From Planctomyces sp. SH-PL62 (GTDB lineage Bacteria; Planctomycetota; Planctomycetia; Isosphaerales; Isosphaeraceae), in contig NZ_CP011273.1 in assembly GCF_001610895.1 (NCBI RefSeq), positions 2,852,001-2,916,000 of the forward strand: a stretch of 64,000 bases of DNA, given 5' to 3'. The stretch's first letter is position 1, and the number at the start of each line of letters is the position of its first letter. Below, piece after piece: positions 1 through 64,000 of the stretch. The notes below the pieces were generated by a model. That model did no database searches, was not told the DNA's origin, and saw nothing but the letters and a program-made list of their open reading frames with translations. The translations under genes were made by a program, and so were the position numbers.

Positions 1-1
1 G

Positions 2-259
2 ATCGACGGCGACGAAGCCTGCGCCGAGTGGTGCTGGCACTACCTTTCCCGAGGGGCCGTCGCCCCGCCGATCCTGCTCCGGAGACTGGACTGGCACGGG
101 AATCTCGTCTACGAGTTCCCTCCCGTCGAGGGGGCCTTCTACCTCCCGACGGGCGTCGACGAGGGTTGGGTCGTCCGAAGGGAGGGAAGCGTCCGTTTCC
201 TGCGCTCGCGGGAAGACGGGGCGCCCGGGTCGGCTCCGGCGCCCGCGACGGGGCCGTGA
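2..259 (+). CDS. C-terminal fragment of an unrecognised protein
   Basis: An open frame runs from the window edge to a TGA at 257-259, giving the last 85 residues of a protein whose start lies outside the window. It is rich in Trp, Tyr and acidic residues (CAEWCWHYLSRGAV, then NLVYEFPPVEGAFYLPTG) and has the G/C third positions of its neighbours, which is why I prefer this frame to the arginine-rich overlapping one. I see no motif that assigns a function. The 289 bases to the next gene hold nothing I can name. Confidence 0.6.
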   Translation: MDGDEACAEWCWHYLSRGAVAPPILLRRLDWHGNLVYEFPPVEGAFYLPTGVDEGWVVRREGSVRFLRSREDGAPGSAPAPATGP

Positions 260-548
260 AAATGTGATGAGCGGCTTCGGGGCCAGGTCCGGGCCGCGCG
301 GGACGGCCGCGACGGTTTTTGGGCGATTCGAACCGAGCCGAGGTCGGTGCGGACGAACCTTGACGGCGTCGATCGTGTCTCGCCTCGGTCTGGAGGGGGC
401 GTTGCGGGCATTTTCGACCGGGGAGTTCGAAACCCCTTGCCGGCCCCTCTAAGATGAAAGGATACAAACGGGCCGGGGCGGGCCGTCGGCCTTTAGAGTT
501 GAGTCCGGGGCTTCATTCGATCGAATCGCGACGAGAAATAGAGGAGAG

Positions 549-1661
549 ATGAGCACGTCAGCCTTCCCGGCGGAGCAGGGGACGGGAATCATGGAAGCCC
601 GGCCGGAACGAGCCCCCACGGACGACCACGCCCGCCGCGAGGCCGACGCGAGCGCGAACCCGACGACGGCGACCGAGCCGCCGCCCCTGAACGCCGCCAG
701 GACGCCCGACGTCCGGGCTTACGTCTACCTGGGCATCATGATCGTGCTGGGCTCGACGACGTCCCCGCTGGCCCAGGTGGCGGTCCGGCAGTTGCCGATC
801 GGCCTGGTGCCGCTCCTGCGGTTCGGGTCGGCGGGGCTCTGCCTGCTGCCGTTCCTGGGGGGATTGGGTCCGGTCCGCGAGCTGATCCGGCGCGACTGGC
901 GTCGGCTGGCCCTGGTCGCGGCCTGCTGCGTGCCGATCAACCAGTTCTTCTTCCTGACCGCCGCCAAGCTCGGCACCAACGCGCACGTCGGCCTGTTCTA
1001 CGCGACGGTGCCGCTGGTCGTCTGGATCCTCGCCTGGGGCCTGGGCCATGAGCCGCTCGACCTGGCTCGGCTGGGGGGCATCCTCATCAGCATCACCGGC
1101 GTCCTGGTGATCGGCCTGGGGAACATCCTGGGCGCCGACGCCGCCGCGAGCCCCGCGCAGGCGCATGCGGTCATGGTCGCCGACCTGCTGCTGATCGGCG
1201 CGGTGATTTCCTGGGGGGCGTACGTCGCGCTGAGTCGGCCGCTGATCGTCCGCCACGGGGCGCTGCCGACCCTCGCCGGGACGTTCCTCGTGGGGTGTCT
1301 GCTCCAGGTCCCGATCTCGGTGCTGACGGCCCCGGGGTGGGGTTTGCAGCTCCGGCAGGCCTCGACGACCGCGTGGGTCTGCCTGGGAATCCTGGCCCTG
1401 GTGATGACGCCGATCAACCTGGCGTTGCAGAATCTGTCGCTGCGTCGGCTGGACGCCAGCCAGGTCGCGACGTTCAGCAACGTCGCCCCGGTGCTCACGG
1501 TGGTCTGGGGCGTCTGGCTGTTCGGCGAAGCCCTCTCCCCGGCGCTCGTCGTCGGTGGCCTGTTGACGCTCGCCGGCGTCTTCTGGACCAGCCGCCCCGC
1601 GCCGAGGCGGGCCCCGGCGGTCGCGCCGGTCGCCACCCCCGCCCCCTGCGTGGCGAACTGA
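549..1661 (+). CDS. EamA/DMT-family membrane transporter
   Basis: A 370-residue drug/metabolite transporter superfamily protein, probably an inner-membrane exporter of a small metabolite; the substrate cannot be read from sequence. About 50 hydrophilic, Pro/Ala-rich residues precede ten hydrophobic segments arranged as two EamA repeats. The first repeat begins around residue 55 (YVYLGIMIVLGSTTSPLAQVA); the second ends with FSNVAPVLTVVWGVWLFGEALSP, the typical EamA end. The ATG at 549 follows GAGGAGAG with only about 2 bases of spacing. An in-frame ATG at 591 is a reasonable alternative that would remove part of the hydrophilic leader. It is transcribed away from the deoxyhypusine-synthase-like gene downstream. 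Confidence 0.9.
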   Translation: MSTSAFPAEQGTGIMEARPERAPTDDHARREADASANPTTATEPPPLNAARTPDVRAYVYLGIMIVLGSTTSPLAQVAVRQLPIGLVPLLRFGSAGLCLLPFLGGLGPVRELIRRDWRRLALVAACCVPINQFFFLTAAKLGTNAHVGLFYATVPLVVWILAWGLGHEPLDLARLGGILISITGVLVIGLGNILGADAAASPAQAHAVMVADLLLIGAVISWGAYVALSRPLIVRHGALPTLAGTFLVGCLLQVPISVLTAPGWGLQLRQASTTAWVCLGILALVMTPINLALQNLSLRRLDASQVATFSNVAPVLTVVWGVWLFGEALSPALVVGGLLTLAGVFWTSRPAPRRAPAVAPVATPAPCVAN

Positions 1662-1979
1662 GGAACCATCCCGGGAGACCGTCCGCTCCCGGATCGCCTT
1701 TGAGGCTCGACCGGGGCGGTCGTCTGCAATCGCCGATCGTGGCGCATCCTCATCTTAGGGGGCGTTGCGCGCATCGTCCGGCGGCACCCCGGCCGGGCGG
1801 TCGAGATCGGGCCGTCGCCGTGAAGCGATAATCGCCGGACGAAGCCAATTCCGAGGGCCGGAATTCGGTCGTAATTCCAGATATTGATGGGCGTTGCGTC
1901 GAATGGGTTCGTTTTTCGGGCGACGCGAACGGACCCAATCGGCGGCCGGCTTCCTGAGGCGTAGGAGGCCATCCGGGAA

Positions 1980-2016
1980 GGCCGCCGCGGGGTCCGTCTG
2001 GGGACCCGCGGCGGCC
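1980..2016 (-). terminator. GC-rich stem-loop after the deoxyhypusine-synthase-like gene
   Basis: A perfect 12-bp inverted repeat (GGCCGCCGCGGG at 1980-1991, its complement at 2005-2016) lies 24 bases beyond the stop of the minus-strand gene ending at 2041. It lacks a good U-tract, as do the other gene-end hairpins in this window. The rest of the 1662-2040 gap is less GC-rich and holds no gene I can support. Confidence 0.5.
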
Positions 2017-2040
2017 CTCCCTGTGGGGGCGGTCGTCGGG

Positions 2041-3063
2041 TCAGCCCTGGGCCGTCGAGGCGGCGATGAGCCGGTTGGCCTCGGCCGGGTTCTCGCGGCA
2101 TTCCAGCAGGGCGGAGAGGATGATCGGGGCGACGATGGTGGCGTCGGACTCGATCACGAACATGGGGGTTTCGGCGGTCAGCTTGTCCCAGGTGATCTTC
2201 TCGTTGGGCGTCGCGCCGGAGTACGAGCCGTAGGAGGTCGTCGAGTCGGAGATCTGGCAGAAGTAAGCCCAGGGCTCCGCGGGCTCCTCCAGGTCGTACT
2301 TGATGGACGGCACGACGCAGATGGGGAAGTCGCCGGCGATGCCGCCGCCGATCTGGAAGAAGCCGACCCCCGCGCCTCCGGCGCTTGCGGAGAGTTCGCG
2401 GTAGCGGTCGTAGAAGTCGGCCATGTATTCGATGCCCGACTTGGCGACCCGCGCGTCGCACTCGCCCAGCTTGACGTGGGAGGCGAAGATGTTGCCGAAG
2501 GTGGAGTCTTCATAGCCGGGGACGACGATCGGCAGCCGGGCGCGGGCGGCGGCGAGCAGCCAGCACTCCTCCGGGTCGCCCTGGTACACGTCCTCGCCGA
2601 TGGTCGTCACCAGGTCGTAGAAGTACTCGTGCCAGAACCTCCGCTCCCCCTTCGCGGCGGCCTCCTTCCACATCGGGACGATGAACTTCTCGACGGCCCG
2701 GAACGCCTCGTCCTCCGGGATGCTCGTGTCGGTCACGCGGCGCATCCGGTCGTCGAGGATCCGGGTGTCGTCTTCCTTGGAGAAGTAGCGGTACTCGGGG
2801 AAGTCCTTGTAGCCGTGGTGGGCGACCAGCCGGAAGAGCGATTCCTCCAGGTTGGCCCCGGTGACCGACAGCCCGTGGATCAGCCCGGCGCGGATGGCCG
2901 GCGCCAGCGTGATCCCGAGCTGCGCCGAGGACATGGCGCCGGCGACCGCCCAGAACATCTTCCCGCCCGCCTCGACGTGCCGCCAGTAGGCGAGGGTCGC
3001 GTCCTTGGTGGCCCGCGCGTTGAAGTTCTTGTAGTTCTTGAGCACGAATTCCAGCATCTTCAT
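2041..3063 (-). CDS. Deoxyhypusine-synthase-family protein (aminobutyl transferase)
   Basis: A 340-residue member of the deoxyhypusine synthase family, NAD-dependent enzymes that move the 4-aminobutyl group of spermidine to an amine acceptor. Bacteria have no eIF5A, and characterised bacterial relatives act in polyamine metabolism, for example as homospermidine synthase. The family's N-terminal pattern is clear (FVLKNYKNFNARATKDA, then EAGGKMFWAVAGAMSSAQLG), as is the C-terminal catalytic region GSYSGATPNEKITWDKL. The Lys of WDKL (about residue 294) aligns with the lysine that forms the enzyme-imine intermediate. I start at the ATG of MKMLEFVLKN, because the 23 residues upstream look non-coding. 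It lies 187 bp downstream of, and co-directional with, the SugE gene. The acceptor is unknown. Confidence 0.85.
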   Translation of the reverse strand: MKMLEFVLKNYKNFNARATKDATLAYWRHVEAGGKMFWAVAGAMSSAQLGITLAPAIRAGLIHGLSVTGANLEESLFRLVAHHGYKDFPEYRYFSKEDDTRILDDRMRRVTDTSIPEDEAFRAVEKFIVPMWKEAAAKGERRFWHEYFYDLVTTIGEDVYQGDPEECWLLAAARARLPIVVPGYEDSTFGNIFASHVKLGECDARVAKSGIEYMADFYDRYRELSASAGGAGVGFFQIGGGIAGDFPICVVPSIKYDLEEPAEPWAYFCQISDSTTSYGSYSGATPNEKITWDKLTAETPMFVIESDATIVAPIILSALLECRENPAEANRLIAASTAQG

Positions 3064-3250
3064 GGTGATCTCGACTGGTAGGGCGTTCCTGGCGACCGCT
3101 CCCGCCGCGGCCCTCGCACGCGGGCGGCGCACTCGTTCGATGGGGGAAAGGAGGCGACGGGCCCCACGGTCGGCCCGGCCTTCCAGCTTACCGGAAACCT
3201 CGCCCCCCGTAACGACTTCACGAAAGGGGGCGGGGCGTGGCGGCGGGCGA

Positions 3251-3571
3251 CTAGTGCGGCGTCACGAGCTTCAAGCCCGTGATCCCGGTGATGATCAGCC
3301 CGATGCAGACCAGCCGTCGGACGTCCGCGGGCTCGCCCCAGACGACGATCCCGAACGCGACGGCGCCCACCGCCCCGATCCCCGTCCAGACCGTGTAGGC
3401 CGTGCCGAGGGGGAGCGACCGGAGGGACAGGCCCAGCAGGTAGACGCTGGCGAACATGAAGACGCCGAAGCCGATGGTGGGCCAGGGACGCGTGAATCCC
3501 TGGGCGGACTTCAGGCAGACGGCCCAACCGACCTCGAAAAGGCCGGCGACGAACAGGACGAGCCAGGCCAT
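3251..3571 (-). CDS. sugE: SMR-family guanidinium exporter (SugE/Gdx type)
   Basis: A 106-residue, four-helix small multidrug resistance protein. SugE/Gdx members work as dual-topology dimers exchanging guanidinium for protons across the inner membrane. Glu13 in the first helix (AGLFEVGWAVCLK) is the conserved proton/substrate residue. The loop after helix 2 and the helix 3 motif (RSLPLGTAYTVWTGIGAVGA) are of the Gdx rather than the polyaromatic EmrE type. The ATG at 3571 is preceded by GGGAGAGGAAG. A TTG 18 bases upstream is in frame but lies in front of this ribosome site. Its leader holds a guanidine-II riboswitch candidate, which strongly supports guanidinium as substrate. Confidence 0.93.
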   Translation of the reverse strand: MAWLVLFVAGLFEVGWAVCLKSAQGFTRPWPTIGFGVFMFASVYLLGLSLRSLPLGTAYTVWTGIGAVGAVAFGIVVWGEPADVRRLVCIGLIITGITGLKLVTPH

Positions 3572-3603
3572 AGCTTCCTCTCCCTTCAAAAAAGGAGGAG
3601 GCT

Positions 3604-3676
3604 ACGGGGTCGTCCCCGTCGATACGAGAAGGGCGGATCGCGGGACGTTCCCGCGACGCGTGGGGTCGTCCCCACG
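3604..3676 (-). promoter_or_regulatory. Guanidine-II (mini-ykkC) riboswitch candidate
   Basis: Reading the minus strand, two hairpins carry the mini-ykkC hallmark, a GC-rich stem capped by an ACGA tetraloop (loop consensus ACGR). The upstream one is CGTGGGG-ACGA-CCCCACG (3659-3676). The downstream one is ACGGGG-ACGA-CCCCGT (3604-3619). Between them a third hairpin, GCGGGA-ACG-TCCCGC (3640-3654), also exposes ACG. The array ends 32 bases before the sugE start codon. Just after the last hairpin a CCTCCTCC tract can pair with the GGAG/GAGG of the sugE ribosome site, so control is probably translational. In the known class the two ACGR loops each bind guanidinium and kiss. The gene downstream is the classic guanidine-II target. 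Confidence 0.85.
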
Positions 3677-3867
3677 CCGACCATCCTAATCGGAACCTCT
3701 CGCCGGTTCAAGACTCCTCGGCGGGGGGTCGATCCGCCGGCCGCCGACTGGCGTTGCCCGAAATCGGGAGATCGGTTCAGATGACGCCGGGTCGAAGGAT
3801 CGGCCGCCGCATCGTCGCGCCTCGTCCCCCGCGCCGGGAGGAGAGGCCCCACGGAGGAGGATTGCTC

Positions 3868-5595
3868 GTGTCGTCAGCCTCGCCCGCATCCGAGGGCTCG
3901 CGCCCGGACGCGCCGACCCCGGACCGTCGCCCCATCCTCCGCGAGGCCCTGCTGATCGGCCTGCTCGCCCTGACGCTGAACCTGGTGGGCAACGGCCGGA
4001 TCAGCCTTTGGGACCGCGACGAGCCCCGCTACGCCGGCGCGACCCGCGAGATGCGCGCCAGCGGCGACTGGATCCACCCCACGTTCAACGACGAGCCCCG
4101 CTATCACAAGCCGATCCTGATCTACTGGCTGATGCTCGCCGGGACCGCGCTGGGGGGCGACAACCCGTTCGGCGCCCGGCTGGTCTCGGCGGTGATGGGG
4201 ACGGCGACGGTGCTCCTCGCCTGGGGTTGGGCGAGGCGCGTGCTGGGGGCCAAGGTCGGGCGGCTGACGGGCCTGGTGCTGGCGACGATGCCGCTGATGA
4301 TGGCCGAGTCGAAGCTCTGCACCACCGACGCCACGCTCGCCTTCTTCTTCGTCGGCTGCCAGGTCGCGCTCTGGGAGTTGTGGACGCGGCCCTCGCGACG
4401 GGCCGCCGCGGCGTTTTGGGTGCTCCTGGGCCTGGCGGTGCTCACCAAGTCGCCGGCCGCGCCCGTGCTGCTGGCCGCGTCGGTCGGGGTCTCCTGGCTC
4501 TGCGGCGGGCCGAGCCCGTTCGTCTACCTGCGCCGGCTCCACTGGCGCTGGGGCCTGCCGCTGTTCCTGGCGATCATCGTCCCCTGGAACATCGCCATCC
4601 TGATCCGGTCGGGGGGCGAGTATTTCAACGTCGCCGTGGGCTATCACATCGTCCAGCGCGCCACGCAGGGCCTGGAGGAGCACGGCGGGTTCCCCGGCTA
4701 TTACGTCGTGCTGGGGATGGCGACCCTGCTCCCCTGGTCGGCCCTGATCCCGGCGGCCCTGGCGTCGGCCTGGGCGCGTCGCAGGGAGACGGCGGCGGCG
4801 GGCTTCCTGATCGGCTGGGCGATCGGTCCGCTCTTCCTGCTGGAAGGCGTGCGGACCAAGCTGATCCACTACTATCTGCCGGCCGTCCCCGCGCTGGCGG
4901 TGCTGATCGCCTGGCTGCTGGTTCGGGCCGCCGACGCCTCGTTCGGCCTGGGTTCGCATCGGCTGTTCCGGTTCGCCGGCCGGATGCTCGCGATCTCGGG
5001 CGCGGTGGCGACGGTCGGGCTGGCGACGGCCGCCGTGGCGATCCTGCCCCCTCCCATGCGGGCCCCGGCCTGGACGCTGGCGGCGATCATCGCCGTGGGC
5101 ACGGTCTACGGGCTCCGCGAGGCCGCCGCCGGTCGGCTCCGCAATGCGATCCGGGGGGCGCTCGGCTGCACCGTCGCGATGGAGCTGGTGCTCGCCGGCT
5201 GGTGCCTCCCCGCCGCCGAGCCCTATCGCTCGTCGACCGTGGTGGGGCGTCGCCTGGCCGCGCTGGAGGCCGCCACCGGCGTCCCCCCCGCGCTCTGCAC
5301 CTTCCGGCCCCCCGGCGCGGTCTACACCCTGGGCCATCCCGCCCCCTTGCTCCGGAGCCGCCGCGAGATCTTCGACCTGGCCGACCGCTCGGGATCGATC
5401 CTGATGCCCCTGACCCCGCTGGAACTCCAGATGCTCCAGGACGACCCGGCCTTCCAGGTCGACGTCCGCGAGACCGTCGAGGGGCTCAGCATCGAGAAGG
5501 GCCGGAACGAGATCCTCCACCTGTCCGTCGTCCGCCCCGGCCCCGGCTCCATCCCGGCCGTCGCCGCCCCGGAGCCGGGCGCGGTCGTGCGCTGA
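3868..5595 (+). CDS. Family 39 glycosyltransferase (ArnT/PMT-like)
   Basis: A 575-residue polytopic membrane protein of the GT39/ArnT superfamily, which transfers sugars from polyprenyl-phosphate donors on the outer face of the inner membrane. After the first transmembrane helix (ALLIGLLALTLNLVG) comes WDRDEPRYAGATREM, with the acidic pair that is catalytic in ArnT-like enzymes. About ten further hydrophobic segments follow, and then a soluble C-terminal domain of about 130 residues. I chose the GTG at 3868 because GGAGGAGG lies 7 bases before it and the residues further upstream are arginine-rich. A second glycosyltransferase starts 42 bp downstream, so the two may work on one glycan or glycolipid. 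Confidence 0.88.
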   Translation: MSSASPASEGSRPDAPTPDRRPILREALLIGLLALTLNLVGNGRISLWDRDEPRYAGATREMRASGDWIHPTFNDEPRYHKPILIYWLMLAGTALGGDNPFGARLVSAVMGTATVLLAWGWARRVLGAKVGRLTGLVLATMPLMMAESKLCTTDATLAFFFVGCQVALWELWTRPSRRAAAAFWVLLGLAVLTKSPAAPVLLAASVGVSWLCGGPSPFVYLRRLHWRWGLPLFLAIIVPWNIAILIRSGGEYFNVAVGYHIVQRATQGLEEHGGFPGYYVVLGMATLLPWSALIPAALASAWARRRETAAAGFLIGWAIGPLFLLEGVRTKLIHYYLPAVPALAVLIAWLLVRAADASFGLGSHRLFRFAGRMLAISGAVATVGLATAAVAILPPPMRAPAWTLAAIIAVGTVYGLREAAAGRLRNAIRGALGCTVAMELVLAGWCLPAAEPYRSSTVVGRRLAALEAATGVPPALCTFRPPGAVYTLGHPAPLLRSRREIFDLADRSGSILMPLTPLELQMLQDDPAFQVDVRETVEGLSIEKGRNEILHLSVVRPGPGSIPAVAAPEPGAVVR

Positions 5596-5637
5596 GACGC
5601 GACGCGGGCCGTCCGTATCGAAGGGGAGGGGAAGGTG

Positions 5638-6747
5638 ATGGCGAAGGTCGGCGTGCTGGTCGTCCACGTGACGAGCCACGGCTACGGGCACATGAACCGG
5701 ACGGTGGCGGTGCTCAACCACGTGCCGGCCGAGGTCCCCGTGGTGATCCGCTGCCACCCCGAACTGTTCCCGAACTGGCGGGAGCGGCTCACCCGGCCGG
5801 CGGACCTCGACGCCCACGTCTCGGATTCGGGCGCCGTCAACCCGATGGGAGGGAGCGGCGAGACCGACGCCCCGGCGACCCTGGCGCGGGCGCTCGAAGC
5901 CTACCGCGAGGCCGTCGGACGGATCGACGACGACGCCGACTTCCTCCGCGACGCCGGCGCCGCCGCGCTTTTGAGCGACGCCCCGCCGCTGCCGCTGGCC
6001 GCCGCTCGCCGCGCGGGGGTGCCCGGCTGGCTCCTGGCCAACTTCACCTGGGCCGACATCTACGAGCCCTACGCGCGCACGGCCGGGCCCGAGATGAAGC
6101 GGCTGGTGGCGGACCTGAAGGGCGCCTATCGCCAGGCCGCGGGCGTCTTCCGCGCCGAGCCCGCGCTCAAGATGGGCTGGCTGCCCAATCAGGTGGACGT
6201 CGGCCTGGTCGCCAATCCGGGCCGCGACCGCGCGAAGGAGCTTCGCGGGCGGCTGGGGCTGGGGGATTCGGAAAAGCTCGTTTATTTCTACGTGGGACGA
6301 TACGGCCAGGACGACCTCGACTGGGGGCGCCTGGCCTCGTTCGCCGGGCGCGGGGTGCACTTCGTCGGCTATCACGCCGCGCCGGTGGGGGCGCTGCCGA
6401 ACCTGCATCTGGTCCCGGCCTCGGAGTGGTCGGGGGGCGACCTGATCGCCTCGACCGACGCGGTGGTCGCCAAGGCGGGCTACGGCACGATGAGCGAGGC
6501 GATGGCCCACGGCCGGCCCATCCTCTATCCGCCCCGCCGGGGCTTCGCCGAGTACCGCGCCCTCGACCGCGCCGCGCGCGCCTGGGGCGGCGGCGTCCCG
6601 GTTTCCTCGCGCGACTTCGCCGCCATGCGGATCGGCCCCGCCCTCGACCGCGCGTTCGCCCTCGGCCGACTCGCGCCCCCGTTCCACCCCGACGGCGCCC
6701 GTCGCGTGGCGCGCCACCTGGCGGAGCACTGCCGACCGGCCGGATGA
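5638..6747 (+). CDS. GT-B fold glycosyltransferase (MurG/UGT-like)
   Basis: A 369-residue soluble or membrane-associated glycosyltransferase. The N-terminal glycine-rich loop SHGYGHMNR is typical of MurG-, diacylglycerol-glucosyltransferase- and UGT-like families. The C-terminal half has the nucleotide-sugar site pattern DAVVAKAGYGTMSEAMAHG followed by RPILYPPRRGFAEYRAL. The ATG at 5638 follows GGGGAGGGGAAGG; a GTG one codon upstream is equally possible. It lies 42 bp after the GT39 gene in the same direction, probably in one transcript. Donor and acceptor sugars cannot be read from the sequence. Confidence 0.82.
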   Translation: MAKVGVLVVHVTSHGYGHMNRTVAVLNHVPAEVPVVIRCHPELFPNWRERLTRPADLDAHVSDSGAVNPMGGSGETDAPATLARALEAYREAVGRIDDDADFLRDAGAAALLSDAPPLPLAAARRAGVPGWLLANFTWADIYEPYARTAGPEMKRLVADLKGAYRQAAGVFRAEPALKMGWLPNQVDVGLVANPGRDRAKELRGRLGLGDSEKLVYFYVGRYGQDDLDWGRLASFAGRGVHFVGYHAAPVGALPNLHLVPASEWSGGDLIASTDAVVAKAGYGTMSEAMAHGRPILYPPRRGFAEYRALDRAARAWGGGVPVSSRDFAAMRIGPALDRAFALGRLAPPFHPDGARRVARHLAEHCRPAG

Positions 6748-6917
6748 CCCGCCGGTCGATACGGCTCCGGCGCCCCGCCGGGCCGCGACGGTTCCTTGAT
6801 GGCGGCGACGGCCGCCATTACACTGCCGGACGAGAAGCCCCCCGGGAGCGGCCGCGCCGCCCCGGCGCGGACGTTCCGATCCCCGGCCCCGTCGAGAGGA
6901 GAGGTCCCATTCCACCC

Positions 6918-8189
6918 ATGAAGTTTCAGGCGCAATTGGATCGGCGAGGATTCCTCGGGACCGCCGCGGCGGTGGCGGTCGGCGGGTCGTTGAGTTCCGG
7001 CCTCACCAGGCTGAAAGCCGCCCCCGCCGGCACGGTCGGCGAGACCGACCAGTTCTGGTATCGCCTGGCGCCGGAAGGCCCCTACATCGACTCCCAGCGC
7101 GGCGACCGGGCCTTCGGATTCGGCGGCGGGAAGATCTTCCTGTCGAAGGACGCCGGCCGGACCTGGGCCCTCGAGGCGGCGTTCCCCGAGGCGGAGGACA
7201 TCACCTTCAGCTGCTTCCTGAAGAACGGCAACATCCTCTTCGCCACGCGAGAGAAGCTGTTCCTCAGCACCGACGAACTCGCGACCCACCGGCAGGTCGT
7301 GGTCAAGGATCGCCAGGGGCGGGACTACCTCCCGCACACGCCGAAGGACCCGGACCAGCCCGGCTGGTATTTCCACCCGCTCGACGGCGTCCACACCTGG
7401 GACGTGGACGGCTCGGAGATGCTCGTCTGGGGGAACTACTGCAACGTGCTCGGCGGCCCCGTGCCGGTGAACATCTTCTACTCCACCGACGGCGGCGAGA
7501 CCGTCAAGATCGCCTACTCCTTCGGCCGGAACCCCGCCTTCCAGGAGCCGGGCGCCGCGCCCGAGTCGTTCCTCGGCGATCCCGACAATCCGGTGGTCTG
7601 TCGGCACGTCCACGGGGTGACCTACCACCCCGCCGAGCGGGCGTTCTACGCCTGCACCGGCGACATCGACCGCGGGCACGGGCACGAATGCCACTGGCTG
7701 CGCGGGGTGTACGACGCGAAGGCCGACGCCTGGGACTGGAAGATCCTGGTGTCGGTGAACTCGAATTCGCGGTACAAGTCCGGCGGCATCAACTTCGTCG
7801 ACGGCCAGCTCTACTGGGCCGCGGACGCGAACGGCCCCAAGCCGGCCGACGAGAAGCACGACCGCGGCATCTTCCGCTGCGCCCCGGCGGATCTCGCGGA
7901 CCCGAGCAAGCACACCCGGCTCTTCGACGCCGAGTTCGAGATGGCGAACATGATCATCGAGGACGGCGTGATGGTCGCGGGCCATTGCGCCCCCGCGTCG
8001 ACCCTCGCCACGGGCCTCGCCTACTCGGCGGACCTGGGGAAGACCTGGAAGGAATACGACCTGGCCGAGTTCGGCCCCCGCTCCCCGCTCCGCTTCCAAA
8101 GGAAGAACAGCGAGGGCTGGTTCCGGATGGACCTGCGCAAGGGATGGATCGAACGGGGCGAGGTCCTGTTCATCAAGCCCAAGCCGTGA
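6918..8189 (+). CDS. Tat-exported Asp-box (BNR, sialidase-fold) protein
   Basis: A 423-residue protein with an N-terminal twin-arginine signal (LDRRGFLGTAAAVAVGGSL, residues 7-25), so probably exported folded. It has at least three Asp-box repeats of the form S-x-D-x-G-x-T: LSKDAGRTWA near residue 76, YSTDGGETV in the middle and YSADLGKTWKEYD near the C-terminus. That indicates a beta-propeller as in sialidases and photosystem-assembly factors. I see no sialidase catalytic arginine triad, so enzymatic activity is open. GAGGT lies 13 bases before the ATG, a weak spacing. Confidence 0.8.
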   Translation: MKFQAQLDRRGFLGTAAAVAVGGSLSSGLTRLKAAPAGTVGETDQFWYRLAPEGPYIDSQRGDRAFGFGGGKIFLSKDAGRTWALEAAFPEAEDITFSCFLKNGNILFATREKLFLSTDELATHRQVVVKDRQGRDYLPHTPKDPDQPGWYFHPLDGVHTWDVDGSEMLVWGNYCNVLGGPVPVNIFYSTDGGETVKIAYSFGRNPAFQEPGAAPESFLGDPDNPVVCRHVHGVTYHPAERAFYACTGDIDRGHGHECHWLRGVYDAKADAWDWKILVSVNSNSRYKSGGINFVDGQLYWAADANGPKPADEKHDRGIFRCAPADLADPSKHTRLFDAEFEMANMIIEDGVMVAGHCAPASTLATGLAYSADLGKTWKEYDLAEFGPRSPLRFQRKNSEGWFRMDLRKGWIERGEVLFIKPKP

Positions 8190-8198
8190 CGACGCTTC

Positions 8199-8232
8199 GA
8201 GGCGGGGGCCGACCGAAGTCGGGCCCCGCCTC
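8199..8232. terminator. Bidirectional stem-loop between convergent genes
   Basis: A 15-bp inverted repeat with one mismatch (8199-8213 and 8218-8232) and the tight loop CGAA lies between the stop of the Asp-box gene (8189) and the stop of the surface protein gene (8263, opposite strand). Its position suits a shared terminator for both convergent transcripts. Confidence 0.6.
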
Positions 8233-8238
8233 GGGGTC

Positions 8239-8260
8239 GATGCGATGCGATGCGATGCGA
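8239..8260. repeat. Short tandem repeat, GATGC x 4
   Basis: Four head-to-tail copies of GATGC plus two further bases lie between the shared hairpin and the stop codon of the surface-protein gene. Being outside the reading frame, length changes would not alter the protein. Confidence 0.85.
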
Positions 8261-8262
8261 GG

Positions 8263-11200
8263 TCAGCTCACGGGCCGGAGGGACCGGAGCCGGTTGTTGA
8301 AGAGGTCGAGCCGGGCGCGGAAGTCGCGGCCGGTGTTGGAGCCTCCCGAGGGGAAGGCGCCGGTGAACGCGCCGTCGAGCGGGTTGCCGGCGAGGTCGCG
8401 GATCCCGACGGCCTGCCCGGCCGAGGAGCGGAGCGTGAGGACGTAGGCCCCGTTGCGGAGCCTCCCGCCGGCCGGTTGCAGCGTGACGGTCTGCGAGCGG
8501 TTGGTCGAGCCGGGGGCGACCGCCACCGAGGCGAGCGGCAGCGGGGCGCCGCGTTCCGTGGCGAAGGTGTAGGAGGCCGGGTCGCGGAGCCGCGCCAGGT
8601 CCAGGCCCACGCCGGCGTCCGCCTGCCCGCCGTGGTCGCGGACCACGGCGACGACCTCGCCGCGGAGGGGGATGATCGAGACCCCCCAGACTCGGGGGCC
8701 GACCGTGTCGATCGTGAGCGGCTCGGCCAGGGTGGCCAGGCCGTTCGCCCAGGAGGACGTGCTGGCCGAGAGCGCCTGGACCGTGTAGGCGCCGTCGGCC
8801 AAGGTCGCCGTCGAGGCGACGGACCAGCGGCCCGAGGCGTCGGCGACGGTCGAGCCGATGTGGATCATCATCCCCTGGCCGCCGCTCGGCGTGGCGTAGA
8901 CGTCGATCCACGCGCCGGGCACGCCGCTCGTCCCCTGGAACGACGGGCGGACGTCGTTGGTGACGAGGTCGGAGTCCGAGAGGCCCGAATCGCTCGAGGC
9001 CGCCAGCCGGCCCGCCAGCGCGGGGGCGGGCGCGGTGCTCCCGGACGTGCCGGCGACCTGGAACGTGATCGGCACGCCGCCGACCGTCGTCGTCGCCGTC
9101 CCGGCCCCGGAGAGGAACAGCCGCGGCGAGAAGACGCCCGTCCGGGCGTAGGCGTGCGTCCCCACCACGCGGAACGTCCCGGTCGCGCCCGGCACCGGCT
9201 CGATCCGGCCCACCGTCGCGGCCCCGTCGCCCCAGGCGATCACCGCCGTGATGCCGACGGCCGAGAAGTTCGCGAGCGTGGGGGTCAGGAGCCCGGCCGT
9301 CACGTCGACCAGCGGCACGCGGGCCGTCGCCGGGATCGAGACCGGCTGGGCCGTGAAGCTGGGCGTGGACGAGTTGTAGACCTGGATGTCTTCATAGGCG
9401 CGGATCGTGATCGGCGCGTCGCCCGGCGTCAGGGGGGGGATCCGAAGCACGCCCCCTCCCAGGTCCTGGAAGCTCGACGGGTCGAGCAGGCGTCCGCCGG
9501 CGTCGATGAAGAGCTTGTCCGTCCCGTCCACCCCGTCGACGATCCCCGTGTCGTCCGCGCCGTCGAGCGCCACCAGCGTCGCGCCGGCGGCGCCGGGCAG
9601 CGAGAGGATCGTCGCGTCGTCGCCGTGGCCCTGGTTGACGTAGACCGCCACGCCCTGGGGCAGATTCTGGAGCCGGACCACGTCGCCGGAGGGGGTCTCC
9701 GCCGGCGAGGCGTCCTCGACGTATAGGCTCGTCAGGCCGGCGACGGGGGGGAACACCGGGTTCCCCTCGTCGTCCAGCACGACGTTCCCTTCCTCGTCCA
9801 CCACGGGCTTGGGCTGATAGTCCACGGTGGTCGTCACCGTGCCCATCGACCAGCCCCGCTGGATCCGCAAGGACGCCTTGTTGGAGACCAGGAACCGGGC
9901 CAGCCGCGCGTCGGCGTTCTGCTCGACCAGCGCCAGGGCCTCGCCGTTGGCGATCGAGAGCCCGCCGTCGATCACCCGCAGGTCGGAATCGAGCACGGCC
10001 GAGACGATCGTGCCGTCGGGCAAGGTTCGGACGCCGTCGACCGACCCGGCCATGACGTCGTAGAACCAGCGGTAATCGGTCACAGTCGACGCGTCGTCGA
10101 GCAGGGGGGCGCCGGGATCGAGCTGATAGGCGATGTTCCGCGCCTCGCCGGCGTCGGTCAGCGCGATCTGGCCGCGATACAGCGGGAAGACCTGATGCAT
10201 CGCGAAGGAGAAGGCGCCCGAAGGGGGGGCGCCGACGAGGCTCAGCGCGTAGGGGGAGCCGGGGTGGACCGCCCCGGTCCCGAGATAGGTCAGGCCGGTC
10301 CTCGGCTCGCCGGCCACGCCGCTCGCCGGGCCATGGGGCAGGGGGTCGCCGTTGCGGAAGTCGACCATCAGCGACGCGCCTCGGTTCCCCCTGGCGTCGA
10401 TGTTCAGGGCGTGGACCTCGTCGGGTCGGAAGAACAGGCCGCCGACCGCGGGGTTGTCCGCGTCCCGGAGCGCGGCGAAGGCGGACGTCCCCGAATCGAA
10501 GCCGAGGAACCAGTTCGGGGTCCCCCGGCGGGTCCCCAGGTTCCAGTAGTTGCCGACCGAGACGTCGACCCCCCCGCCGCCGTTCTGGACCACGAAGTCG
10601 GAGTCGATCCCGAAATTCCCGCCCCGGACGCTCTCCAGCCAGATCGAGGCCCGGCCGCCGCCGCCGACGTAGGTGACGGGGGCGTCGATCGAGGCGACCC
10701 AGACGTTCGCGGTGCCCGAGGAGCGGAGCGTCAGCCGGCTCGTCGGGTCGGACGAGGTCCCGAGGATCGAGAAGTCGCGATGGGCCGGGCCCGCCGTGGC
10801 GTCGATCGTCGTGGCGACGCCGGCGGCCGTCCCTCGCACCAGGTAGAGCGGGCTCGCCGCGGCGGCGACGGTCGTCCCCCGGACGGTCAAGGTGGAGACG
10901 CCCGAGTACGAGATCCCGGCGAACCGCGCCTGGACGGCCGGGTCGTTCGCGGTGATCGTACTGGTCGAGACGACGTACGACGGACGGACGCCGACGTCGT
11001 AGGCGGCGGGGCCGTCGGCCACGAGCAGGCTGTTCAGCTCGGAACCGGCGTCGGCGGAGACGGTGATCGGCCCGGCGAGGGCCTGGATCCCCCCCGATCC
11101 GGCCGCGAGGTCGTCGCCCAGGATCACCCGCTCGGAGTCGCCCTGGAGGACGATCCGAGTCGCCACGCCCGTGCTCCGAACCCGGATCGTCTGGCCGCCG

Positions 11201-11508
11201 AACGCCGCCTCGATTTGCAGTTTCGACGGATCCGCGACGGTCACCGTCCGGCTCCCGGAGCCGGTCACGACCAGCGAGGCCGCGTTGCCCGTCACGTCGA
11301 TCGGGTTGTTCGAGGGGTCGACCGCGAACGTGTAGACCCCCCCCGCCCGCGAGACCAGCAAGGATTCCAGCGCCGCCGGATCGGTCCGATAGACCAGCGA
11401 GCCATCGGCCGCGATGTCGATCGAGGCGTTCAGGAGCGCCCGCCCCTCCAGCCGCTCCACCCCCGGCCGCCCCACGCGCCGCTTCCGACCTCTCCGAGCC
11501 GTCGCCAT
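8263..11508 (-). CDS. Giant planctomycete surface/secreted protein (LEPR-XLL-like)
   Basis: A 1,081-residue protein. Its N-terminus is basic (MATARRGRKRRVGRPG) and then reads VERLEGRALLNASID, which matches the LEPR-XLL motif found at the start of many giant secreted planctomycete proteins. The first 650 residues are Gly/Ala/Thr/Val-rich and look like beta-rich adhesin repeats. Around residue 720-800 the stretch VIAWGDGAATVGRIEP resembles a PKD-type domain. The C-terminal 250 residues contain Ig-like segments (DIVYAT-type strands, ending RTFDF-like in other family members; here NTGRDFRARLDLFNN). The ATG at 11508 has GAAGGGTGGA before it, and a TTG 18 bases upstream is less likely. A role in attachment or cell-surface structure is inference. 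Confidence 0.78.
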   Translation of the reverse strand: MATARRGRKRRVGRPGVERLEGRALLNASIDIAADGSLVYRTDPAALESLLVSRAGGVYTFAVDPSNNPIDVTGNAASLVVTGSGSRTVTVADPSKLQIEAAFGGQTIRVRSTGVATRIVLQGDSERVILGDDLAAGSGGIQALAGPITVSADAGSELNSLLVADGPAAYDVGVRPSYVVSTSTITANDPAVQARFAGISYSGVSTLTVRGTTVAAAASPLYLVRGTAAGVATTIDATAGPAHRDFSILGTSSDPTSRLTLRSSGTANVWVASIDAPVTYVGGGGRASIWLESVRGGNFGIDSDFVVQNGGGGVDVSVGNYWNLGTRRGTPNWFLGFDSGTSAFAALRDADNPAVGGLFFRPDEVHALNIDARGNRGASLMVDFRNGDPLPHGPASGVAGEPRTGLTYLGTGAVHPGSPYALSLVGAPPSGAFSFAMHQVFPLYRGQIALTDAGEARNIAYQLDPGAPLLDDASTVTDYRWFYDVMAGSVDGVRTLPDGTIVSAVLDSDLRVIDGGLSIANGEALALVEQNADARLARFLVSNKASLRIQRGWSMGTVTTTVDYQPKPVVDEEGNVVLDDEGNPVFPPVAGLTSLYVEDASPAETPSGDVVRLQNLPQGVAVYVNQGHGDDATILSLPGAAGATLVALDGADDTGIVDGVDGTDKLFIDAGGRLLDPSSFQDLGGGVLRIPPLTPGDAPITIRAYEDIQVYNSSTPSFTAQPVSIPATARVPLVDVTAGLLTPTLANFSAVGITAVIAWGDGAATVGRIEPVPGATGTFRVVGTHAYARTGVFSPRLFLSGAGTATTTVGGVPITFQVAGTSGSTAPAPALAGRLAASSDSGLSDSDLVTNDVRPSFQGTSGVPGAWIDVYATPSGGQGMMIHIGSTVADASGRWSVASTATLADGAYTVQALSASTSSWANGLATLAEPLTIDTVGPRVWGVSIIPLRGEVVAVVRDHGGQADAGVGLDLARLRDPASYTFATERGAPLPLASVAVAPGSTNRSQTVTLQPAGGRLRNGAYVLTLRSSAGQAVGIRDLAGNPLDGAFTGAFPSGGSNTGRDFRARLDLFNNRLRSLRPVS

Positions 11509-11733
11509 GGATCCACCCTTCGCCAAGGCGCCGGCGGTCCCCCTCGCATGAAGGCCGACCGACGCGACGGTGCTTCGTCCCGCGTCCCTGCTCCGATCTC
11601 CTTGGTCCTCATCTTAGCAAGCCGTCGGCGTTCCATCCCCCCTAAACGTCCCGTTTTGAAACCGCCCCTTCCCGAGCGGTCGGGTCGAGCGGCCAGTCGG
11701 GGTCGTGGGGACGTTCGATCGGGGAGGTGAGGC

Positions 11734-13084
11734 TCAGCGATCGAGCTGGAGGCCGCCGGGGGAGTCCTCGGCGCGGGCGGTCTGGAAGCGGAGGGATTCG
11801 GGGGCCCTCGGGGAGGCGGCGCCGACGACCTCGTCGAAGACGGGGAGGACGAGGGGGACGCCCGAGGCCGGCGAGACGGGCCGGGGGCCGTGCGTCGCGA
11901 GGCCGGGCGTGCGCCGGCGCGAGGTTCGGGCTCGTCGTCGGCCGATTGGAGCCGGGCGCCGTTGATCTCGACCGGCGGGCCGAGGCGGACGCCGTTCCGG
12001 GAGGCCGGGCCGGAGTTGGAGTGGGAGCCGGATGGAGAAGTCGAGGTCCTGCGGGACGAGGAGGGGGCTCGGGGGCGGGGAGGGTCTCGCGGACCGTCGT
12101 GTCGCCGCCGCCGGGTTCGCCTCGGGGGCGGGTGCGGGTCATCTCGGCGAGGTCCATCGTCGTGTAGCCGCTGAACTGGGGCTGCACGAACAGGGCGGTG
12201 CGCTGCGCGTCGGGGAACGGCTGATTGAGCTTCAGGCTGGACATCGCGATGTCCAGCGTCAGCCGTTCGCGCTTCCATTCGAGCGTGAGCTTGTCGGGGA
12301 TGCGGCAGGTGGTCTCGGCGGCGGTCCGGGAGCGGTCGGCCGCGTCGGTTTCGGAGTCGGTCTCGACGGTCGACTTCACCGCGATCTCGGCGTAGTGCTT
12401 GATGGCGGCCCGGCCGAGCAGGGTCTTGCCGTCGCGGTCGAAGGCGTGGAAGGCGAGGATTCGGTTGGTCGCGTCGTCGACGACCATCTCGCGGATGTAG
12501 GCCGAGCCTTGATCGCGCGAGGGGGGGAGCCGCAACAGGGTCGTCCCGGGCTGCGGGCCGACCTTGATCCGCGCCGAGGCCGCCTCGTCGGGCGTGATCG
12601 GCTTGAGCCCCAGGGCGCTGACGATCCAGTCGGGCTGGTAGGTTGCGGCCAGCTCGCTCGCCGCCAGGTCGTCGTAGGACGCGCGGAAGATGTATTTGTC
12701 GTCGTTCTTGACCCAGAACCAGAACTCGTCGCGGTTCGAGCCCATGTCGGCGACGTCCACGCCGGCGACCCGGCTCCCCAGCTCCAGCTTGAAGTCGTAC
12801 GGCTGGACCACGGCCAGCCGGCCGCTGACCGAGCCGACCTGGGGCTTGCCGCCGTCGGGCGGGGTCATCGACACGCCGATCGTCGGGCTGGCCTTCACGG
12901 TCTGGATCAGCCGGGCGTTGCGGTTGTGGTCGCGGACGAACTCGTCGAGGTAGAACGAGACCCGGGGCTCGGCCGCGGGGGGCGTCGGCCGGGTCGAGGG
13001 CGAGACGCCGGCGGTCCGGCATCCGGCGGCCGCCAGGCAGGCCGAGAGCGCGAGCAGCATGCGGGACGCGGCCTTGGCCTTCAT
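11734..13084 (-). pseudogene. Lipoprotein gene with a frameshifted 3' third
   Basis: The gene starts at 13084 with a lipoprotein signal (MKAKAASRMLLALSACLAAAGC, Cys22 as lipidation site), followed by about 320 residues in one frame that resemble a LolA/LolB-like lipid-binding fold; no firm family was recognised. Beyond about 12070 the coding signal (G/C third positions, plausible protein) moves between frames. It goes first to a frame reading VPQDLDFSIRL, near 12020 to one reading NGVRLGPPVEINGARLQSADDE, and near 11915 back to one reading PVFDEVVGAASPRAPESLRF, which ends in TGA at 11734-11736. Either three small indels have accumulated or the assembly is wrong in this GC-rich stretch. The uninterrupted first frame would run on to 11642 with an implausible arginine/proline-rich tail. 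Confidence 0.65.
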
Positions 13085-13347
13085 GGGGTCCGTCTTTCCT
13101 CGGCGAATCGGGCGATCGTTCCGGGGCGACGTCGGTTGTCGAGACGGCGCGGGGAGCGGTCGGCCGGGGCGAACAGGGAACCGGCGCGAATTATCATGAA
13201 AGAGGTGGAATCGCGAAGGGGGCCGCACCTTAGCCCAGGTCAAGGACCCACGCAAGGGCGATCCGGGAGTGTGAGGCCCCTCATTCAGCGATCCCGCACC
13301 CCTCCGCTTCCTTCTCTATCGGCCGTTCGGGCGCGGAACTTCACTCG

Positions 13348-14541
13348 TCAACCGGCGAGGAAGCGTTCCAGCGCGTCGAAGCCCTTCTCCAGGGTCGCTA
13401 GATCGGTCGCGAACGACATCCGCGCGTAACCCTCGGCCCCGAACGCCGAGCCCATCACCAGGGCGACGTTGGCCTTCGCCAGCGCCGCGAGGCAGAACGA
13501 GGTCGAGTCGACGACCTTGACGCCGGCCAGCGTCCGGCCGAAGTGCGACGACACGTTCATGAAGGCGTAGAACGCGCCGCCGGGGGGGAGGCAGGTCACG
13601 CCGGGGAGCTTCTCGATCCGCTCCAGAACGTAGGCGCGGCGCCTGGTGAACTGCTCCTTCATCTCCCGAACCGAGTCCTGCGGCCCCACGATCGCCTCGA
13701 GCGCCGCGTATTGACTGATAGAGCAGGGGTTGCTGGTCTCCTGGCTCTGGAGGTCGCCGATGAACTTGGAGACCCCGGTCGGGGCGACGCTCCAGCCGAT
13801 CCGCCAGCCGGTCATGGCGTAGGTCTTGCTGACGCCGGAGATGGTGATCGTCCGCGAAGGGAGGTCGGGGTGCAGGCTCGCGAAGCAGGTCGGCCGCGCG
13901 TCGCCGTAGGTGAGCTGCTCGTAGATCTCGTCGGACAGGACGCCGACCTCGGTCTTGAGCACGGCCTCGGCCAGCGCCGCCAGCTCCGACCGCTCGTAGA
14001 CCACGCCCGTCGGGTTGGACGGGCTGTTGATCATGAGGAGCTTGGTGCGGGGCGTGACGGCCCCCAGGAACTGCTCCGGGGTCATCTTGAAGCCGGCCGA
14101 CTCGGGCGTCGAGACGACGACCGGCGTGGCCCCGGTCAGCTTCACCAGGTCGGAATAGCTGACCCAGTAGGGGGCGGGGATGACGACCTCGTCGCCAGGC
14201 CCGCAAACCGCCATGAGGGCGTTGTGGATCGCGTGCTTGGCCCCGTTCGAGATCACCACCTGCGCCGGGTCGGTTTTCACGCCGTGCTGGTCGGTGTAGA
14301 CCCTGGCGACGGCCTCTCGCAGCTCCGGGACGCCGGCCGGGGGCGTGTAGTGGGTCTTGCCGTCGCGCATGGCGCGGACGGCCGCGTCCTGGATGTTCGT
14401 CGGCGTGTCGAAGTCGGGCTCGCCCAGGGCGAAGTCCAGGATTTGCAGCCCTTGGGCCTTCAGCTTCCGCGCCTCGGCGCCCATCGCCAGGGTCGCGGAG
14501 GGCTCGATCAATCCCGCCCGTTCCGCCAGAGAGAGAGGCAT
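13348..14541 (-). CDS. aspC: Aspartate aminotransferase (class I/II, PLP)
   Basis: A 397-residue cytosolic aminotransferase of the thermophile-type aspartate aminotransferase subgroup. Visible landmarks are FALGEPDFDTP near the N-terminus, THYTPPAGVPELREA (substrate loop), SPSNPTG (Asn of the PLP pocket), LSDEIYEQLTY (Asp/Tyr of PLP binding), and SGVSKTYAMTGWRIGW with the Schiff-base lysine. A C-terminal Arg for the substrate carboxylate is present (GYARMSFA). The ATG follows AAAGGT at 7 bases. It is divergent from fabF across a 579-bp intergenic region. Prephenate or other oxo-acid use is possible in this subgroup. Confidence 0.93.
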   Translation of the reverse strand: MPLSLAERAGLIEPSATLAMGAEARKLKAQGLQILDFALGEPDFDTPTNIQDAAVRAMRDGKTHYTPPAGVPELREAVARVYTDQHGVKTDPAQVVISNGAKHAIHNALMAVCGPGDEVVIPAPYWVSYSDLVKLTGATPVVVSTPESAGFKMTPEQFLGAVTPRTKLLMINSPSNPTGVVYERSELAALAEAVLKTEVGVLSDEIYEQLTYGDARPTCFASLHPDLPSRTITISGVSKTYAMTGWRIGWSVAPTGVSKFIGDLQSQETSNPCSISQYAALEAIVGPQDSVREMKEQFTRRRAYVLERIEKLPGVTCLPPGGAFYAFMNVSSHFGRTLAGVKVVDSTSFCLAALAKANVALVMGSAFGAEGYARMSFATDLATLEKGFDALERFLAG

Positions 14542-14831
14542 TCTCAGACCTTTCGCGTTCTCAGAAGTGTGATGGGCGCCGCGTCGAGCGGCGCGACCGG
14601 CGTAGGCGGGACGAAGAGAACCCGGACTCCGAAGCCGGCTCCCTTCCCGTACCCGACGCCTCGCGCCGCGACCGATACCTTCAGAAGACTATGCCGTCCC
14701 AGGGGTTCGCCGGCAAGTTCTGTCGATCGCGGGCTCGGGTCGGCCCACAGCCCAAACCAGGCCGCCGACTCACACTTCCGAGTTTGTCTCTTGCCTAGTC
14801 GGCTATATTTACCCCAGAGTGAGGCCGCAGA

Positions 14832-14860
14832 TTGCAGAAGGCCTGGAGGCGTGTTAAAAT
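14832..14860 (+). promoter_or_regulatory. Sigma-70-type promoter upstream of fabF
   Basis: TTGCAG (14832-14837) and TAAAAT (14855-14860) are separated by exactly 17 bases. Transcription would start near 14867 and give a leader of about 250 nt before fabF. The rest of the 14542-15120 gap is noticeably richer in A/T than the genes but holds no ORF or RNA I recognise. Confidence 0.45.
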
Positions 14861-15120
14861 GATCTGGCAGGGCAAGGCTTGCCGGTCTTCGGTGTTCTGG
14901 AGGCGGCGGGCTGGTTTGCTTGGTTGACCACAGGCCTAGGCCGGTTCCGATTCGATCGGCGGCCGAGGTTGATAAAGTTCGATTCAGGGATAGGACGGAA
15001 GGGAGTCCGACGGATCTCGCAACGGCGCGGTTCGTCGCCTGCGGAGCTGAGGGAGTCAGGGCGGACGGGGCGGGAATCCCACACTGCAAGTTTGTCGGGC
15101 ACCGGGTGAGGGTGGGAACT

Positions 15121-16401
15121 ATGCACCGCGTGGTGATCACAGGGATCGGTGTGGTTGCGCCCAACGGGGTTGGGGCGAAGGCGTTCAGCGAGGCGATCGC
15201 TGAGGGCCGTTCGGGCGTCGGCTATATCGAGAGTTTCGATACGACGGGACTTCCGATCAAGATCGCCGGCGAGGTCAAGAACTTCGACGTCTCGCCCTAC
15301 CTGGGCGAGCACAAGAAGAACGCCAAGCTGATGAGCCGCGCCATGCGGTTCGCGGTGGGCGCGGCGGCGATGGCGGTGGAAGACTCGGGGGTGGAGCGGG
15401 CCAAGCTCGACCCGACGCGGTTCGGCGTCTGCATGGGGACCGGGATCACGCCGGTGGACGTCTCCGAGCTGGTCGCCCCCATGCGGGCGGGGCTCGACGG
15501 CGACGGCGGGTTCGACATGGCCCGGTTCGCGCAGGCGCGGTCCGAATCCATCTTCCCGCTCTGGCTGCTCCAGCACCTGCCGAACATGGCGGCGGCCCAC
15601 ATCTCGATTTTGAACCACGCGATGGGGCCGAACAACACCATCGTGACCGCCTGCGCCGCCGGCACCCAGGCCGTGGGAGACGCCTTTCGCCTGATCGCCC
15701 GGGGCGACGCCGACGTGATGCTCGCCGGCGGCTGCGACAGCCGCCTCGACCCCCAGCTCCTCGTCGCCTACTCGGCGATGAAGGCCGTCAGCTCGTCGGT
15801 CCGGCCCCCCATCGAGGTCTCCCGGCCGTTCGACGCCGACCGCGACGGGTTCGTCCTCGGCGAAGGGGCTGCCGTGCTCTTCCTGGAGAGCTATCGCCGC
15901 GCCCGCCGCCGCGGGGCGCGGATCTACGCCGAGGTGACCGGCTACGGCTCCTCGTTCGACGCCTTCGGCATCACCCGCCCCGAGCCCGAGGGGAAGGGGG
16001 CGGCGCTCTCGATGACGTCGGCCTTGAAGGAGGCGAGGATCGACGCCGACCGGGTCGACTACATCAACGCCCACGGCACCAGCACCCGGCTGAACGACCT
16101 GATGGAGACCGTGGCTGTCAAGCGGGTCTTCGGCCACCGCGCCCCGTCGATCCCGATGAGCAGCCAGAAGTCGATGATCGGCCACCTGATCGGCGCCTCG
16201 GGGGCCGTCGAGGCCGCCGCGACGGCCATGGCCCTGGAGCAGGGGGTCGTCCCGCCGACGATCAACCTCGCCAAGCCCGACCCGGAATGCGACCTCGACT
16301 ACGTCCCCAACACCGCCCGCGAGATCCCCGTCCGGGTCGCGATGTCCAACAGCTTCGGCTTCGGCGGCCAGAACGCCAGCCTGGTGCTCGAACGGGTCTG
16401 A
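15121..16401 (+). CDS. fabF: 3-oxoacyl-[ACP] synthase II (KAS II)
   Basis: A 426-residue condensing enzyme that extends acyl-ACP with malonyl-ACP in fatty acid synthesis. The start MHRVVITGIGVVAPNG is typical. The active-site Cys is in VTACAAGTQAVGDAF and the two catalytic histidines are in NAHGTSTRLND and SMIGHLIGASGAVEA. The Gly-rich C-terminus SNSFGFGGQNASLVLERV is complete. The frame is open about 200 bases upstream of the ATG, but GAGGGTGGGAACT precedes 15121 and the protein aligns to the family from there. No acp or other fab gene is next to it, so it may be a paralogue with a special role. Confidence 0.93.
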   Translation: MHRVVITGIGVVAPNGVGAKAFSEAIAEGRSGVGYIESFDTTGLPIKIAGEVKNFDVSPYLGEHKKNAKLMSRAMRFAVGAAAMAVEDSGVERAKLDPTRFGVCMGTGITPVDVSELVAPMRAGLDGDGGFDMARFAQARSESIFPLWLLQHLPNMAAAHISILNHAMGPNNTIVTACAAGTQAVGDAFRLIARGDADVMLAGGCDSRLDPQLLVAYSAMKAVSSSVRPPIEVSRPFDADRDGFVLGEGAAVLFLESYRRARRRGARIYAEVTGYGSSFDAFGITRPEPEGKGAALSMTSALKEARIDADRVDYINAHGTSTRLNDLMETVAVKRVFGHRAPSIPMSSQKSMIGHLIGASGAVEAAATAMALEQGVVPPTINLAKPDPECDLDYVPNTAREIPVRVAMSNSFGFGGQNASLVLERV

Positions 16402-16453
16402 CCCCGCTTCGGCCGAGACGTCTCCCGCGCCCCTTCGGCCCCGAGCGGGCGAG

Positions 16454-17776
16454 TCAGGCCGTGGGAGGCGCCGCCCAGTGGCCGTCGCGGTAGCGTCGCG
16501 AGACCAACGCCGCGGCCTCGGCGTCGCCGAGGATCGCCTCGGCCCGCGGGTCGAAGTCCAGGACGCGGCCGACCCTCGCGGCGATGTTGGCCAGGTGGAC
16601 CAGGGCCGCCGAGCGGTGGCCGACGGCCACGCCGGCGCTGGGGGCCTTCGACTCGCCGCGCACGCAGGCGAGGAAGTCGTCGTGGTGGGCCGCCAGGTCG
16701 GCCGGGCCCGCCCGCTCGGCGAGCTTCCGGTTCTTGGGGCCGTAGAGGGTCCAGCCGACCGTGTGGCCGATGATCATGACCCCCTCGGTCCCGTAGAACG
16801 CCGCCCCGTTCTCGTAGCCTTCTTGGACGTAGGGCGACCAGATCCGCTGTTCGAAGATCAGCCGCCTGGCCCGGCCCGGCCCCGCCGCGTCGGGGTACTC
16901 GAAGACGGCGTACTGGGTGTCCGGGAACTCCTGATCGTCGTCGAAGAACGACTTGCCCCCCAGGCAGGCGATGCGGGAGGGATGGGTCTCCACGCCCAGG
17001 CCCCAGCAGGCCACGTCGAGATCGTGGACGCCGTCGTTGCCCATGTCGCCGCAGCCGAAGTCCCGCCACCAGCGCCAGACGCCGGGCAGCAGGTTCGACC
17101 GGTACGGGACGGCCGGCGCGGGGCCGAGCCAGAGGTCGTAGTCGAGCTGCGACGGCGGCTCCGAGGGCCGCGTCTTGCCGATCGAGCCCCGGAGCTGGCT
17201 GTTCCAGGCCTTGGCGACCAGGACCTCGCCGATCGCACCGCCCCGGACGCGATCGACGGCGTCCTTGACCACGGCCGTGCTGCGGCTCTGGGTGCCGACC
17301 TGCAGGTGCTTGCCGGAGCGGGCCACCGCCTCGGCCGTCAGCGCCCCCTCGCGGATGTTGTGGCAGCACGGCTTCTCGACGTAGACGTGCTTCCCCGCGT
17401 CGAGCGCGAGGATCGCGGCGGGGGCGTGCCAGTGGTCCGGGGTCGCGATCCAGACGGCGTCGATGCGACGGTCGTCGAGCAGACGGCGGAGGTCCCGCAC
17501 GGCGGCCGGGGCCCGGCCCGAGCCTTGCTCGACGAGCTTCGCGGCCGAGGCCAGCCGCTCGGCGTCGACGTCGCACACGCAGGCGACCTCGACGTCCGGC
17601 CGGGCGGCGAGCAGCCGGAGGTGGGCGCTCCCCATGCCCCCCGCGCCGATCAGCCCGACGACGACCCGGGGCCCGGTCCGGCCGTCCCCCCGCGCGCCGG
17701 CCGCCGCCAGCTGGAGGCCCGCCGCGCCCAGGGCGCCTCGCCGGAGCATCGTCCTGCGTGGGATCGCTTCCATCAT
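16454..17776 (-). CDS. Tat-exported Gfo/Idh/MocA-family oxidoreductase
   Basis: A 440-residue NAD(P)-dependent sugar/inositol dehydrogenase-like protein. It carries a twin-arginine signal (IPRRTMLRRGALGAAGLQLAAAGA), a Rossmann motif (VGLIGAGGMGSAHLRLL, about residues 39-55) and the family's EKP lysine in HVYVEKPCCHNI. The C-terminal substrate domain has the planctomycete pattern MGNDGVHDLDVACWGLG. Secreted Gfo/Idh proteins are greatly expanded in planctomycetes and some keep tightly bound NAD. It is the last gene of the minus-strand carbohydrate series, 129 bp after the beta-helix gene. Two ATGs are adjacent; GAGAGGG precedes them. Confidence 0.9.
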   Translation of the reverse strand: MMEAIPRRTMLRRGALGAAGLQLAAAGARGDGRTGPRVVVGLIGAGGMGSAHLRLLAARPDVEVACVCDVDAERLASAAKLVEQGSGRAPAAVRDLRRLLDDRRIDAVWIATPDHWHAPAAILALDAGKHVYVEKPCCHNIREGALTAEAVARSGKHLQVGTQSRSTAVVKDAVDRVRGGAIGEVLVAKAWNSQLRGSIGKTRPSEPPSQLDYDLWLGPAPAVPYRSNLLPGVWRWWRDFGCGDMGNDGVHDLDVACWGLGVETHPSRIACLGGKSFFDDDQEFPDTQYAVFEYPDAAGPGRARRLIFEQRIWSPYVQEGYENGAAFYGTEGVMIIGHTVGWTLYGPKNRKLAERAGPADLAAHHDDFLACVRGESKAPSAGVAVGHRSAALVHLANIAARVGRVLDFDPRAEAILGDAEAAALVSRRYRDGHWAAPPTA

Positions 17777-17905
17777 TCGGACCCTCTCGATTCGATGCCG
17801 ACGACCGATCTGGATGGGAACCGCGCGATGATCGCCTCCCCGGCCCCTCGATGCAAGCCGGCGTCCGAGGAATCCGGGGCCCGGCGATCGCGGACCGCGG
17901 CCCGG

Positions 17906-19081
17906 TCAGTCGAGGTGCGGCGGGGTCGCGGGGGAGGCCTCGACGGCGGGCGGGGCGATCGCGGCGAAGAGGTCGGCGGGCCAGGCCCCGACGCGCTCGA
18001 AGCCTTCGGGCGTGGGCTGCTTGAACTGGAGATAGGCGGTGTTGCGGCCGGTGGCGGTCCAGGTCGCCGCCTTGCCGTCGTCGCCCGCGGTGAAGACGCT
18101 GTATCCGGCCAGGCGGCAGTCCTCCAGGTCGACGTGGAGCGAGCCGCCGGGCGCGTGGCCCTGGGTGGCGATCAGGCCCGTCGACTTCCCCCCCATCTCG
18201 GGCTGCGTGAAATTCAGGGCCACGAGCCGGCATCGCGTCAGCTTCGCCCGGGTGCGACGGCCCGCGTACGACAGCGCCAGGGCGTTGTCCGGGTGGACGA
18301 GGGTGCAATCCTCGAAGACCGCGTGGGGGTGGTCCGGCGGGGCCTCTTCCGAGCCCCCGACCAGCACGGCGGCCGTATCGCCGACCCAGTCCAGGGCCAG
18401 GAAGTAGCACCGGCGGAAGAGGCTGGGCTCGTCGGGCCGGACCTTGGGATAGACGACGCCCCCGCCGAACGCGCGGCCGATCCCGACGCAATCCTCGACG
18501 ACCACGGTGAAGCCCTCGCCGCTCTTGTTCGTCAGGTCCCAGAAGAGGCCGGCGTCGCTCCCGGCGGCGTAGAGCCGGTGCAGGGCCCAACGGTCCCAGA
18601 CGATGCTGGAGAAGGTCTCGCGGTTGTTGCCGGTGGGCCAGTGCTTGTCCGAGGCCCGGATCGTGCTCCACCAGTCCCAGCTCTTGAAGCCGGCGGCCGG
18701 GTCGCCGGAGTCGATCAGCGCCCAGCCCTTCGCGCCGGAGCCGAGGGCGCCGTCGAAGTCGCAGACGATCGCGTTGTAGGCGCCGGCCGCTCCCTTCTTC
18801 GAGGGGGCCAGGTTGGCCTCGGCGTAGCTGTCCGGGCGGACGATCACGCGGTGGCCGCCGGCGTCGTCGGGGACGGCGTCGAGCCCGGCCTGGATCGTGC
18901 GGAAGGCGGTCGCCCACGTCTTGCCGTCGGAGCCGTCGCCGAGCTTCGAGACGTGGATCGTCGCCCCGACGCGGCCGGTAAAGCCGGCGGCCGAGGGGTC
19001 GGACGAGGCCGAGGCGGCGGGGACCGCGAGGACCGCGACCGCGACCGGGATCGAGAGGGACAGCATCCGGATGGGGGGCAT
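17906..19081 (-). CDS. Secreted right-handed beta-helix-type protein
   Basis: A 391-residue exported protein. Residues 1-30 form a signal peptide (MPPIRMLSLSIPVAVAVLAVPAASASS). The mature part opens with IHVSKLGDGSDGKTWATAFRTIQAGLDAVPDDAGG, the standard entry of pectate-lyase-like parallel beta-helix proteins. Repeating short strands with Asn/Asp/Cys follow (VVVEDCVGIG, AVFEDCTLVHPDNALALSYAG, VDLEDCRLAGYSVF). No catalytic residues can be assigned. It sits between a sensor kinase gene and a Gfo/Idh gene on the same strand, so a role in polysaccharide binding or cleavage is likely but inferred. Confidence 0.75.
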   Translation of the reverse strand: MPPIRMLSLSIPVAVAVLAVPAASASSDPSAAGFTGRVGATIHVSKLGDGSDGKTWATAFRTIQAGLDAVPDDAGGHRVIVRPDSYAEANLAPSKKGAAGAYNAIVCDFDGALGSGAKGWALIDSGDPAAGFKSWDWWSTIRASDKHWPTGNNRETFSSIVWDRWALHRLYAAGSDAGLFWDLTNKSGEGFTVVVEDCVGIGRAFGGGVVYPKVRPDEPSLFRRCYFLALDWVGDTAAVLVGGSEEAPPDHPHAVFEDCTLVHPDNALALSYAGRRTRAKLTRCRLVALNFTQPEMGGKSTGLIATQGHAPGGSLHVDLEDCRLAGYSVFTAGDDGKAATWTATGRNTAYLQFKQPTPEGFERVGAWPADLFAAIAPPAVEASPATPPHLD

Positions 19082-19151
19082 GGGGCGGACCTTCTGGATC
19101 GGGGAACGCAAGGAGACGAGACGGAGAGGGCGGTCGAGATCGAGGCCGGCT

Positions 19152-22100
19152 TCAACCGGCGGGTTTGCGGCTGACGGGGAGGACCACGCGGAAGCAGGCC
19201 CCTTCGCCGGGGACCGACTCGACCTCGATGCGCCCGCCGTGGTCGAGGACGATGCCGTGGGTGATGGAAAGGCCCAGGCCGGTCCCCTCGCCGGCGGACT
19301 TGGTGGTGAAGAAGGGGTCGAAGATCTGGGCCCGGACGTCGGGGGGCATGCCGCAGCCGTTGTCGCGGATCTCGACGCAGACCTGATCGCCCCGGACCTT
19401 CGCCTCCACGGTGATGCGGCCGTGCTCGCGCTGGGCGGCGTCGATGGCCTGCATGGCGTTGACCAGCAGGTTGAGGAAGACCTGGTTGAGCTGGGTCGGC
19501 GAGGCGACCACGGCGGGGACGTCCTCGGCCCGGACGATCACCTCCACGCCCCGGCGTTCGAGCCGCCCGCGGATCATCTCCAGCGCGGCGGAGATCGACT
19601 CGCGGAGGTCGACGGCGGAGCAGGCGTCGCGGTCGGCGCGGGCGAAGCCGCGCAGGTTGTGCACGATGTCGGCGACCCGCTTGGCCCCCTGGCGGGTGCT
19701 GTCGAGGATCTTGCCCAGGTTCGCCTTGATGTACCCCATGTCGTACTCCTCGTCGAGCCGGCGGATCTCCTCGGCGAGGTCGGGGCGGGCGGCGGCGATG
19801 GACTCCAGACAGGGCTCGTAGCAGGCGAGGACGTCGAGCACGGTCCGGACGTCGCGATCCAGCACGACGAGGTTGCTGGAGACGTAGGCCAGCGGGTTGT
19901 TGATCTCGTGGGCGACGCTGGCGCTGAGCATGCCGAGCGAGGCGAGCTTCTCCGACTGGACGACGCGGGCGTGCATCTGGCAGCGGTCGTTGAACTGGCC
20001 GATCTGCGCGCCGAGGATCGCGGCCAGGTCCAGCAGCTCGGGCTCTTCGCGGCGGTCGAACCGGCTGAAGAAGCCGAGGACGCCGATGCACTCGCCCCGG
20101 AGCATCACCGGGGCGCCGAAGGCGGAGCGGAGGCCGGCGGCCACGAGCCGATGGCAGAGCTCGCAGCTCTCGCCGTCGAGGCGGTCCAGGTCGGTGAGCC
20201 AGAGGGCCTTGCGGTCGGCCCAGACCCGGCCGGCCAGCGATTCGCCCGGCCCGAACGTCTTGGCCCGGACGGCCTCGTCGAGCCCCTCCGGGGCGGGCGT
20301 CGCCGGGTTCCGCCAGAGGCTCAGGCAGCGGACCTGATCGGCGGTCGCGTCGACCCGCCAGAGCACCCCCAGGTCCCAGTCCAGCGGCTCGCCCAGGGCC
20401 TTCAGGATCCTCGGGGCCGCCTCGGCGAGCGAGTCGGACTCGGCCAGGACCCGCGCGGCCGCGTACTGGACGGCCAGCCGAATCTCGGCGCACTTGCGGG
20501 CGGTGACGTCGTGGAAGACCACGAGCCCCCCGCGGATCGCCCCGCCGTCCTCCACCAGCGGGCGGGCGCTGATGAACAGGCAGCGGCCGTGCTGGAGGCT
20601 GGGATGGCCGAGCATCAGCTCGCAGGGCTCGGGGGACTCGCCCCGGATCGCCCGCGCCAGGGGGAGGTCCTCGGATCGGTACGGCCGATCGCCGTTGACG
20701 TCGTAGACGGGCTCGTCCGCCCGCCAGACCGAGCTCCCGACCCCGCTCTCCTCGCGGCCGAGAAGTTCGCGCGCGGCCGGGTTGATCACCAGCAGGCGGG
20801 CGTCCAGGTCGACGACGACGACCCCTTCCCCCATGCAGTCGAGGACCGATCGGAGGACGTCGGTCCGCTCGCGCAGGGCCGATTCGGACTTCGCAAGCTC
20901 CACGGCCCGGTGGTCGAGGCTCTCGTTGAGCCGACGGACCTCGCGGATCTGGTTGTACCAGGCCAGCGTCCGGCCGGCGTGGCTGGCCAGCGTCTCCAGC
21001 GGCCGGAGGTCGACCTGGCTCGGGTCCAGGACCTCGCGCACGGCCACCTGGAGCGTCCCCAGCACCTCATCGCCGCCGGCCAGGGGGAGGACGATCTGGC
21101 CCCGGAAGCCGGCCCTCGCCACAGCCTCGTGGTCGCAGGTCGGGTCCACGGTCGAGTCCGGGATGATCTCGACGCGGGCTTCGCGGGCCACCCGCGCCAG
21201 CACGTCCGGCCCATCGAGGGAGCGGACGGTGTCGGCGACGATGTGGCCCATGGTTCCGGCGCCCCGGACGCCCCGGATCACGCCGGCCTCGCGGTCGACC
21301 AGCGAGAGCATCGCCAGTTCGTAGCCCAGCCGCGAGCAGAACTCCAGCACCGAGTCGAACGTCCGGTCGAGGGTCCCCGAGTCGAGCCGGGAGGTCGAGA
21401 TCCGGAAGAACGCGTCGAGCAGGTCGCGGACCGCTTCCAGGTCCCGCGTCCGCTCGTGGATCCGGGCCTCCAGGTCGCCGTGCGACCGCGCGAGCTGCTC
21501 GGTCATCCGGGCGAAGCTCGATTCCAGGACGCCGATCTCGTCGTTCGAGGTGACGGCGATCGGCGTGTCGAGCCGGCCGTCGGCCACGGCCTCGGCGACG
21601 TCGGCCAGACGCCGGATCGGCCGGGTGTGCTGCCTCGCCAGGACGTACGACGCCGCCAGGCCCAGCGCCAGGATCGTGCCGCCGAGGGCCGCCAGCAGCC
21701 GCCGCAGCCGTCGCACCGGCGCGTACGCCTCGTCGGCGTCGATCCTGACGACCACCCCCCAGTCGGCGTAGTTCAGCGGCCGGTAGGCGGCGAGGACCGC
21801 GCGGCCGTCCCGATCGGTCGTCCGCATCAGGCCGCCTCGGCCGGCGATCGCCTCATCCATCGGGCGGCCCCGCGAGGTCGAGACCTCGGCCTCCGCGGGA
21901 TGCCGCCGGGGCGGGAACAACAGCCGGGTCGCCGCCCCCTCGCGCATCCCGATCAGCACGTCCCCGGTCTCGCCCAGCCACTGCGAGTCGGCCAGCGCCT
22001 CGACGACCCGGCCGAGGTCCACCAGCACGGCGATCCGGCCCAGGATGGCCCCGGCCCGGCCGCGGACGTCGGCCGTGAAGACGGCGACCCGACCGCCGTC

Positions 22101-22661
22101 GATCTTCACCGGGATCGCCGCGCGGGGAGGCTTGCCGGTATTCGGTTCACGGAGCCCGACCGGGATCGCGGCGACGTCCTCGGGGGGGCCGCTCGTCGCC
22201 AGGGCCTCGCCGTCGGGGCCCTCCAGGCGGATCGCCCGGAAGTCGCGCACGTTCTCGAGGAAGTCGTCCAGGGCCGCCTGAAGCTGGACGTCGGTCGCCG
22301 CGTCGTCGGCCTCCGGTCGGCCCCGGGCGTCGAGCAGGTTCCGCAGCCGGACCCGACCCGCGACCTGCTCCACCCGCTCCTCCTCGCGACGGAGGGCCGT
22401 CAGCAGGAGGGCCTGGCGATCGTCGGCGATCGCCGAGAGCCGCGCGTCGATCTGCTGGGCGACGATCTCGCCGACGTACCGATAGCCCGCCGTCGTCAGG
22501 GTCCCGCCGGTCAGGGCCACGAGGAACCCCACGAACAGCGCCTGCTTGGCCACGATCGACCGCTTCGGCCGCGCCGGCGGCGAGGCGGAGGGAGGCCGGG
22601 GCTCCGCCCCGGCGGGCGAGGGGTCCGGGCTCGATGCGGGGTCGCTCGTCATGATGGACAT
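19152..22661 (-). CDS. Large multi-domain membrane sensor histidine kinase
   Basis: A 1,169-residue kinase. Order: Pro-rich cytosolic start; TM1 about residues 37-58; an extracytoplasmic Cache-type sensor to about 315; TM2 about 320-342; HAMP about 343-395; a short coiled coil; a GAF-like domain about 425-570; PAS about 597-725; a second GAF about 730-890; HisKA with the phospho-acceptor His918 in SASVAHEINNPLAYVSSN; and an HATPase domain (NLLVNAMQAID, IRDNGCGMP, GTGLGLSITHGIV). The HEINNPL box is of the NtrB/ZraS-like type. No response regulator is adjacent. It starts 36 bp after the GH127 gene, so it is probably on its transcript. GGGAGGAAG precedes the ATG. Confidence 0.92.
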   Translation of the reverse strand: MSIMTSDPASSPDPSPAGAEPRPPSASPPARPKRSIVAKQALFVGFLVALTGGTLTTAGYRYVGEIVAQQIDARLSAIADDRQALLLTALRREEERVEQVAGRVRLRNLLDARGRPEADDAATDVQLQAALDDFLENVRDFRAIRLEGPDGEALATSGPPEDVAAIPVGLREPNTGKPPRAAIPVKIDGGRVAVFTADVRGRAGAILGRIAVLVDLGRVVEALADSQWLGETGDVLIGMREGAATRLLFPPRRHPAEAEVSTSRGRPMDEAIAGRGGLMRTTDRDGRAVLAAYRPLNYADWGVVVRIDADEAYAPVRRLRRLLAALGGTILALGLAASYVLARQHTRPIRRLADVAEAVADGRLDTPIAVTSNDEIGVLESSFARMTEQLARSHGDLEARIHERTRDLEAVRDLLDAFFRISTSRLDSGTLDRTFDSVLEFCSRLGYELAMLSLVDREAGVIRGVRGAGTMGHIVADTVRSLDGPDVLARVAREARVEIIPDSTVDPTCDHEAVARAGFRGQIVLPLAGGDEVLGTLQVAVREVLDPSQVDLRPLETLASHAGRTLAWYNQIREVRRLNESLDHRAVELAKSESALRERTDVLRSVLDCMGEGVVVVDLDARLLVINPAARELLGREESGVGSSVWRADEPVYDVNGDRPYRSEDLPLARAIRGESPEPCELMLGHPSLQHGRCLFISARPLVEDGGAIRGGLVVFHDVTARKCAEIRLAVQYAAARVLAESDSLAEAAPRILKALGEPLDWDLGVLWRVDATADQVRCLSLWRNPATPAPEGLDEAVRAKTFGPGESLAGRVWADRKALWLTDLDRLDGESCELCHRLVAAGLRSAFGAPVMLRGECIGVLGFFSRFDRREEPELLDLAAILGAQIGQFNDRCQMHARVVQSEKLASLGMLSASVAHEINNPLAYVSSNLVVLDRDVRTVLDVLACYEPCLESIAAARPDLAEEIRRLDEEYDMGYIKANLGKILDSTRQGAKRVADIVHNLRGFARADRDACSAVDLRESISAALEMIRGRLERRGVEVIVRAEDVPAVVASPTQLNQVFLNLLVNAMQAIDAAQREHGRITVEAKVRGDQVCVEIRDNGCGMPPDVRAQIFDPFFTTKSAGEGTGLGLSITHGIVLDHGGRIEVESVPGEGACFRVVLPVSRKPAG

Positions 22662-22697
22662 CCGGCTTCCTCCCGATCCGCCCGGCCGGGTCTCCGG

Positions 22698-24698
22698 TCA
22701 ATCCTTCAGAATCGGGAACTCGGCGACCCGCAGGTCGGTGCAGCCGTACGGGATCAGGTCGAGCGTCTCCAGCGGCGCGGCGCTCGCGACCGGGCTCCGG
22801 GGCGGCGGTGCGGCGGCCCCCCGCTCGATCCCCCAGCCTTCGAGCCGGCGGCCCCGGACCTCCGCCCGGATCTTCGCCCCTTCCGCCGAGAACGCCGGGG
22901 CGCCGGCGGCCGGCTGGACCTCGCGGAACGTCACCGCATCCTCGATGCGCTCCGGCGCGAGTTCCAGCGCGTAGTTCCAGGGGCCGGTCGGGCGGACCTC
23001 CCAGTCGGCGAAGTTCGGGTCGTCCCGGACCTTCGTCCACTCGGCCGCCACCGGCAGAGCGAAGACCAGGGGGCCGCGGAGGATCGCCGTCGAGCCGTCC
23101 TCGCCCCGGTACGCCCTCGCGAACGCCGGCAGCTCCAGGCGGATCGTCTTCGTGCCGCTCCACTCGGCGTCGAGCGCCCGGTAGCAGGCCGTCCGCTCGT
23201 CGCGGGCGACGTCCGCCGCGTCGCCCACCCGGAGCTTGCGGCCCCCGAGGGCGAACGGGGCCTCCGACGCCGTGATCGACGGCGTCCGCGACCACTCCGG
23301 GACCCGCAATTCCAGCGGGAACCGCATCGGCTCGGCGACCGTCACCGTGATCTCGACCGCGTCCCGGAACGGGTACTCCGTCGCGACCTCGACCCGCACC
23401 GGCTTCCCCCGGATCTCCGTCTCGACGACGCAAGGGGCGTAGGCGGCCACGGCCAGCCCCCCGCCCGGCGTCCTCATCCACAGGTGCGAGGCCAGCTTGG
23501 GCCAGCCCTGGTGGAAATTCGCCGTGCAGCAGCCGAAGTTGGGCTCCAGCCCGAAGAGGTTCGAATCCGGCCCGTTGGTCGCCCAGACGTGCTCCCCCTC
23601 CCGCGTGCAGAGCACCTGGTTGGCCTGCTGGTCGTATTGATGCGCCGACATGTCCTTCTTGAACGTCGCCGGCAGCGCGTTGTAGGCGATCCGCTCCAGC
23701 CGGTCCCCCAGCCGGGCGTCGCCCAGGATCGCGATCGCCTCCTCCAGAGAATACATGGCCTCCACGACCGTGCACAGCTCCGTCCCCTGCGAGGGGCTCC
23801 GGCCGGCGACGTGCTCGTCGCAGGTGAAGATCCCGGTCGCCTGGCCGTGATAGCGGTCCAGGACGTCCAGCATGTTGAAGACGGCGTCGCGGTCGCCGGC
23901 GTCTCCCGAGAGTCGCGAGCGGACCGGGCCGAACTTCCAGGCCATCGCCGTGTTGACGCCGTGGCTCAGCAGGTTGAATCCGTCGGTCGTCCGGCCGGTC
24001 AGGCGGTAGTCCTCGAACTGCGCCCGCCAGTCGTGCCCCTGGCCCAGGATCTTGCGGGCGAGGTCCAGCAGGAACGGTTCCGGGGCGCGGTCGTGGAGCG
24101 AATACAGGGCGACGGCGAAGTCGGCCGCGCGGACCTTGGCCCACTCGTAGAGCGGCGTCTCGTCGACGACCTGGTCGATCTTCCGGGCGCATTTCACCAG
24201 CGCGGGGACGATGCGGGGATCGCTGGTGGCCTCCTCGTACTGGAGAAACGCCTTGTAGAGCGGGAACAGCGGCCAGACGTCATAAGGCCGGTGCCTCTGG
24301 GAGTCGCCGATCGGGCCCAGCCAGCCGTCGGGTTGCTGGTGGTCCAGGATGTAGTCGATGAACCGCTTCGATCGGGCCTTCAGCGCCGGGTCGTCCAGGA
24401 GGTACGCCAGCGGGACGATCCCGTCGAGCCAGTACGGCACGCGCTCCCAGCCTTCGGCCTTGCCGCCGATCCAGGCGCTCTGCTTGATGTCGGGCCAAAA
24501 TTCGTCGAGCCGGCCGCCGAGCCCTTTCGCCTGGACTTCGAGCTGCGTCTTGAGCCACCCCGCCGGCCTGATCGCCCCGAGGGGGAGCGGCTCCAGCGCC
24601 CTCGGCTCGACCTTCGGCGCATCGGCGGCGACGGCGCAGGACGTCCAGATGAAACCTATCGCGACGAGCCAGGCGAGCGGGAGCCGAGGGCGAGTCAT
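22698..24698 (-). CDS. Secreted GH127-type beta-L-arabinofuranosidase
   Basis: A 666-residue glycoside hydrolase of the DUF1680/GH127 clan, known to release beta-L-arabinofuranose from plant glycoproteins and side chains. A signal peptide covers residues 1-24 (LPLAWLVAIGFIWTSCAVAADA). The (alpha/alpha)6 barrel follows. The zinc-site and nucleophile residues are visible: Glu and Cys in GTELCTVVEAM and the Cys pair in FGCCTANFHQGWPKL, matching the Glu-Cys-Cys-Cys site of the Bifidobacterium enzyme. A C-terminal beta-sandwich follows. It is downstream of maf by 128 bp and just upstream of the sensor kinase. Substrate preference within the clan cannot be decided. Confidence 0.88.
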   Translation of the reverse strand: MTRPRLPLAWLVAIGFIWTSCAVAADAPKVEPRALEPLPLGAIRPAGWLKTQLEVQAKGLGGRLDEFWPDIKQSAWIGGKAEGWERVPYWLDGIVPLAYLLDDPALKARSKRFIDYILDHQQPDGWLGPIGDSQRHRPYDVWPLFPLYKAFLQYEEATSDPRIVPALVKCARKIDQVVDETPLYEWAKVRAADFAVALYSLHDRAPEPFLLDLARKILGQGHDWRAQFEDYRLTGRTTDGFNLLSHGVNTAMAWKFGPVRSRLSGDAGDRDAVFNMLDVLDRYHGQATGIFTCDEHVAGRSPSQGTELCTVVEAMYSLEEAIAILGDARLGDRLERIAYNALPATFKKDMSAHQYDQQANQVLCTREGEHVWATNGPDSNLFGLEPNFGCCTANFHQGWPKLASHLWMRTPGGGLAVAAYAPCVVETEIRGKPVRVEVATEYPFRDAVEITVTVAEPMRFPLELRVPEWSRTPSITASEAPFALGGRKLRVGDAADVARDERTACYRALDAEWSGTKTIRLELPAFARAYRGEDGSTAILRGPLVFALPVAAEWTKVRDDPNFADWEVRPTGPWNYALELAPERIEDAVTFREVQPAAGAPAFSAEGAKIRAEVRGRRLEGWGIERGAAAPPPRSPVASAAPLETLDLIPYGCTDLRVAEFPILKD

Positions 24699-24826
24699 GG
24701 CGGGATGGTCCTCCCAGGCGACGCCGCGAGCGGTTTTCTTTTCGCGGCCTCGTCCATTTTAGCCCCACCGCCGTGGGCGACGCCAGGATGGCGCGGCAGC
24801 TCGGCGGGGCAGGGCGGCGGAGGCCG

Positions 24827-25405
24827 TCAGCCCAGCAGGGCCGGGTGCGCGGCCAGGAGCGCCGCGAGGCGTTCCATCGGCAGGCCGACGACGTTGGAGA
24901 AGCTGCCCCGGGCGACCGAGACGAAGGGGTCGCCGTCCTGGACGCCGTAGCCGCCGGATTTGCCCTCCCAGCGGCCCGAATCCAGGTAGGCGGCGCGCTC
25001 GGCGTCGGAGAGCGGGCGGAACCGGACCACGCTGATCTCGACCGCGCCCAGCCACTCGGGGCGGTCGCCGCGATGCAGGCAGAGGCCGGTGATGACGTCG
25101 GCGTCGCCCCCTTCCTGCAGGCGGATCATCCGCTCGGCGTCGTCGCGGTCGACCGGCTTGTTGAGGATCTCCCCCGCCACGGCGCAGACGGTGTCGGCCG
25201 CCAGGATCAGGCCCGAGCCCCGCCGCAAGGCCACCGCGCGAGCCTTCCGCCAGGCCAGGTCGGCCGCGTACGCCTCGGGCGACTCCCCCGCCGCCGGCCC
25301 CGGCTCGTCCACGTCCGACGGGTCCACCTCGATGTCGTAGCCCGCCTCCTCCAACAACTGCCGCCGCCTCGGCGACGCGCTCGCCAAAATCAACCCACGC
25401 TTCAT
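24827..25405 (-). CDS. maf: Maf-family nucleotide pyrophosphatase
   Basis: A 192-residue Maf/HAM1-like protein. Maf enzymes hydrolyse dTTP, UTP and modified nucleoside triphosphates and have been linked to septum formation. The signature SASPRRRQLLEEAG (residues 9-22) is at the N-terminus, then ADTVCAVAGEILNKP (catalytic Asp) and KSGGYGVQDG towards the end, all in family order. It is divergent from the blaI gene at 25557 across 151 bp and is the first gene of the minus-strand run that leads to GH127. Confidence 0.93.
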   Translation of the reverse strand: MKRGLILASASPRRRQLLEEAGYDIEVDPSDVDEPGPAAGESPEAYAADLAWRKARAVALRRGSGLILAADTVCAVAGEILNKPVDRDDAERMIRLQEGGDADVITGLCLHRGDRPEWLGAVEISVVRFRPLSDAERAAYLDSGRWEGKSGGYGVQDGDPFVSVARGSFSNVVGLPMERLAALLAAHPALLG

Positions 25406-25490
25406 CGCCTCGCAACCCCCCGGCCGTCCGGCCCTCGATCGGAATCCCCGCCCCGACCAGAATATTCCGCGAGGCCCCTCGAAGAACAGC

Positions 25491-25541
25491 TTGACCTGTC
25501 AGACGCCTTGTCTTATGATCCCGTTCAGACAACGTGTCTGA
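25491..25541 (+). promoter_or_regulatory. Promoter with two AGAC-N5-GTCT operators before blaI
   Basis: TTGACC (25491-25496), a 17-base spacer and TATGAT (25514-25519) make an almost ideal promoter. The spacer ends with the dyad AGACGCCTTGTCT (25501-25513), directly against the -10 box. A second dyad, AGACAACGTGTCT (25527-25539, extended to CAGAC/GTCTG), covers the expected transcription start. Their centres are 26 bp apart. BlaI/MecI repressors are dimers that bind such dyads in their own promoters, so autoregulation of the blaI-M56 unit is likely. Confidence 0.75.
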
Positions 25542-25556
25542 GGAGGAGGGAGGGAT

Positions 25557-25967
25557 ATGAAACGGAACGAGGTGGACGTGACGGAGGCCGAGCTGGCGCT
25601 CCTGTCGGCCCTGTGGGACCACGGGCCGGCGACGATCCGTCGGCTGGCGGAGCGGGTGTACGGCGAGGGGGGCCCTTCGACGTACGCCACGGTGCAGAAG
25701 CTGCTGGAGCGGCTGGAGCAGAAGCGTTGCGTGTCGCGGGACCGCCGCGAGAGCGTGCACGTCTTCGCCCCGGCCGTGGACCGGGGCGAGCTGATCGGCC
25801 GGCGGCTGCGGGCGGTGGCCGACGCCCTCTGCGGCGGGTCGTTCACGCCGATGTTGACCCATCTGGTCGAGGGGGAAGGGCTCTCCCCGGCCGATCGCGA
25901 CGAGCTGCGGTCGCTCATCGAGCGGCTCGATCGCGGCAAGAGCGGGAAGCGGACCCCAGGCGCCTGA
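25557..25967 (+). CDS. BlaI/MecI-family transcriptional repressor
   Basis: A 136-residue winged-helix repressor. The family pattern is complete: VTEAELALLSALWDHGPATIRRLAERVY (helices 1-2), STYATVQKLLERLEQKRCVSRDR (recognition helix and wing), then a C-terminal dimerisation region. In the classical system the repressor is cleaved after an M56 sensor protease is activated; the M56 gene follows here after 22 bp. GAGGAGGAGGGAGG precedes the ATG. No beta-lactamase gene is nearby, so the regulated process is probably cell-envelope or stress-related. Confidence 0.93.
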   Translation: MKRNEVDVTEAELALLSALWDHGPATIRRLAERVYGEGGPSTYATVQKLLERLEQKRCVSRDRRESVHVFAPAVDRGELIGRRLRAVADALCGGSFTPMLTHLVEGEGLSPADRDELRSLIERLDRGKSGKRTPGA

Positions 25968-25989
25968 ACTCGTCGACGGGAGTGACCCC

Positions 25990-28017
25990 ATGGAAGACCT
26001 TTTGCGAGCGGCGCTGACCAACGCCCTGGGCGCCGCCGTCCTGGGGGCGATGGTCGCCGGGCTCGCCCTGATCCTGGTGCGACGCCCTGCCGTCGTGCAC
26101 TGCCTCTGGGTCGTCGTCCTGCTCAAGCTGGTGACGCCCCCGCTGTTCGAGGTCTCGGTCGGCGAGTTCGAGGATGAGACGGTCGCGACGCTCGCCGCGC
26201 CGCTCGTCGTCGAGGAGCCGATTTCGATCACCCTCACCCCGGCCGAGCTGGCGGCCCTTGAGGAGTCCTCGGCGATCTTCGAGGCCGAGGCCGTCGAGTC
26301 CCCCGCCGTGCTCGCGTTCGACGCCGCCCCGGATCGTTCGTGGTCGAGCCTTGCGTGGCAGGGGTTGATGGCCGCCTGGCTGGCCGGCTCGGCGGCGACG
26401 GCCGTCCTGGCGACGGTCCGCGTGGTCCGGTTTCAAAGCCGGTTGCGAGACGCCTCGCCGGCGGGGGAATGGGTCGAGCGCGAGGTCGCCGAGCTGTCGG
26501 CCGCGATGGGCCTGAGACGGCCTCCGCGGGTCGAGTTCATCGACGCGCGGACGACCCCCATGATCTGGAGCCTGGGCCTCTGTCCCCGCCTGATCCTCCC
26601 CCAGATGCTCTGGAAGAGGCTGGACGGCCGTTGTCGCACCCTCCTCCTGACGCATGAACTGGCCCACCTGAAGCGCGGCGACCACCTGCTGCGGTTCTTC
26701 GAGCTGGGCGTGACGGTCCTCTACTGGTGGCTCCCGGTCGTCTGGTGGGTCCGCCGGGCCCTCCGCGACGTCGAGGAGCAGTGCTGCGACGCGTGGGTCG
26801 TCTGGATGTTCCCCGAACACGCCCGCGCCTACGCCGAGACGCTGCTGGACACGGTCGATTTCCTGAACCCGAGCGCCGACCCCGAGCCGCTTTTGGCGAG
26901 CGGATTCGGCAAGGTGCAACATCTCCGAAGGAGGCTCACGATGGTCATGACGGGAACGACGTCACGCTCGCTGGGATGGCAAGGCTCGCTGGGCGCCCTG
27001 GCCCTGGCCGGCGTCCTCTTGCCGATGAGCCCCACCTGGGCCGACAAGCCCGACGAGCCCGCCGTCCAGTTCGAGGCCGTCCAGCCCGCCGACGTCGTCG
27101 TCTTCGGCGAGGCGATCGACGGTCGGGGTGAATCTCTCTCGTTCCGAGCCGTGGGCGACGGCGACGCCCTCAAGACGATCGACTTCGTCGGCCCGGTGAC
27201 GCTCGCCGCCGTCGCCGACGACGATGAGAATGATGAAGCCAAGGACAAGGGCGGCGACAAGAAAGACGACGGCAAGGACAAGGGCAGGGACGGCGACAAG
27301 AAGGACAGGGCGGAGGTCCGCAAGGAGATCCGGCTCCAGGTCCGCGGGGAAGGCAAGGAGGCCGGCGAGGCGATCAAGAAGGCGGCCGAGGGGTTGAAGG
27401 CTCAGCTCAAGGAACTGGAGGCCGGGAAGCCCGAGGGCGAGGACCGCGAGGCCCAGATCAAGGGGCTGAAGGCCGCGCTCGAGCAGCTTGGGAAGCTTGC
27501 CAGGAGGCCCGACGCGGTCGAGCTCCGGGGCATGCCCTTCGACGGTCCCGGCCAGACCTTCACGTTCCAGCCGGAGAAGCTGACGGTGGAGCCTTTCGGG
27601 GAAGGCCAGAAGAACCGGTTCAAGCTCGGGCGGCTCGTCGATCGGCGGTTCAACGCCGACGACCCGAAGGCGGCCGAGGCCCTGAAGCGGGTCGACGAGC
27701 TGAGCAAGGTGGTGGCGGAGAAGCAGCGGGAGCTGAGCGAGGCCGCCGGGAAGCTTGCCGAGGCCCACAAGAAGCTCGCGGAGATGCAGGGCGAGGTCGT
27801 CATCGAGCGGGTCATGCCCGACGTCGCCGAGCGCATCAAGCAGGCCAGGGTTCGCGAAGTCCAGGCCCGCGACCACCGTGAAGCCGAAGTTCGGGACCGA
27901 CGCCCGGACGCCGGGGACCAGTCCCGCATCGACTCCCTGGAGCAGAAGCTCAACAAGGTCCTCGAGGAGCTGGAGAGCCTGAAGAAGCCCAGGGCCGAGA
28001 GCGCGGACGAGAAATGA
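25990..28017 (+). CDS. M56 membrane metallopeptidase with long coiled-coil tail
   Basis: A 675-residue BlaR1/MecR1-like protein. Hydrophobic segments lie near residues 10-30, 33-52, 118-142, 238-256 and 330-347. The zinc site is HELAH at residues 222-226 with a downstream acidic ligand candidate in DVEEQCCDAWV. Classical BlaR1 ends in a penicillin-binding sensor domain. Here the last 270-300 residues are instead extremely charged (runs of Lys/Asp/Glu from about residue 405) with heptad-like coiled-coil segments (AEKQRELSEAAGKLAEAHKK). The gene is 22 bp after blaI and surely co-transcribed. What the tail senses is unknown. Confidence 0.9.
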   Translation: MEDLLRAALTNALGAAVLGAMVAGLALILVRRPAVVHCLWVVVLLKLVTPPLFEVSVGEFEDETVATLAAPLVVEEPISITLTPAELAALEESSAIFEAEAVESPAVLAFDAAPDRSWSSLAWQGLMAAWLAGSAATAVLATVRVVRFQSRLRDASPAGEWVEREVAELSAAMGLRRPPRVEFIDARTTPMIWSLGLCPRLILPQMLWKRLDGRCRTLLLTHELAHLKRGDHLLRFFELGVTVLYWWLPVVWWVRRALRDVEEQCCDAWVVWMFPEHARAYAETLLDTVDFLNPSADPEPLLASGFGKVQHLRRRLTMVMTGTTSRSLGWQGSLGALALAGVLLPMSPTWADKPDEPAVQFEAVQPADVVVFGEAIDGRGESLSFRAVGDGDALKTIDFVGPVTLAAVADDDENDEAKDKGGDKKDDGKDKGRDGDKKDRAEVRKEIRLQVRGEGKEAGEAIKKAAEGLKAQLKELEAGKPEGEDREAQIKGLKAALEQLGKLARRPDAVELRGMPFDGPGQTFTFQPEKLTVEPFGEGQKNRFKLGRLVDRRFNADDPKAAEALKRVDELSKVVAEKQRELSEAAGKLAEAHKKLAEMQGEVVIERVMPDVAERIKQARVREVQARDHREAEVRDRRPDAGDQSRIDSLEQKLNKVLEELESLKKPRAESADEK

Positions 28018-28160
28018 CCTGATCCGCCCTGCTGGATGGATCGACCGAGCGAACCGCGACGCGGCCGGGCCCTGCACCCCGCCGCGTCGTCTCGTTTCGA
28101 ACCGAGGGGCCGTGGTCGGCACGCCCGACGCCCACCTTCGAGACGGTCGTGTGAGGGGGC

Positions 28161-28254
28161 GACGAGCACGAAGACCGTCGCCTGTTCGTGTCGTCCGCGA
28201 TGATGGTCCCCCTCATCCGGCCCTCCGGGCCACCTTCTCCCACCAGGGAGGAAG
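28161..28254. repeat. Intergenic palindromic repeat, family A, copy 1
   Basis: The 28018-28381 gap contains the 20-mer gacgagcacgaagaccgtcg (28161-28180), which recurs with one or two changes at 32621 and, inverted, at 48437. At 28208-28254 lies the motif CCCTCATCCGGCCC...GGGCCACCTTCTCCC, followed by CAGGGAGGAAGG that can fold back on it. I see no gene in the gap. Confidence 0.75.
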
Positions 28255-28381
28255 GCATGATGGCATCGGCATGACTAACCCCCTCGAGGGGGGCGGCGGG
28301 CTTTCGAAACGCGAACGGGGCGGCCGCATTCCTCGGGCGCCCCGTCGGGGGATCCTTCGCTTCGCTGGGGGGGTCGCTTGC

Positions 28382-29065
28382 TCAGTCGTCGATGCCGAGG
28401 CGGTAGAGGAGTTCGTCGAACTGGTCGCGGTGCTCGTCGTCGGTCGAGTGGAGGTGCTCGGCCTCGGAGATGAACTTGAGGGTGTCGTCGCGCCGAAGGC
28501 CGTAACCCTGGAGGATTTCCTCGAAGGGGTCCAGGTCGTGGGCGTAGACGAAGAGGAGCTTGTGCTCGTCGAACTGGACTTCCATCGGGCCGGCGGGGTT
28601 GAGGGCGGCCAGGCCGGTGCAGCCGTCGTTCATCAGGAGCGACTCGTAGTCGTAGAGCGTGCTCTTGAGGATGACGGTGTCCATGTGCTCACGGTAGAGG
28701 TCGGAGTGGGAGCCGGGCTCGGAGTCGTGGCTGGACTCCATGACCACGTCCACGACCTCGCCCAGGGGGTCGAGCAGATCCATGAAGACGTCGAAGAGGC
28801 GGTCCGAGGAGATCGAGGCGGCGAGGACGGGCATCCGGTTGCCGGACTCGGGGTCGCAGTAGACGTCGCGGCGGTAGCCTTCGCGGGGGATGACCTCCAG
28901 GCCGATCGACGGCCGGACGGCGTCGGTCAGCGAGAAGCTTCCGTAGCGACCGACGCTGAGGTGGGCGTCCAGCTGGTCCTGGCTCAGGTCGTCGAAGCTG
29001 GTGCGGGGCATGCGAGTGGGATTGTTGCGCAGCACGCGCTCCAGAAAGCGTTGAATGAAGCTCAT
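28382..29065 (-). CDS. Conserved-looking protein of unknown function
   Basis: A 227-residue soluble acidic protein, not recognised. It starts MSFIQRFLERVLRNNPTRMPRTSFDDLSQDQLDAHLSVG and contains many Asp/Glu, with DVVMESSHDSEPGSHSDLYREHMD in the middle. There are no membrane segments, signal peptide or known catalytic motif. The ATG at 29065 is chosen because GGAGGGG lies 10 bases upstream and the frame before it is arginine/cysteine-rich. The composition suggests a real cytosolic protein. Confidence 0.75.
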   Translation of the reverse strand: MSFIQRFLERVLRNNPTRMPRTSFDDLSQDQLDAHLSVGRYGSFSLTDAVRPSIGLEVIPREGYRRDVYCDPESGNRMPVLAASISSDRLFDVFMDLLDPLGEVVDVVMESSHDSEPGSHSDLYREHMDTVILKSTLYDYESLLMNDGCTGLAALNPAGPMEVQFDEHKLLFVYAHDLDPFEEILQGYGLRRDDTLKFISEAEHLHSTDDEHRDQFDELLYRLGIDD

Positions 29066-29270
29066 TGGAAAGGGCCCCCTCCTAAACTGCATCAGACAAA
29101 GGGAATGTTTCGCTGAAAGTCCTCGGCTGCCGCGCCAAGCGGTCTCGGGTCGGGTCCCGAGCCAAACCATCCCAGGAATCCGCTTGACACCGCGCCCAAG
29201 GGAGTCGAAACCCACCCCGGGGACGGTCGCCTTTCCATTGGCAACGCTTCACTCGCCGCTCTGCTATCTC

Positions 29271-29279
29271 AATATACCA
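29271..29279 (-). promoter_or_regulatory. Extended -10 promoter candidate, minus strand
   Basis: On the minus strand the sequence reads TGGTATATT, that is TG-N-TATATT, in an A/T-rich island. It would produce a leader of about 200 nt for the gene starting at 29065. No convincing -35 element is present. Confidence 0.35.
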
Positions 29280-29280
29280 T

Positions 29281-29750
29281 GCGTGCCGCCCGCCCATGCC
29301 ATTCGCCGATGCTGCCGATGCGTCCGTGAAGCAAGGGGTTGCGATCGGTCCACGAGGGCGATGCGTCAGGCCTTCTCTGAACGTCATCCATCCCGGATTC
29401 GTTCGACGTCGACCCTTACTGCATTTTGGATGCCAGGCCGTTCTCGCATCCTCGGAACCCCTTGCCCCGGCTGGTCATGACGAAAACTTGAGGCGACTTC
29501 TGGGAAATATGGCCGCTGGCTCGGGCAAGTCAACCGTACAAGAAACCGTGGTCCATTTTGTAATCCTTTCCAGGGGGCCGGCAAGACGGCGGCCGAGAAA
29601 GCGACGTCCGGGGATTCGGCGAAACGCCCCCCCGGCGGCGCCGACCGCCCCCGGCGCGGGCGGCCGGGATTAACGAGCCGCCGGTCTCCCCCGTGACGCC
29701 GCGGGCGGGCCCCGATGCCGGGGCGCGTCATGGCGTGGCCCGGGCGCGAC
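29281..29750. other. Gene-free stretch of lower GC content
   Basis: About 470 bases between two divergent genes with more A/T than the surroundings up to about 29580, then a very GC-rich segment. Short frames here are arginine-rich or broken and have no ribosome sites I trust. I see no RNA gene. Confidence 0.5.
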
Positions 29751-29751
29751 G

Positions 29752-29760
29752 TGGTATACT
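29752..29760 (+). promoter_or_regulatory. Extended -10 promoter for the M20 peptidase
   Basis: TGGTATACT (TG-N-TATACT) ends 40 bases before the M20 start codon. The start would be near 29767 with a leader of about 34 nt. The -35 region is not recognisable, which fits an extended -10 promoter. Confidence 0.45.
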
Positions 29761-29800
29761 GCCGGCCGGTTTCCGGGGCGGGATGGGAAAGGGGGCGTTC

Positions 29801-31174
29801 ATGAGCCTGGATCGAGTCGACGCATACATCGAATCGCATGCGAAAGAGTTCGAGGAGCAGCTCAAGGCGCTGATCCGGATCCCCAGCGTCAGCGCCCAGC
29901 CCGACCACGACCCCGACACCCGACGCGCCGCCGAGTTCATCCGGGACGATCTCGTCGCCATGGGGCTCGACGCCCGGATCCTCGACACCGAGCGGCACCC
30001 GATCGTCTACGCCGAGCGCCTCGCCGCCCCCGGCAAGCCGACCGTCCTCATCTATGGACATTACGACGTCCAGCCCCCCGAGCCGCTCGAACCCTGGCTC
30101 TCCCCCCCGTTCGAGCCCACCGTCCGCGACGGCAACCTCTACGCCCGCGGCGCGACCGACGACAAGGGGCAGATGTTCACCCACCTGAAGGCCGTCGAGG
30201 CCTGGCTCAAGACGACCGGCGACCTGCCGGTGAACGTCAAGATCCTCATCGAAGGCGAGGAGGAGATCGGCGGGGTGAACCTGGAACGGTACGTCGCCGA
30301 GAACCCCGAGAAGCTCGCCTGCGACTACGCCGTCATCTCCGACACCAGCCAGTTCGCCCCCGGCCGGCCGGCCATCACCTACGGCCTCAAGGGCCTCGCC
30401 TACTTCGAGCTCCACGTCCAGGGGGCGACCCGCGACCTCCACTCCGGCACCTTCGGCGGCGCGGTCGCGAACCCGCTCAACGCCCTGGCGACGATCCTCG
30501 ACGGCCTCAAGGGGCCCGACGGCCGGATCCGGGTCGAAGGGTTCTACGACGCCGTCAAGCCCCTGGAAGCCTGGGAGCGCGAGGCCTTCGGCAAGCTCCC
30601 CTTCTCCGAGGAGGAGTTCCGGGCCGACCTGGGCGTCGCCGAGCTTTTCGGCGAGGAAGGCTATTCGACCCTGGAACGCAAGTGGGCCCGGCCGACCTGC
30701 GACGTCCACGGGCTCTGGGGGGGCTATTCCGGCCCCGGCCCCAAGACGGTCCTCCCCTGCAAGGCGGGCGCGAAGTTCAGCTTCCGGCTCGTCCCCGACC
30801 AGGACCCGGCGGAGGTCGAGGCCCTGGTCCGCAAGCACATCGAGGCCAACACGCCGCCGGGGGTGACGGTCGAGCTCATCAGCCACCAGGGCTCGCCCGC
30901 CGTGCTGGTGGACGTGGACAGCCCCGGCTTCCGCGCGGCGGCGAAGGCCGTCGAGACCGGCTTCGGCGTCGCGCCGGTGTTCATCCGCGAGGGGGGCTCG
31001 ATCCCGGTCGTCGGCCTGTTCAAGCGGCACCTGAAGGTGGACACCCTGCTGCTGGGCTGGGGCCAGAACGACGACAACCTGCACGGCCCCAACGAGAAGT
31101 TCTCGCTGGCCGACTTCCACCGCGGGATCAAGGCGAGCGCCCACCTTCTCGACGAGCTGTCGCGGGCGACCTGA
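29801..31174 (+). CDS. M20 family dipeptidase
   Basis: A 457-residue cytosolic di-zinc peptidase of the M20 (PepV/CNDP) group. Zinc ligands are visible in order: His in LIYGHYDVQPPEPLEPW, bridging Asp in ARGATDDKGQM, Glu pair in IEGEEEIGGVN, Asp in VISDTSQFAPG and the last His in DNLHGPNEKF. The lid/dimerisation domain lies between (RDLHSGTFGGAVANP). The ATG at 29801 follows GGGAAAGGGGG. It hydrolyses dipeptides, perhaps also non-standard ones. Upstream in-frame codons are arginine-rich and probably not translated. Confidence 0.93.
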   Translation: MSLDRVDAYIESHAKEFEEQLKALIRIPSVSAQPDHDPDTRRAAEFIRDDLVAMGLDARILDTERHPIVYAERLAAPGKPTVLIYGHYDVQPPEPLEPWLSPPFEPTVRDGNLYARGATDDKGQMFTHLKAVEAWLKTTGDLPVNVKILIEGEEEIGGVNLERYVAENPEKLACDYAVISDTSQFAPGRPAITYGLKGLAYFELHVQGATRDLHSGTFGGAVANPLNALATILDGLKGPDGRIRVEGFYDAVKPLEAWEREAFGKLPFSEEEFRADLGVAELFGEEGYSTLERKWARPTCDVHGLWGGYSGPGPKTVLPCKAGAKFSFRLVPDQDPAEVEALVRKHIEANTPPGVTVELISHQGSPAVLVDVDSPGFRAAAKAVETGFGVAPVFIREGGSIPVVGLFKRHLKVDTLLLGWGQNDDNLHGPNEKFSLADFHRGIKASAHLLDELSRAT

Positions 31175-31318
31175 CCCGACCCGACCCGGCCCGATCGAGA
31201 TCCCGAAGACCAAGAGTCGAATCGAAGCGAAGACCCGAAGACGACGCCGGCGCCCCGCGCCGGGGCGGTCGTCCCCCGGCCGGGCGCCGGCCCCCCGGGC
31301 GCGTTCAAGGAATCCGTC

Positions 31319-32605
31319 ATGCTCGACCTGAAATACGTCATCGCCAATATCGAGGCCGTCCGGCTCAACTGCCGGAACCGCAACGTCCCCGCCGACGCGC
31401 TGGAAGACCTGGACCGGATCATCGACCTGGAGGCCGACCGCAAGCGGGTCCTCTCGACCGTCGAGGAGGTCCGTCGCCGCCAGAACGAGGTCGCCCAGTC
31501 CACCGGCAAGGAGAAGGACCCGGCGCGTCGGGCCGAGCTGATCGAGGCGGGCAAGCGGCTCAAGTCCGACGTCGCCCAGCACGAGGAGCAGCTCCGCAGC
31601 CTCGACGACGAGGTCAAGCAGCGTCTCCTCCGCATCCCCAACCTCACCCACCCCGACGCCCCCGTCGGCCAGACCGAGGGCGACAGCCTGGAGCTGCGGA
31701 AGGTCGGGACGCCCCGGACCTTCGACTTCCCGGTCAAGGACCACGTCGAGCTGGGCAAGAGCCTGGACCTGATCGACTTCGAGACCGGCGGCAAGGTCGC
31801 CGGCTCGGGCTTCTACTTCCTCAAGAACGACGCCGTCCTGCTCGACCTGGCGCTCCAGCAGTTCGCCCTGCGGAAGCTGATCGGCCGCGGCTTCATCCCG
31901 ATCACCACGCCCGACCTGGCCCGCAACAGCATCCTTGAAGGGGTCGGCTTCACCCCCCGAGGGGAGGAGACGCAGGTCTACTCGATCGAGGACACCGACC
32001 TCAGCCTGGTCGGCACCGCCGAGATCACCCTGGGCGGGATGCTCGCCGACGAGCTGCTCGACGAGGCCGCCCTGCCGATCAAGTACGTCGGCCTCTCGCA
32101 CTGCTTCCGCACCGAGGCGGGCGCCGCCGGCCGGGCCAGCCGCGGGCTGTATCGGGTCCACCAGTTCACCAAGGTCGAGATGTTCGCCTTCTCGACCCCC
32201 GAGCAGTCCGACGCGATCCACGCGGAGATGCTGGCGATCGAGGAGGAGATCTTCGGCGAGCTGGGAATCCCCTACCTGGTCCTCGACATCGCCAGCGGCG
32301 ACCTCGGCGGCCCCGCCTACCGCAAGTTCGACCTCGAAGCCTGGATGCCCGGGCGCGGCGAACACGGCGAGTACGGCGAGGTCACCAGCACCTCCGACTG
32401 CACCGATTACCAGGCCCGCCGGCTCAACATCCGGTATCGCCCCGCCGGCCAGAAGGGGACGCGGTTCGTCCACACCCTCAACGGCACCGCCGTCGCCGTC
32501 AGCCGGGCGCTCATCGCCGTGATCGAGAACTACCAGCGCGCCGACGGCAAGATCGACGTCCCCGAGGTCCTCAAGCCCTACATCGGCAAGGACGTGATCG
32601 GATAA
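31319..32605 (+). CDS. serS: Seryl-tRNA synthetase
   Basis: A complete 428-residue class II synthetase that charges tRNA-Ser (and tRNA-Sec) with serine. The N-terminal coiled-coil arm spans about residues 30-105. The catalytic domain shows motif 2 (KYVGLSHCFRTEAGAAGRASRGLYRVHQF, of which FRTEAG is the core) and motif 3 (HTLNGTAVAVSRALIAVIENYQ). The ATG at 31319 has AAGGA upstream. It lies 144 bp after the M20 peptidase gene in the same direction and is followed by a repeat-rich gap. Confidence 0.97.
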   Translation: MLDLKYVIANIEAVRLNCRNRNVPADALEDLDRIIDLEADRKRVLSTVEEVRRRQNEVAQSTGKEKDPARRAELIEAGKRLKSDVAQHEEQLRSLDDEVKQRLLRIPNLTHPDAPVGQTEGDSLELRKVGTPRTFDFPVKDHVELGKSLDLIDFETGGKVAGSGFYFLKNDAVLLDLALQQFALRKLIGRGFIPITTPDLARNSILEGVGFTPRGEETQVYSIEDTDLSLVGTAEITLGGMLADELLDEAALPIKYVGLSHCFRTEAGAAGRASRGLYRVHQFTKVEMFAFSTPEQSDAIHAEMLAIEEEIFGELGIPYLVLDIASGDLGGPAYRKFDLEAWMPGRGEHGEYGEVTSTSDCTDYQARRLNIRYRPAGQKGTRFVHTLNGTAVAVSRALIAVIENYQRADGKIDVPEVLKPYIGKDVIG

Positions 32606-32620
32606 CAACATGGGCGGGAA

Positions 32621-32924
32621 GACGAGCACGGAGACCGTCGGAAGGCGCGTTCGGAATCATCAAGCCCTTCCCCCCTCGCGGGGGAAGGTGGCCCGCAGGG
32701 CCGGATGAGGGGGAAGGCCAGCACCAGGACCGTCGGCGATTCAAGCGGCCGGATGACGAATCCCGACGGCTCTCGTGCCGGTCTTCCCCCCCATCCGACC
32801 CCTTTGGGGCCTGTCATCCCCCGCAAGCTGGGAAGACCGTCACCGCCCACGCCGGGCCGGGGACGCGGCGGCGGTCGTCCCTCTCATCCGGCCTTCGGCC
32901 GCCTTTCCCCACCAGGGGGGAAGG
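32621..32924. repeat. Cluster of family A intergenic repeats
   Basis: The 32606-33070 gap is mostly repeats. The 20-mer gacgagcacggagaccgtcg lies at 32621-32640. An inverted CCTCATCCGGCCC unit, reading GGTGGCCCGCAGGGCCGGATGAGG, is at 32665-32712. A diverged 20-mer, GCCAGCACCAGGACCGTCG, is at 32717-32735, and GGCTCTCGTGCCGG, shared with 48390, at about 32768. A direct unit CTCATCCGGCCTTCGGCCGCC lies at 32882-32902 with a fold-back arm to 32924. No gene is present. Confidence 0.75.
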
Positions 32925-33070
32925 AGGCTCGTCACCATCATTTCCACTCGTCGTCGACGTAGCACAAGGCGGGGGGAGCGATTCGCGTCGGCTTTCCTGA
33001 AGCGCCTCGTCCGGCCTTGGGCCGACTCTCCCGTTCCGACCCGATCCAACCCGTCCCGGAGGAGGGCGAA

Positions 33071-34441
33071 ATGCGAAATCCGCTGCTAGTGCCCGACCTT
33101 CGCGAGCTGATCCACGGCGGGGAGGACGTCGCGCTCCGGGAGTTCCTGGTGGACCTGCACCCCGGCCGCGTGGCGGAGTTCATCGAGGACCTGCCCGACG
33201 GCGACGGCGACACCGTGTTCCGCATCCTCGAGCCCCGCGAGCGGGCCGAGGTGCTCAGCTATCTGGAGAACGACGAGCAGAACCGCCTGATCGAGTCGAT
33301 GCCCCCCAAGGAGGCCGCCGACCTGCTCCGCGTGATGTCGCACGACGAGCGCGCGGCCCTGGTGAATCGGCTCGAGGAGGAGTTCGTCGACGAGGTGCTC
33401 CCCAACCTCGCCCAGGCCGAACGCGAGGACATCCGCCGTCTGGCCGGATACGAGCCCGGCACCGCCGGCGCGGTGATGACCACCGACTACGTCACCCTCC
33501 CCCCGCACATCACCGTCCGCGAGGCCCTGGAACGGCTCCGCCACGAGGCCCCCGACCGCGAGACGATCTATTACTGCTACGTCGTCGACCACTCCCGCCG
33601 GCTCATCGGCTTCATCTCGCTCAAGCGGCTGATCCTGGCGCGACGGTCCGCCGTGATCGAGGAGATCATGCAGCGCGACGTGATCTTCGCCAAGGTCGAC
33701 GACGACCAGGAGCCGGTGGCGCGGACGATCGACAAGTACGACCTGCTCGCACTCCCCATCGTCGACGTCGGCGACCGGCTGGTGGGGATCGTCACCCACG
33801 ACGACGCCATGGACATCCTCCGTCGCGAGCAGACCGAGGACATCCTCAAGTTCGGCGGCGTCGCGCCCGACCCCGAGGCCGACGTCCCCTACTGGCAGAG
33901 CACCGTCCTGACGACCGTCCGACGCCGCATCAAGTGGCTGATGCTCCTGTTCCTGGCCGAGAACCTCACGACCCCCGTCCAGCAGCATTTCCAGTGGACC
34001 TACGGCGACCAGAAGATGCCGGCCCTGGCCCTCTTCATCTCGCTGTTGACCGGCACCGGCGGCAACGCCGGCAGCCAGACGGTCGGCACGGTGATCCGGG
34101 GCATGGCCCTGGGGGAGATCAAGCTCTCCCAGGCGCTCCTGGTCGTCGCCCGCGAGTGCCTGACCGGCCTCTGCCTGGGCCTGATGCTCGGCACGGTCGC
34201 CCTCTTCTACATCCACTTCTGGCGCGACCAGCCCTGGGGCGTCTCGTGCGTCGTCGGCTTCTCCCTGTTCGGCGTCTGCATGTGGGCCAACGTCATCGGC
34301 TCGCTCGTCCCCCTGGCCGCCCGCCGCGTCGGCATCGACCCCGCCGTCGTCTCCGCCCCGTTCATCAGCACCCTCGTCGACGCCACCGGCATGGTCATCT
34401 ACTTCACCATCGCCATCCTCCTGCTGGGCCTCGTGAAGTGA
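33071..34441 (+). CDS. mgtE: MgtE-family magnesium transporter
   Basis: A 456-residue Mg2+ channel/transporter. The N-terminal superhelical MgtE_N domain (DLHPGRVAEFIEDLP) spans about residues 10-130. It is followed by two CBS domains (AVMTTDYVTLPPHITVREALERL and EIMQRDVIFAKVDDD), which close the pore when Mg2+ is high. The C-terminal five-helix pore carries GTGGNAGSQTVGTVIRGMALGE, the family signature. GGAGGAGGGCGAA stands before the ATG at 33071. The upstream gap contains repeats only; I do not see an M-box. Confidence 0.95.
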   Translation: MRNPLLVPDLRELIHGGEDVALREFLVDLHPGRVAEFIEDLPDGDGDTVFRILEPRERAEVLSYLENDEQNRLIESMPPKEAADLLRVMSHDERAALVNRLEEEFVDEVLPNLAQAEREDIRRLAGYEPGTAGAVMTTDYVTLPPHITVREALERLRHEAPDRETIYYCYVVDHSRRLIGFISLKRLILARRSAVIEEIMQRDVIFAKVDDDQEPVARTIDKYDLLALPIVDVGDRLVGIVTHDDAMDILRREQTEDILKFGGVAPDPEADVPYWQSTVLTTVRRRIKWLMLLFLAENLTTPVQQHFQWTYGDQKMPALALFISLLTGTGGNAGSQTVGTVIRGMALGEIKLSQALLVVARECLTGLCLGLMLGTVALFYIHFWRDQPWGVSCVVGFSLFGVCMWANVIGSLVPLAARRVGIDPAVVSAPFISTLVDATGMVIYFTIAILLLGLVK

Positions 34442-34523
34442 GGACGGCCGGGGCTCGATCGGGCGTCCCCACGCGACGCGAGGCGAGCCGGATCGCGAAC
34501 CGATCGACCGCAGGAGCCCGTTC

Positions 34524-35531
34524 ATGAAGATCGTCATCCACCCCGCCGTCGAGGCCGACCGGCTGGACGCCTTCCGGGCCGCCGCGCCGGGGGTCGAGTT
34601 CGTCGTCGCGGCGACCGCCGCCGAGGCCGAGGCCGCCATGCCGGGGGCGGACGGCTTCCTGGGCAAGATCACCCCGGCGATGCTGGCGAGGGCCGACCGC
34701 CTGCGCTGGGTCCAGGCGTTCACGGCCAGCCTGGAGCACTACATCTTCCCCGCGCTCGTCGACCACCCCTGCATCCTCTCCAACACCCGGGGGCTGTTCG
34801 GCGACGTGATCGCCGATCAGGTCATGGGCTACGTCCTGGGCTTCGCCCGCAACCTCCACATCTACGCCCGCCGCCAGGCCGAGCGCCGCTACGAGCCCGA
34901 GGGGGGCTCCGCGGCGCGGGTCGACTTCGCCTCGGGGCCGGGGGTCGTCAACGCGATGGACCGGGCGACCATCCACCTCCCCCGCGCCACGATGGGGATC
35001 GTCGGCATGGGGGGGATCGGCCTGGAGATCGCCCGGCGGGCGTCGGCCTTCGGGATGACGATCCGGGGCGTCGATCGGCGGGCCGAACGGATCGAAAGGC
35101 CCGCGCACGTTGATCGGATCGAGGGCGTCGACCGCCTGGACGACCTGCTCGGCTGGGCCGACTTCGTCGTGATCGCCGCCCCCCATACGCCCGAGACCGA
35201 ACGCCTGTTCGACGCCGACCGGATCGCGAAGCTGCGGCCGTCCAGCTACCTGATCAACATCGGCCGGGGCGCGATCGTCGTCCTGGACGACCTGGTCGAA
35301 GCCCTGCGCGCGGGCCGGATCGCCGGCGCGGCGCTCGACGTGTTCGAGGTCGAGCCCCTGCCGCCGGAGCATCCCCTCTGGGACTTCCCGAACGTCATCC
35401 TCACCCCCCACACCGCCGGCTACTCGCCGGTCGTCGCCGAGCGGCACCGGGCCTTGCTGATCGACAACGTCGGCCGCTTCGCCCGGGGCGAGACGCCGCG
35501 CAACGTGGTCGATAAGGCCCTCTGGTTCTGA
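34524..35531 (+). CDS. NAD-dependent D-2-hydroxyacid dehydrogenase
   Basis: A 335-residue dehydrogenase of the GyaR/SerA superfamily, reducing 2-oxo acids to D-2-hydroxy acids or the reverse. The Rossmann motif MGIVGMGGIGLEIARRA is near residue 155, with Asp-Arg in GVDRRAE suggesting NAD. The catalytic Arg is in NIGRGAIVVLDDL, Glu in DVFEVEPLPPEHPLW and His in LTPHTAGYSP. It resembles the glyoxylate/hydroxypyruvate reductase-like group often seen in planctomycetes. The exact substrate is open. It follows mgtE by 82 bp. Confidence 0.92.
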   Translation: MKIVIHPAVEADRLDAFRAAAPGVEFVVAATAAEAEAAMPGADGFLGKITPAMLARADRLRWVQAFTASLEHYIFPALVDHPCILSNTRGLFGDVIADQVMGYVLGFARNLHIYARRQAERRYEPEGGSAARVDFASGPGVVNAMDRATIHLPRATMGIVGMGGIGLEIARRASAFGMTIRGVDRRAERIERPAHVDRIEGVDRLDDLLGWADFVVIAAPHTPETERLFDADRIAKLRPSSYLINIGRGAIVVLDDLVEALRAGRIAGAALDVFEVEPLPPEHPLWDFPNVILTPHTAGYSPVVAERHRALLIDNVGRFARGETPRNVVDKALWF

Positions 35532-35645
35532 GCCCCGGGGCGTCGTACGATGAAGGCGGCCGGGGCGGGATCGGATCAGATCGGGGATCGGCCTTTTTTC
35601 GATCGCCCGACGCCGGCGGCCCACGTGCAAGGGAAGGGGGGCGCC

Positions 35646-36527
35646 ATGCGACGACGGGCGTTCACGCTGATCGAGCTGCTGGTCGTGATCTCGATCATCG
35701 GCGTTTTGATCGCGCTCTTGATGCCGGCGGTGCAGTCCGCCCGGGGGGCGGCGCGGCGGGTGCAGTGCCAGAACAACCTGCGGCAGATCGGGCTGGCGGT
35801 CAACAGCTACATGACCGAGAAGAACGTCTTCCCGATGAGTTCGACGGCGGGCGCCGGGAGGGGCGTGAACCACTCGGGCCTGGCGATGATCCTGCCGCAA
35901 CTGGACCAGCGGGCGCTCTTCGACGCCTACAACTTCCAGTGGGAGAACTTCGCCGTCGCGAACCGATCGGCGGTGGTGACGAGGATCTCGGCCTACCTCT
36001 GCCCGGCGAGCCCGGTCTCGCCCGGCCCGGTCGCGTCGGAGCAGATCCGCCGGCCCGACGGCTCGTTCTACCCCGCCGGATCGGCCTTCGCCCGCAACCA
36101 CTACGCGGCCAACTGGGGCGGCAGCCAATCGACGGCGGGCGAGGACTTCACCCGGGCCAAGACCAACTACCGGGGCGTCATGATGACCGTCCGGCTCATC
36201 ACCCAGCGCGGGCCGACGTTCTGCGTCCGCCCCCAGGACGTCCGGGACGGCCTCTCGAATACGGTGCTCGCCGGCGAGAAGCGCGACGGCCAGGGCTGGG
36301 GCGTGGGGGGCTACGCCGGCAGCGAGTTCGACGTCGCCACCGCCCCGCTCGGCCCCGACCTCCCGGACCTCCGCACCATCGTCACCGGGTCTTACCACCC
36401 GGGGCAGGTCAACTTCGTCTTCTGCGACGGCTCCGTCCGCCCCCTGCGCGACGCCATCGACAAGAAGGTCTGGTACGGGGTCCTCACCCGCGACGGCCGC
36501 GAGACCGTCAGCGTCGACGCGCTCTAG
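35646..36527 (+). CDS. DUF1559 prepilin-like protein
   Basis: A 293-residue protein of the DUF1559 (SBP_bac_10) family, a planctomycete hallmark found in large numbers per genome. The type IV prepilin signal is RRRAFTLIELLVVISIIGVLIALLMP, with cleavage expected before Phe6. The family signature HPGQVNFVFCDGSVRPL (the H-x-G...DG motif) is near the C-terminus. It is probably a pseudopilin-like exported surface protein; the function is unknown in the family. GGGAAGGGGGGC precedes the ATG at 35646. It ends 10 bp from the convergent M48 gene. Confidence 0.93.
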   Translation: MRRRAFTLIELLVVISIIGVLIALLMPAVQSARGAARRVQCQNNLRQIGLAVNSYMTEKNVFPMSSTAGAGRGVNHSGLAMILPQLDQRALFDAYNFQWENFAVANRSAVVTRISAYLCPASPVSPGPVASEQIRRPDGSFYPAGSAFARNHYAANWGGSQSTAGEDFTRAKTNYRGVMMTVRLITQRGPTFCVRPQDVRDGLSNTVLAGEKRDGQGWGVGGYAGSEFDVATAPLGPDLPDLRTIVTGSYHPGQVNFVFCDGSVRPLRDAIDKKVWYGVLTRDGRETVSVDAL

Positions 36528-36537
36528 CCTTCCGCCC

Positions 36538-37782
36538 TCACGAGTAGGCCCGGTGGTAGACCGAGGCCTCGACGGCCGCGGTCGAGGCGAAGAGGCGGTT
36601 GTGGAGCATCTGCTCGAAGATCTCCAGGTCGCCGAGGAACGTGTTGGCGGGCTGGGCGTCGCCGGGCCCCCGGATGTGGTCGGGGTACGACTGGAGGAAG
36701 GCCAGGCGGTCGGCCAGCGGCGGGTGCGCCGGGTCGTGGGGGCCGTCGACGGCGAGGATCCGCACCCGCATCGCCATGCGGACCTCGTTCGGGAGCCGGA
36801 ACCAGAAGGCGCGGAAGAAGGCGTAGAGGTTGGCGTCGGCTTCGGTCGGGTCGTAGCAGCCCAGGACCTCCCGGAAGAGGGGCTGGACCATCGCCGTCTT
36901 GACCAGCGCCGAGGCCGCCGCGCCGCCGCCGGCGACCAGGGCCGCGAAACGATCGGCGCGGGCCTCCTGGCCCCAGGCGACCGGCTCGATCAGCCACGAC
37001 GCCTCGCGCAGGCAGTATCGCGCCCAGGCCCCCAACGGCCCCCGCAGCCGGCCTCCGCGGCGCTCGACGGCCCGCTCCAGCCCCTCCACGAATCGCGCCC
37101 GACGCGCCGCGCGGGTGGCGTCGCCCTGGGCCAGGTGGGCCAGCTCATGCGCCAGGATGGCCCGCATCTCGGCCCGGTCGAGGATGCGGAGCAGGGGGAG
37201 GCCGACGAGCAGCGCCCGCGAGCGTCCCCAGGCGACGACCCCGCAGCAAGGGAGGTAGGAGAGCCGCACCTGGCTCGGCGGCTTCACCCCCAGCCGCCGC
37301 GAGACGACGTCGATCGTCTCGAAGAGCAGGGGGGCGTCGACGCGGGCGAGGACCGGGCCGAGGTCGGCGTCGGGGTTGTTCGTCTCGACCTGGAACCAGG
37401 CGCCGCCGAGGGTCTCGACCACCTCTCCCCAGGAGGAGATCTCGTCGCGAAGCCAGGCCCCCATCACCTTGACGGAGCCCCCCGCCAGCAGCAGCACCGC
37501 CGTCGTCGCCGCCGTCCCGGTCCAGTAGACCTTCTCCAGCACCCAGAGCACGACGGCGCGCCACCAGAGCTTGACCGTCCCGGCGGGGACGAAGCTCGGC
37601 GTCGGGACGTCGGTCGGGAGCTGGGCCCGGGTCTGCGGGGCGGGGGCCACGCGCTCGACCCGGAAGACGCCTCGGCAGATCGGACAGGCGTAGCGCGAGA
37701 CGTCGGGGCCGGCGGGCTCCAGAACGCCCGAGCAATCGGGACATCGGGGTGCCGGCGAGACCCTCGTTCCAGCACGTCCCAT
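36538..37782 (-). CDS. M48-family metallopeptidase with zinc ribbon
   Basis: A 414-residue membrane protease of the HtpX/Ste24 group. The N-terminus has a CxxC zinc ribbon (CPDC near residue 13, CPIC near residue 33), rare in HtpX proper. Hydrophobic segments lie around residues 74-105. The active site HELAH is followed by the glutamate helix EARADRFAALVAGG. A substrate-binding domain completes it. I start at 37782 because GGAGGAGG lies 6 bases upstream; the longer frame has an odd basic leader. A role in membrane-protein quality control is likely. Confidence 0.88.
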   Translation of the reverse strand: MGRAGTRVSPAPRCPDCSGVLEPAGPDVSRYACPICRGVFRVERVAPAPQTRAQLPTDVPTPSFVPAGTVKLWWRAVVLWVLEKVYWTGTAATTAVLLLAGGSVKVMGAWLRDEISSWGEVVETLGGAWFQVETNNPDADLGPVLARVDAPLLFETIDVVSRRLGVKPPSQVRLSYLPCCGVVAWGRSRALLVGLPLLRILDRAEMRAILAHELAHLAQGDATRAARRARFVEGLERAVERRGGRLRGPLGAWARYCLREASWLIEPVAWGQEARADRFAALVAGGGAAASALVKTAMVQPLFREVLGCYDPTEADANLYAFFRAFWFRLPNEVRMAMRVRILAVDGPHDPAHPPLADRLAFLQSYPDHIRGPGDAQPANTFLGDLEIFEQMLHNRLFASTAAVEASVYHRAYS

Positions 37783-37916
37783 CCGTCCTCCTCCGCCTCG
37801 CCTCGATTCGTAGATGATCCGAGTTGTTCGCCTCCAGTATCCCCGAGCGGATTCGGAGTGCAAGCGAAAACGGCGGCGGGAACGGGATGTGTGGAGGGGA
37901 CGGGATCGACGGATCG

Positions 37917-37951
37917 AGGGCCGCCCGGCGTCGCGACGCCCGGGCGGCCCT
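37917..37951 (-). terminator. Strong GC-rich hairpin
   Basis: Left arm AGGGCCGCCCGGCGTCG (37917-37933) pairs with the segment 37934-37951 with a single bulged base. It lies 35 bases beyond the stop of the lipoprotein gene (37986) on the minus strand. There is no U-tract. Confidence 0.55.
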
Positions 37952-37985
37952 CTGCATTCGGTCGGTCGCCCGATCGGGCCCGCGA

Positions 37986-38561
37986 TCAGGGCTTGGGGGC
38001 TTCCTCGACCTTGGCCTCGACCTTCTCGGCGGCCTTCTCGACGTTCTCGGCGCCGGCCTCGACGGCGGCGTCGACCTTGTCCTTGGCGGACTCGGCGGCG
38101 GCGTCGATCTTGGCGCCGGCTTCCTGGGCCGCCCCCTCGGTCTTGCCGGTCAGCTCGTTGAGCTTGTCGGCCGCCTTCTCCTTCAGGTCGCCGAGCTTCT
38201 CGACGGTCTTGTCCTTGGCGTCCTTGAGCTTCTCGCCGGCCCTGTCGACGGCGTCGCCGACCTTCTCGGCGGAGCCGCTGACCTTTTCGCCGACCTTCTC
38301 AAGGCCCTTGCCGGTGACCTCGCCGGTCTTGTCGACGGCGTGGCCGACGGCCTCGGCGGCGCCTTCCAGCTTGGTCCCTTCGCCGGCGTGCTCGATCTTG
38401 CCGCCGAGCTTCTCGCCGCCCCGCTCGACCGAGGCTCCGGCGTTCTGGAGGCCCTGCCCGGTCTTGTCGATCCCCGACTCGACCGACTCGCCGCTGCAAC
38501 CCCAGGCGAACACCGCCACCGACAGGCCGACCGACGACGCCAACCACGTATGCTTCTTCAT
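37986..38561 (-). CDS. LEA/apolipoprotein-like amphipathic-helix lipoprotein
   Basis: A 191-residue protein. The N-terminus MKKHTWLASSVGLSVAVFAWGC fits a lipoprotein signal, although Trp at -2 is unusual. The mature part consists of 11-residue-type amphipathic repeats rich in Lys, Glu, Ala, Asp and Gly (DKTGEVTGKGLEKVGEKVSG, DAKDKTVEKLGDLKEKAADK), as in LEA group 3 proteins and CsbD/YtxH-like stress proteins. It probably forms long helices lying on the membrane or cell wall. A role in desiccation or envelope stress is inference. AGGAGA precedes the ATG. Confidence 0.75.
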   Translation of the reverse strand: MKKHTWLASSVGLSVAVFAWGCSGESVESGIDKTGQGLQNAGASVERGGEKLGGKIEHAGEGTKLEGAAEAVGHAVDKTGEVTGKGLEKVGEKVSGSAEKVGDAVDRAGEKLKDAKDKTVEKLGDLKEKAADKLNELTGKTEGAAQEAGAKIDAAAESAKDKVDAAVEAGAENVEKAAEKVEAKVEEAPKP

Positions 38562-38839
38562 CTGACGTTCTCCTGCGGACTCGTCCGTCGTCACGGGCCG
38601 GGCTTCCACGCCCGGCGTCGCGCCGCGGCTCCTGTTGCGAAGCGTTCTCGAGGGGGAGTTCGCCCCCGTCTTCTCTTTATCATACGCCCGATACAAGGTT
38701 GTCGTGGGACGGCTTGCCCAGATGAGGACGGTCGAGGTCCTCCCGCCTCCCTCGGGGACCGGCGCGGGCCGTGCAAGGTGCGGGGCAAATGACGCGCCGG
38801 GGTGGGTTTTCCGCCGGCTCCGGAATTTTTTATGGGGGA

Positions 38840-38868
38840 TTGACGTTCTGAGACAGTTGTCTTAGGAT
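38840..38868 (+). promoter_or_regulatory. Promoter with internal AGAC-N4-GTCT operator before orphan blaI
   Basis: TTGACG (38840-38845), a 17-base spacer and TAGGAT (38863-38868). The spacer ends with AGACAGTTGTCT (38851-38862) touching the -10 box, and the dyad extends to CTGAGACA/TGTCTTAG with one mismatch. The block TTGTCTTA-N-GAT is identical in sequence and position to that at the other blaI gene (25508-25519). The leader to the start codon is about 110 nt. Confidence 0.7.
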
Positions 38869-38988
38869 GAGCCTCGTGAACGTCCGCGGTTGAAATCCCG
38901 CCCGGTCCCGACGTCTCGACCGTCGGGCCGTCCTCCCGCGCGGCCGGGCCGGGCTCGACGTCCACCTCCAGCCCCGAGACGACCTGCG

Positions 38989-39393
38989 ATGGCTAAACGC
39001 CCCCCCACGATCCCCGACTCCGAACTCGACGTCTTGAAAGTGCTCTGGGAACGCGGCCAGGCGACCGTCCGCGAAGCCCTGGAGACCCTCAAGGCCGCCG
39101 GCCGCGAGTGGTCCTACGCCACCGTCGCGACGCTGCTCGACCGCCTCGAAACCAAGGGCCTGGTCGAGAGCGACCGCAAGGAACTGGCGTTCGTCTACCG
39201 CCCCACCATCAGCTCCCAGGAAGTCCGCCGCCGCCGGGTCAGCAGCCTGGTCGACAAGCTCTACGAAGGCGAGCCCGGGCTCCTGGTCCTGCACCTCCTC
39301 AAGTCGCACCCGCTCGACCCCGGTCAGGCGATGGAGGTCCGCGAGGTCCTCGACCAGATGACCGCCGCCAACAAGCCCAAGAAGAAGGGCTGA
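38989..39393 (+). CDS. BlaI/MecI-family repressor without M56 partner
   Basis: A 134-residue winged-helix repressor. IPDSELDVLKVLWERGQATVREALETLK and WSYATVATLLDRLETKGLVESDRK give the family's DNA-binding pattern, and a basic tail (NKPKKKG) ends the protein. The start MAKRPPTIPDSE has no clear ribosome site; the upstream frame is arginine/proline-rich. The next gene is not an M56 peptidase but a membrane protein, so a protease in trans, for example the M56 at 26-28 kb, may serve it. Its promoter carries the same operator type as the other blaI. Confidence 0.9.
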   Translation: MAKRPPTIPDSELDVLKVLWERGQATVREALETLKAAGREWSYATVATLLDRLETKGLVESDRKELAFVYRPTISSQEVRRRRVSSLVDKLYEGEPGLLVLHLLKSHPLDPGQAMEVREVLDQMTAANKPKKKG

Positions 39394-39675
39394 GCCCTCG
39401 CTCCCCCGCCTCTCTCCCCGTCGTCGCACGGTTTCGGCCCTCCTTTCGGAAACGCTCCGGATTGGGATTCGTCCATCCGGGGCGATTCTTCTGGCCTTGG
39501 ACGCGACGATCCCGAATAATTTGGGGGTCGTCTCCGGCCCGTCTCGCCGGTCCCGGATTTGCGTTGGGATGCGCATCGTCGGGATTTCGGCTCGGCCACT
39601 CGTCGGGCGTTCGCTCGATCCTCGTCTCTGGTCGTCGCGGCACGTCCCGCCGCGCCCTGCGGAGCTGAACCGGGT

Positions 39676-40608
39676 ATGTCGCGACCGAAACGCTGGTATG
39701 ACGCCGACGCGGTGGATTCGCTCCGGGTGGTGCGGCGATCGAGCCTCGACGAGTCCTACGCCCTGGAGCGCTGGCGGCATCCCCGGACCGCTCCCGGGCT
39801 GGGCGAGTGCCTGCTCTACCCCCTGACGGACGGCCCCGGGCTGGGGCTCCTGTTCCTGTTCCCGCCCGTGTTGTGGGTCCTGTCGCTGCCGGTCTTCGAC
39901 TTCGTCGCGGTCCTCCAGCCCCTGACCAAGAGCGACTGGGCGCTGGGGCTGATGGTGGTGCCGGTGTTCATCCCGATGCTCGTCAGCTTCGCGATGGTCG
40001 TCGGCTACCTCTTCTTGTTCCTGGGGCACGTTCTGGTGGCCAGCGCGATGGGGGAGAACGACCATCCGCGATGGCCCGAGTGGACGCCCGACGACGTGGC
40101 CGAGGGGCTCGGCCGCTGGATCTGGGCGCTGGCGATGGGGGCGGCGGTCGCCGGCCCGCCGGCCGTCGCCTACTGGAACTGGTACGGCGGGGTCGACGCG
40201 CGCAGCGGGATAGTCGTGGGGGCCCTGGTCGTCCTGGGGACGGGCTTCACCCAGATGGCCCTGGCCGCCGCCCTGATGCACGACACGATCCTCGCCGCCA
40301 ACCCGGTGACGGTGATCGTGGCCGTCCGTCGGATCGGCTGGTCGTACCTCCTCCCCACGGTGGTCGCCAGCGTGGTGCTGCTGGGGCAGGGCCTGGGGGT
40401 CTATGGGCTGCTCTATCTCGTCCCCCGGATGTGGATCGAGGCGGTGGGGCTCTGGGGGTTCTGGTTCTTCACGCTCTACGGCGGCATGGTGACGCTGCGG
40501 ATGGTGGGCCTGACCTACCACGCCCACGCGATGGAGCTGTTCTGGTTCCGCCGCCGGCCCAAATGGGCCACCGGGACCCGCGCGGGGCGGATCTACGCCA
40601 ACTCCTGA
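39676..40608 (+). CDS. Polytopic membrane protein of unknown function
   Basis: A 310-residue protein with six to seven hydrophobic segments (LLFLFPPVLWVLSLPVF, LMVVPVFIPMLVSFAMVVGY, WALAMGAAVAGPPAVAYW, GIVVGALVVLGTG, LLPTVVASVVLLGQG, WGFWFFTLYGGMV) and a hydrophilic start MSRPKRWYDADAVDSLRVVRRSS. It resembles DUF4013-like planctomycete membrane proteins, but I do not recognise the family with confidence. It is 282 bp after the orphan blaI gene and could be its target, though no second operator is visible in front of it. Confidence 0.75.
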   Translation: MSRPKRWYDADAVDSLRVVRRSSLDESYALERWRHPRTAPGLGECLLYPLTDGPGLGLLFLFPPVLWVLSLPVFDFVAVLQPLTKSDWALGLMVVPVFIPMLVSFAMVVGYLFLFLGHVLVASAMGENDHPRWPEWTPDDVAEGLGRWIWALAMGAAVAGPPAVAYWNWYGGVDARSGIVVGALVVLGTGFTQMALAAALMHDTILAANPVTVIVAVRRIGWSYLLPTVVASVVLLGQGLGVYGLLYLVPRMWIEAVGLWGFWFFTLYGGMVTLRMVGLTYHAHAMELFWFRRRPKWATGTRAGRIYANS

Positions 40609-40725
40609 GCCGGGTCGACTCGTCTCCCTCGATTCGGCCCCTTCGGGTACACTGATCCTTTCGTAATCAGAAATCACAAGAACCGACCGGCGCCCGCGCC
40701 GACGCCCGATGGAGGGGCTCCCCTC

Positions 40726-41205
40726 GTGTTGATCAGCGAGAAGATCGAAGCCGAGTTCAACCGCCAGATTGGGAATGAACTGGGCAATTCCCACCAGTAC
40801 CTCGCCATCGCCGCCTACTTCGAGAAAGAGGCCCTCTTCGGCCTGGCCAAGATCTACACCGAGCAGGCCAACGAGGAACGCGACCACGCGATGAAGTTCG
40901 TGAAGTTCCTCCTCGACGCCGGCGCCACCCCGAAGTTCCCGGCGGTCGCCGAGCCCCGGAACAGCTTCGCCTCGGCCATCGACGCCGCCCAGCTCGCGTA
41001 CGACTCCGAGGTCAAGACCACCGAGCAGATCTACGCCCTGGTCGACCTCACCCTCGCCGAGAAGAACCACATCGCCCACAACTTCCTCCAGTGGTTCGTC
41101 TCCGAGCAGCTCGAGGAAGTCGCCAGCGCCGACACCCGCCTTTCCGTCATCCGCCGCGCCGGCCCCAGCGTCCTGATGGTCGAAGCCTACCTCGCCCACA
41201 AGTGA
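40726..41205 (+). CDS. ftn: Bacterial ferritin
   Basis: A 159-residue ferritin that oxidises and stores iron in a 24-mer shell. The ferroxidase ligands are visible: Glu17-region ELGNSHQYLAIAAYFEKEALFG, then EQANEERDHAMKF (Glu, Glu, His) and the later Glu/Gln of TTEQIYALVDLTLAEKNHIAHNFLQWFVSEQLEE. The start is a GTG at 40726 with GGAGGGG 8 bases before it. An inverted repeat CTGAT/ATCAG (40652-40670 region) precedes the gene but does not match a Fur box. Confidence 0.93.
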   Translation: MLISEKIEAEFNRQIGNELGNSHQYLAIAAYFEKEALFGLAKIYTEQANEERDHAMKFVKFLLDAGATPKFPAVAEPRNSFASAIDAAQLAYDSEVKTTEQIYALVDLTLAEKNHIAHNFLQWFVSEQLEEVASADTRLSVIRRAGPSVLMVEAYLAHK

Positions 41206-41212
41206 GTCCCGC

Positions 41213-41254
41213 CCCGCGATTGGCTTCGTTACCCCAATCGAAGCCAATCGCGGG
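41213..41254 (+). terminator. Perfect 16-bp stem-loop after ferritin
   Basis: CCCGCGATTGGCTTCG (41213-41228) and its exact complement (41239-41254) enclose a 10-base loop. It begins 8 bases after the ferritin stop codon. No U-run follows. Confidence 0.7.
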
Positions 41255-41579
41255 AATGGCGTAACCGGTTTTCTGGTAATTGGTTGCGTCTGATCTGGCG
41301 GCCCGGGATCGGCTTCGTTCGGCGAGAAACGTCCTCGTCCCGAAGCCACGCCGCCTCGTGGTCCCCCGCCGCCCTCGACCGTCCGGTCGAGAGAATCCCC
41401 TATCCTGGACCATACCCCGGAATGCGCACGACGGCGCACCGCGGGGGAGATCCCGTTTCCCCGACGATCACCGCCGGATGGATCGGGGCGGGGGGGCCGT
41501 GTTCGACGTGAGCCCGGCCGATGGTAGGATGGCGAGAGTGAGCGGGTGTTACGGACCGGAATTGACCGGGAGCGGTTTC

Positions 41580-42251
41580 ATGGCGACGGCGATGCGGGCG
41601 GAAGCCTCCGGACCTGCGTTGGGCGGCGAGACCCGGATCCGGGCGGCGGGCGTCTCGTGGGCCTTCTATTCGCAGTTCGTCGACGGGCTCCCGGAACGTT
41701 CCGGCGTCCGCGCGGCCTTCGACGGCGAGGCTATGGAGATCATGGTCAAAGGTCCGCTCCACGAGGACTTCCGGGCGCTCCTCGGGCGATTCGTGGAGGA
41801 GGTCGCGACGGAACCCGGCGTCGCGTTCCTGGGTCTCGGCGAGACGACGTGGAAGCGCGGGGACGTCGAGCGCGGCCTCGAATCGGACCAGTGCTATTTC
41901 TTCGACGCGGAGAAAGTCGCGACGGCCCAGGCCGCGCTGAGGCGCCGATGGAACGATGTCGCCGCGTATCCGAACCCGGACCTCGCGATCGAGATCGACC
42001 TTTCCCCGTCTCTCATCGACCGGCCCGCGATCTACGCCGCCCTGGGGGTGGCGGAAGTCTGGAGATTCGACGGGGCGATCGTGCGGATTGAGCGTCTGAC
42101 GGAGGCCGGCGGTTACGACCCGGCCGCTCGGAGCGGCTGGCTCCCCGTCGCCGCCGACGAAATCCTCACCTGGATCACCGCCGACGACGCCGCTGATCGC
42201 GGCGTCTGGGTGCGGAGGCTCCGCGCCTGGGCGGGCGATCGAGCGGAGTAG
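41580..42251 (+). CDS. Uma2-family (DUF820) PD-(D/E)XK nuclease-like protein
   Basis: A 223-residue Uma2-family protein. The restriction-endonuclease-like core is seen in YPNPDLAIEIDLSPSLIDRPAIYAALGVAEVWRFDG, where Asp and Glu of PDLAIEID form the metal site. The preceding LESDQCYFFD matches the family's Glu-x-Asp strand. These proteins are hugely expanded in cyanobacteria and planctomycetes and their role is unknown. I start at the ATG 41580 with GGGAG 8 bases upstream; the frame is open further 5' but basic and unlike the family. Confidence 0.85.
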   Translation: MATAMRAEASGPALGGETRIRAAGVSWAFYSQFVDGLPERSGVRAAFDGEAMEIMVKGPLHEDFRALLGRFVEEVATEPGVAFLGLGETTWKRGDVERGLESDQCYFFDAEKVATAQAALRRRWNDVAAYPNPDLAIEIDLSPSLIDRPAIYAALGVAEVWRFDGAIVRIERLTEAGGYDPAARSGWLPVAADEILTWITADDAADRGVWVRRLRAWAGDRAE

Positions 42252-42337
42252 TCGGGGAGGTCGCGTCGAGGGTATCCTGGAAACCCGGGGCCGCTCGGCG
42301 TCATCCCCTTTCGCGCCCTCTCGGACCCACACGCGGC

Positions 42338-43393
42338 ATGACCGACCCCATTCCCGAAAAGCCGAAGCGTCGGGCGCGGTATCGCGGCCGGAATCCTCGT
42401 CATTTCCACGAGAAATACAAGGAGCACCAGCCCGATCGCTACCCGGACGACGTGGCGAAGGTGATCGCCGGGGGGAAGACGCCCGCCGGGGCGCACCGGC
42501 CGATCATGGTGGCCGAGATCCTGGACGCGCTCGGGCCCCGGCCGGGGGACGTGGCCGTGGATTGCACGCTCGGCTACGGCGGCCACGCCCGCGAGATCCT
42601 CGCGGCCGTCCAGCCGGGCGGGCGGCTGCTCGGCCTCGACGCCGACCCGATCGAACTCCCCAGGACCGAGGCCCGGCTTCGAAGCCTCGGCTTCCCCGCC
42701 GATTCGCTCGTCGTGCGGCGCTCGAATTTCGCGGGCCTGCCCCGGTTCCTCGCCGACGAGGCGCCCGAGGGGGCGGACGTCCTGCTCGCGGATCTCGGCC
42801 TCTCCTCCATGCAGATCGACGACCCCGCGCGGGGGTTCAGCTTCAAGGCGACCGGCCCGCTCGACATGCGGATGAACCCGACGCGAGGCCGTTCGGCCTC
42901 GGCCCTGCTGTCGGAGCTGGGCGAGGCGGGCCTGGCCCGGCTCCTCGTCGAGAACTCCGACGAGCCCCACGCCCGCGAGATCGCCGAGGCGATCCTCCGG
43001 GCGCACGCGCGCGAGCCGCTCGAGACCACCCAGGCGCTCGCGGCGGTCGTCCGCGAGGCCGCCGCCCGCAGGCTCCGGATCTCCGGCGACGCCGCGTCGG
43101 ATCTCGTCCGCCGGGTCTTCCAGGCGATCCGGATCGCGGTGAACGACGAGTTCGGCTCTCTCGACGCGCTGCTCCGCGCCTTGCCCACCTGCCTCAAGCC
43201 GGGGGGGCGGGTCGCCATCCTCTCGTTCCATTCCGGCGAGGACCGGCGCGTGAAATCGGCGTTCAAGGCGGGCCTTCGCGAAGGCGTTTATGCGTCGATC
43301 GCCGAGGAAGTCGTCCGCGCCTCCGCCGAGGAGCGGCGCGACAACCCCCGCTCCTCCTCGGCGAAGCTCCGATTCGCGGTCCGCCAGGGCTGA
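42338..43393 (+). CDS. rsmH: RsmH-like 16S rRNA (cytosine-N4) methyltransferase, divergent
   Basis: A 351-residue SAM-dependent methyltransferase of the MraW/RsmH family, which methylates C1402 of 16S rRNA. The SAM motif is DCTLGYGGHAREIL. LADLGLSSMQIDDPARGFSFKATGPLDMRMNP and the C-terminal LSFHSGEDRRVKSAFK match the family, but LGLSSMQID replaces the usual LGVSSPQLD. A basic N-terminal extension of about 55 residues (KPKRRARYRGRNPRHFHEKYKE) precedes the conserved part. It is not in a division/cell-wall cluster, so it may be a second, specialised copy. No good ribosome site is visible before the ATG. Confidence 0.85.
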   Translation: MTDPIPEKPKRRARYRGRNPRHFHEKYKEHQPDRYPDDVAKVIAGGKTPAGAHRPIMVAEILDALGPRPGDVAVDCTLGYGGHAREILAAVQPGGRLLGLDADPIELPRTEARLRSLGFPADSLVVRRSNFAGLPRFLADEAPEGADVLLADLGLSSMQIDDPARGFSFKATGPLDMRMNPTRGRSASALLSELGEAGLARLLVENSDEPHAREIAEAILRAHAREPLETTQALAAVVREAAARRLRISGDAASDLVRRVFQAIRIAVNDEFGSLDALLRALPTCLKPGGRVAILSFHSGEDRRVKSAFKAGLREGVYASIAEEVVRASAEERRDNPRSSSAKLRFAVRQG

Positions 43394-43453
43394 GGGCGTC
43401 GGTTCCCCGCCGATGCCGACCCGCCTGACAGGCTCTGACGAAACCGGGCTTTT

Positions 43454-43580
43454 TCAGAAGACGTCGTGATGCAGGATGCGGAATCAGACGACGCCGGCCG
43501 CCAGCGTCGTCCGGGCGTCCATGATCACGCCGAGCCGGTCGTACCGCGCCCGCACCCACCGCAGCCCCTTATCCAGGCCC
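43454..43580 (-). pseudogene. C-terminal remnant of an IS5-type transposase
   Basis: On the minus strand the frame reads LDKGLRWVRARYDRLGVIMD, then a segment ending AGVV, an in-frame TGA (43484-43486), FRILHHDVF and a second stop at 43454-43456. The R-x-RYDRL...L-A...FRIL pattern matches the C-terminal end of IS5-family DDE transposases (RYERL in relatives). The TGA replaces what is probably a Cys codon. The N-terminal end of a similar transposase lies at 44970-44707 on the same strand. Confidence 0.65.
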
Positions 43581-43628
43581 GCCCTGCCCGAAGGGCCCGC
43601 CCGATCCCGGGGGCTCACTGTACGCCTG

Positions 43629-43657
43629 TTGACTTTTTGCCGATAACTGGTTCCAAT
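43629..43657 (+). promoter_or_regulatory. Promoter candidate for the VOC gene
   Basis: TTGACT (43629-43634), 17 bases, TCCAAT (43652-43657). It lies just beside the transposase remnant and 55 bases before the VOC start codon. The -10 box is weak. Confidence 0.35.
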
Positions 43658-43711
43658 CCCCTGAGCCGGCCCAGCTCCGGCCATAGACCAATCCTCGCCT
43701 GGAGGACGACC

Positions 43712-44128
43712 ATGCTCGCGCACGCGGTCACGCCGATCCTGAACGTCTCGGATATCCTCGAGAGCTTCGCCTGGTTCGAGAAGCTCGGGTGGACCAGGGG
43801 CTTCGACTGGGGCAGTCCGCCGACCTTCGGCGCGGTGTGCTCGGGTGAGTTCGAAATTTTCCTCTGTCAGGGCGCGCAGGGCGGTCGGGGCCGGAGCGGA
43901 CTGCCGACGACGAAGGGCCACGGCGAGGCGGGCGACAAGGGCGTCTGGATATCGATTTGGGTGGACGACGTCGACGCCATCTACCGTCACTGCCTCGAGC
44001 AGGGCGTCGAGGTCACGATGCCGCCGACCGACGAGCCGTGGAACGTGCGCGAGATGCACATCCGCCATCCCGACGGCCACGTCTTCCGGATCAGCAAGGC
44101 GATCGAGAGGGCGGGGCGATCCCGATAA
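43712..44128 (+). CDS. VOC-family (glyoxalase/bleomycin-resistance fold) protein
   Basis: A 138-residue vicinal-oxygen-chelate protein. It starts MLAHAVTPILNVSDILESFAWFEKLGW, the usual first beta-alpha unit, and has GVWISIWVDDVDAIYRHCLEQGVEV and HIRHPDGHVFRISK as the second. His and Glu metal-ligand positions are partly present. It could be a lyase, a dioxygenase or a binding protein for a toxic compound. CTGGAGGACGACC precedes the ATG. It is flanked on the left by the transposase C-terminal remnant and is 18 bp from the DUF1697 gene. Confidence 0.88.
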   Translation: MLAHAVTPILNVSDILESFAWFEKLGWTRGFDWGSPPTFGAVCSGEFEIFLCQGAQGGRGRSGLPTTKGHGEAGDKGVWISIWVDDVDAIYRHCLEQGVEVTMPPTDEPWNVREMHIRHPDGHVFRISKAIERAGRSR

Positions 44129-44146
44129 GGCCGGAAGGATCGGTTC

Positions 44147-44659
44147 ATGGCAGCATACGTCGCCCTCCTCCGGGCTGTGAACGTCGGCGGCACCGGCAAG
44201 CTTCCCATGAGCGACCTCAAGGCGCTCTGCGAGAAGGCGGGCTTCGGCAAGGTGCGCACCTATATCGCCAGCGGCAATCTCGTCTTCGAGAGCCACGAGT
44301 CGGCGTCGCGGCTCAAGGCCGCCCTGGAGACCGCTCTGGCCGCTTACGCCGGGAAGCCGGTCGGCGTCTTCGTGCGTACGGCGGCCGAGATGGCGCAGGT
44401 CCTCGCGGGCAACCCATTCCCGGACGCGCCGCAGAACCGGACCGTGGCCATTTTCCTCGACGGTCCCCCGCCCGCCGATACCCTGGAGCGGATCTCGGGC
44501 GTGGACGGCGAGGAACTCCGGCTCGGACGGCGCGAGATCTACGTCCGCTATGGCGATAATATGGGCCGATCCAGGCTGAAAATCCCTGCCGCCAGGGACG
44601 GGACCGCGAGGAACATCAACACGATCGCCAGGCTTGCGGAGATGGCGGCCGAACTCTGA
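44147..44659 (+). CDS. DUF1697 protein
   Basis: A 170-residue DUF1697 protein of unknown function. The family pattern is complete: VALLRAVNVGGTGKLPMSDLKALCEKAGF, TYIASGNLVFES, VFVRTAAEMAQVLAGNPF and the C-terminal RNINTIARLAEMA. The ATG has GGAAGGA upstream. It is 18 bp after the VOC gene, probably in one transcript. The 3' part contains more A/T-ended codons (GGCGATAATATGGGC) than most genes here, which agrees with recent acquisition. It ends 48 bp before the transposase N-terminal remnant. Confidence 0.9.
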   Translation: MAAYVALLRAVNVGGTGKLPMSDLKALCEKAGFGKVRTYIASGNLVFESHESASRLKAALETALAAYAGKPVGVFVRTAAEMAQVLAGNPFPDAPQNRTVAIFLDGPPPADTLERISGVDGEELRLGRREIYVRYGDNMGRSRLKIPAARDGTARNINTIARLAEMAAEL

Positions 44660-44706
44660 CGCGGCTCCGCTCGAATCGAAGCGTTCAGGCAAATCGAGTC
44701 TACGGA

Positions 44707-44970
44707 TCAAAAGGCGAGGTGAAGCGACGAAGGCCCTGGATGCCATCCGGACCAGGCGCGGAGCCGGCGGTGCGCCGTCCGACCGGAGCCGCCGAGTTCG
44801 GCCGGGACGTCCTCCCAGCGGGCCCCGTCGGCCGGCACGAACCAGCTCGCACGGACGACGGCCCGGCGCCCCACCCGAGACCGGCCGCCCTCCAGCCCGA
44901 GGGGCTGCTCCGGCGGCGGATGATGGGCGACGGTCTCGAAGGACTCGTCCGGCATGCGGGCCTTCGCCAT
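44707..44970 (-). pseudogene. N-terminal remnant of an IS5-type (DUF4096) transposase
   Basis: About 80 residues read MAKARMPDESFETVAHHPPPEQP, then GGRSRVGRRAVVRASWFVPADGARWEDVPAELGGSGRTAHRRLRAW. This matches the DUF4096 domain that opens IS5-family transposases (GGRP...R..L..I.WVLRTG.PWRDLP...G). After HRRLRAW the similarity ends and a stop follows at 44707. The DDE catalytic centre is missing. The remaining gap bases to 45113 hold one family B palindrome and nothing else recognised. Confidence 0.7.
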
Positions 44971-45034
44971 GGCGCGGGCCTGATGCCAGCGGGTGTTGTC
45001 ATACCAAATCGCCTCGATCACCGACCATTGGGCG

Positions 45035-45060
45035 CCACGGGTTCGTCCCCGAACCCGTGG
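45035..45060. repeat. Palindromic repeat family B, copy 1
   Basis: CCACGGGTTC (45035-45044) and GAACCCGTGG (45051-45060) with a 6-base loop, followed by CACCCGAAG. The same arms occur twice at 55.99-56.08 kb. Confidence 0.85.
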
Positions 45061-45113
45061 CACCCGAAGCCCCTCGGCAAACGCGAGTCATCAAAGCAAT
45101 TACGTATCAGTGC

Positions 45114-46115
45114 CTATAAGATCAGGTCAGGTCTCGCCGGGGGGGGGAAGTCCTGGGCGAACCGGGCCTGGAGCGTCGGGCTCCCGGCTCGGGCGACGAC
45201 GTCGGCGAGGCGCTCGACCAGTTTCGGGTCGTGCTTGTGGATCTTCAGGGCGTCCATCGCGGCGCGGGCGGTCGCTTCGGAGTCGTCGGCGACGAGATCG
45301 AGGAGGGCGTCGATCGCGGCCGAGGCGCGGAGCATGGCCACGGCCAGGAGGAGGGTCTCGCGGACCGTCTGCGAATTGGCGGTCTGGAAGCGATCGAGCA
45401 GGGGGCCGAGGGCCTGCGGGAACCGGGCGTTCCCCATCGCCAGCGCGGCGGCCTCGCAGCGGTTCTCGTCGCGGGCGTCGAGGAACTCGCGGACGAAGGG
45501 CATGTGGTCGTCGGGCGCGATCGCGAGCAAGGCGCGGAGGGCCTCCGAGAGGACCTCGGGCTCGTCGTCGCCGATCCGGCATTTGAACCGCAGGACCAGG
45601 GCCGCCGCGTCCGAGCCGATGGCGCCCAGGCAGCTCGCGGCGGCGGATCGGACGTCGCGGGCGGGGTCGAGCAGGGCGTCGACGAGCGCGGCCCCCAGGC
45701 CCGGCGTGTCGATCCGGGTCAGGCCGATCAGGCCCGCCGCGCGGAGGGGAGGGGCGGTGTCCACCGGGGGCCCCCAGGCCGGCTCCATCTGGACGTGCGC
45801 CGCGGCCTTCTCGAAGACCTCGGCGCGGGGATGCTCCAGCTTTTCAAGCGCCTGGACGACGGCGAGTTTGGCGCGGCAGAGCTTGTCGTCCTTGATCGGG
45901 TCGATCAGGAAGCGTGCGAAGGCGGCTTCCAGGTCGGCGGCGACCTCGGCCAGTCGCCAGGCCCCGGCGACCTCGGCCGCCGCGGCGACGACGAAGTTCG
46001 AGCGGTCGCCGAGCGCCTTGCGGAGCGCGGGGACGTCGCCCGGTTCCGGACCTGTCTGGTCGCGGAGCCGCCGGATCGCCGCCAGCTTGTCGTCGAACGA
46101 CGCTCGTTTCGCCAT
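45114..46115 (-). CDS. HEAT-repeat protein
   Basis: A 333-residue all-helical protein with repeated 30-35-residue units (LRKALGDRSNFVVAAAAEVAGAW, LVDALLDPARDVRSAAASCLGAIG, VLSEALRALLAIAP, RETLLLAVAMLRASAAIDALLDL, ARAAMDALKIHKHDPKLVERL). These are HEAT/PBS-lyase-like repeats, typical protein-interaction scaffolds. No catalytic site. It begins 9 bp after the thermonuclease gene on the same strand, so the two form an operon. Confidence 0.87.
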   Translation of the reverse strand: MAKRASFDDKLAAIRRLRDQTGPEPGDVPALRKALGDRSNFVVAAAAEVAGAWRLAEVAADLEAAFARFLIDPIKDDKLCRAKLAVVQALEKLEHPRAEVFEKAAAHVQMEPAWGPPVDTAPPLRAAGLIGLTRIDTPGLGAALVDALLDPARDVRSAAASCLGAIGSDAAALVLRFKCRIGDDEPEVLSEALRALLAIAPDDHMPFVREFLDARDENRCEAAALAMGNARFPQALGPLLDRFQTANSQTVRETLLLAVAMLRASAAIDALLDLVADDSEATARAAMDALKIHKHDPKLVERLADVVARAGSPTLQARFAQDFPPPARPDLIL

Positions 46116-46124
46116 CGGTCCGCC

Positions 46125-46769
46125 TCACCCCGCCTTGCGCCCGGTCGCCCGGTCGCGGAAATCCCGAGGCGATTCGAACGGCGGCGGCCCGGCGCGGCGC
46201 GCGGCGGCCTCGACCCGGGCGGCCTCCTCGGGGAAGCCGTTGTCGCCGAACCGATCGATGGTCGATTCCGCCATGTGGCTTTCGACGGCCAGCACCGAGT
46301 AGTTCTCTCCGTCGACGAACAGGTAGCCGAGGGTCCGGCCGTATCGGTCGGGACGCGCGGCGCGGAGCAATTCCAGCCGATTCGCCCCGAGGATGAGGCG
46401 GCGGGCGAAGGCGCGGGCCTCGTCGCCGTACTCCTGCCCGGCGCGGCTTCGGTCGCGAGGATTGGCGACCTCGGGGGCGTCGATCCCCAGGATGCGGACG
46501 CGCTCCGCCGGCGCGTCGGGCCATTTGATCCGGATCGTGTCGCCGTCGTCGACCCAGACGACCTTCGGATCGACCGGGACGCGGCCCCCGGCCCGACGGA
46601 CGACGTCGCCGCGACCCTTCGGCGCCGGCGCGGGCCGGGTCCATTCGCGATAGATCACGACCGCCAGCATCGCCAGGGCCAGGATCAGCCGAAGTCGGAA
46701 CGACCACGACCGCCGTCGCGAAGTCGGGCGGATCGGAATCGGAAACGGTTTCGGAACGTCGCGCCACAT
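46125..46769 (-). CDS. Membrane-anchored thermonuclease (SNase-like)
   Basis: A 214-residue protein. A basic N-terminus and one transmembrane helix (RLRLILALAMLAVVIYREW, about residues 26-44) anchor it. The staphylococcal-nuclease domain shows VDDGDTIRI (metal-binding Asp), RVRILGIDAPEV (Arg, Asp), GDEARAFARRLILG (Glu) and RPDRYGRTLGYLFVDG (second Arg), so it looks catalytically competent and probably acts on nucleic acid outside the cytoplasm. GGAGGG lies 8 bases before the ATG at 46769. It is divergent from the cysteine hydrolase gene. Confidence 0.9.
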   Translation of the reverse strand: MWRDVPKPFPIPIRPTSRRRSWSFRLRLILALAMLAVVIYREWTRPAPAPKGRGDVVRRAGGRVPVDPKVVWVDDGDTIRIKWPDAPAERVRILGIDAPEVANPRDRSRAGQEYGDEARAFARRLILGANRLELLRAARPDRYGRTLGYLFVDGENYSVLAVESHMAESTIDRFGDNGFPEEAARVEAAARRAGPPPFESPRDFRDRATGRKAG

Positions 46770-46975
46770 CGAGCAGGCCCTCCGAGCGAGGCTAACCGAT
46801 GCGCGTGGGAGGGACAAGCGACGGGGCGCGACCGGCGCGATTGGGGAGGCGGATCGACGTCCGATCCATCAAACCGTGCGTCGAGGCGACGATCGAAGGT
46901 GTACAATGGGACGGCCGCGAATCCGACGCAAGCGTCGGTGGCTCGATCCGCCCTCCAGCCGGAGCCGTCCTCATC

Positions 46976-47512
46976 ATGTCCCGCGCCCTCCTCGTCATCG
47001 ACGTGCAGAACGAGTATTTCACCGGGGCCCTGCCGATCACGCATCCGGCGGGACATCTGGGGCGCATCCTTGAGGTGATGGACGCGGCCCGGGGGAAGAT
47101 GCCGGTGGTCGTGATCCAGCACGAGATGTCCGAAGGGTCGATCTTCCGCAAGGGGACCCCCGAGTGGGCGCTGCACCCCGAGATCGCCGAGCGGCCCCAC
47201 GACTTGCTGGTCCCCAAGACGCTGCCGGGGAGCTTCACGAACACGCCGCTGGAGGCGTGGCTCCGGGGCCGAGGGATCGACACGGTGACGATCGCCGGGT
47301 ACATGACCCACATGTGCTGCGACACGACCGCGAGGCAGGCGGCGCATCTCGGCTTCAAGTCCGAGTTCCTCAACGACGCCACCGGCACCCTCGACCTGAA
47401 TAACGAGGCCGGTCGAGTCACGGCCGAGGAACTCCACCGTTCCATCCTTTGCGCCCAGCAACAATTCATCAGCGAGGTCCTGCCGATCTCCGATTGGCTG
47501 ACGCGAATTTAA
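46976..47512 (+). CDS. Isochorismatase-like cysteine hydrolase
   Basis: A 178-residue cytosolic cysteine hydrolase. The triad is visible: Asp in LLVIDVQNEYF, Lys in VPKTLPGSFTNT and the nucleophile Cys in MTHMCCDTTARQAAHLGF, with the cis-peptide pattern GYMTH before it. The superfamily includes isochorismatases, nicotinamidases and N-carbamoylsarcosine amidases; this one is near the ring-free amide hydrolases, but the substrate is not determined. The long upstream frame is arginine-rich, so I use the ATG at 46976. Confidence 0.88.
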   Translation: MSRALLVIDVQNEYFTGALPITHPAGHLGRILEVMDAARGKMPVVVIQHEMSEGSIFRKGTPEWALHPEIAERPHDLLVPKTLPGSFTNTPLEAWLRGRGIDTVTIAGYMTHMCCDTTARQAAHLGFKSEFLNDATGTLDLNNEAGRVTAEELHRSILCAQQQFISEVLPISDWLTRI

Positions 47513-47556
47513 GCGTCCGAGACCCTCGTCGCGGCCGAATCCCGCGTGGGGGCGGA

Positions 47557-47584
47557 TTGCCGATCTCGCCCCTTGTGATACAAT
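47557..47584 (+). promoter_or_regulatory. Promoter of the sigma-factor gene
   Basis: TTGCCG (47557-47562), 16 bases, TACAAT (47579-47584). Transcription would begin near 47591, giving a leader of about 80 nt. Confidence 0.5.
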
Positions 47585-47669
47585 TGTGGCAAGACTCGGC
47601 CGGATTTGAGTTTGGGCGTGCGTGTTCCTTCGATCGTCGAGGGCCTTCTTCTCCTGAGGAGGCATCCCC

Positions 47670-48248
47670 GTGCCCCTGAGCGAACTTGATCGTAAACTCA
47701 TCGACCGGTGCCTGGGGAAGGAGCCGGGCGCTTGGAATGACTTCGTCGACCGCTACCTGGGCCTGATCTACCATGTCATCCACCACGCGGCCCATTCGCG
47801 AAGCCGACTCCTGAGCGAAGCCGACACGGAAGACATCGCCGCCGAGGTGCTGCTGGCGATCGTCGACGACGATTACGACGTCCTGCGCCGGTACAAGGCG
47901 CTCAGTTCGCTCCCCACCTACCTGACGGTCATCGCCCGGCGGATCTGCGTCAAGGAGATCATTCGTCGCCAGCGCGAGGCCGAGCTGGGACACGCCAACG
48001 CCCATCGCGAGACCATCAGCGACCTCTCCGGCGAGGCCGAGGCCATCGCCACCGCCGAGGAGGTCGAGCGGATCCTCGACGAACTCCCCGAGAAGGAGGC
48101 CGAGGTGGTCCGCCTGTACCACCTCAAGTACATGAACTACCGCCAGATCGGCAAGCAACTCGGCATCGCCGAGAACTCCGTCGGCCCGATCCTCGCCAAG
48201 GCCCGCAAGCGGATGCGCCGCGCGGGGCAGTCGAACCGGGCGGGCTGA
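47670..48248 (+). CDS. Sigma-70-family RNA polymerase sigma factor (ECF-like)
   Basis: A 192-residue two-domain sigma factor. Region 2 spans about residues 18-95 (FVDRYLGLIYHVIHHAA, TEDIAAEVLLAIVDDDYDVLRRYKALSSLPTYLTVIARRICVKEI) and region 4 about residues 130-185 (LPEKEAEVVRLYHLKYMNYRQIGKQLGIAENSVGPILAKARKRMRR). No anti-sigma gene is adjacent. The start is GTG with TGAGGAGG 7 bases upstream. Planctomycetes have many such sigma factors of unknown regulons. Confidence 0.9.
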   Translation: MPLSELDRKLIDRCLGKEPGAWNDFVDRYLGLIYHVIHHAAHSRSRLLSEADTEDIAAEVLLAIVDDDYDVLRRYKALSSLPTYLTVIARRICVKEIIRRQREAELGHANAHRETISDLSGEAEAIATAEEVERILDELPEKEAEVVRLYHLKYMNYRQIGKQLGIAENSVGPILAKARKRMRRAGQSNRAG

Positions 48249-48309
48249 AGCCGGCCGAAGTCCGGATGTGGAAGACCCTCGCCGCCTTCTCATCCACCGT
48301 TGCGATCAT

Positions 48310-48456
48310 GCCTTCTCCCCCAATGGGAGGAGGTGGCCCGAAGAGGCGGATGAGGGGAACCATCATCGCGGATGGACCGAGACGCCCATGGCTCTCGTGC
48401 TGAATTCCCTTCCCCTGCGAGGGGGAAGGGTGCTTGCGACGGTCCTCGTGCTCGTC
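48310..48456. repeat. Family A intergenic repeat, inverted copy
   Basis: An inverted CCTCATCCG unit (48310-48358, reading GGAGGTGGCCCGAAGAGGCGGATGAGG) is followed by GGCTCTCGTGC at about 48390 and by the fold-back CCCTTCCCC-TGCGA-GGGGGAAGGG (48408-48430). The inverted 20-mer cgacggtcctcgtgctcgtc lies at 48437-48456. It fills most of the 48249-48479 gap between convergent genes. Confidence 0.75.
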
Positions 48457-48479
48457 GCCCACATCGGCCGTGGGCGGAT

Positions 48480-49424
48480 TTAGGGGGTTTTCGGCTCGGC
48501 CCTGGGCTTCAGGTGCTTGTCGAACCAGTCGGCGAGGACTGCGTTGTCTTTCTGGATGTCGGGCCAGCCGTGGCTGGCGCCCGGCTTGACGACGAGCTTC
48601 GCCTCGACGCCCTTCTCCTTGAGTTTTTCGATGAGGATCTCGGCCTGCTGGATCGGGACGAGCTGGTCGGCGTCGCCGTGGATGATGAGGGTCGGCGGGT
48701 CGTCGGGGGAGACGTGGGTGATCGGGCTGATCTGGACGCCGATCGCGTTGCGCAGGGCCTCGTCGGTGATCGGGCGGAAGACCTTGTCCTTGGGGTCGAG
48801 CTGGTTGAAATCGAACGGGGCCTTGAAGCCCTGCAAGATCCCCCGCCCGAGCGCGTTCTCGCCCGGTTTGCCGTAGTTCAGGAAGTCGGTCGGCGGGAAG
48901 AAGCAGGCGACGGCCTGGACCCGGCTCGACCCGCGATCGACGGGGTCCTTGGCGAATGGGTTCCCCAGCGCGCCGGCGGTCCCCAGCATCAGCGAGAGGT
49001 GCCCCCCGGCCGAGCCCCCGGTGACGCCGATCCGATCCGGGTCGATGTGGTAGTCGGCCGCGTGGAACCGGATGTAGCGCACGGCGCGGTTGACGTCCTC
49101 GACGACCTCCGGGATCGTGAATCTCGGCTGGCTGCCGTGGACCACGGCGAAGACCGTATAGCCGCGCTTGAGGTATTCGTCGATCGAACCGGCGTTGATC
49201 GCCTCATGGGCCGAGAACCAGCCGCCGCTGACCATCCAGACGATCGCCGCGCCGTTGGCGTCCGCCTTGGGGGTGAAGACGTCCATCGTCAGGGCCATGC
49301 CATGCTTCCGACCGTAGACGACGTCCTCGGTCCTGGTGAAGTTCGGCCCTTCCTCGGCCTTCGCGAGCGGCCCGGCGCAGGCCAGGCACGAGGCGAACAC
49401 CCAGGCGAAATGCAGGCGGTTCAT
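48480..49424 (-). CDS. Secreted alpha/beta hydrolase (BD-FAE/esterase-like)
   Basis: A 314-residue exported hydrolase. A signal peptide (MNRLHFAWVFASCLACAGPLAKA) is followed by an alpha/beta fold with the nucleophile in GVTGGSAGGHLSLMLG, an acid in LIIHGDADQLVPIQQAE and the His in GASHGWPD. The type resembles bifunctional acetylxylan/feruloyl esterases, which act on hemicellulose, and fits the carbohydrate genes at 16-25 kb; the substrate is inference. A-rich AAGAGAG is the only ribosome-site candidate. Confidence 0.88.
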   Translation of the reverse strand: MNRLHFAWVFASCLACAGPLAKAEEGPNFTRTEDVVYGRKHGMALTMDVFTPKADANGAAIVWMVSGGWFSAHEAINAGSIDEYLKRGYTVFAVVHGSQPRFTIPEVVEDVNRAVRYIRFHAADYHIDPDRIGVTGGSAGGHLSLMLGTAGALGNPFAKDPVDRGSSRVQAVACFFPPTDFLNYGKPGENALGRGILQGFKAPFDFNQLDPKDKVFRPITDEALRNAIGVQISPITHVSPDDPPTLIIHGDADQLVPIQQAEILIEKLKEKGVEAKLVVKPGASHGWPDIQKDNAVLADWFDKHLKPRAEPKTP

Positions 49425-49519
49425 CGGCCACTCTCTTTCGGTTCGGTCGGGATGAGGGAAAGGATCCGAGGCGCACTTTAGCAGGCGGAACGGGCCTCGG
49501 GTAGCCGTCGCCGCGGCCG

Positions 49520-50785
49520 TCAGCGCGCGAGGTCCAGGGGCCGGACGAGGACGTGGTCGACGCGGTTGGCGTCCATGTCGACGACCTCGAATCGGAGGCC
49601 CAGGTCCTGGAAGCCTTCGCCGACCCGGGGGATGCGGCCGAGCTTGGTGACGACCAGGCCGCCCAGCGTGTCGAACTCGCCCTGGGCGGGCCTGGGGATC
49701 TGGAACAGGTCGACGAACTCGTCGATCGGGAAGCGGCCGTCGAGCAGCCAGGAGCCGTCGGGGCGTTGGACGGCCCGGGGGGATTCCTCCTCGGGCTTCT
49801 CGATCATGGTCCCCAGCAGGGCGTCGCGGACGTCGGCCAGGGTGATGACGCCGACGACGGAGCCGTACTCGTCCAGCACGACGGCCGCGCCGGTGGCCGC
49901 CTTCCGCAGCACGTCGAGGATCTGGGGCCCTCGGGTCCCCTCATAGATGAAGTCCGGCAGGGTGAGGAGCCCCTTGAACCGCGTCGGCTGGCCCTCGGCG
50001 CCCCGGGCGAGCAGGCTCTTCATCTGGACCATGCCCAGGAGGTTGTCCAGGGTCTCGTCGCAGACGGGGAGGCTGGCGTGCGGGCTGAGGACGATCTTGC
50101 GGGCGATCTCCTCGGGGGTGTCGCGGACGTCGAGCCAGACGACCTGGTCGCGGGGGGTCATCAAGGCCCGGGCGCGGCGGTCGCAGAACCGGAAGACCCG
50201 CTTGAAGATCGCGTGCTTGGAGGGGTCGAACCCGCCCGATTCGGCGCCCGCGTTCATCAGGTCCTTGATCCGCTGCTCGACCCCCGAGGCCCGCTCGGCG
50301 TTGCGGGCTCCGAGCCGCGCCGCCAGGAATCCGCCCGCCCGCCGCAGCCGACGGGCCAGGGGCTCGATCGCCGCGGTCGCCGGCCCGACCGTCCGCGCCA
50401 GTCGCGCCGCGAACCACTCGGGGCGACTCGCCGCCAGGACCCGAGGCGCGACGTCCGCAAGGATCGTCGCCGCCGCCGCGATCCCCAGCACCGCCGCCAG
50501 GCCGGGGAGCCAGTCGAGCCCCCCCCGACCGTCGCTCGCCGCCGCGCCCGCCAGGGCCCCGGCGAGGATCAGCGCGAAAATCGCCCCCAGCCGGGCCGCC
50601 GTCGCGGCTGATTCGGGGTCTCCGGCCCGGCGCAGCGCCGCCTTGGCCCCCCGATCGCCCTTCGCGGCCTGCTCGCGCAGGTGCTGGATCTGGGCCGCCT
50701 CGGATGCGTGCTCCAGCAAGGAAAACAGGCTGGCCGCCAGCAGGAGGGCCAGGATCCCCAGAACGAGCACCACGATCGATATCAT
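49520..50785 (-). CDS. CNNM/HlyC-CorC-type membrane protein with CBS pair
   Basis: A 421-residue protein of the UPF0053/CNNM group, involved in Mg2+/Co2+ homeostasis. The N-terminal DUF21 domain has three to four hydrophobic segments (ISIVVLVLGILALLLAASLFSLLEHASEA, GAIFALILAGALAGAAAS, LAAVLGIAAAATILADVAPRVLA). CBS motifs follow (ALMTPRDQVVWLDV; GAAVVLDEYGSVVGVITLADV), then a CorC_HlyC domain ending DANRVDHVLVRPLDL. I prefer the ATG at 50785; an ATG 36 bases upstream is possible. Neither has a strong ribosome site. Confidence 0.88.
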   Translation of the reverse strand: MISIVVLVLGILALLLAASLFSLLEHASEAAQIQHLREQAAKGDRGAKAALRRAGDPESAATAARLGAIFALILAGALAGAAASDGRGGLDWLPGLAAVLGIAAAATILADVAPRVLAASRPEWFAARLARTVGPATAAIEPLARRLRRAGGFLAARLGARNAERASGVEQRIKDLMNAGAESGGFDPSKHAIFKRVFRFCDRRARALMTPRDQVVWLDVRDTPEEIARKIVLSPHASLPVCDETLDNLLGMVQMKSLLARGAEGQPTRFKGLLTLPDFIYEGTRGPQILDVLRKAATGAAVVLDEYGSVVGVITLADVRDALLGTMIEKPEEESPRAVQRPDGSWLLDGRFPIDEFVDLFQIPRPAQGEFDTLGGLVVTKLGRIPRVGEGFQDLGLRFEVVDMDANRVDHVLVRPLDLAR

Positions 50786-51000
50786 GCGGCAATCCAGGTC
50801 GGTTCGGGGGGAGCCGTCCATCCGGCTCGCGTCTCTCCCCCGTCGAGGAGGATTTTACCAGAAGTCCGCGGCCGTCGCGCCGGGGCGGCGACCCATCCAG
50901 GCGCGCCGAACTCCCTTATAGAATCGGCCCGCCGCGCGCGTTAGCCTGGATCGAATCCCGGAGATCGATCCCGGGAGACCCCCAGTCGGAGGACGCGACG

Positions 51001-51543
51001 ATGCTCCACATCACCTGTCCCTCGTGCGCGGAACGGGGGAAGATCCCCGCCGGCCTGGTCGGCGCCCGGATCAAATGCAAGAAATGCGGCACCGCCTTCC
51101 AGGTCACGGCGCCCGGCAAGGCCCCCGCGGCCGCAGGCGCGGTGGCGGAGTCGGCCTCGGCTTCCCCCCCGGCCTCGCCGTCTTCGGCCAAGGATTACGA
51201 GGGGATCGCCGTGGAGGGCCTGGACGCCGCGTCCTGGTCGCTCGCGCCGGACCCCTCGGCCCACGGGATGCCCGCCGTCGCCGTCCATCACGAACCGGCT
51301 CCGGCCTCTGCCTCCGCTTACACCGCCGAACACCGCCCCGACGGCGAGGCCCCGGCGCGCGAGTACAAGCTGCTCACCTCGAAGGACAAGGTCTTCGAGG
51401 GCAAGTTCGACCTGGCCCGGCTCGAAGACGCGCTCAACCATTACGCGCGGCAGGGCTGGGTCGCCAAATCGATGTGCCTCCCCCACGTCAAGAACTTCCA
51501 GGGGGCCATGCAGGAGGAAGTCGTCGTCCTGCTGGAGCGTTGA
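51001..51543 (+). CDS. Zinc-ribbon protein with C-terminal DUF4177
   Basis: A 180-residue protein with an MJ0042-type zinc ribbon at the start (HITCPSCAERGKIPAGLVGARIKCKKCGTAFQV, Cys6-x2-Cys9...Cys-x2-Cys), a Pro/Ala/Ser linker of about 80 residues, and a C-terminal DUF4177-like unit (REYKLLTSKDKVFEGKFDLARLEDALNHYARQGWVAKSM). The combination is common in planctomycetes and its role is unknown. CGGAGGACGACG precedes the ATG. Confidence 0.82.
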   Translation: MLHITCPSCAERGKIPAGLVGARIKCKKCGTAFQVTAPGKAPAAAGAVAESASASPPASPSSAKDYEGIAVEGLDAASWSLAPDPSAHGMPAVAVHHEPAPASASAYTAEHRPDGEAPAREYKLLTSKDKVFEGKFDLARLEDALNHYARQGWVAKSMCLPHVKNFQGAMQEEVVVLLER

Positions 51544-51626
51544 CGGAGCGGGACGGGGCTGGGCCCAACGAGTAGGCCCCGGCTTTTCTCCGAGCGTGCT
51601 TCGCCCCCCGGCGTCAATCGACCTGA

Positions 51627-51656
51627 GGCGGCCCGAGCTCGCTCGCTCGGGCCGCC
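51627..51656. terminator. Perfect 12-bp stem-loop between convergent genes
   Basis: GGCGGCCCGAGC (51627-51638) and its complement (51645-51656) enclose the loop TCGCTC. The zinc-ribbon gene ends at 51543 and the DUF3618 gene at 51679 on the other strand, so it can serve both. Confidence 0.6.
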
Positions 51657-51678
51657 CGAAGTCGTCTCGACGACGCGC

Positions 51679-52419
51679 TCAAGACCCGTTGCGCCGGGCC
51701 TTCTTGCTCCCCTTGGACGCGGCTTTCGACCCGGCGGCGGGCTTCGCGGCCGGCTTCGGTTCGGTCGCCGGTTCCTCGGGCATCACCGACATGGCGGCGC
51801 CGGCCACCGCGCCGACGGCGGCGCCGGGAGCCATCTCGGAAAGCACGTCGGCGGTCGTCGGGGCCTTCGTCCGGCCCCCCTTGAGGGCCTGCGCCTCGTC
51901 CTGGGCGATCGACTGCGCGGCGGCCTTCACCGCCCCCACCACCGCGCCGGCGGCCATCGTGTCGAGGACCTCGCCGGCCTGGGAGACCAGCCCCGGGCCC
52001 TTCCGCGCGGCGGCTCCCTTCCGGGCCGAAGACTTGGTCGACGAGGCCGAACCGGCGGCCCGTCGCTTGGCCGACGAGGTCGCCCCACCGGCGTCGGCCT
52101 TGGCCTTCGGCCTGGGGGTGGGCTTGAGCTTGGATTCGGCCTGGGATTTCGCCCCGGTCTGGGATTTCGCCTCGGCCTTCGGCTTGGGGTCGGCCTTCGG
52201 GGATTCGGACTTGGTGGACTTGGCCTTCGCCGCGCCTTGGGAGGGAGTTCGGGTCTTCTGGGCAGGCATCGTGTCGTCTCCGGGGCGGTCGCCCTTGCTG
52301 GATGGGGAAGTTGCTGGATCGCTCAGGGCGCGGAGGTGCGCCCCTAGCCGAGACCGGACTTGCGCGATCGCCTGCCGGATCTCGGTCGGCGTGGCCGTTA
52401 CTCCTTTCCGAGGGCCCAT
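51679..52419 (-). CDS. DUF3618 protein with histone-H1-like Lys/Ala-rich middle
   Basis: A 246-residue protein. Residues 10-32 (TPTEIRQAIAQVRSRLGAHLRAL) match the short DUF3618 helix (EI..DI...R..L). A very basic Lys/Ala/Pro/Ser region follows (AKAKSTKSESPKADPKPKAEAK), similar in composition to histone H1/Hc1 tails. Then come two Ala/Gly-rich helices with repeated AAGAVVGAVKAAA and APGAAVGAVAGAA, and a Lys-rich end. The ATG at 52419 has GAAGGAGG 7 bases upstream, so I prefer it to the internal ATG at 52269. It overlaps the preceding DUF1469 gene by 22 bases, which suggests coupled translation. Confidence 0.75.
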   Translation of the reverse strand: MGPRKGVTATPTEIRQAIAQVRSRLGAHLRALSDPATSPSSKGDRPGDDTMPAQKTRTPSQGAAKAKSTKSESPKADPKPKAEAKSQTGAKSQAESKLKPTPRPKAKADAGGATSSAKRRAAGSASSTKSSARKGAAARKGPGLVSQAGEVLDTMAAGAVVGAVKAAAQSIAQDEAQALKGGRTKAPTTADVLSEMAPGAAVGAVAGAAMSVMPEEPATEPKPAAKPAAGSKAASKGSKKARRNGS

Positions 52420-52790
52420 TGGAGGTCCTCCTTCAGCGTCGCGAGGGTCTCCCGCGGGACCAGGTCGACCCCGGACAGCCGCCGGACGCCCGATGCCGCC
52501 AGGCCGGCGCCGGCCGCGCCGAGCAACCCGCCGACGAGGCCGTAGCAGCCCCAGAGCGGGAGCCGGGTCGCCCGGTGCAGGCCGTGGACCAGCGCCAGCG
52601 CGCCGAACAGGCCGCCGGTCGCCGCCAGGCCCGCGCCCACCCCGACCGAGGCCAGGGCGGGCGGGATCGTCGCGGCCGCCTGCCGGAACTCGCTCCGGAT
52701 CAGTTCCGCGTGCAGCGCCAGGAACTGCTCCGCATCGCGGGCGATCGGCTCGATCCGTTCGACCAGGGGGGGCGTCTCGTCGTTCGCCAA
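52398..52790 (-). CDS. DUF1469 / phage-holin-superfamily-like membrane protein
   Basis: A 130-residue protein with a cytosolic amphipathic helix (IARDAEQFLALHAELIRSEFRQAA), two transmembrane helices (about residues 50-75 and 85-110) and the family end LVPRETLATLKEDLQWALGKE. DUF1469 (YqjE-like) proteins occur with DUF3618/YqjD-like genes in envelope-stress operons, as here. I start at the TTG 52790, because GAGGAGG lies 8 bases before it. The upstream ATG at 52880 would add 30 arginine-rich residues. Confidence 0.75.
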   Translation of the reverse strand: MANDETPPLVERIEPIARDAEQFLALHAELIRSEFRQAAATIPPALASVGVGAGLAATGGLFGALALVHGLHRATRLPLWGCYGLVGGLLGAAGAGLAASGVRRLSGVDLVPRETLATLKEDLQWALGKE

Positions 52791-53337
52791 AACTCGATCC
52801 TCCTCGAACCTTCGGACTCGACGAGATAGCACAAGCAAGCGCCGTGCCGTTCGTCGCGAGCCGCTCACGTATTGCGACATGCAAATGTGAAAGGCCCTGC
52901 GAGCGACGAACGAGCCGGCGCCGGCCGGCCGGGCGGGCCGATTGCACCGGGCTCGTCGGGGCGGCCCCGGGCGTGCGGCCTCGAGATTTCTCGCAAGCGG
53001 GGGAGGGGGTCCGGTGAGCGGATGCCTTCCGAAGGCCGTCGACGCGAGGCGGCCGGCGGAGGTCCCGCCGCCCGACCACGGGGCCGAAGCCGGCGAGGCG
53101 GAGCGGGGCGAGATCCCGATCGTGGCGGGCTCGACGGGCCTCGTCCCGCCCGCCAGCGGCTCCCCGCGTTCTCCGCCCCTATGGGTCGTGGGTCATCACG
53201 AAGCCAACCCTCTTCTTACCCGCGACGGCCGTCGTCGCCGGCGTGCATCGGATGCGTAGGGGAACTTGTGGCTGCTGAAATCCGCTCGTCGATCGATTTG
53301 CGATGTTTTGTTGCTGTTGTGCGATATTGCGGGCCAG
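52791..53337. other. Gene-free stretch, GC-rich then AT-rich
   Basis: About 550 bases between divergent genes. Up to 53170 the sequence is extremely GC-rich with only arginine/proline-rich frames. From 53240 the GC content drops sharply up to the start of the PEP-CTERM gene. No RNA or gene was recognised. Confidence 0.5.
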
Positions 53338-53401
53338 TATGATTTCGATCTGCGTCGAATCGGTTAAAAAATGGCCGTTTAAAAGATGTCTCGTTTTAAC
53401 G
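53338..53401 (+). promoter_or_regulatory. AT-rich leader of the PEP-CTERM gene
   Basis: TATGAT (53338-53343) is a -10 candidate with TTGTGC 15 bases upstream. Further on, CGTTTAAAA (53376-53384) and TTTTAACG (53394-53401) form an inverted repeat with one bulged base just before the ribosome site AAGGGG. It may be an operator or a hairpin. Confidence 0.3.
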
Positions 53402-53417
53402 ATCAAGGGGCGTTCGC

Positions 53418-54252
53418 ATGAATCGGACGAAATTCATCGCCGCTTTTGCAGTCCTGTCCACGTTCGCCGGGATGTCGAGGGGGGCGGAAATCCTCGCGCC
53501 CGACGTGAGCATCAACGGTCTATCCCAGGCCGAGTTGAGCGTCAGTTGGTGGCAGTGGGCCATCTCCTATCCGGCCGGTTCCAATCCGGTGACGGACGCC
53601 ACCGGGGAATTCGCCTATCTCGGTGCGGATCAGGCCCCGGCCCCCCACCCCGGCGTATTCTTCCTCGCCGGCAACCTTGGCGATTCGAGTCCTCGCTCGG
53701 TCGCGATCCTTCCGGGCCAAACCCTCTTCATCCCGATCATCCCCGTCGTGTCGCCGATTCCCGTTTTTCGGGGCGGACGAAGCCGCGGTCCGGCAGGATG
53801 CGGCGGACACGATCGGGACGGCGAGCGGGCTTTTCGTGCGGATCGACGGCGTCGACGTGGCGCTCCCGCCGGGGGTCGCCAGCCTCCTCGATTTTCGCCA
53901 GCTCTCCCCCCCCGGAACCTTTCCCCTCACCTTCCCGGCCGACAACATCTATGGAGTGGACGAAGGGACGTATGAATCGGTCTCGGACGGCTACTGGGTG
54001 GCCCTCGCTCCGCTGGCCCCCGGAACCTATCAACTCGATTTCGGCGGCGCCGGGTCAGGGACGCCGCCGATCTATGGTCCGTTCTCCAATACTCAAACCT
54101 ACTTCATCACCGTCGTGCCCGAGCCTTCCTCGGTCGTCCTGTTGGGACTCGGAGCCGGACTGGGCGTCGTCGGGCTTCGTCGTCGGCACGCTCGCCCGAA
54201 GAAACCCCGGGGCGCGATGGAGGGGGAGATCATGGCGCCGCCTGGAAGATGA
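53418..54252 (+). pseudogene. PEP-CTERM-sorted exported protein, frameshifted
   Basis: The gene encodes a signal peptide (MNRTKFIAAFAVLSTFAGMSRGAE), a Trp-rich segment (LSQAELSVSWWQWAISYPAG) and, in a +1 frame from about 53760, FGADEAAVRQDAADTIGTA through to the sorting tail VPEPSSVVLLGLGAGLGVVGLRRRHAR. The frame change falls at ATTCCCGTTTTTCGGGG, where one surplus base explains it. Joined, the product is about 277 residues and fully plausible. PEP-CTERM proteins are processed by exosortase and usually linked to exopolysaccharide; no exosortase gene is in the window. It may be a real pseudogene or a sequence error. Confidence 0.75.
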
Positions 54253-54362
54253 GATCGGCGTCGACTTCCACCTCTTCGCATGGCGCTGTAACGTGTACTA
54301 GGGTCGACCTGAATGGGGACGCCGCAAGAGAGCCAGGGTCGAAGTCGATACGATCGGGAACC

Positions 54363-55898
54363 ATGCTCGCCAAGCTCTTTTCGTATACGCTCGTCGGGAT
54401 CGACGCCGCCCCGGTGGAGGTGGAGGTCGACGTATCGCCGGCGTCGATGCCCAAGACGGTGCTCGTCGGCCTGGCGGAGGTCGCCGTCAAGGAGAGCACC
54501 CACCGGGTCGAGCGGGCCCTGGTGAACTCCGGCTATCAGCGGCCGGCGGATCGCGTCGTGATCAACCTGGCGCCGGCCGATCTCAAGAAGGACGCGGGGG
54601 GCTTCGACCTGCCGATCGCGCTCGGCATCCTGGCGGGGAGCGGGCAGGTTTCGCTGGACCGGCCGGGGGACTTCGCGGTGATGGGCGAGCTGGCCCTGAC
54701 GGGGGAGACCCGGCCGATCAAGGGGGTCCTCTCGATGGTCCTCCGGGCCTCCGCCGAGGGCCGCGACGGCGTCGTGGTCCCCAGGGCCAACGCCGCCGAG
54801 GCGGCCGTGGTCGAGGGGATCGACGTCTACCCCGTCGGCAGCCTGGCCGAGGCCGTCGGCTTCCTCTCGGGCCAGCTCGACATGGACCCGGAGTCCGTGG
54901 ACCTGGACGCGATCTTCTCGCGATGCTCCCACATGGACGAGGACTTCGTCGACGTGAAGGGGCAGGACTACGCCAAGCGTGCCCTGCTGATCGCCGCGTC
55001 GGGAAATCACAACGTCCTGATGATCGGCCCGCCGGGCTCGGGGAAGACGCTCCTGGCCAAGCGGCTGCCGACGATCCTCCCCCCTCTCACGCCCGCCGAG
55101 AGCCTGGAGACGACGCGGATCTACAGCTCGATGGGAAGGCTTCAGCCGGGGCAGGCCCTGATGGCCGTCCGCCCCTTCTGCACGCCCCACCACTCGGTCA
55201 GCGACGCCGGCCTCGTCGGCGGCGGCAACCCGCCCCAGCCGGGACAGATTTCCATGTCCCACAAGGGGGTCCTGTTCCTCGACGAGATGCCCGAGTTCAA
55301 CCGCAAGACGCTGGAAGTCCTCCGCCAGCCGCTGGAGGAAGGCCACGTCACCATCAGCCGGGCGATGAACAGCGCCACGTTCCCGGCCGACTTCATCCTG
55401 GTCGCCGCCATGAACCCGTGCCCCTGCGGTTACCGGAGCGACCCGAGGCGGTCGTGCTCGTGCTCCCCGCCGCAGGTCGAGAAGTACCTGAGCCGGATCT
55501 CCGGCCCGCTGCTCGACCGGATCGACCTGCACGTCGAGGTCCCGGCGGTCCCCTTCACCCAGCTCGCCGAGATGCCGCCGGGTGCGACCTCGGCCCAGAT
55601 CCGCGAGCAGGTCCTGGAGGCCCGCGCCCGCCAGGCCAAACGCTTCGTCACCGAGGGGACCCTGGTCAACGGCCGGATGACCCCGCGCCAGCTCCGCAAA
55701 CACTGCAAGCTCAAGCCCGAAGCCATGAGCATCCTCAAGGCCGCGATGGAAGAACTCGGCCTCTCCGCCCGCGCCTACGACAAGGTGCTGCGCGTCGCCC
55801 GCACCATCGCCGACCTCGAAGCCTCCGACGAGATCCAGCCCCAGCACATCGCCGAAGCCGTCGGCTACCGCTCGCTCGACCGCAGCGTCTGGCTGTGA
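54363..55898 (+). CDS. comM: YifB/ComM-family Mg-chelatase-like AAA+ ATPase
   Basis: A complete 511-residue protein. The N-terminal ChlI domain (SYTLVGIDAAPVEVEVDVS...GLAEVAVKESTHRVERAL) is followed by the AAA+ core with Walker A GPPGSGKT (residues 222-229), Walker B VLFLDEMPEF and the zinc-finger-like insertion NPCPCGYRSDPRRSCSC. It ends in the Mg_chelatase C domain. ComM is a hexameric helicase for branch migration in natural transformation and recombination. The frame is open 5' of the ATG, but similarity begins at MLAKLFSYTL. No competence gene is adjacent. Confidence 0.95.
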   Translation: MLAKLFSYTLVGIDAAPVEVEVDVSPASMPKTVLVGLAEVAVKESTHRVERALVNSGYQRPADRVVINLAPADLKKDAGGFDLPIALGILAGSGQVSLDRPGDFAVMGELALTGETRPIKGVLSMVLRASAEGRDGVVVPRANAAEAAVVEGIDVYPVGSLAEAVGFLSGQLDMDPESVDLDAIFSRCSHMDEDFVDVKGQDYAKRALLIAASGNHNVLMIGPPGSGKTLLAKRLPTILPPLTPAESLETTRIYSSMGRLQPGQALMAVRPFCTPHHSVSDAGLVGGGNPPQPGQISMSHKGVLFLDEMPEFNRKTLEVLRQPLEEGHVTISRAMNSATFPADFILVAAMNPCPCGYRSDPRRSCSCSPPQVEKYLSRISGPLLDRIDLHVEVPAVPFTQLAEMPPGATSAQIREQVLEARARQAKRFVTEGTLVNGRMTPRQLRKHCKLKPEAMSILKAAMEELGLSARAYDKVLRVARTIADLEASDEIQPQHIAEAVGYRSLDRSVWL

Positions 55899-55990
55899 AT
55901 TCAGCGGTCCACTCCCGGTCGGCCGACGCGACAGAGGCCGTCGAGACTCCTCACTCGACTCCACCGAGTTCCTGGGGAAGACCTTCGTGT

Positions 55991-56086
55991 GGCACGGGTT
56001 CCGCGAACCCGTGGACCGGCCGGAGATTGGGACGACGGCTCGGGAGCGGCCCGACGCCGATCCACGGGTTCGGAGAACCCGTGGCA
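55991..56086. repeat. Pair of family B palindromes forming a MITE-like unit
   Basis: CACGGGTTC-CGC-GAACCCGTG (55993-56013) and CCACGGGTTC-GGA-GAACCCGTGG (56062-56084) lie 48 bases apart. The outer edges GGCACGGG (55991) and CCCGTGGCAC (to about 56087) are inverted to one another, so the whole 96-base unit has terminal inverted repeats. The rest of the 55899-56290 gap holds no gene. Confidence 0.8.
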
Positions 56087-56290
56087 CCCTGATCGCCGTC
56101 TCTCGTCCCCCTCGAGGTGGTGGTGTTAAGTGAGGAGTGTCTCGCCGTCGTGTGCGCCGGCCCTGGCGGGAGGGGGGGGGCGGTCGTTGCATCGTCGGTC
56201 CGGGGGGATTCTACTAGGGACCATTAGGGCAGCCCGCTCGCGAGGCCGCCGACCGGTCTTTGGTGGTGGTCGATAACGGCGAGGCGACTC

Positions 56291-57202
56291 ATGCACGGGA
56301 CGAGGCGGCGATTTTTGGCGACGGGGGCCGTAGCGACGGCCTCGATGCTTCTGCGTTCTTCGAGGGGGGCGGCCGAGGTTCGCGCGGAGGTCCTGGACGA
56401 GGACCTGCCGCCGCCTCGCTACACGCTCGCCATGAACATCGAGATCATGTTCCCCGGTGGGATGCCCCATGCGCAACGGATCGCCGAGGTGGCCGGCTGC
56501 GGCGCGAAGCATTACGGCTTCTGGGATTACGTCGGCAAGGACCTCGACGCCATGCTGGAGGCCCAGCACAAGCACGGCCTGACCTGCGTGAGCATGACCG
56601 GCGCGCCGAAGACCGGCTGGTCCACCGGGCTGACCAAATCCGGCGAGGAGGCCGCCTTCCTCGAGGACTTCGAAGGAGCCTGCGCGGCCGCCAGGCGATT
56701 CGGCGCCGAGAACCTCATCACCTTCGTCGGACGCATCCAGCCCGAGATTCCCTGGGAGACCCAGCGCGCCCAGATCATCGCCGGCCTGAAGAAGGCCGGG
56801 CCGATCGCCGAGAAGTACGGGGTTTATCTCACGCTCGAACCGCTCAACCGCGTCGAGTCGCCCCAGATGGCCATGATCACCGCCCGCGACGCCTTCGACT
56901 TCGCCGCCGAGGCCGGCCATCCCCGCGTGAAGGTCGATTTCGACATCTACCACCGCCAACTCGGCGAGGGCAACGTCACATCGATGCTCACCGAGGGCCT
57001 CCAGGCCGGCCATATCCACTTCGTCGAGGTCGGCGCAGTCCCCGGCCGCAAGGAGCCCGGCACCGGCGAACTCGATTACCGGTTCGTCTTCAACCGCCTC
57101 CGCCAGCTCGGCTACTCCGGCGCCATCGGCATGGAGCACGGCACGACCCAGACCCCCCAGTACGCCTGGGAGACCGTCCGCCGGCTCGCCGGCCTGGCCT
57201 GA
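56291..57202 (+). CDS. Tat-exported hydroxypyruvate-isomerase-like TIM-barrel protein
   Basis: A 303-residue protein. The Tat signal is TRRRFLATGAVATASMLL (residues 4-21). The xylose-isomerase-like barrel shows YLTLEPLNRVESP (Glu ligand), VKVDFDIYHRQLGEGNV (Asp, His) and the Hyi pattern GHIHFVEVGAVPGRKEPGTGELDY with a C-terminal GMEHG (second Glu). Hyi interconverts hydroxypyruvate and tartronate semialdehyde. Export of such an enzyme is typical for planctomycetes but its substrate outside the cytoplasm is unknown. GGCGAGG lies before the ATG. Confidence 0.9.
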   Translation: MHGTRRRFLATGAVATASMLLRSSRGAAEVRAEVLDEDLPPPRYTLAMNIEIMFPGGMPHAQRIAEVAGCGAKHYGFWDYVGKDLDAMLEAQHKHGLTCVSMTGAPKTGWSTGLTKSGEEAAFLEDFEGACAAARRFGAENLITFVGRIQPEIPWETQRAQIIAGLKKAGPIAEKYGVYLTLEPLNRVESPQMAMITARDAFDFAAEAGHPRVKVDFDIYHRQLGEGNVTSMLTEGLQAGHIHFVEVGAVPGRKEPGTGELDYRFVFNRLRQLGYSGAIGMEHGTTQTPQYAWETVRRLAGLA

Positions 57203-57359
57203 ACCAACCGCGGGAGCGACGGGGACGCCCGTCGCGCGGCCGCGTTTCGGCTTCTGGAATCGGGGCGATCTGGTAGAATCGGCCGCCTAGTCGGAATCGG
57301 AGCGTGGACGCCGACGGGAGGTTCGGGGGGCGGTCGTTTTCGGGACGGCCGTCGGCCGA

Positions 57360-57365
57360 TATAAT
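57360..57365 (+). promoter_or_regulatory. Consensus -10 box before the response regulator
   Basis: A perfect TATAAT. The expected -35 position holds TTTTCG, a poor match. A second candidate, the extended -10 TGGTAGAAT (57271-57279), lies further upstream. The leader to the chosen TTG would be about 90 nt. Confidence 0.4.
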
Positions 57366-57462
57366 GTTCGGGAGTCGTCGCGCCGCGATGCGACGTTTCC
57401 CTCGGTCGAGTCGGCGGTTCGGCCTCGGCGACGGTCTGGGGATCCCTCTGCGAGGTTCAGCC

Positions 57463-57927
57463 TTGGAAGATCAGAAAGCCCGCCCCAAAATCGTGATCGC
57501 CGACGACAACCCCCAGAACGTCGAGCTCCTGGAAGCCTATCTGGGGGACGTCGATTGCGAGATCCGCACGGCGCGCGACGGCGAGGAGACGTTGCAGGTG
57601 GTCGAGGAGTTCAAGCCCGACCTCCTGCTGCTCGACGTCATGATGCCGAGGCTCTCCGGGTTCGAGGTCTGCCGCAAGCTGCGGACCATCCCCGAGACCA
57701 AGGACCTCCTCATCCTGATGGTCACGGCGCTTAACGAGGCGTCCGACTTCGAGCGCGGGGTGCAGGCCGGGACCGACGACTTCCTGACCAAGCCCGTCAA
57801 CAAGGTCGAGTTGCTCTGCCGCATCCGCAGCCTGCTGCGGGTGAGCCACCTGGAGAACCAGCTCGAACGGACGCTGGCCTACCTCGCCGAGTTCGAGTCG
57901 GCCAGTCGCGCCACCGAGGGGTCATGA
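57463..57927 (+). CDS. Single-domain response regulator (CheY-like)
   Basis: A 154-residue receiver protein: IVIADDNPQNVELLEAYLG (acidic pocket), LLLLDVMMPRLSGFEVC with the phospho-acceptor Asp, MVTALNE (Thr switch) and FLTKPVNKVELL (Lys). A 25-residue helical tail follows; no output domain. I chose the TTG at 57463 because GCGAGG lies 9 bases upstream and the family starts here. An ATG at 57388 is an alternative. Its stop overlaps the next start codon in ATGA, so translation of the rRNA methyltransferase is coupled. No kinase is adjacent. Confidence 0.85.
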   Translation: MEDQKARPKIVIADDNPQNVELLEAYLGDVDCEIRTARDGEETLQVVEEFKPDLLLLDVMMPRLSGFEVCRKLRTIPETKDLLILMVTALNEASDFERGVQAGTDDFLTKPVNKVELLCRIRSLLRVSHLENQLERTLAYLAEFESASRATEGS

Positions 57928-59141
57928 CCACGGCTTCGCCGTCGTCTTCGTCGCCGGTGAGGGTGGTCGTCAAGCCGAAGCGGGTCCGGCCGCTGTTCGC
58001 GGGGCATCCCTGGGTCTTCGCCCAGTCGATCGCGCGCGTCGAGGGCTCGCCGGAGCCGGGCGACGAGGTCGTGGTCGTCAGCCACGAGGGGGCGTTCGTG
58101 GCGCGCGGGCTGTTCAACCCGTCGAGCGCCATCCGGGTGCGGCTCTACCGCTGGGACGACGCGCCGCTGGACGCCGCGTTCTGGAGGTCCCGGCTGGAAT
58201 CGGCCGTCGGGCTCCGTCGCGACGTGCTGAAGCTCGACGCCGAGGACGCCGCCTATCGGCTCGTCTTCAGCGAGGGGGACGGCCTCTCGGGACTGACCGT
58301 CGACCGCTACGGCCGTCGGCTGGTCGTCCTGTTTTCCAGCCTGGCGCTGCATCGCCGCCGGGACGTCATCCTGGCCGCCCTCCGCGACCTCACCGGGGCC
58401 GAGGGGCTCCTCGCCCGTCCCGACCGCGCGGTGGCCCGCGAGGAAGGGCTCGACGCCAGCGACGTCCTGATCGTCGGCGAGCTTTCGGACGGTCCCGAGA
58501 CGGTCGTCGAGAACGGCCTGTCCTTCCAGGTCGACCTGCTCCACGGCCAGAAGACCGGCTTCTACTGCGACCAGCGAGAGAACCGCCGGGCCGTCGCCCG
58601 ATACTGCGAGGGCCGGCGCGTGCTCGACCTGTTCAGCTTCACCGGCGGGTTCGCCCTCAACGCGGCCCGCCACGGCGGCGCGGCGAGCGTGCTGGCCGTC
58701 GACAGCTCGGCCCCCGCGCTGGCGACGGCTCGCGAGAACGCGCGGCTCAACGGCGTGGCGAACGTCGAGTTCGAGCAAGGGGACGTGCCGAAGGTCCTGG
58801 AACGCCTGCACGCCGCGGGGGAGCGGTTCGACGTGGTGGTGTGCGACCCTCCCAAGTACGCCGGGCACGCCCGCGACCTGGCTCCCGCGCTCGGAGCGTA
58901 CGCCCGGCTCAACCGCGCGGCGGTCGGCGTCCTGGCCCCCGGCGGCTTGCTCGCCACCTGCTCCTGCTCGGGGCTCGTCGATCGCTCGACCTTCCGCGAC
59001 GTGCTGGCCGACGTCGCCGGCCAGGCCCGCCGCCCCATCCAGATCCTCGAACAGCGCGGCCAGGGGCCCGACCACCCGGTCTCCGCGGCTTGTCCGGAGA
59101 CCGACTACCTCAAGTGTTTCGTCGCCCGAGTCGGGGCCTGA
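57924..59141 (+). CDS. rlmI: RlmI-like 23S rRNA (cytosine-C5) methyltransferase
   Basis: A 405-residue SAM-dependent methyltransferase. An N-terminal PUA domain (RPLFAGHPWVFAQSIARVEG) precedes the EEHEE-like middle part and the methylase domain with VLDLFSFTGGFALNAARHG (SAM loop), DVVVCDPPKYAG (catalytic region), and ATCSCSGLVDRSTF (nucleophile Cys region). RlmI methylates C1962 of 23S rRNA in E. coli. It overlaps the response regulator by four bases. The gene end is covered by a strong hairpin. Confidence 0.92.
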   Translation: MTTASPSSSSPVRVVVKPKRVRPLFAGHPWVFAQSIARVEGSPEPGDEVVVVSHEGAFVARGLFNPSSAIRVRLYRWDDAPLDAAFWRSRLESAVGLRRDVLKLDAEDAAYRLVFSEGDGLSGLTVDRYGRRLVVLFSSLALHRRRDVILAALRDLTGAEGLLARPDRAVAREEGLDASDVLIVGELSDGPETVVENGLSFQVDLLHGQKTGFYCDQRENRRAVARYCEGRRVLDLFSFTGGFALNAARHGGAASVLAVDSSAPALATARENARLNGVANVEFEQGDVPKVLERLHAAGERFDVVVCDPPKYAGHARDLAPALGAYARLNRAAVGVLAPGGLLATCSCSGLVDRSTFRDVLADVAGQARRPIQILEQRGQGPDHPVSAACPETDYLKCFVARVGA

Positions 59142-59180
59142 ACGGCTCGGCGCGACGGGGCGGCGGTCGGTCCGCGCATG

Positions 59181-59211
59181 GCGAAGGCCCGGAGGAAATC
59201 CGGGCCTTCGC
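59181..59211. terminator. Perfect 13-bp bidirectional terminator hairpin
   Basis: GCGAAGGCCCGGA (59181-59193) and its exact complement (59199-59211) enclose GGAAA. It lies 40 bases after rlmI and 37 bases beyond the stop of the convergent gene at 59248. Confidence 0.7.
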
Positions 59212-59247
59212 GGATGGACGTCGGGTTCCGAGCGGTCCGATCGACGG

Positions 59248-60588
59248 TCAGTCGACGCGGCCGGCCGCCGGGGAGTCGCGGTCCTGGAACTCGCGGGCGC
59301 GATCCTCGGAGATGGCGCGGAGGAGGCCGTTGTTAAGGCGGCGGAAGAGGGTCGAGCGGTACTCGGCGGGGACGTCGGTCTGGATCCATTCGCGGGCCTC
59401 GTCGCGCATGCGGCGGACGCCGAACGACTCGGCGATGGCGCCCATGGCGACGAACCGCTCGGCGTCGGACGCGTAGAGCGCCAGGCTGGCGCGGGCGTCC
59501 TCGAAGCGGCCGGTGGAGACCAGGCTGTCGACCAGGATGCCGGTGAGGACGCCGCGAAGCCCGCGCTGCTCGATCGAGGCGACGGCCTCGGCGGCGAGGT
59601 TGAAGCTGCGGGTGGCGTCGTCGTTGCGGCCCTTGCGGGCCTGGAACTCGGCGACCAGGACGAGGGCGCGGGCGCGGGCCTCGGCGTTGCGGATCCGGTT
59701 GGCGATCTCGGTGGCCCGCTCGTCCTGGCCGGACTCGCCGGCGGCGATGGCGAGCCGCTCCATCGCCCGGTTCTTCCAGATCGGCCGCTCGATCTTCTGG
59801 GCCAACTCGGCCCCTTCGACGAGGATCTCGTCGGCCTGGGCGGCGAAGGCGGCGAGCTCTTCCTCGGTGGCCTTGACCGTGCGTTCGCTCCGGGGCTGGG
59901 CGTATTCCATCGAGATCATCGCGCTGCCGGCGGCCATGTTTTCGATGGCGCGGTCGAGGTATTCGCTCCGGTAGGTCGGGTTGCGGATCCGTCCGGCCAT
60001 GTGGACCGCCCGCCGCCATTCGAGGCGGGCCAGGCGGATGGCGACGTCGGCCGGCATCCGCGCGGGGGTCTTGCCGTCGCCCGCCTCGCCGGGGAACAGG
60101 GAGATCTGGGGCTTGGCCTCTCGGATCACGGAGTCGGAGAGGAGGCCGGACACGGTGACGATCGAGATGACGAGCTGGTCGTGGATCAGCTCGTTCGGCT
60201 CGTCGGTCGCGGCCCGGGAGGCCGCCTCGACGGCCCGGTTGGCCAACGTGAGCTGATTGCTGAGGATGGCGCCCCGGGCGATCTGCAGGAGGATCCGGCC
60301 CCGCTCGCCGGGCTCGGTGATCAGCTTGGCGGTGTCGATCATCTCGGGCGTGATCCGCAGCCCCCCGCGGAGTCCCTCCGCGACCGGGGGGATCTCCTCC
60401 AGCGAGAGGAAGGGGTGGAGCGAGGGGTCGTCGGGGAACTCGACGTTCTGGCCCGGGCCCACCGGCGCGTTCTCGGGCCGCTGGACGGGCGGGGCTTCGT
60501 TCTGGGCCCTCGCGGGCTGGATGGCGCCCGACGCCAGAGTGGCGAGCAGGAGCGCCGGGTACCGGAACACCGGGTGTACGAGCCGCAT
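59248..60588 (-). CDS. Secreted helical-repeat (TPR-like) protein
   Basis: A 446-residue protein. A signal peptide (MRLVHPVFRYPALLLATLASGAIQPARAQ, about residues 1-29) is followed by a Pro-rich linker and then by paired amphipathic helices with TPR/SEL1-like spacing (ERGRILLQIARGAILSNQLTLANRAVEAA, KNRAMERLAIAAGESGQDERATEIANRI, ARALVLVAEFQARKGRNDDATRSFNLAAEAV). No catalytic motif; probably a periplasmic scaffold. The ATG at 60588 has GAGGA upstream. It follows the uronate-isomerase-like gene by 158 bp on the same strand. Confidence 0.8.
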   Translation of the reverse strand: MRLVHPVFRYPALLLATLASGAIQPARAQNEAPPVQRPENAPVGPGQNVEFPDDPSLHPFLSLEEIPPVAEGLRGGLRITPEMIDTAKLITEPGERGRILLQIARGAILSNQLTLANRAVEAASRAATDEPNELIHDQLVISIVTVSGLLSDSVIREAKPQISLFPGEAGDGKTPARMPADVAIRLARLEWRRAVHMAGRIRNPTYRSEYLDRAIENMAAGSAMISMEYAQPRSERTVKATEEELAAFAAQADEILVEGAELAQKIERPIWKNRAMERLAIAAGESGQDERATEIANRIRNAEARARALVLVAEFQARKGRNDDATRSFNLAAEAVASIEQRGLRGVLTGILVDSLVSTGRFEDARASLALYASDAERFVAMGAIAESFGVRRMRDEAREWIQTDVPAEYRSTLFRRLNNGLLRAISEDRAREFQDRDSPAAGRVD

Positions 60589-60746
60589 GGGGTCTATCCT
60601 CAAGTTCGATCGGCGAGGGGGCCGACGAAAGGGTCGTCTCGGGCGCCAGGATCGTCGCATGGATCGTCGACGTGCGGTCGGCGCGCGGCCGACAACCTCA
60701 AGGATGCCCTCCGTTCTCCGGCCGGTCAAATCGCCCGGAAGCGGCT

Positions 60747-62060
60747 TCAGGCCCTTGGGGCGAAGACGCGTCGTGGATTGTCGACGAGGACGAGTTTAGC
60801 GACCTCGATCGCCCGCTCAGACGACCAGCCCCGGCCGGCGATCCCCTCCTCGGCCAGGGTCTCGGCCAGGATCCGCCGGTACATGTTGAATTTCGGCAGG
60901 ATGAACTCCAGCTTGTAGGCGTCCGAGTAGTAGCCCAGGAGCTTCACCTTGGGGACCGCCTGGAGCCGGGCCTTGAGGTCGGCGGCGATGAACGTCGGCA
61001 CGTTCGAGTACCACCAATGGCCCATCGGCAGGACGTTCGGGAAGATCCAGGAGTAGGCCACCAGTTCGGCGCCGGCGTCGGGCGAGAGCGTGGAGACCGG
61101 GAACGTCACCCCGGCGAAGTGGTTGAACAGCTCGCGGTACTCGTGCAGGCTGACCCGGCGGTCGAAGAGGTCGCGGCCCCCGGCCACTCCCGCCGGGTAG
61201 ACGTTGCGGATCGGGCCGATCATGAGGTCGAAGGGGAGCCGGAACTCGGCGCAGCATTCGGCCAGCGTCCAGAAGACGGTGGCGCGGACCTCCTCGTGCT
61301 CGTCGGGGCGCAGCTCCAGGCCTTGCAGGGCCCGTCGGATCGGCGTGACGGCCCGCTTGAACGCGGCCTTCCGGGGGGCGAAATCGGGGGGGAGGCTGAT
61401 CGCGCAGGCCCGCGCCCCCCTGGCGACGAACCGTTCGAACAGCTTGACGATCGCCTCGCGGAGCCCGGCGGCGTCGCCGACGTCGATCCCGGTGGTCTTT
61501 TTCAGCCGGGCGACGGTCGTCGGCTCGTGGAGCTTCAGGACCAGGTCGTCGGTGCGGAGGCAGGGGACGTAGCGGTCCACGTCCCAGCCTTCGAGGGGGT
61601 CGTCGAACTCGTTGGTCAGGAAGACGGCCTCCAGGTTGCTGCGTTCCCAGACGCGACGGTCCCAGGCTTCGCCGTCCTCGCCATCGCGGAGGGCCGCGTC
61701 GTAGAGCCCGCCGATCGTCTCCGGGCCGAGGCGGTCGGGGGCGAAGCCGTGGAAGGTCCGGGCGATCTCGATCAGCCAGGAGTACTGGACGGTGTTGTCG
61801 AGCGTCGCGAGGTGGCGGGCCAGGTTCTCGGCCCGGACGCGGGGGGGGAGTTCCGGGGCGACGGCCTCGGCGGGCATGCCGGCGGAATGGGCCAGCTCGG
61901 TGTAATAATGGTATCCTAGGACCTCGTCGAGGTCGCGGGCCGCGGGCCGATGCGGGTTGATGTGCGAGTGCGGGTCGAAGATCGGCCAGCGGCTCATCTC
62001 CTCGAACAGCTCGCGGGCGGCGGGGTCGGCGGGTCGGGAGGAGTGGCTGTCGGCTGTCAT
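60747..62060 (-). CDS. Uronate-isomerase (UxaC)-family protein
   Basis: A 437-residue protein of the glucuronate isomerase branch of the amidohydrolase superfamily. The N-terminal metal motif is FDPHSHINPHRPAARDLDEVLGYHYY (H-x-H). Later family landmarks are LMIGPIRNVYPAG, MGHWWYSNVP and the C-terminal KLLGYYSDAYKLEFILPKFNMYRRIL, which matches the GWW...TDSR...FRRIL pattern of UxaC. True UxaC converts glucuronate and galacturonate to keto forms. This protein is divergent, so another sugar acid is possible. The ATG at 62060 has only a weak AGG upstream. Confidence 0.82.
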   Translation of the reverse strand: MTADSHSSRPADPAARELFEEMSRWPIFDPHSHINPHRPAARDLDEVLGYHYYTELAHSAGMPAEAVAPELPPRVRAENLARHLATLDNTVQYSWLIEIARTFHGFAPDRLGPETIGGLYDAALRDGEDGEAWDRRVWERSNLEAVFLTNEFDDPLEGWDVDRYVPCLRTDDLVLKLHEPTTVARLKKTTGIDVGDAAGLREAIVKLFERFVARGARACAISLPPDFAPRKAAFKRAVTPIRRALQGLELRPDEHEEVRATVFWTLAECCAEFRLPFDLMIGPIRNVYPAGVAGGRDLFDRRVSLHEYRELFNHFAGVTFPVSTLSPDAGAELVAYSWIFPNVLPMGHWWYSNVPTFIAADLKARLQAVPKVKLLGYYSDAYKLEFILPKFNMYRRILAETLAEEGIAGRGWSSERAIEVAKLVLVDNPRRVFAPRA

Positions 62061-62202
62061 GTCGGCCTGCTCGAATGATAGGGACGCCGGGGGGCGGGAC
62101 GAGCGGGCCCGAGGCCCGGCGTCGCCGTTTCGATTTCGTTTCCGGCGAGCGTAGCTCAGGCCGGACGGGGCGTGCAAGGGGCGGGAGAGGAGCCGGGTCT
62201 TC

Positions 62203-62937
62203 ATGAAGGTGGTCGTGACCGGAGGCGGGACGTCCGCGCCCATCGACGACGTGCGCGTGATCACGAACGTCTCGACGGGGAGGACGGCCGCCGCGATCAC
62301 CGAGGCCTGCCTCGACCGCGGCGACGAGGTCTGGCACCTCCACGCCCCGCTCGCCGAGCTCCCGCTGCTGCGGTCGGCCCGCTGCGACCTCGACGCCGAT
62401 CCGGACGCCGAACGGGAGCGGCTCGATCGGCTCCGGGACCGCTGGCGCGATCGCCGCGATCGGCTCCACCTCCGTCCCCTGGCCGCCGGCACGGTCGACG
62501 AGTACGCCGCGGCGCTCCGCGCGGTGCTGACGACCGAGGCGATCGACGTCGCCTTCCTCCCCATGGCCGTCTCGGACTACGAGCCCGTTCCCCGCCTCGG
62601 CAAGATCAGCTCCCAGTTCGACGACTTGGCGATCCCGCTGCGGCGGACGTCCAAGGTGATCCGGTCGGTCCGCGACTGGGCGCCGTCGGTCTTCCTGGTC
62701 GGCTTCAAGCTCCTCTCCGGCGAGCCCCTCCCGGAGCTGATCCGACGCGCGCAGGACGCCTGCCTGATCAACCGGGCCGACGTGACCGTCGCCAACGACC
62801 TGGAGCAAGTCCGGGCCGGCCGCCACACCCTCCACCTCGTCCGTCCCGGCCGTCCGGTCGAGACCCTGGAGCCCGGGCCCGATCTCGCCGCCCGCCTCGT
62901 CGACCGGATTCGGGAGTGGGCGGGGGCGGGGGTGTAA
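62203..62937 (+). CDS. coaB: Stand-alone phosphopantothenate-cysteine ligase (CoaB-like)
   Basis: A 244-residue protein matching the CoaB half of the bifunctional Dfp/CoaBC. TGGGTSAPIDDVRVITNVSTGR is the nucleotide-binding N-terminus, AVSDYEPVPRLGKISS carries the Asp/Lys region and FLVGFKLLSGEPL the Phe-x-Leu-Glu-like site, with ADVTVANDLEQV near the end. The flavin decarboxylase half (CoaC) is missing and must be encoded elsewhere. It catalyses the second step of CoA synthesis. GGGAGAGGAG precedes the ATG. It is divergent from the uronate-isomerase-like gene. Confidence 0.85.
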   Translation: MKVVVTGGGTSAPIDDVRVITNVSTGRTAAAITEACLDRGDEVWHLHAPLAELPLLRSARCDLDADPDAERERLDRLRDRWRDRRDRLHLRPLAAGTVDEYAAALRAVLTTEAIDVAFLPMAVSDYEPVPRLGKISSQFDDLAIPLRRTSKVIRSVRDWAPSVFLVGFKLLSGEPLPELIRRAQDACLINRADVTVANDLEQVRAGRHTLHLVRPGRPVETLEPGPDLAARLVDRIREWAGAGV

Positions 62938-63144
62938 CGAAGCGTCCCGACGGCCCCTATCTCGTGAGGGATCGACGCGTTGCAGCGATTTTTCGGGCGT
63001 CGCGGCGATCGCTCCGGATGCGACCTAGTGTCTCTCCAGGGAGTCTGGTCGTTTTGTGAGATCAAGAGGTCTGGCTCGGACCATCGTCCGGGAGGCGGTC
63101 GCGCCTCGGCCCCCTGATGTCGCTGATCGGGAAGGATAGGCCAT

Positions 63145-64000
63145 ATGTCGAGGCGATTCGGCTTCGAGCGCGAGCGGAACCTCAGTTCTTTCTCGGGGCC
63201 CCACCTCCGGGGCGGGGGAGGCGCGACGTTCCCGCCCGACCTGACCACCGGCCTGATCTGGGGGCGGGCGGCGGATGTGAAAGCTCCAGATGTGAAAGAG
63301 GATACGCCGTCCTGGCTGTGTCGGAGCGTCCTGTCGCGGACGATCCTCGAAAATTCCAAGGCGATCGTGTACGTGAAGGATCTGGAGGGGCGGTACGTCT
63401 TCATCAACCGCCAGTTCGAGGCGATGCTGGGGGTCAGCGCCCGGAATTTCCTGGGGAAGACGGACCACGATCTTTATGAACCGGAGACGGCGGAGGTCAT
63501 TCGGGCCAACGACTCCCGCGTCATGGAGTCTGGCGCGGCGATCGAGATCGAGGAAGTCATCCCGGTCCCGGACCCGGGGGGGCCTCGCGTCTACGTCTCG
63601 GTGAAGGAGCCGCTCTTCGACCACGACGGGCGGGCCTACGCCCTGTGCGGGATCTCGACCGACATCACCGAGCGGAAGCGGGCCGAGGAGGCGCTGCGGT
63701 TGGGGGAGGAGCGCTATCGCTCGCTCGTCGAGGCGACCGCGGCGATCGTCTGGAGCGCGCCGGAGTCGGGCGAGTTCGAGTCCGAACAGCCCGGATGGAG
63801 CGAGTTCACCGGCCAGACCTTCGAGGAGCTGCGGGGCCGGGGCTGGCTCCACGTCGTCCACCCCGACGACCGCGAGGAGACCCTGCGCGCCTGGTCGAAG
63901 GCCCTGCGGGAGCGCGACGTCTATCGGGTGGAGCATCGGATCCGCCGGCGCGACGGGGTCTACCGCGACATGTGCGTCCGCGGGGTCCCCATCCTCGCCC
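63145..64000 (+). CDS. PAS-domain sensor protein, 3' end beyond window
   Basis: The first 285 residues of a signalling protein, with no stop up to the window end. A stop at 63124-63126 and AAGGATAGG just before support the ATG at 63145. After a Gly-rich start, PAS 1 runs from about residue 55 (ILENSKAIVYVKDLEGRYVFINRQFEAMLG) to ALCGISTDITERKRAEE, and PAS 2 begins at about residue 190 (RYRSLVEATAAIVWSAPESG) with LHVVHPDDREETLRAW and EHRIRRRDGVYRDM. The domains face the cytoplasm; no membrane segment is visible. A histidine kinase or diguanylate cyclase output is expected downstream. Confidence 0.88.
   Translation, partial: MSRRFGFERERNLSSFSGPHLRGGGGATFPPDLTTGLIWGRAADVKAPDVKEDTPSWLCRSVLSRTILENSKAIVYVKDLEGRYVFINRQFEAMLGVSARNFLGKTDHDLYEPETAEVIRANDSRVMESGAAIEIEEVIPVPDPGGPRVYVSVKEPLFDHDGRAYALCGISTDITERKRAEEALRLGEERYRSLVEATAAIVWSAPESGEFESEQPGWSEFTGQTFEELRGRGWLHVVHPDDREETLRAWSKALRERDVYRVEHRIRRRDGVYRDMCVRGVPILA

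Follow-up and report, generated by a model that had tools for sequence, protein, structure and literature searches.

A probable guanidine-II riboswitch variant with a conserved linker stem before a guanidinium exporter gene in Isosphaeraceae

Guanidine-II riboswitches (the mini-ykkC class, Rfam RF01068) are recognized by two GC-rich hairpins with ACGR tetraloops, set before a gene of guanidine export or metabolism. The class binds guanidinium as its two loops kiss, and it adjoins the ribosome site with a platform that depends on the ligand. In the literature cited here, which is drawn on in excerpt, the linker between the two hairpins is variable, at 7–40 nt (PMC7544219), and the usual Escherichia coli model locates an anti-Shine-Dalgarno sequence within it (PMC9300104, PMC9094411). 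For Gloeobacter violaceus, a stem-loop has been proposed that overlaps P2 and the ribosome site and is mutually exclusive with the folded riboswitch (PMC5486947). Among vertebrate guanidine-II clusters, the elephant CA8 cluster contains extra hairpins with the consensus loop, three of its hairpins being guanidine-responsive (PMC12335538). According to the excerpted part of a review, the class has been described mainly from Proteobacteria (PMC12186494). The preliminary description of our locus had said the same, yet RF01068 matches 26 of 392 sampled planctomycete genomes, 21 of them over threshold. In the open literature, a scope that excludes subscription papers, including the original 2017 descriptions, we found no description of guanidine riboswitches in planctomycetes or Isosphaeraceae.

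It is useful to contrast these systems with the leader reported here, which lies in a 64-kb stretch (64,000 nt, hereafter the window) of the genome of Planctomyces sp. SH-PL62. Like RF01068 guanidine-II, this leader places two GC-rich ACGA hairpins before a Gdx/SugE exporter gene, and its 38-nt linker falls inside the 7- to 40-nt range (PMC7544219, in excerpt). Unlike it, the variant has a conserved linker hairpin, linkers of 34–41 nt, and a score below the Rfam cut-off, and the window's proposed expression platform is located entirely 3′ of P2 and extends as far as the start codon. The G. violaceus leader shares a P2/ribosome-site stem-loop that excludes the riboswitch, but its linker is 14 nt long and the excerpted text mentions no linker hairpin (PMC5486947). 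The elephant CA8 cluster likewise has more than two hairpins in a row, but the window's middle loop departs from the consensus given in that excerpt (PMC12335538). Guanidine-III (ykkC-III, RF01763) also precedes planctomycete sugE homologues, but its fold differs and the window leader has no RF01763 match. The apparent novelty in Isosphaeraceae is a long linker with a hairpin inside it; guanidine-II as such is not new to the phylum, given the RF01068 matches.

Two ACGA hairpins before an exporter gene

The preliminary description, made from the letters of the window, proposed a guanidine-II-like element before sugE, with two ACGA-capped stems and a third hairpin between them. All three hairpins (P1, middle, and P2) are indeed present on the minus strand (Table 1), and the two ACGA hairpins before sugE are conserved in eight distinct relatives. 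Across the nine aligned leaders, the ACGA loop of P1 with its two adjoining G-C pairs and the ACGA loop of P2 are found in every one. This recurrence of both ACGA hairpins across the nine distinct leaders gives the assignment to guanidine-II good support by homology. The leader RNA before this guanidine-exporter gene very probably senses guanidine through two hairpins.

Table 1. Features of the leader and of the exporter gene, in window positions
Feature	Position	Strand	Description
Possible promoter	3683..3711, just 5′ of P1	minus	TTGAAC-17 nt-TAGGAT; by eye; weak, 8 of 12 positions against the consensus
P1, first guanidine-II hairpin	3658..3677; loop 3669-3666	minus	GCGUGGGG-ACGA-CCCCACGC, 8 bp; read from the sequence
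Middle (linker) hairpin	3637..3657; core 3655-3639; ACG triloop 3648-3646	minus	CGCGGGA-ACG-UCCCGCG, 7-bp core
P2, second guanidine-II hairpin	3604..3619; loop 3613-3610	minus	ACGGGG-ACGA-CCCCGU, 6 bp; read from the sequence
Anti-start hairpin	3568..3607	minus	CCGUAGC of the P2 3′ arm with GCUAUGG; UCCUCCUU with the ribosome-site region; excludes P2; predicted folds
Ribosome-site region	3577..3584	minus	GGGAGAGG; recognized by eye
sugE/gdx-type SMR exporter gene	3251..3571; ATG at 3571	minus	profile and structure-sequence matches

The pairing of two such hairpins is not a common feature of this DNA. With stems of at least 4 bp and a gap of 5–60, P1 and P2 form the only ACGR hairpin pair on either strand of the window, and no pair with stems of at least 6 bp arose in 60 first-order Markov copies of it. 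The 131-nt leader folds with a z of −4.16 against shuffles, and the 3′ end of P2 stands 32 nt from the sugE ATG. A promoter scan at a 9-of-12 match found none; by eye, TAGAAT, GATAAT, or TATGAT directly precedes P1 in five of eight relatives.

The covariance-model search that the preliminary description had suggested gave a match below threshold. RF01068 matches the leader, with the middle hairpin taken as P1, but the 29.8 bits (E 2.4e-4) fall short of the cut-off of 32, and no Rfam family matches the window at its gathering score, which is a curators' threshold and no biochemical definition. Among the eight Rfam matches to E 10 in 3480-3800, RF01068 on P1 alone scores 19.3 bits, and the guanidine-I, -III, and -IV models do not occur. 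In one relative, L010, RF01068 pairs the outer hairpins correctly and treats the middle one as an insertion, at 27.5 bits. The threshold was reached by none of seven variant relatives, versus all four two-hairpin planctomycete sugE leaders (L018-L021).

The downstream gene agrees with the sugE-type target first proposed. Its product is an SMR protein (PF00893, 92.7 bits); among the NCBIfam models SugE scores highest, at 113.7 bits, which is below that model's cut-off of 126. The closest solved structures are 8vxu (99.7 bits) and 6wk5 (97.5 bits), whereas the best EmrE chain reaches 45.2. We take 8vxu and 6wk5 to be Gdx proteins, 6wk5 and its companions being the guanidinium exporter Gdx-Clo. 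Downstream of the window's sugE lies a deoxyhypusine-synthase-like gene (PF01916; 2044-3063, minus), which also follows sugE in L010 and L015 of the same genus (84 and 87% identity) and was not found in the ∼1.5-kb flanks of nine other loci.

Relatives and distribution

The planctomycete setting first proposed proved correct, and the window's family includes Singulisphaera acidiphila and Singulisphaera sp. GP187. A protein search of 45 genomes of this family found a relative at E 1e-15 or better in 22 of them, at 23 places. At 8 of the 11 places with at least 61% identity, the leader has the P1-middle-P2 arrangement (window, L010, L011, L012, L013, L015, L016, and L119, which has the same leader as L039). 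The other three lack it: G029 (L014), G060 (apparently L043), and G062 (L121). The eight genomes with the variant leader span four genera, with three in g1, two in g7, two in g10, and one in g21. The ninth distinct leader, L044, comes from a metagenome-assembled genome labelled Alphaproteobacteria; its SugE is 68% identical to the window's, and the contig may be a mis-binned planctomycete one or reflect a transfer. The L014 sugE leader has a single ACGG hairpin adjoining the ribosome site, P1 not being found, and may be read as a decayed or half guanidine-II.

In all, 37 of 112 scanned leaders contain two ACGR hairpins; four duplicates apart, these are the nine variant leaders and 24 others. 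The leader counts leave out sites L120, L122, L123, and L124, and leader statistics are not independent, the leaders being mutually related. The R1 search of a 392-genome draw from the phylum matched the window's genome alone, in a draw that held one other family member and with few candidates scored per genome. Among the 45 family genomes it gave matches in eight, including a chance one in G032, but not at the leader of G028. A pattern search of 397 genomes of the class matched 28, in eight of which sugE leaders were recognized; a backward control pattern matched too. Several candidates were set aside as chance: a tandem array of three RF01068 matches in G013 (L003), in a proline/glycine-repeat reading frame and antisense; L006 and L008, within or beside long reading frames; and the R1 match L163 in G032, antisense to a reading frame.

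Other guanidine riboswitch arrangements were seen in the phylum. In the planctomycete family f17, eight of ten RF01068-matching genomes have guanidine-II matches arranged back to back and divergently, with under 450 bp between them. One such pair is L171 and L189 (G334:C137:2835-2881 minus and 3076-3120 plus). In L171 the matches are flanked by a UAAP1-type gene (TIGR03425, 276.8 bits) and a TIGR03427-like ABC substrate-binding gene (152.4 bits, under cut-off), and this is probably a divergent locus for guanidine uptake and degradation. Guanidine-III precedes sugE homologues in other planctomycetes (L026 1836-1897, L028 1403-1467, and L033 1826-1888). One such case is in G002, of the same genus as the window; thus, close relatives use different guanidine riboswitch classes.

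A conserved stem in a long linker

Between P1 and P2, the preliminary description had noted a hairpin GGGA-ACG-TCCC. The hairpin is present, but the quoted 4-bp stem is too short: the core has 7 bp and is lengthened to 3657-3637 by one U-A and one G-U pair. Every one of the nine leaders has a middle stem in this position. In a model-fitted alignment of these leaders, 98.2% of its cells are paired. The model behind these counts was seeded by three of the nine leaders themselves (window, L010, and L015, as alignment A4), to which the other six were aligned; the MAFFT alignments A1, A2, A3, and A5 set the middle hairpin out of register. Changes on both sides affect three of the seven pairs without the ill-fitted L013 row and four of seven with it. 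One pair occurs as C-G, U-A, and G-C in the alignment without L013. The stability of the middle hairpin is unexceptional, with 36 to 440 of 1000 composition shuffles folding as well (mean z −1.06).

The middle loop behaves differently from the stem. In the relatives it reads GCAUU or CAU, CUG, AGUGG, GGAGU or GAG, AUGC, and GCCA, while L013 and L039 have longer loops. An ACG or ACGR loop is absent from this place in all eight relatives; in L013 the letters ACG span stem and loop. The alignment of relatives' leaders that had been proposed as a check shows both-side changes in the stems and no conservation of the ACG triloop. The suggested three-unit arrangement is not supported: the middle stem is conserved, but the ACG triloop is private to the window and lacks the fourth loop base. 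With no conserved third ACGR hairpin, we rejected a third ACG sensor unit, a plausible but wrong reading that is corrected here. What is conserved here is the stem, and the window's ACG loop is most simply a coincidence; the third hairpin looks like a conserved spacer, not a third sensor.

The linkers measure 34–41 nt in the nine variant leaders (38 nt in the window) and 9–21 nt in the 24 other sugE leaders. Among 27 further Planctomycetota RF01068 loci, 19 could be parsed (eight could not), with linkers of 9–17 nt and one of 27 nt, at a locus that scores under the Rfam threshold. The published 7- to 40-nt range, which covers the window's linker, is exceeded by one base in L016. Where the middle hairpin is simple, as in seven of the variant leaders, 15–23 linker bases are unpaired. 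Since this comes close to canonical linker length, we infer that the hairpin absorbs the surplus of a long linker.

The predicted switch, its rivals, and its bearing on guanidine control

The preliminary description held that CCTCCTCC can mask the ribosome site. This is borne out by predicted folds and can be extended: the P2 3′ arm is predicted also to pair with the start codon, in one hairpin. In the window, this anti-start hairpin reaches −19.9 kcal/mol in a 42-base stretch, a fold equalled by one of 1000 shuffles of the spacer. For eight of the nine leaders the number of equally good shuffles is 0 to 11 of 1000; in L016 it is 197 of 1000, so that the anti-start hairpin there is not significant. 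The start codon lies inside the hairpin in seven leaders, and L044's leaves it free. Across the seven alignable leaders, 42 of 42 cells of the outer six pairs remain paired, a result that 22 of 500 shuffles equalled. At one pair, L013 and L039 have C-G in place of A-U, a both-side change that may be one event. The mean z is −3.50 in the variant leaders versus −0.61 in the 24 two-hairpin leaders. Five of the latter (L078, L092, L094, L109, and L116) have a z of −2.38 or lower; thus, this type of platform is not confined to the variant.

We consider it likely that the leader is an Isosphaeraceae variant of the guanidine-II riboswitch and switches on the translation of its guanidinium exporter, with P1 and P2 as sensor and the middle hairpin as a conserved linker stem; ligand binding, kissing, the direction of switching, and the spacer role are the parts that we infer. 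P1 and P2, with their ACGA loops, would be the two halves of the guanidine sensor. Without guanidine, the P2 3′ arm (CCGU of CCCCGU), the spacer, and CCTCCTCC would form a single hairpin with the ribosome site and start codon. P2 would then be unable to form because the anti-start hairpin uses its 3′ arm, and translation would be off. When guanidine is present, kissing of the P1 and P2 loops would presumably lock P2 and deprive the anti-start hairpin of its 5′ strand, and translation would be on. The middle stem would take up the excess of the long linker, leaving about the canonical unpaired length.

An energy model in which −8 kcal/mol was added on GACGAC hairpins to stand for the ligand reproduced this only in part. 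Among the nine leaders, L010 is the sole clear case, its start codon opening from 0.01 to 0.87; in L013 the change is partial (0.13 to 0.57). In the window, P2 reaches 0.42 and the start codon 0.19, with ribosome-site openness unchanged, and in L044 P2 is formed even without ligand. That the model gives no clear start opening in most leaders favors a guanidine-II aptamer acting through another platform, such as a linker anti-Shine-Dalgarno, as in the E. coli model excerpted above (PMC9300104, PMC9094411), or transcript stability. By eye, CCCUUC in the window's linker could also pair with GAAGGG. We nonetheless find this reading rather unlikely, because that complement was noted by eye and solely in the window, whose computed folds do not use it, and because the anti-start hairpin is found more consistently.

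The remaining rivals concern the sensor itself. In a three-unit guanidine-II array, the middle ACG loop would also bind guanidine or kiss P1 or P2. The Rfam model does align the middle hairpin as P1 with P2, and for elephant RNA, clusters of more than two guanidine-II hairpins have been reported in which every hairpin responds to guanidine (PMC12335538, in excerpt). However, the middle loop is a triloop with an A-U closing pair and without the R of ACGR, no relative repeats it despite the L013 letters, and in L010 the Rfam model passes over the middle hairpin, all of which makes such an array highly improbable. We give still less credence to the proposal that nothing is sensed and that these are stable GC-rich hairpins of a GC-rich genome, kept by shared descent. 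The GC-rich chance matches to RF01068 or R1 at L003, L006, L008, and L163 and the unexceptional stability of the middle hairpin fit this proposal, but two ACGA loops precede the same exporter in several genera, the stems show both-side changes, and no such pair occurs at any other place in the window or in its 60 Markov copies.

Returning to the two-hairpin sensor with a linker stem, a further role for that stem can be offered as a speculation, and a doubtful one. The linker hairpin may be a working third element, one that braces the kissing P1-P2 pair or stacks against it, or that serves as a cotranscriptional timing device, altering affinity or cooperativity relative to two-hairpin guanidine-II; in the window, the ACG triloop could even take part in the contact between the loops, and the P2 loop GGACGACC may in addition be held off by exporter codons 4-6. 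If this last part were true, a sensor loop would read its own coding sequence. In predicted folds (window 3561-3619, minus), the P2 loop region is complementary to sugE codons 4-6 in several leaders. We rejected this pairing as a finding, since synonymous resampling gave a mean z of only 0.94 over the nine leaders; resampled codons did as well in 1 and 3 of 200 draws for L012 and L016 and in 24 to 87 of 200 for the other seven. The pairing is inseparable from codon use because GTC is the commonest Val codon there.

These results would extend guanidine-II to a three-hairpin architecture in Isosphaeraceae. Because the variant scores under the Rfam threshold, guanidine control may be under-counted in this family. 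The variant leaders also provide natural material for asking whether the linker is a mere tether, a question that the E. coli model, with its anti-Shine-Dalgarno in the linker, and the structural model, in which the linker spans two collinear stems, answer differently.
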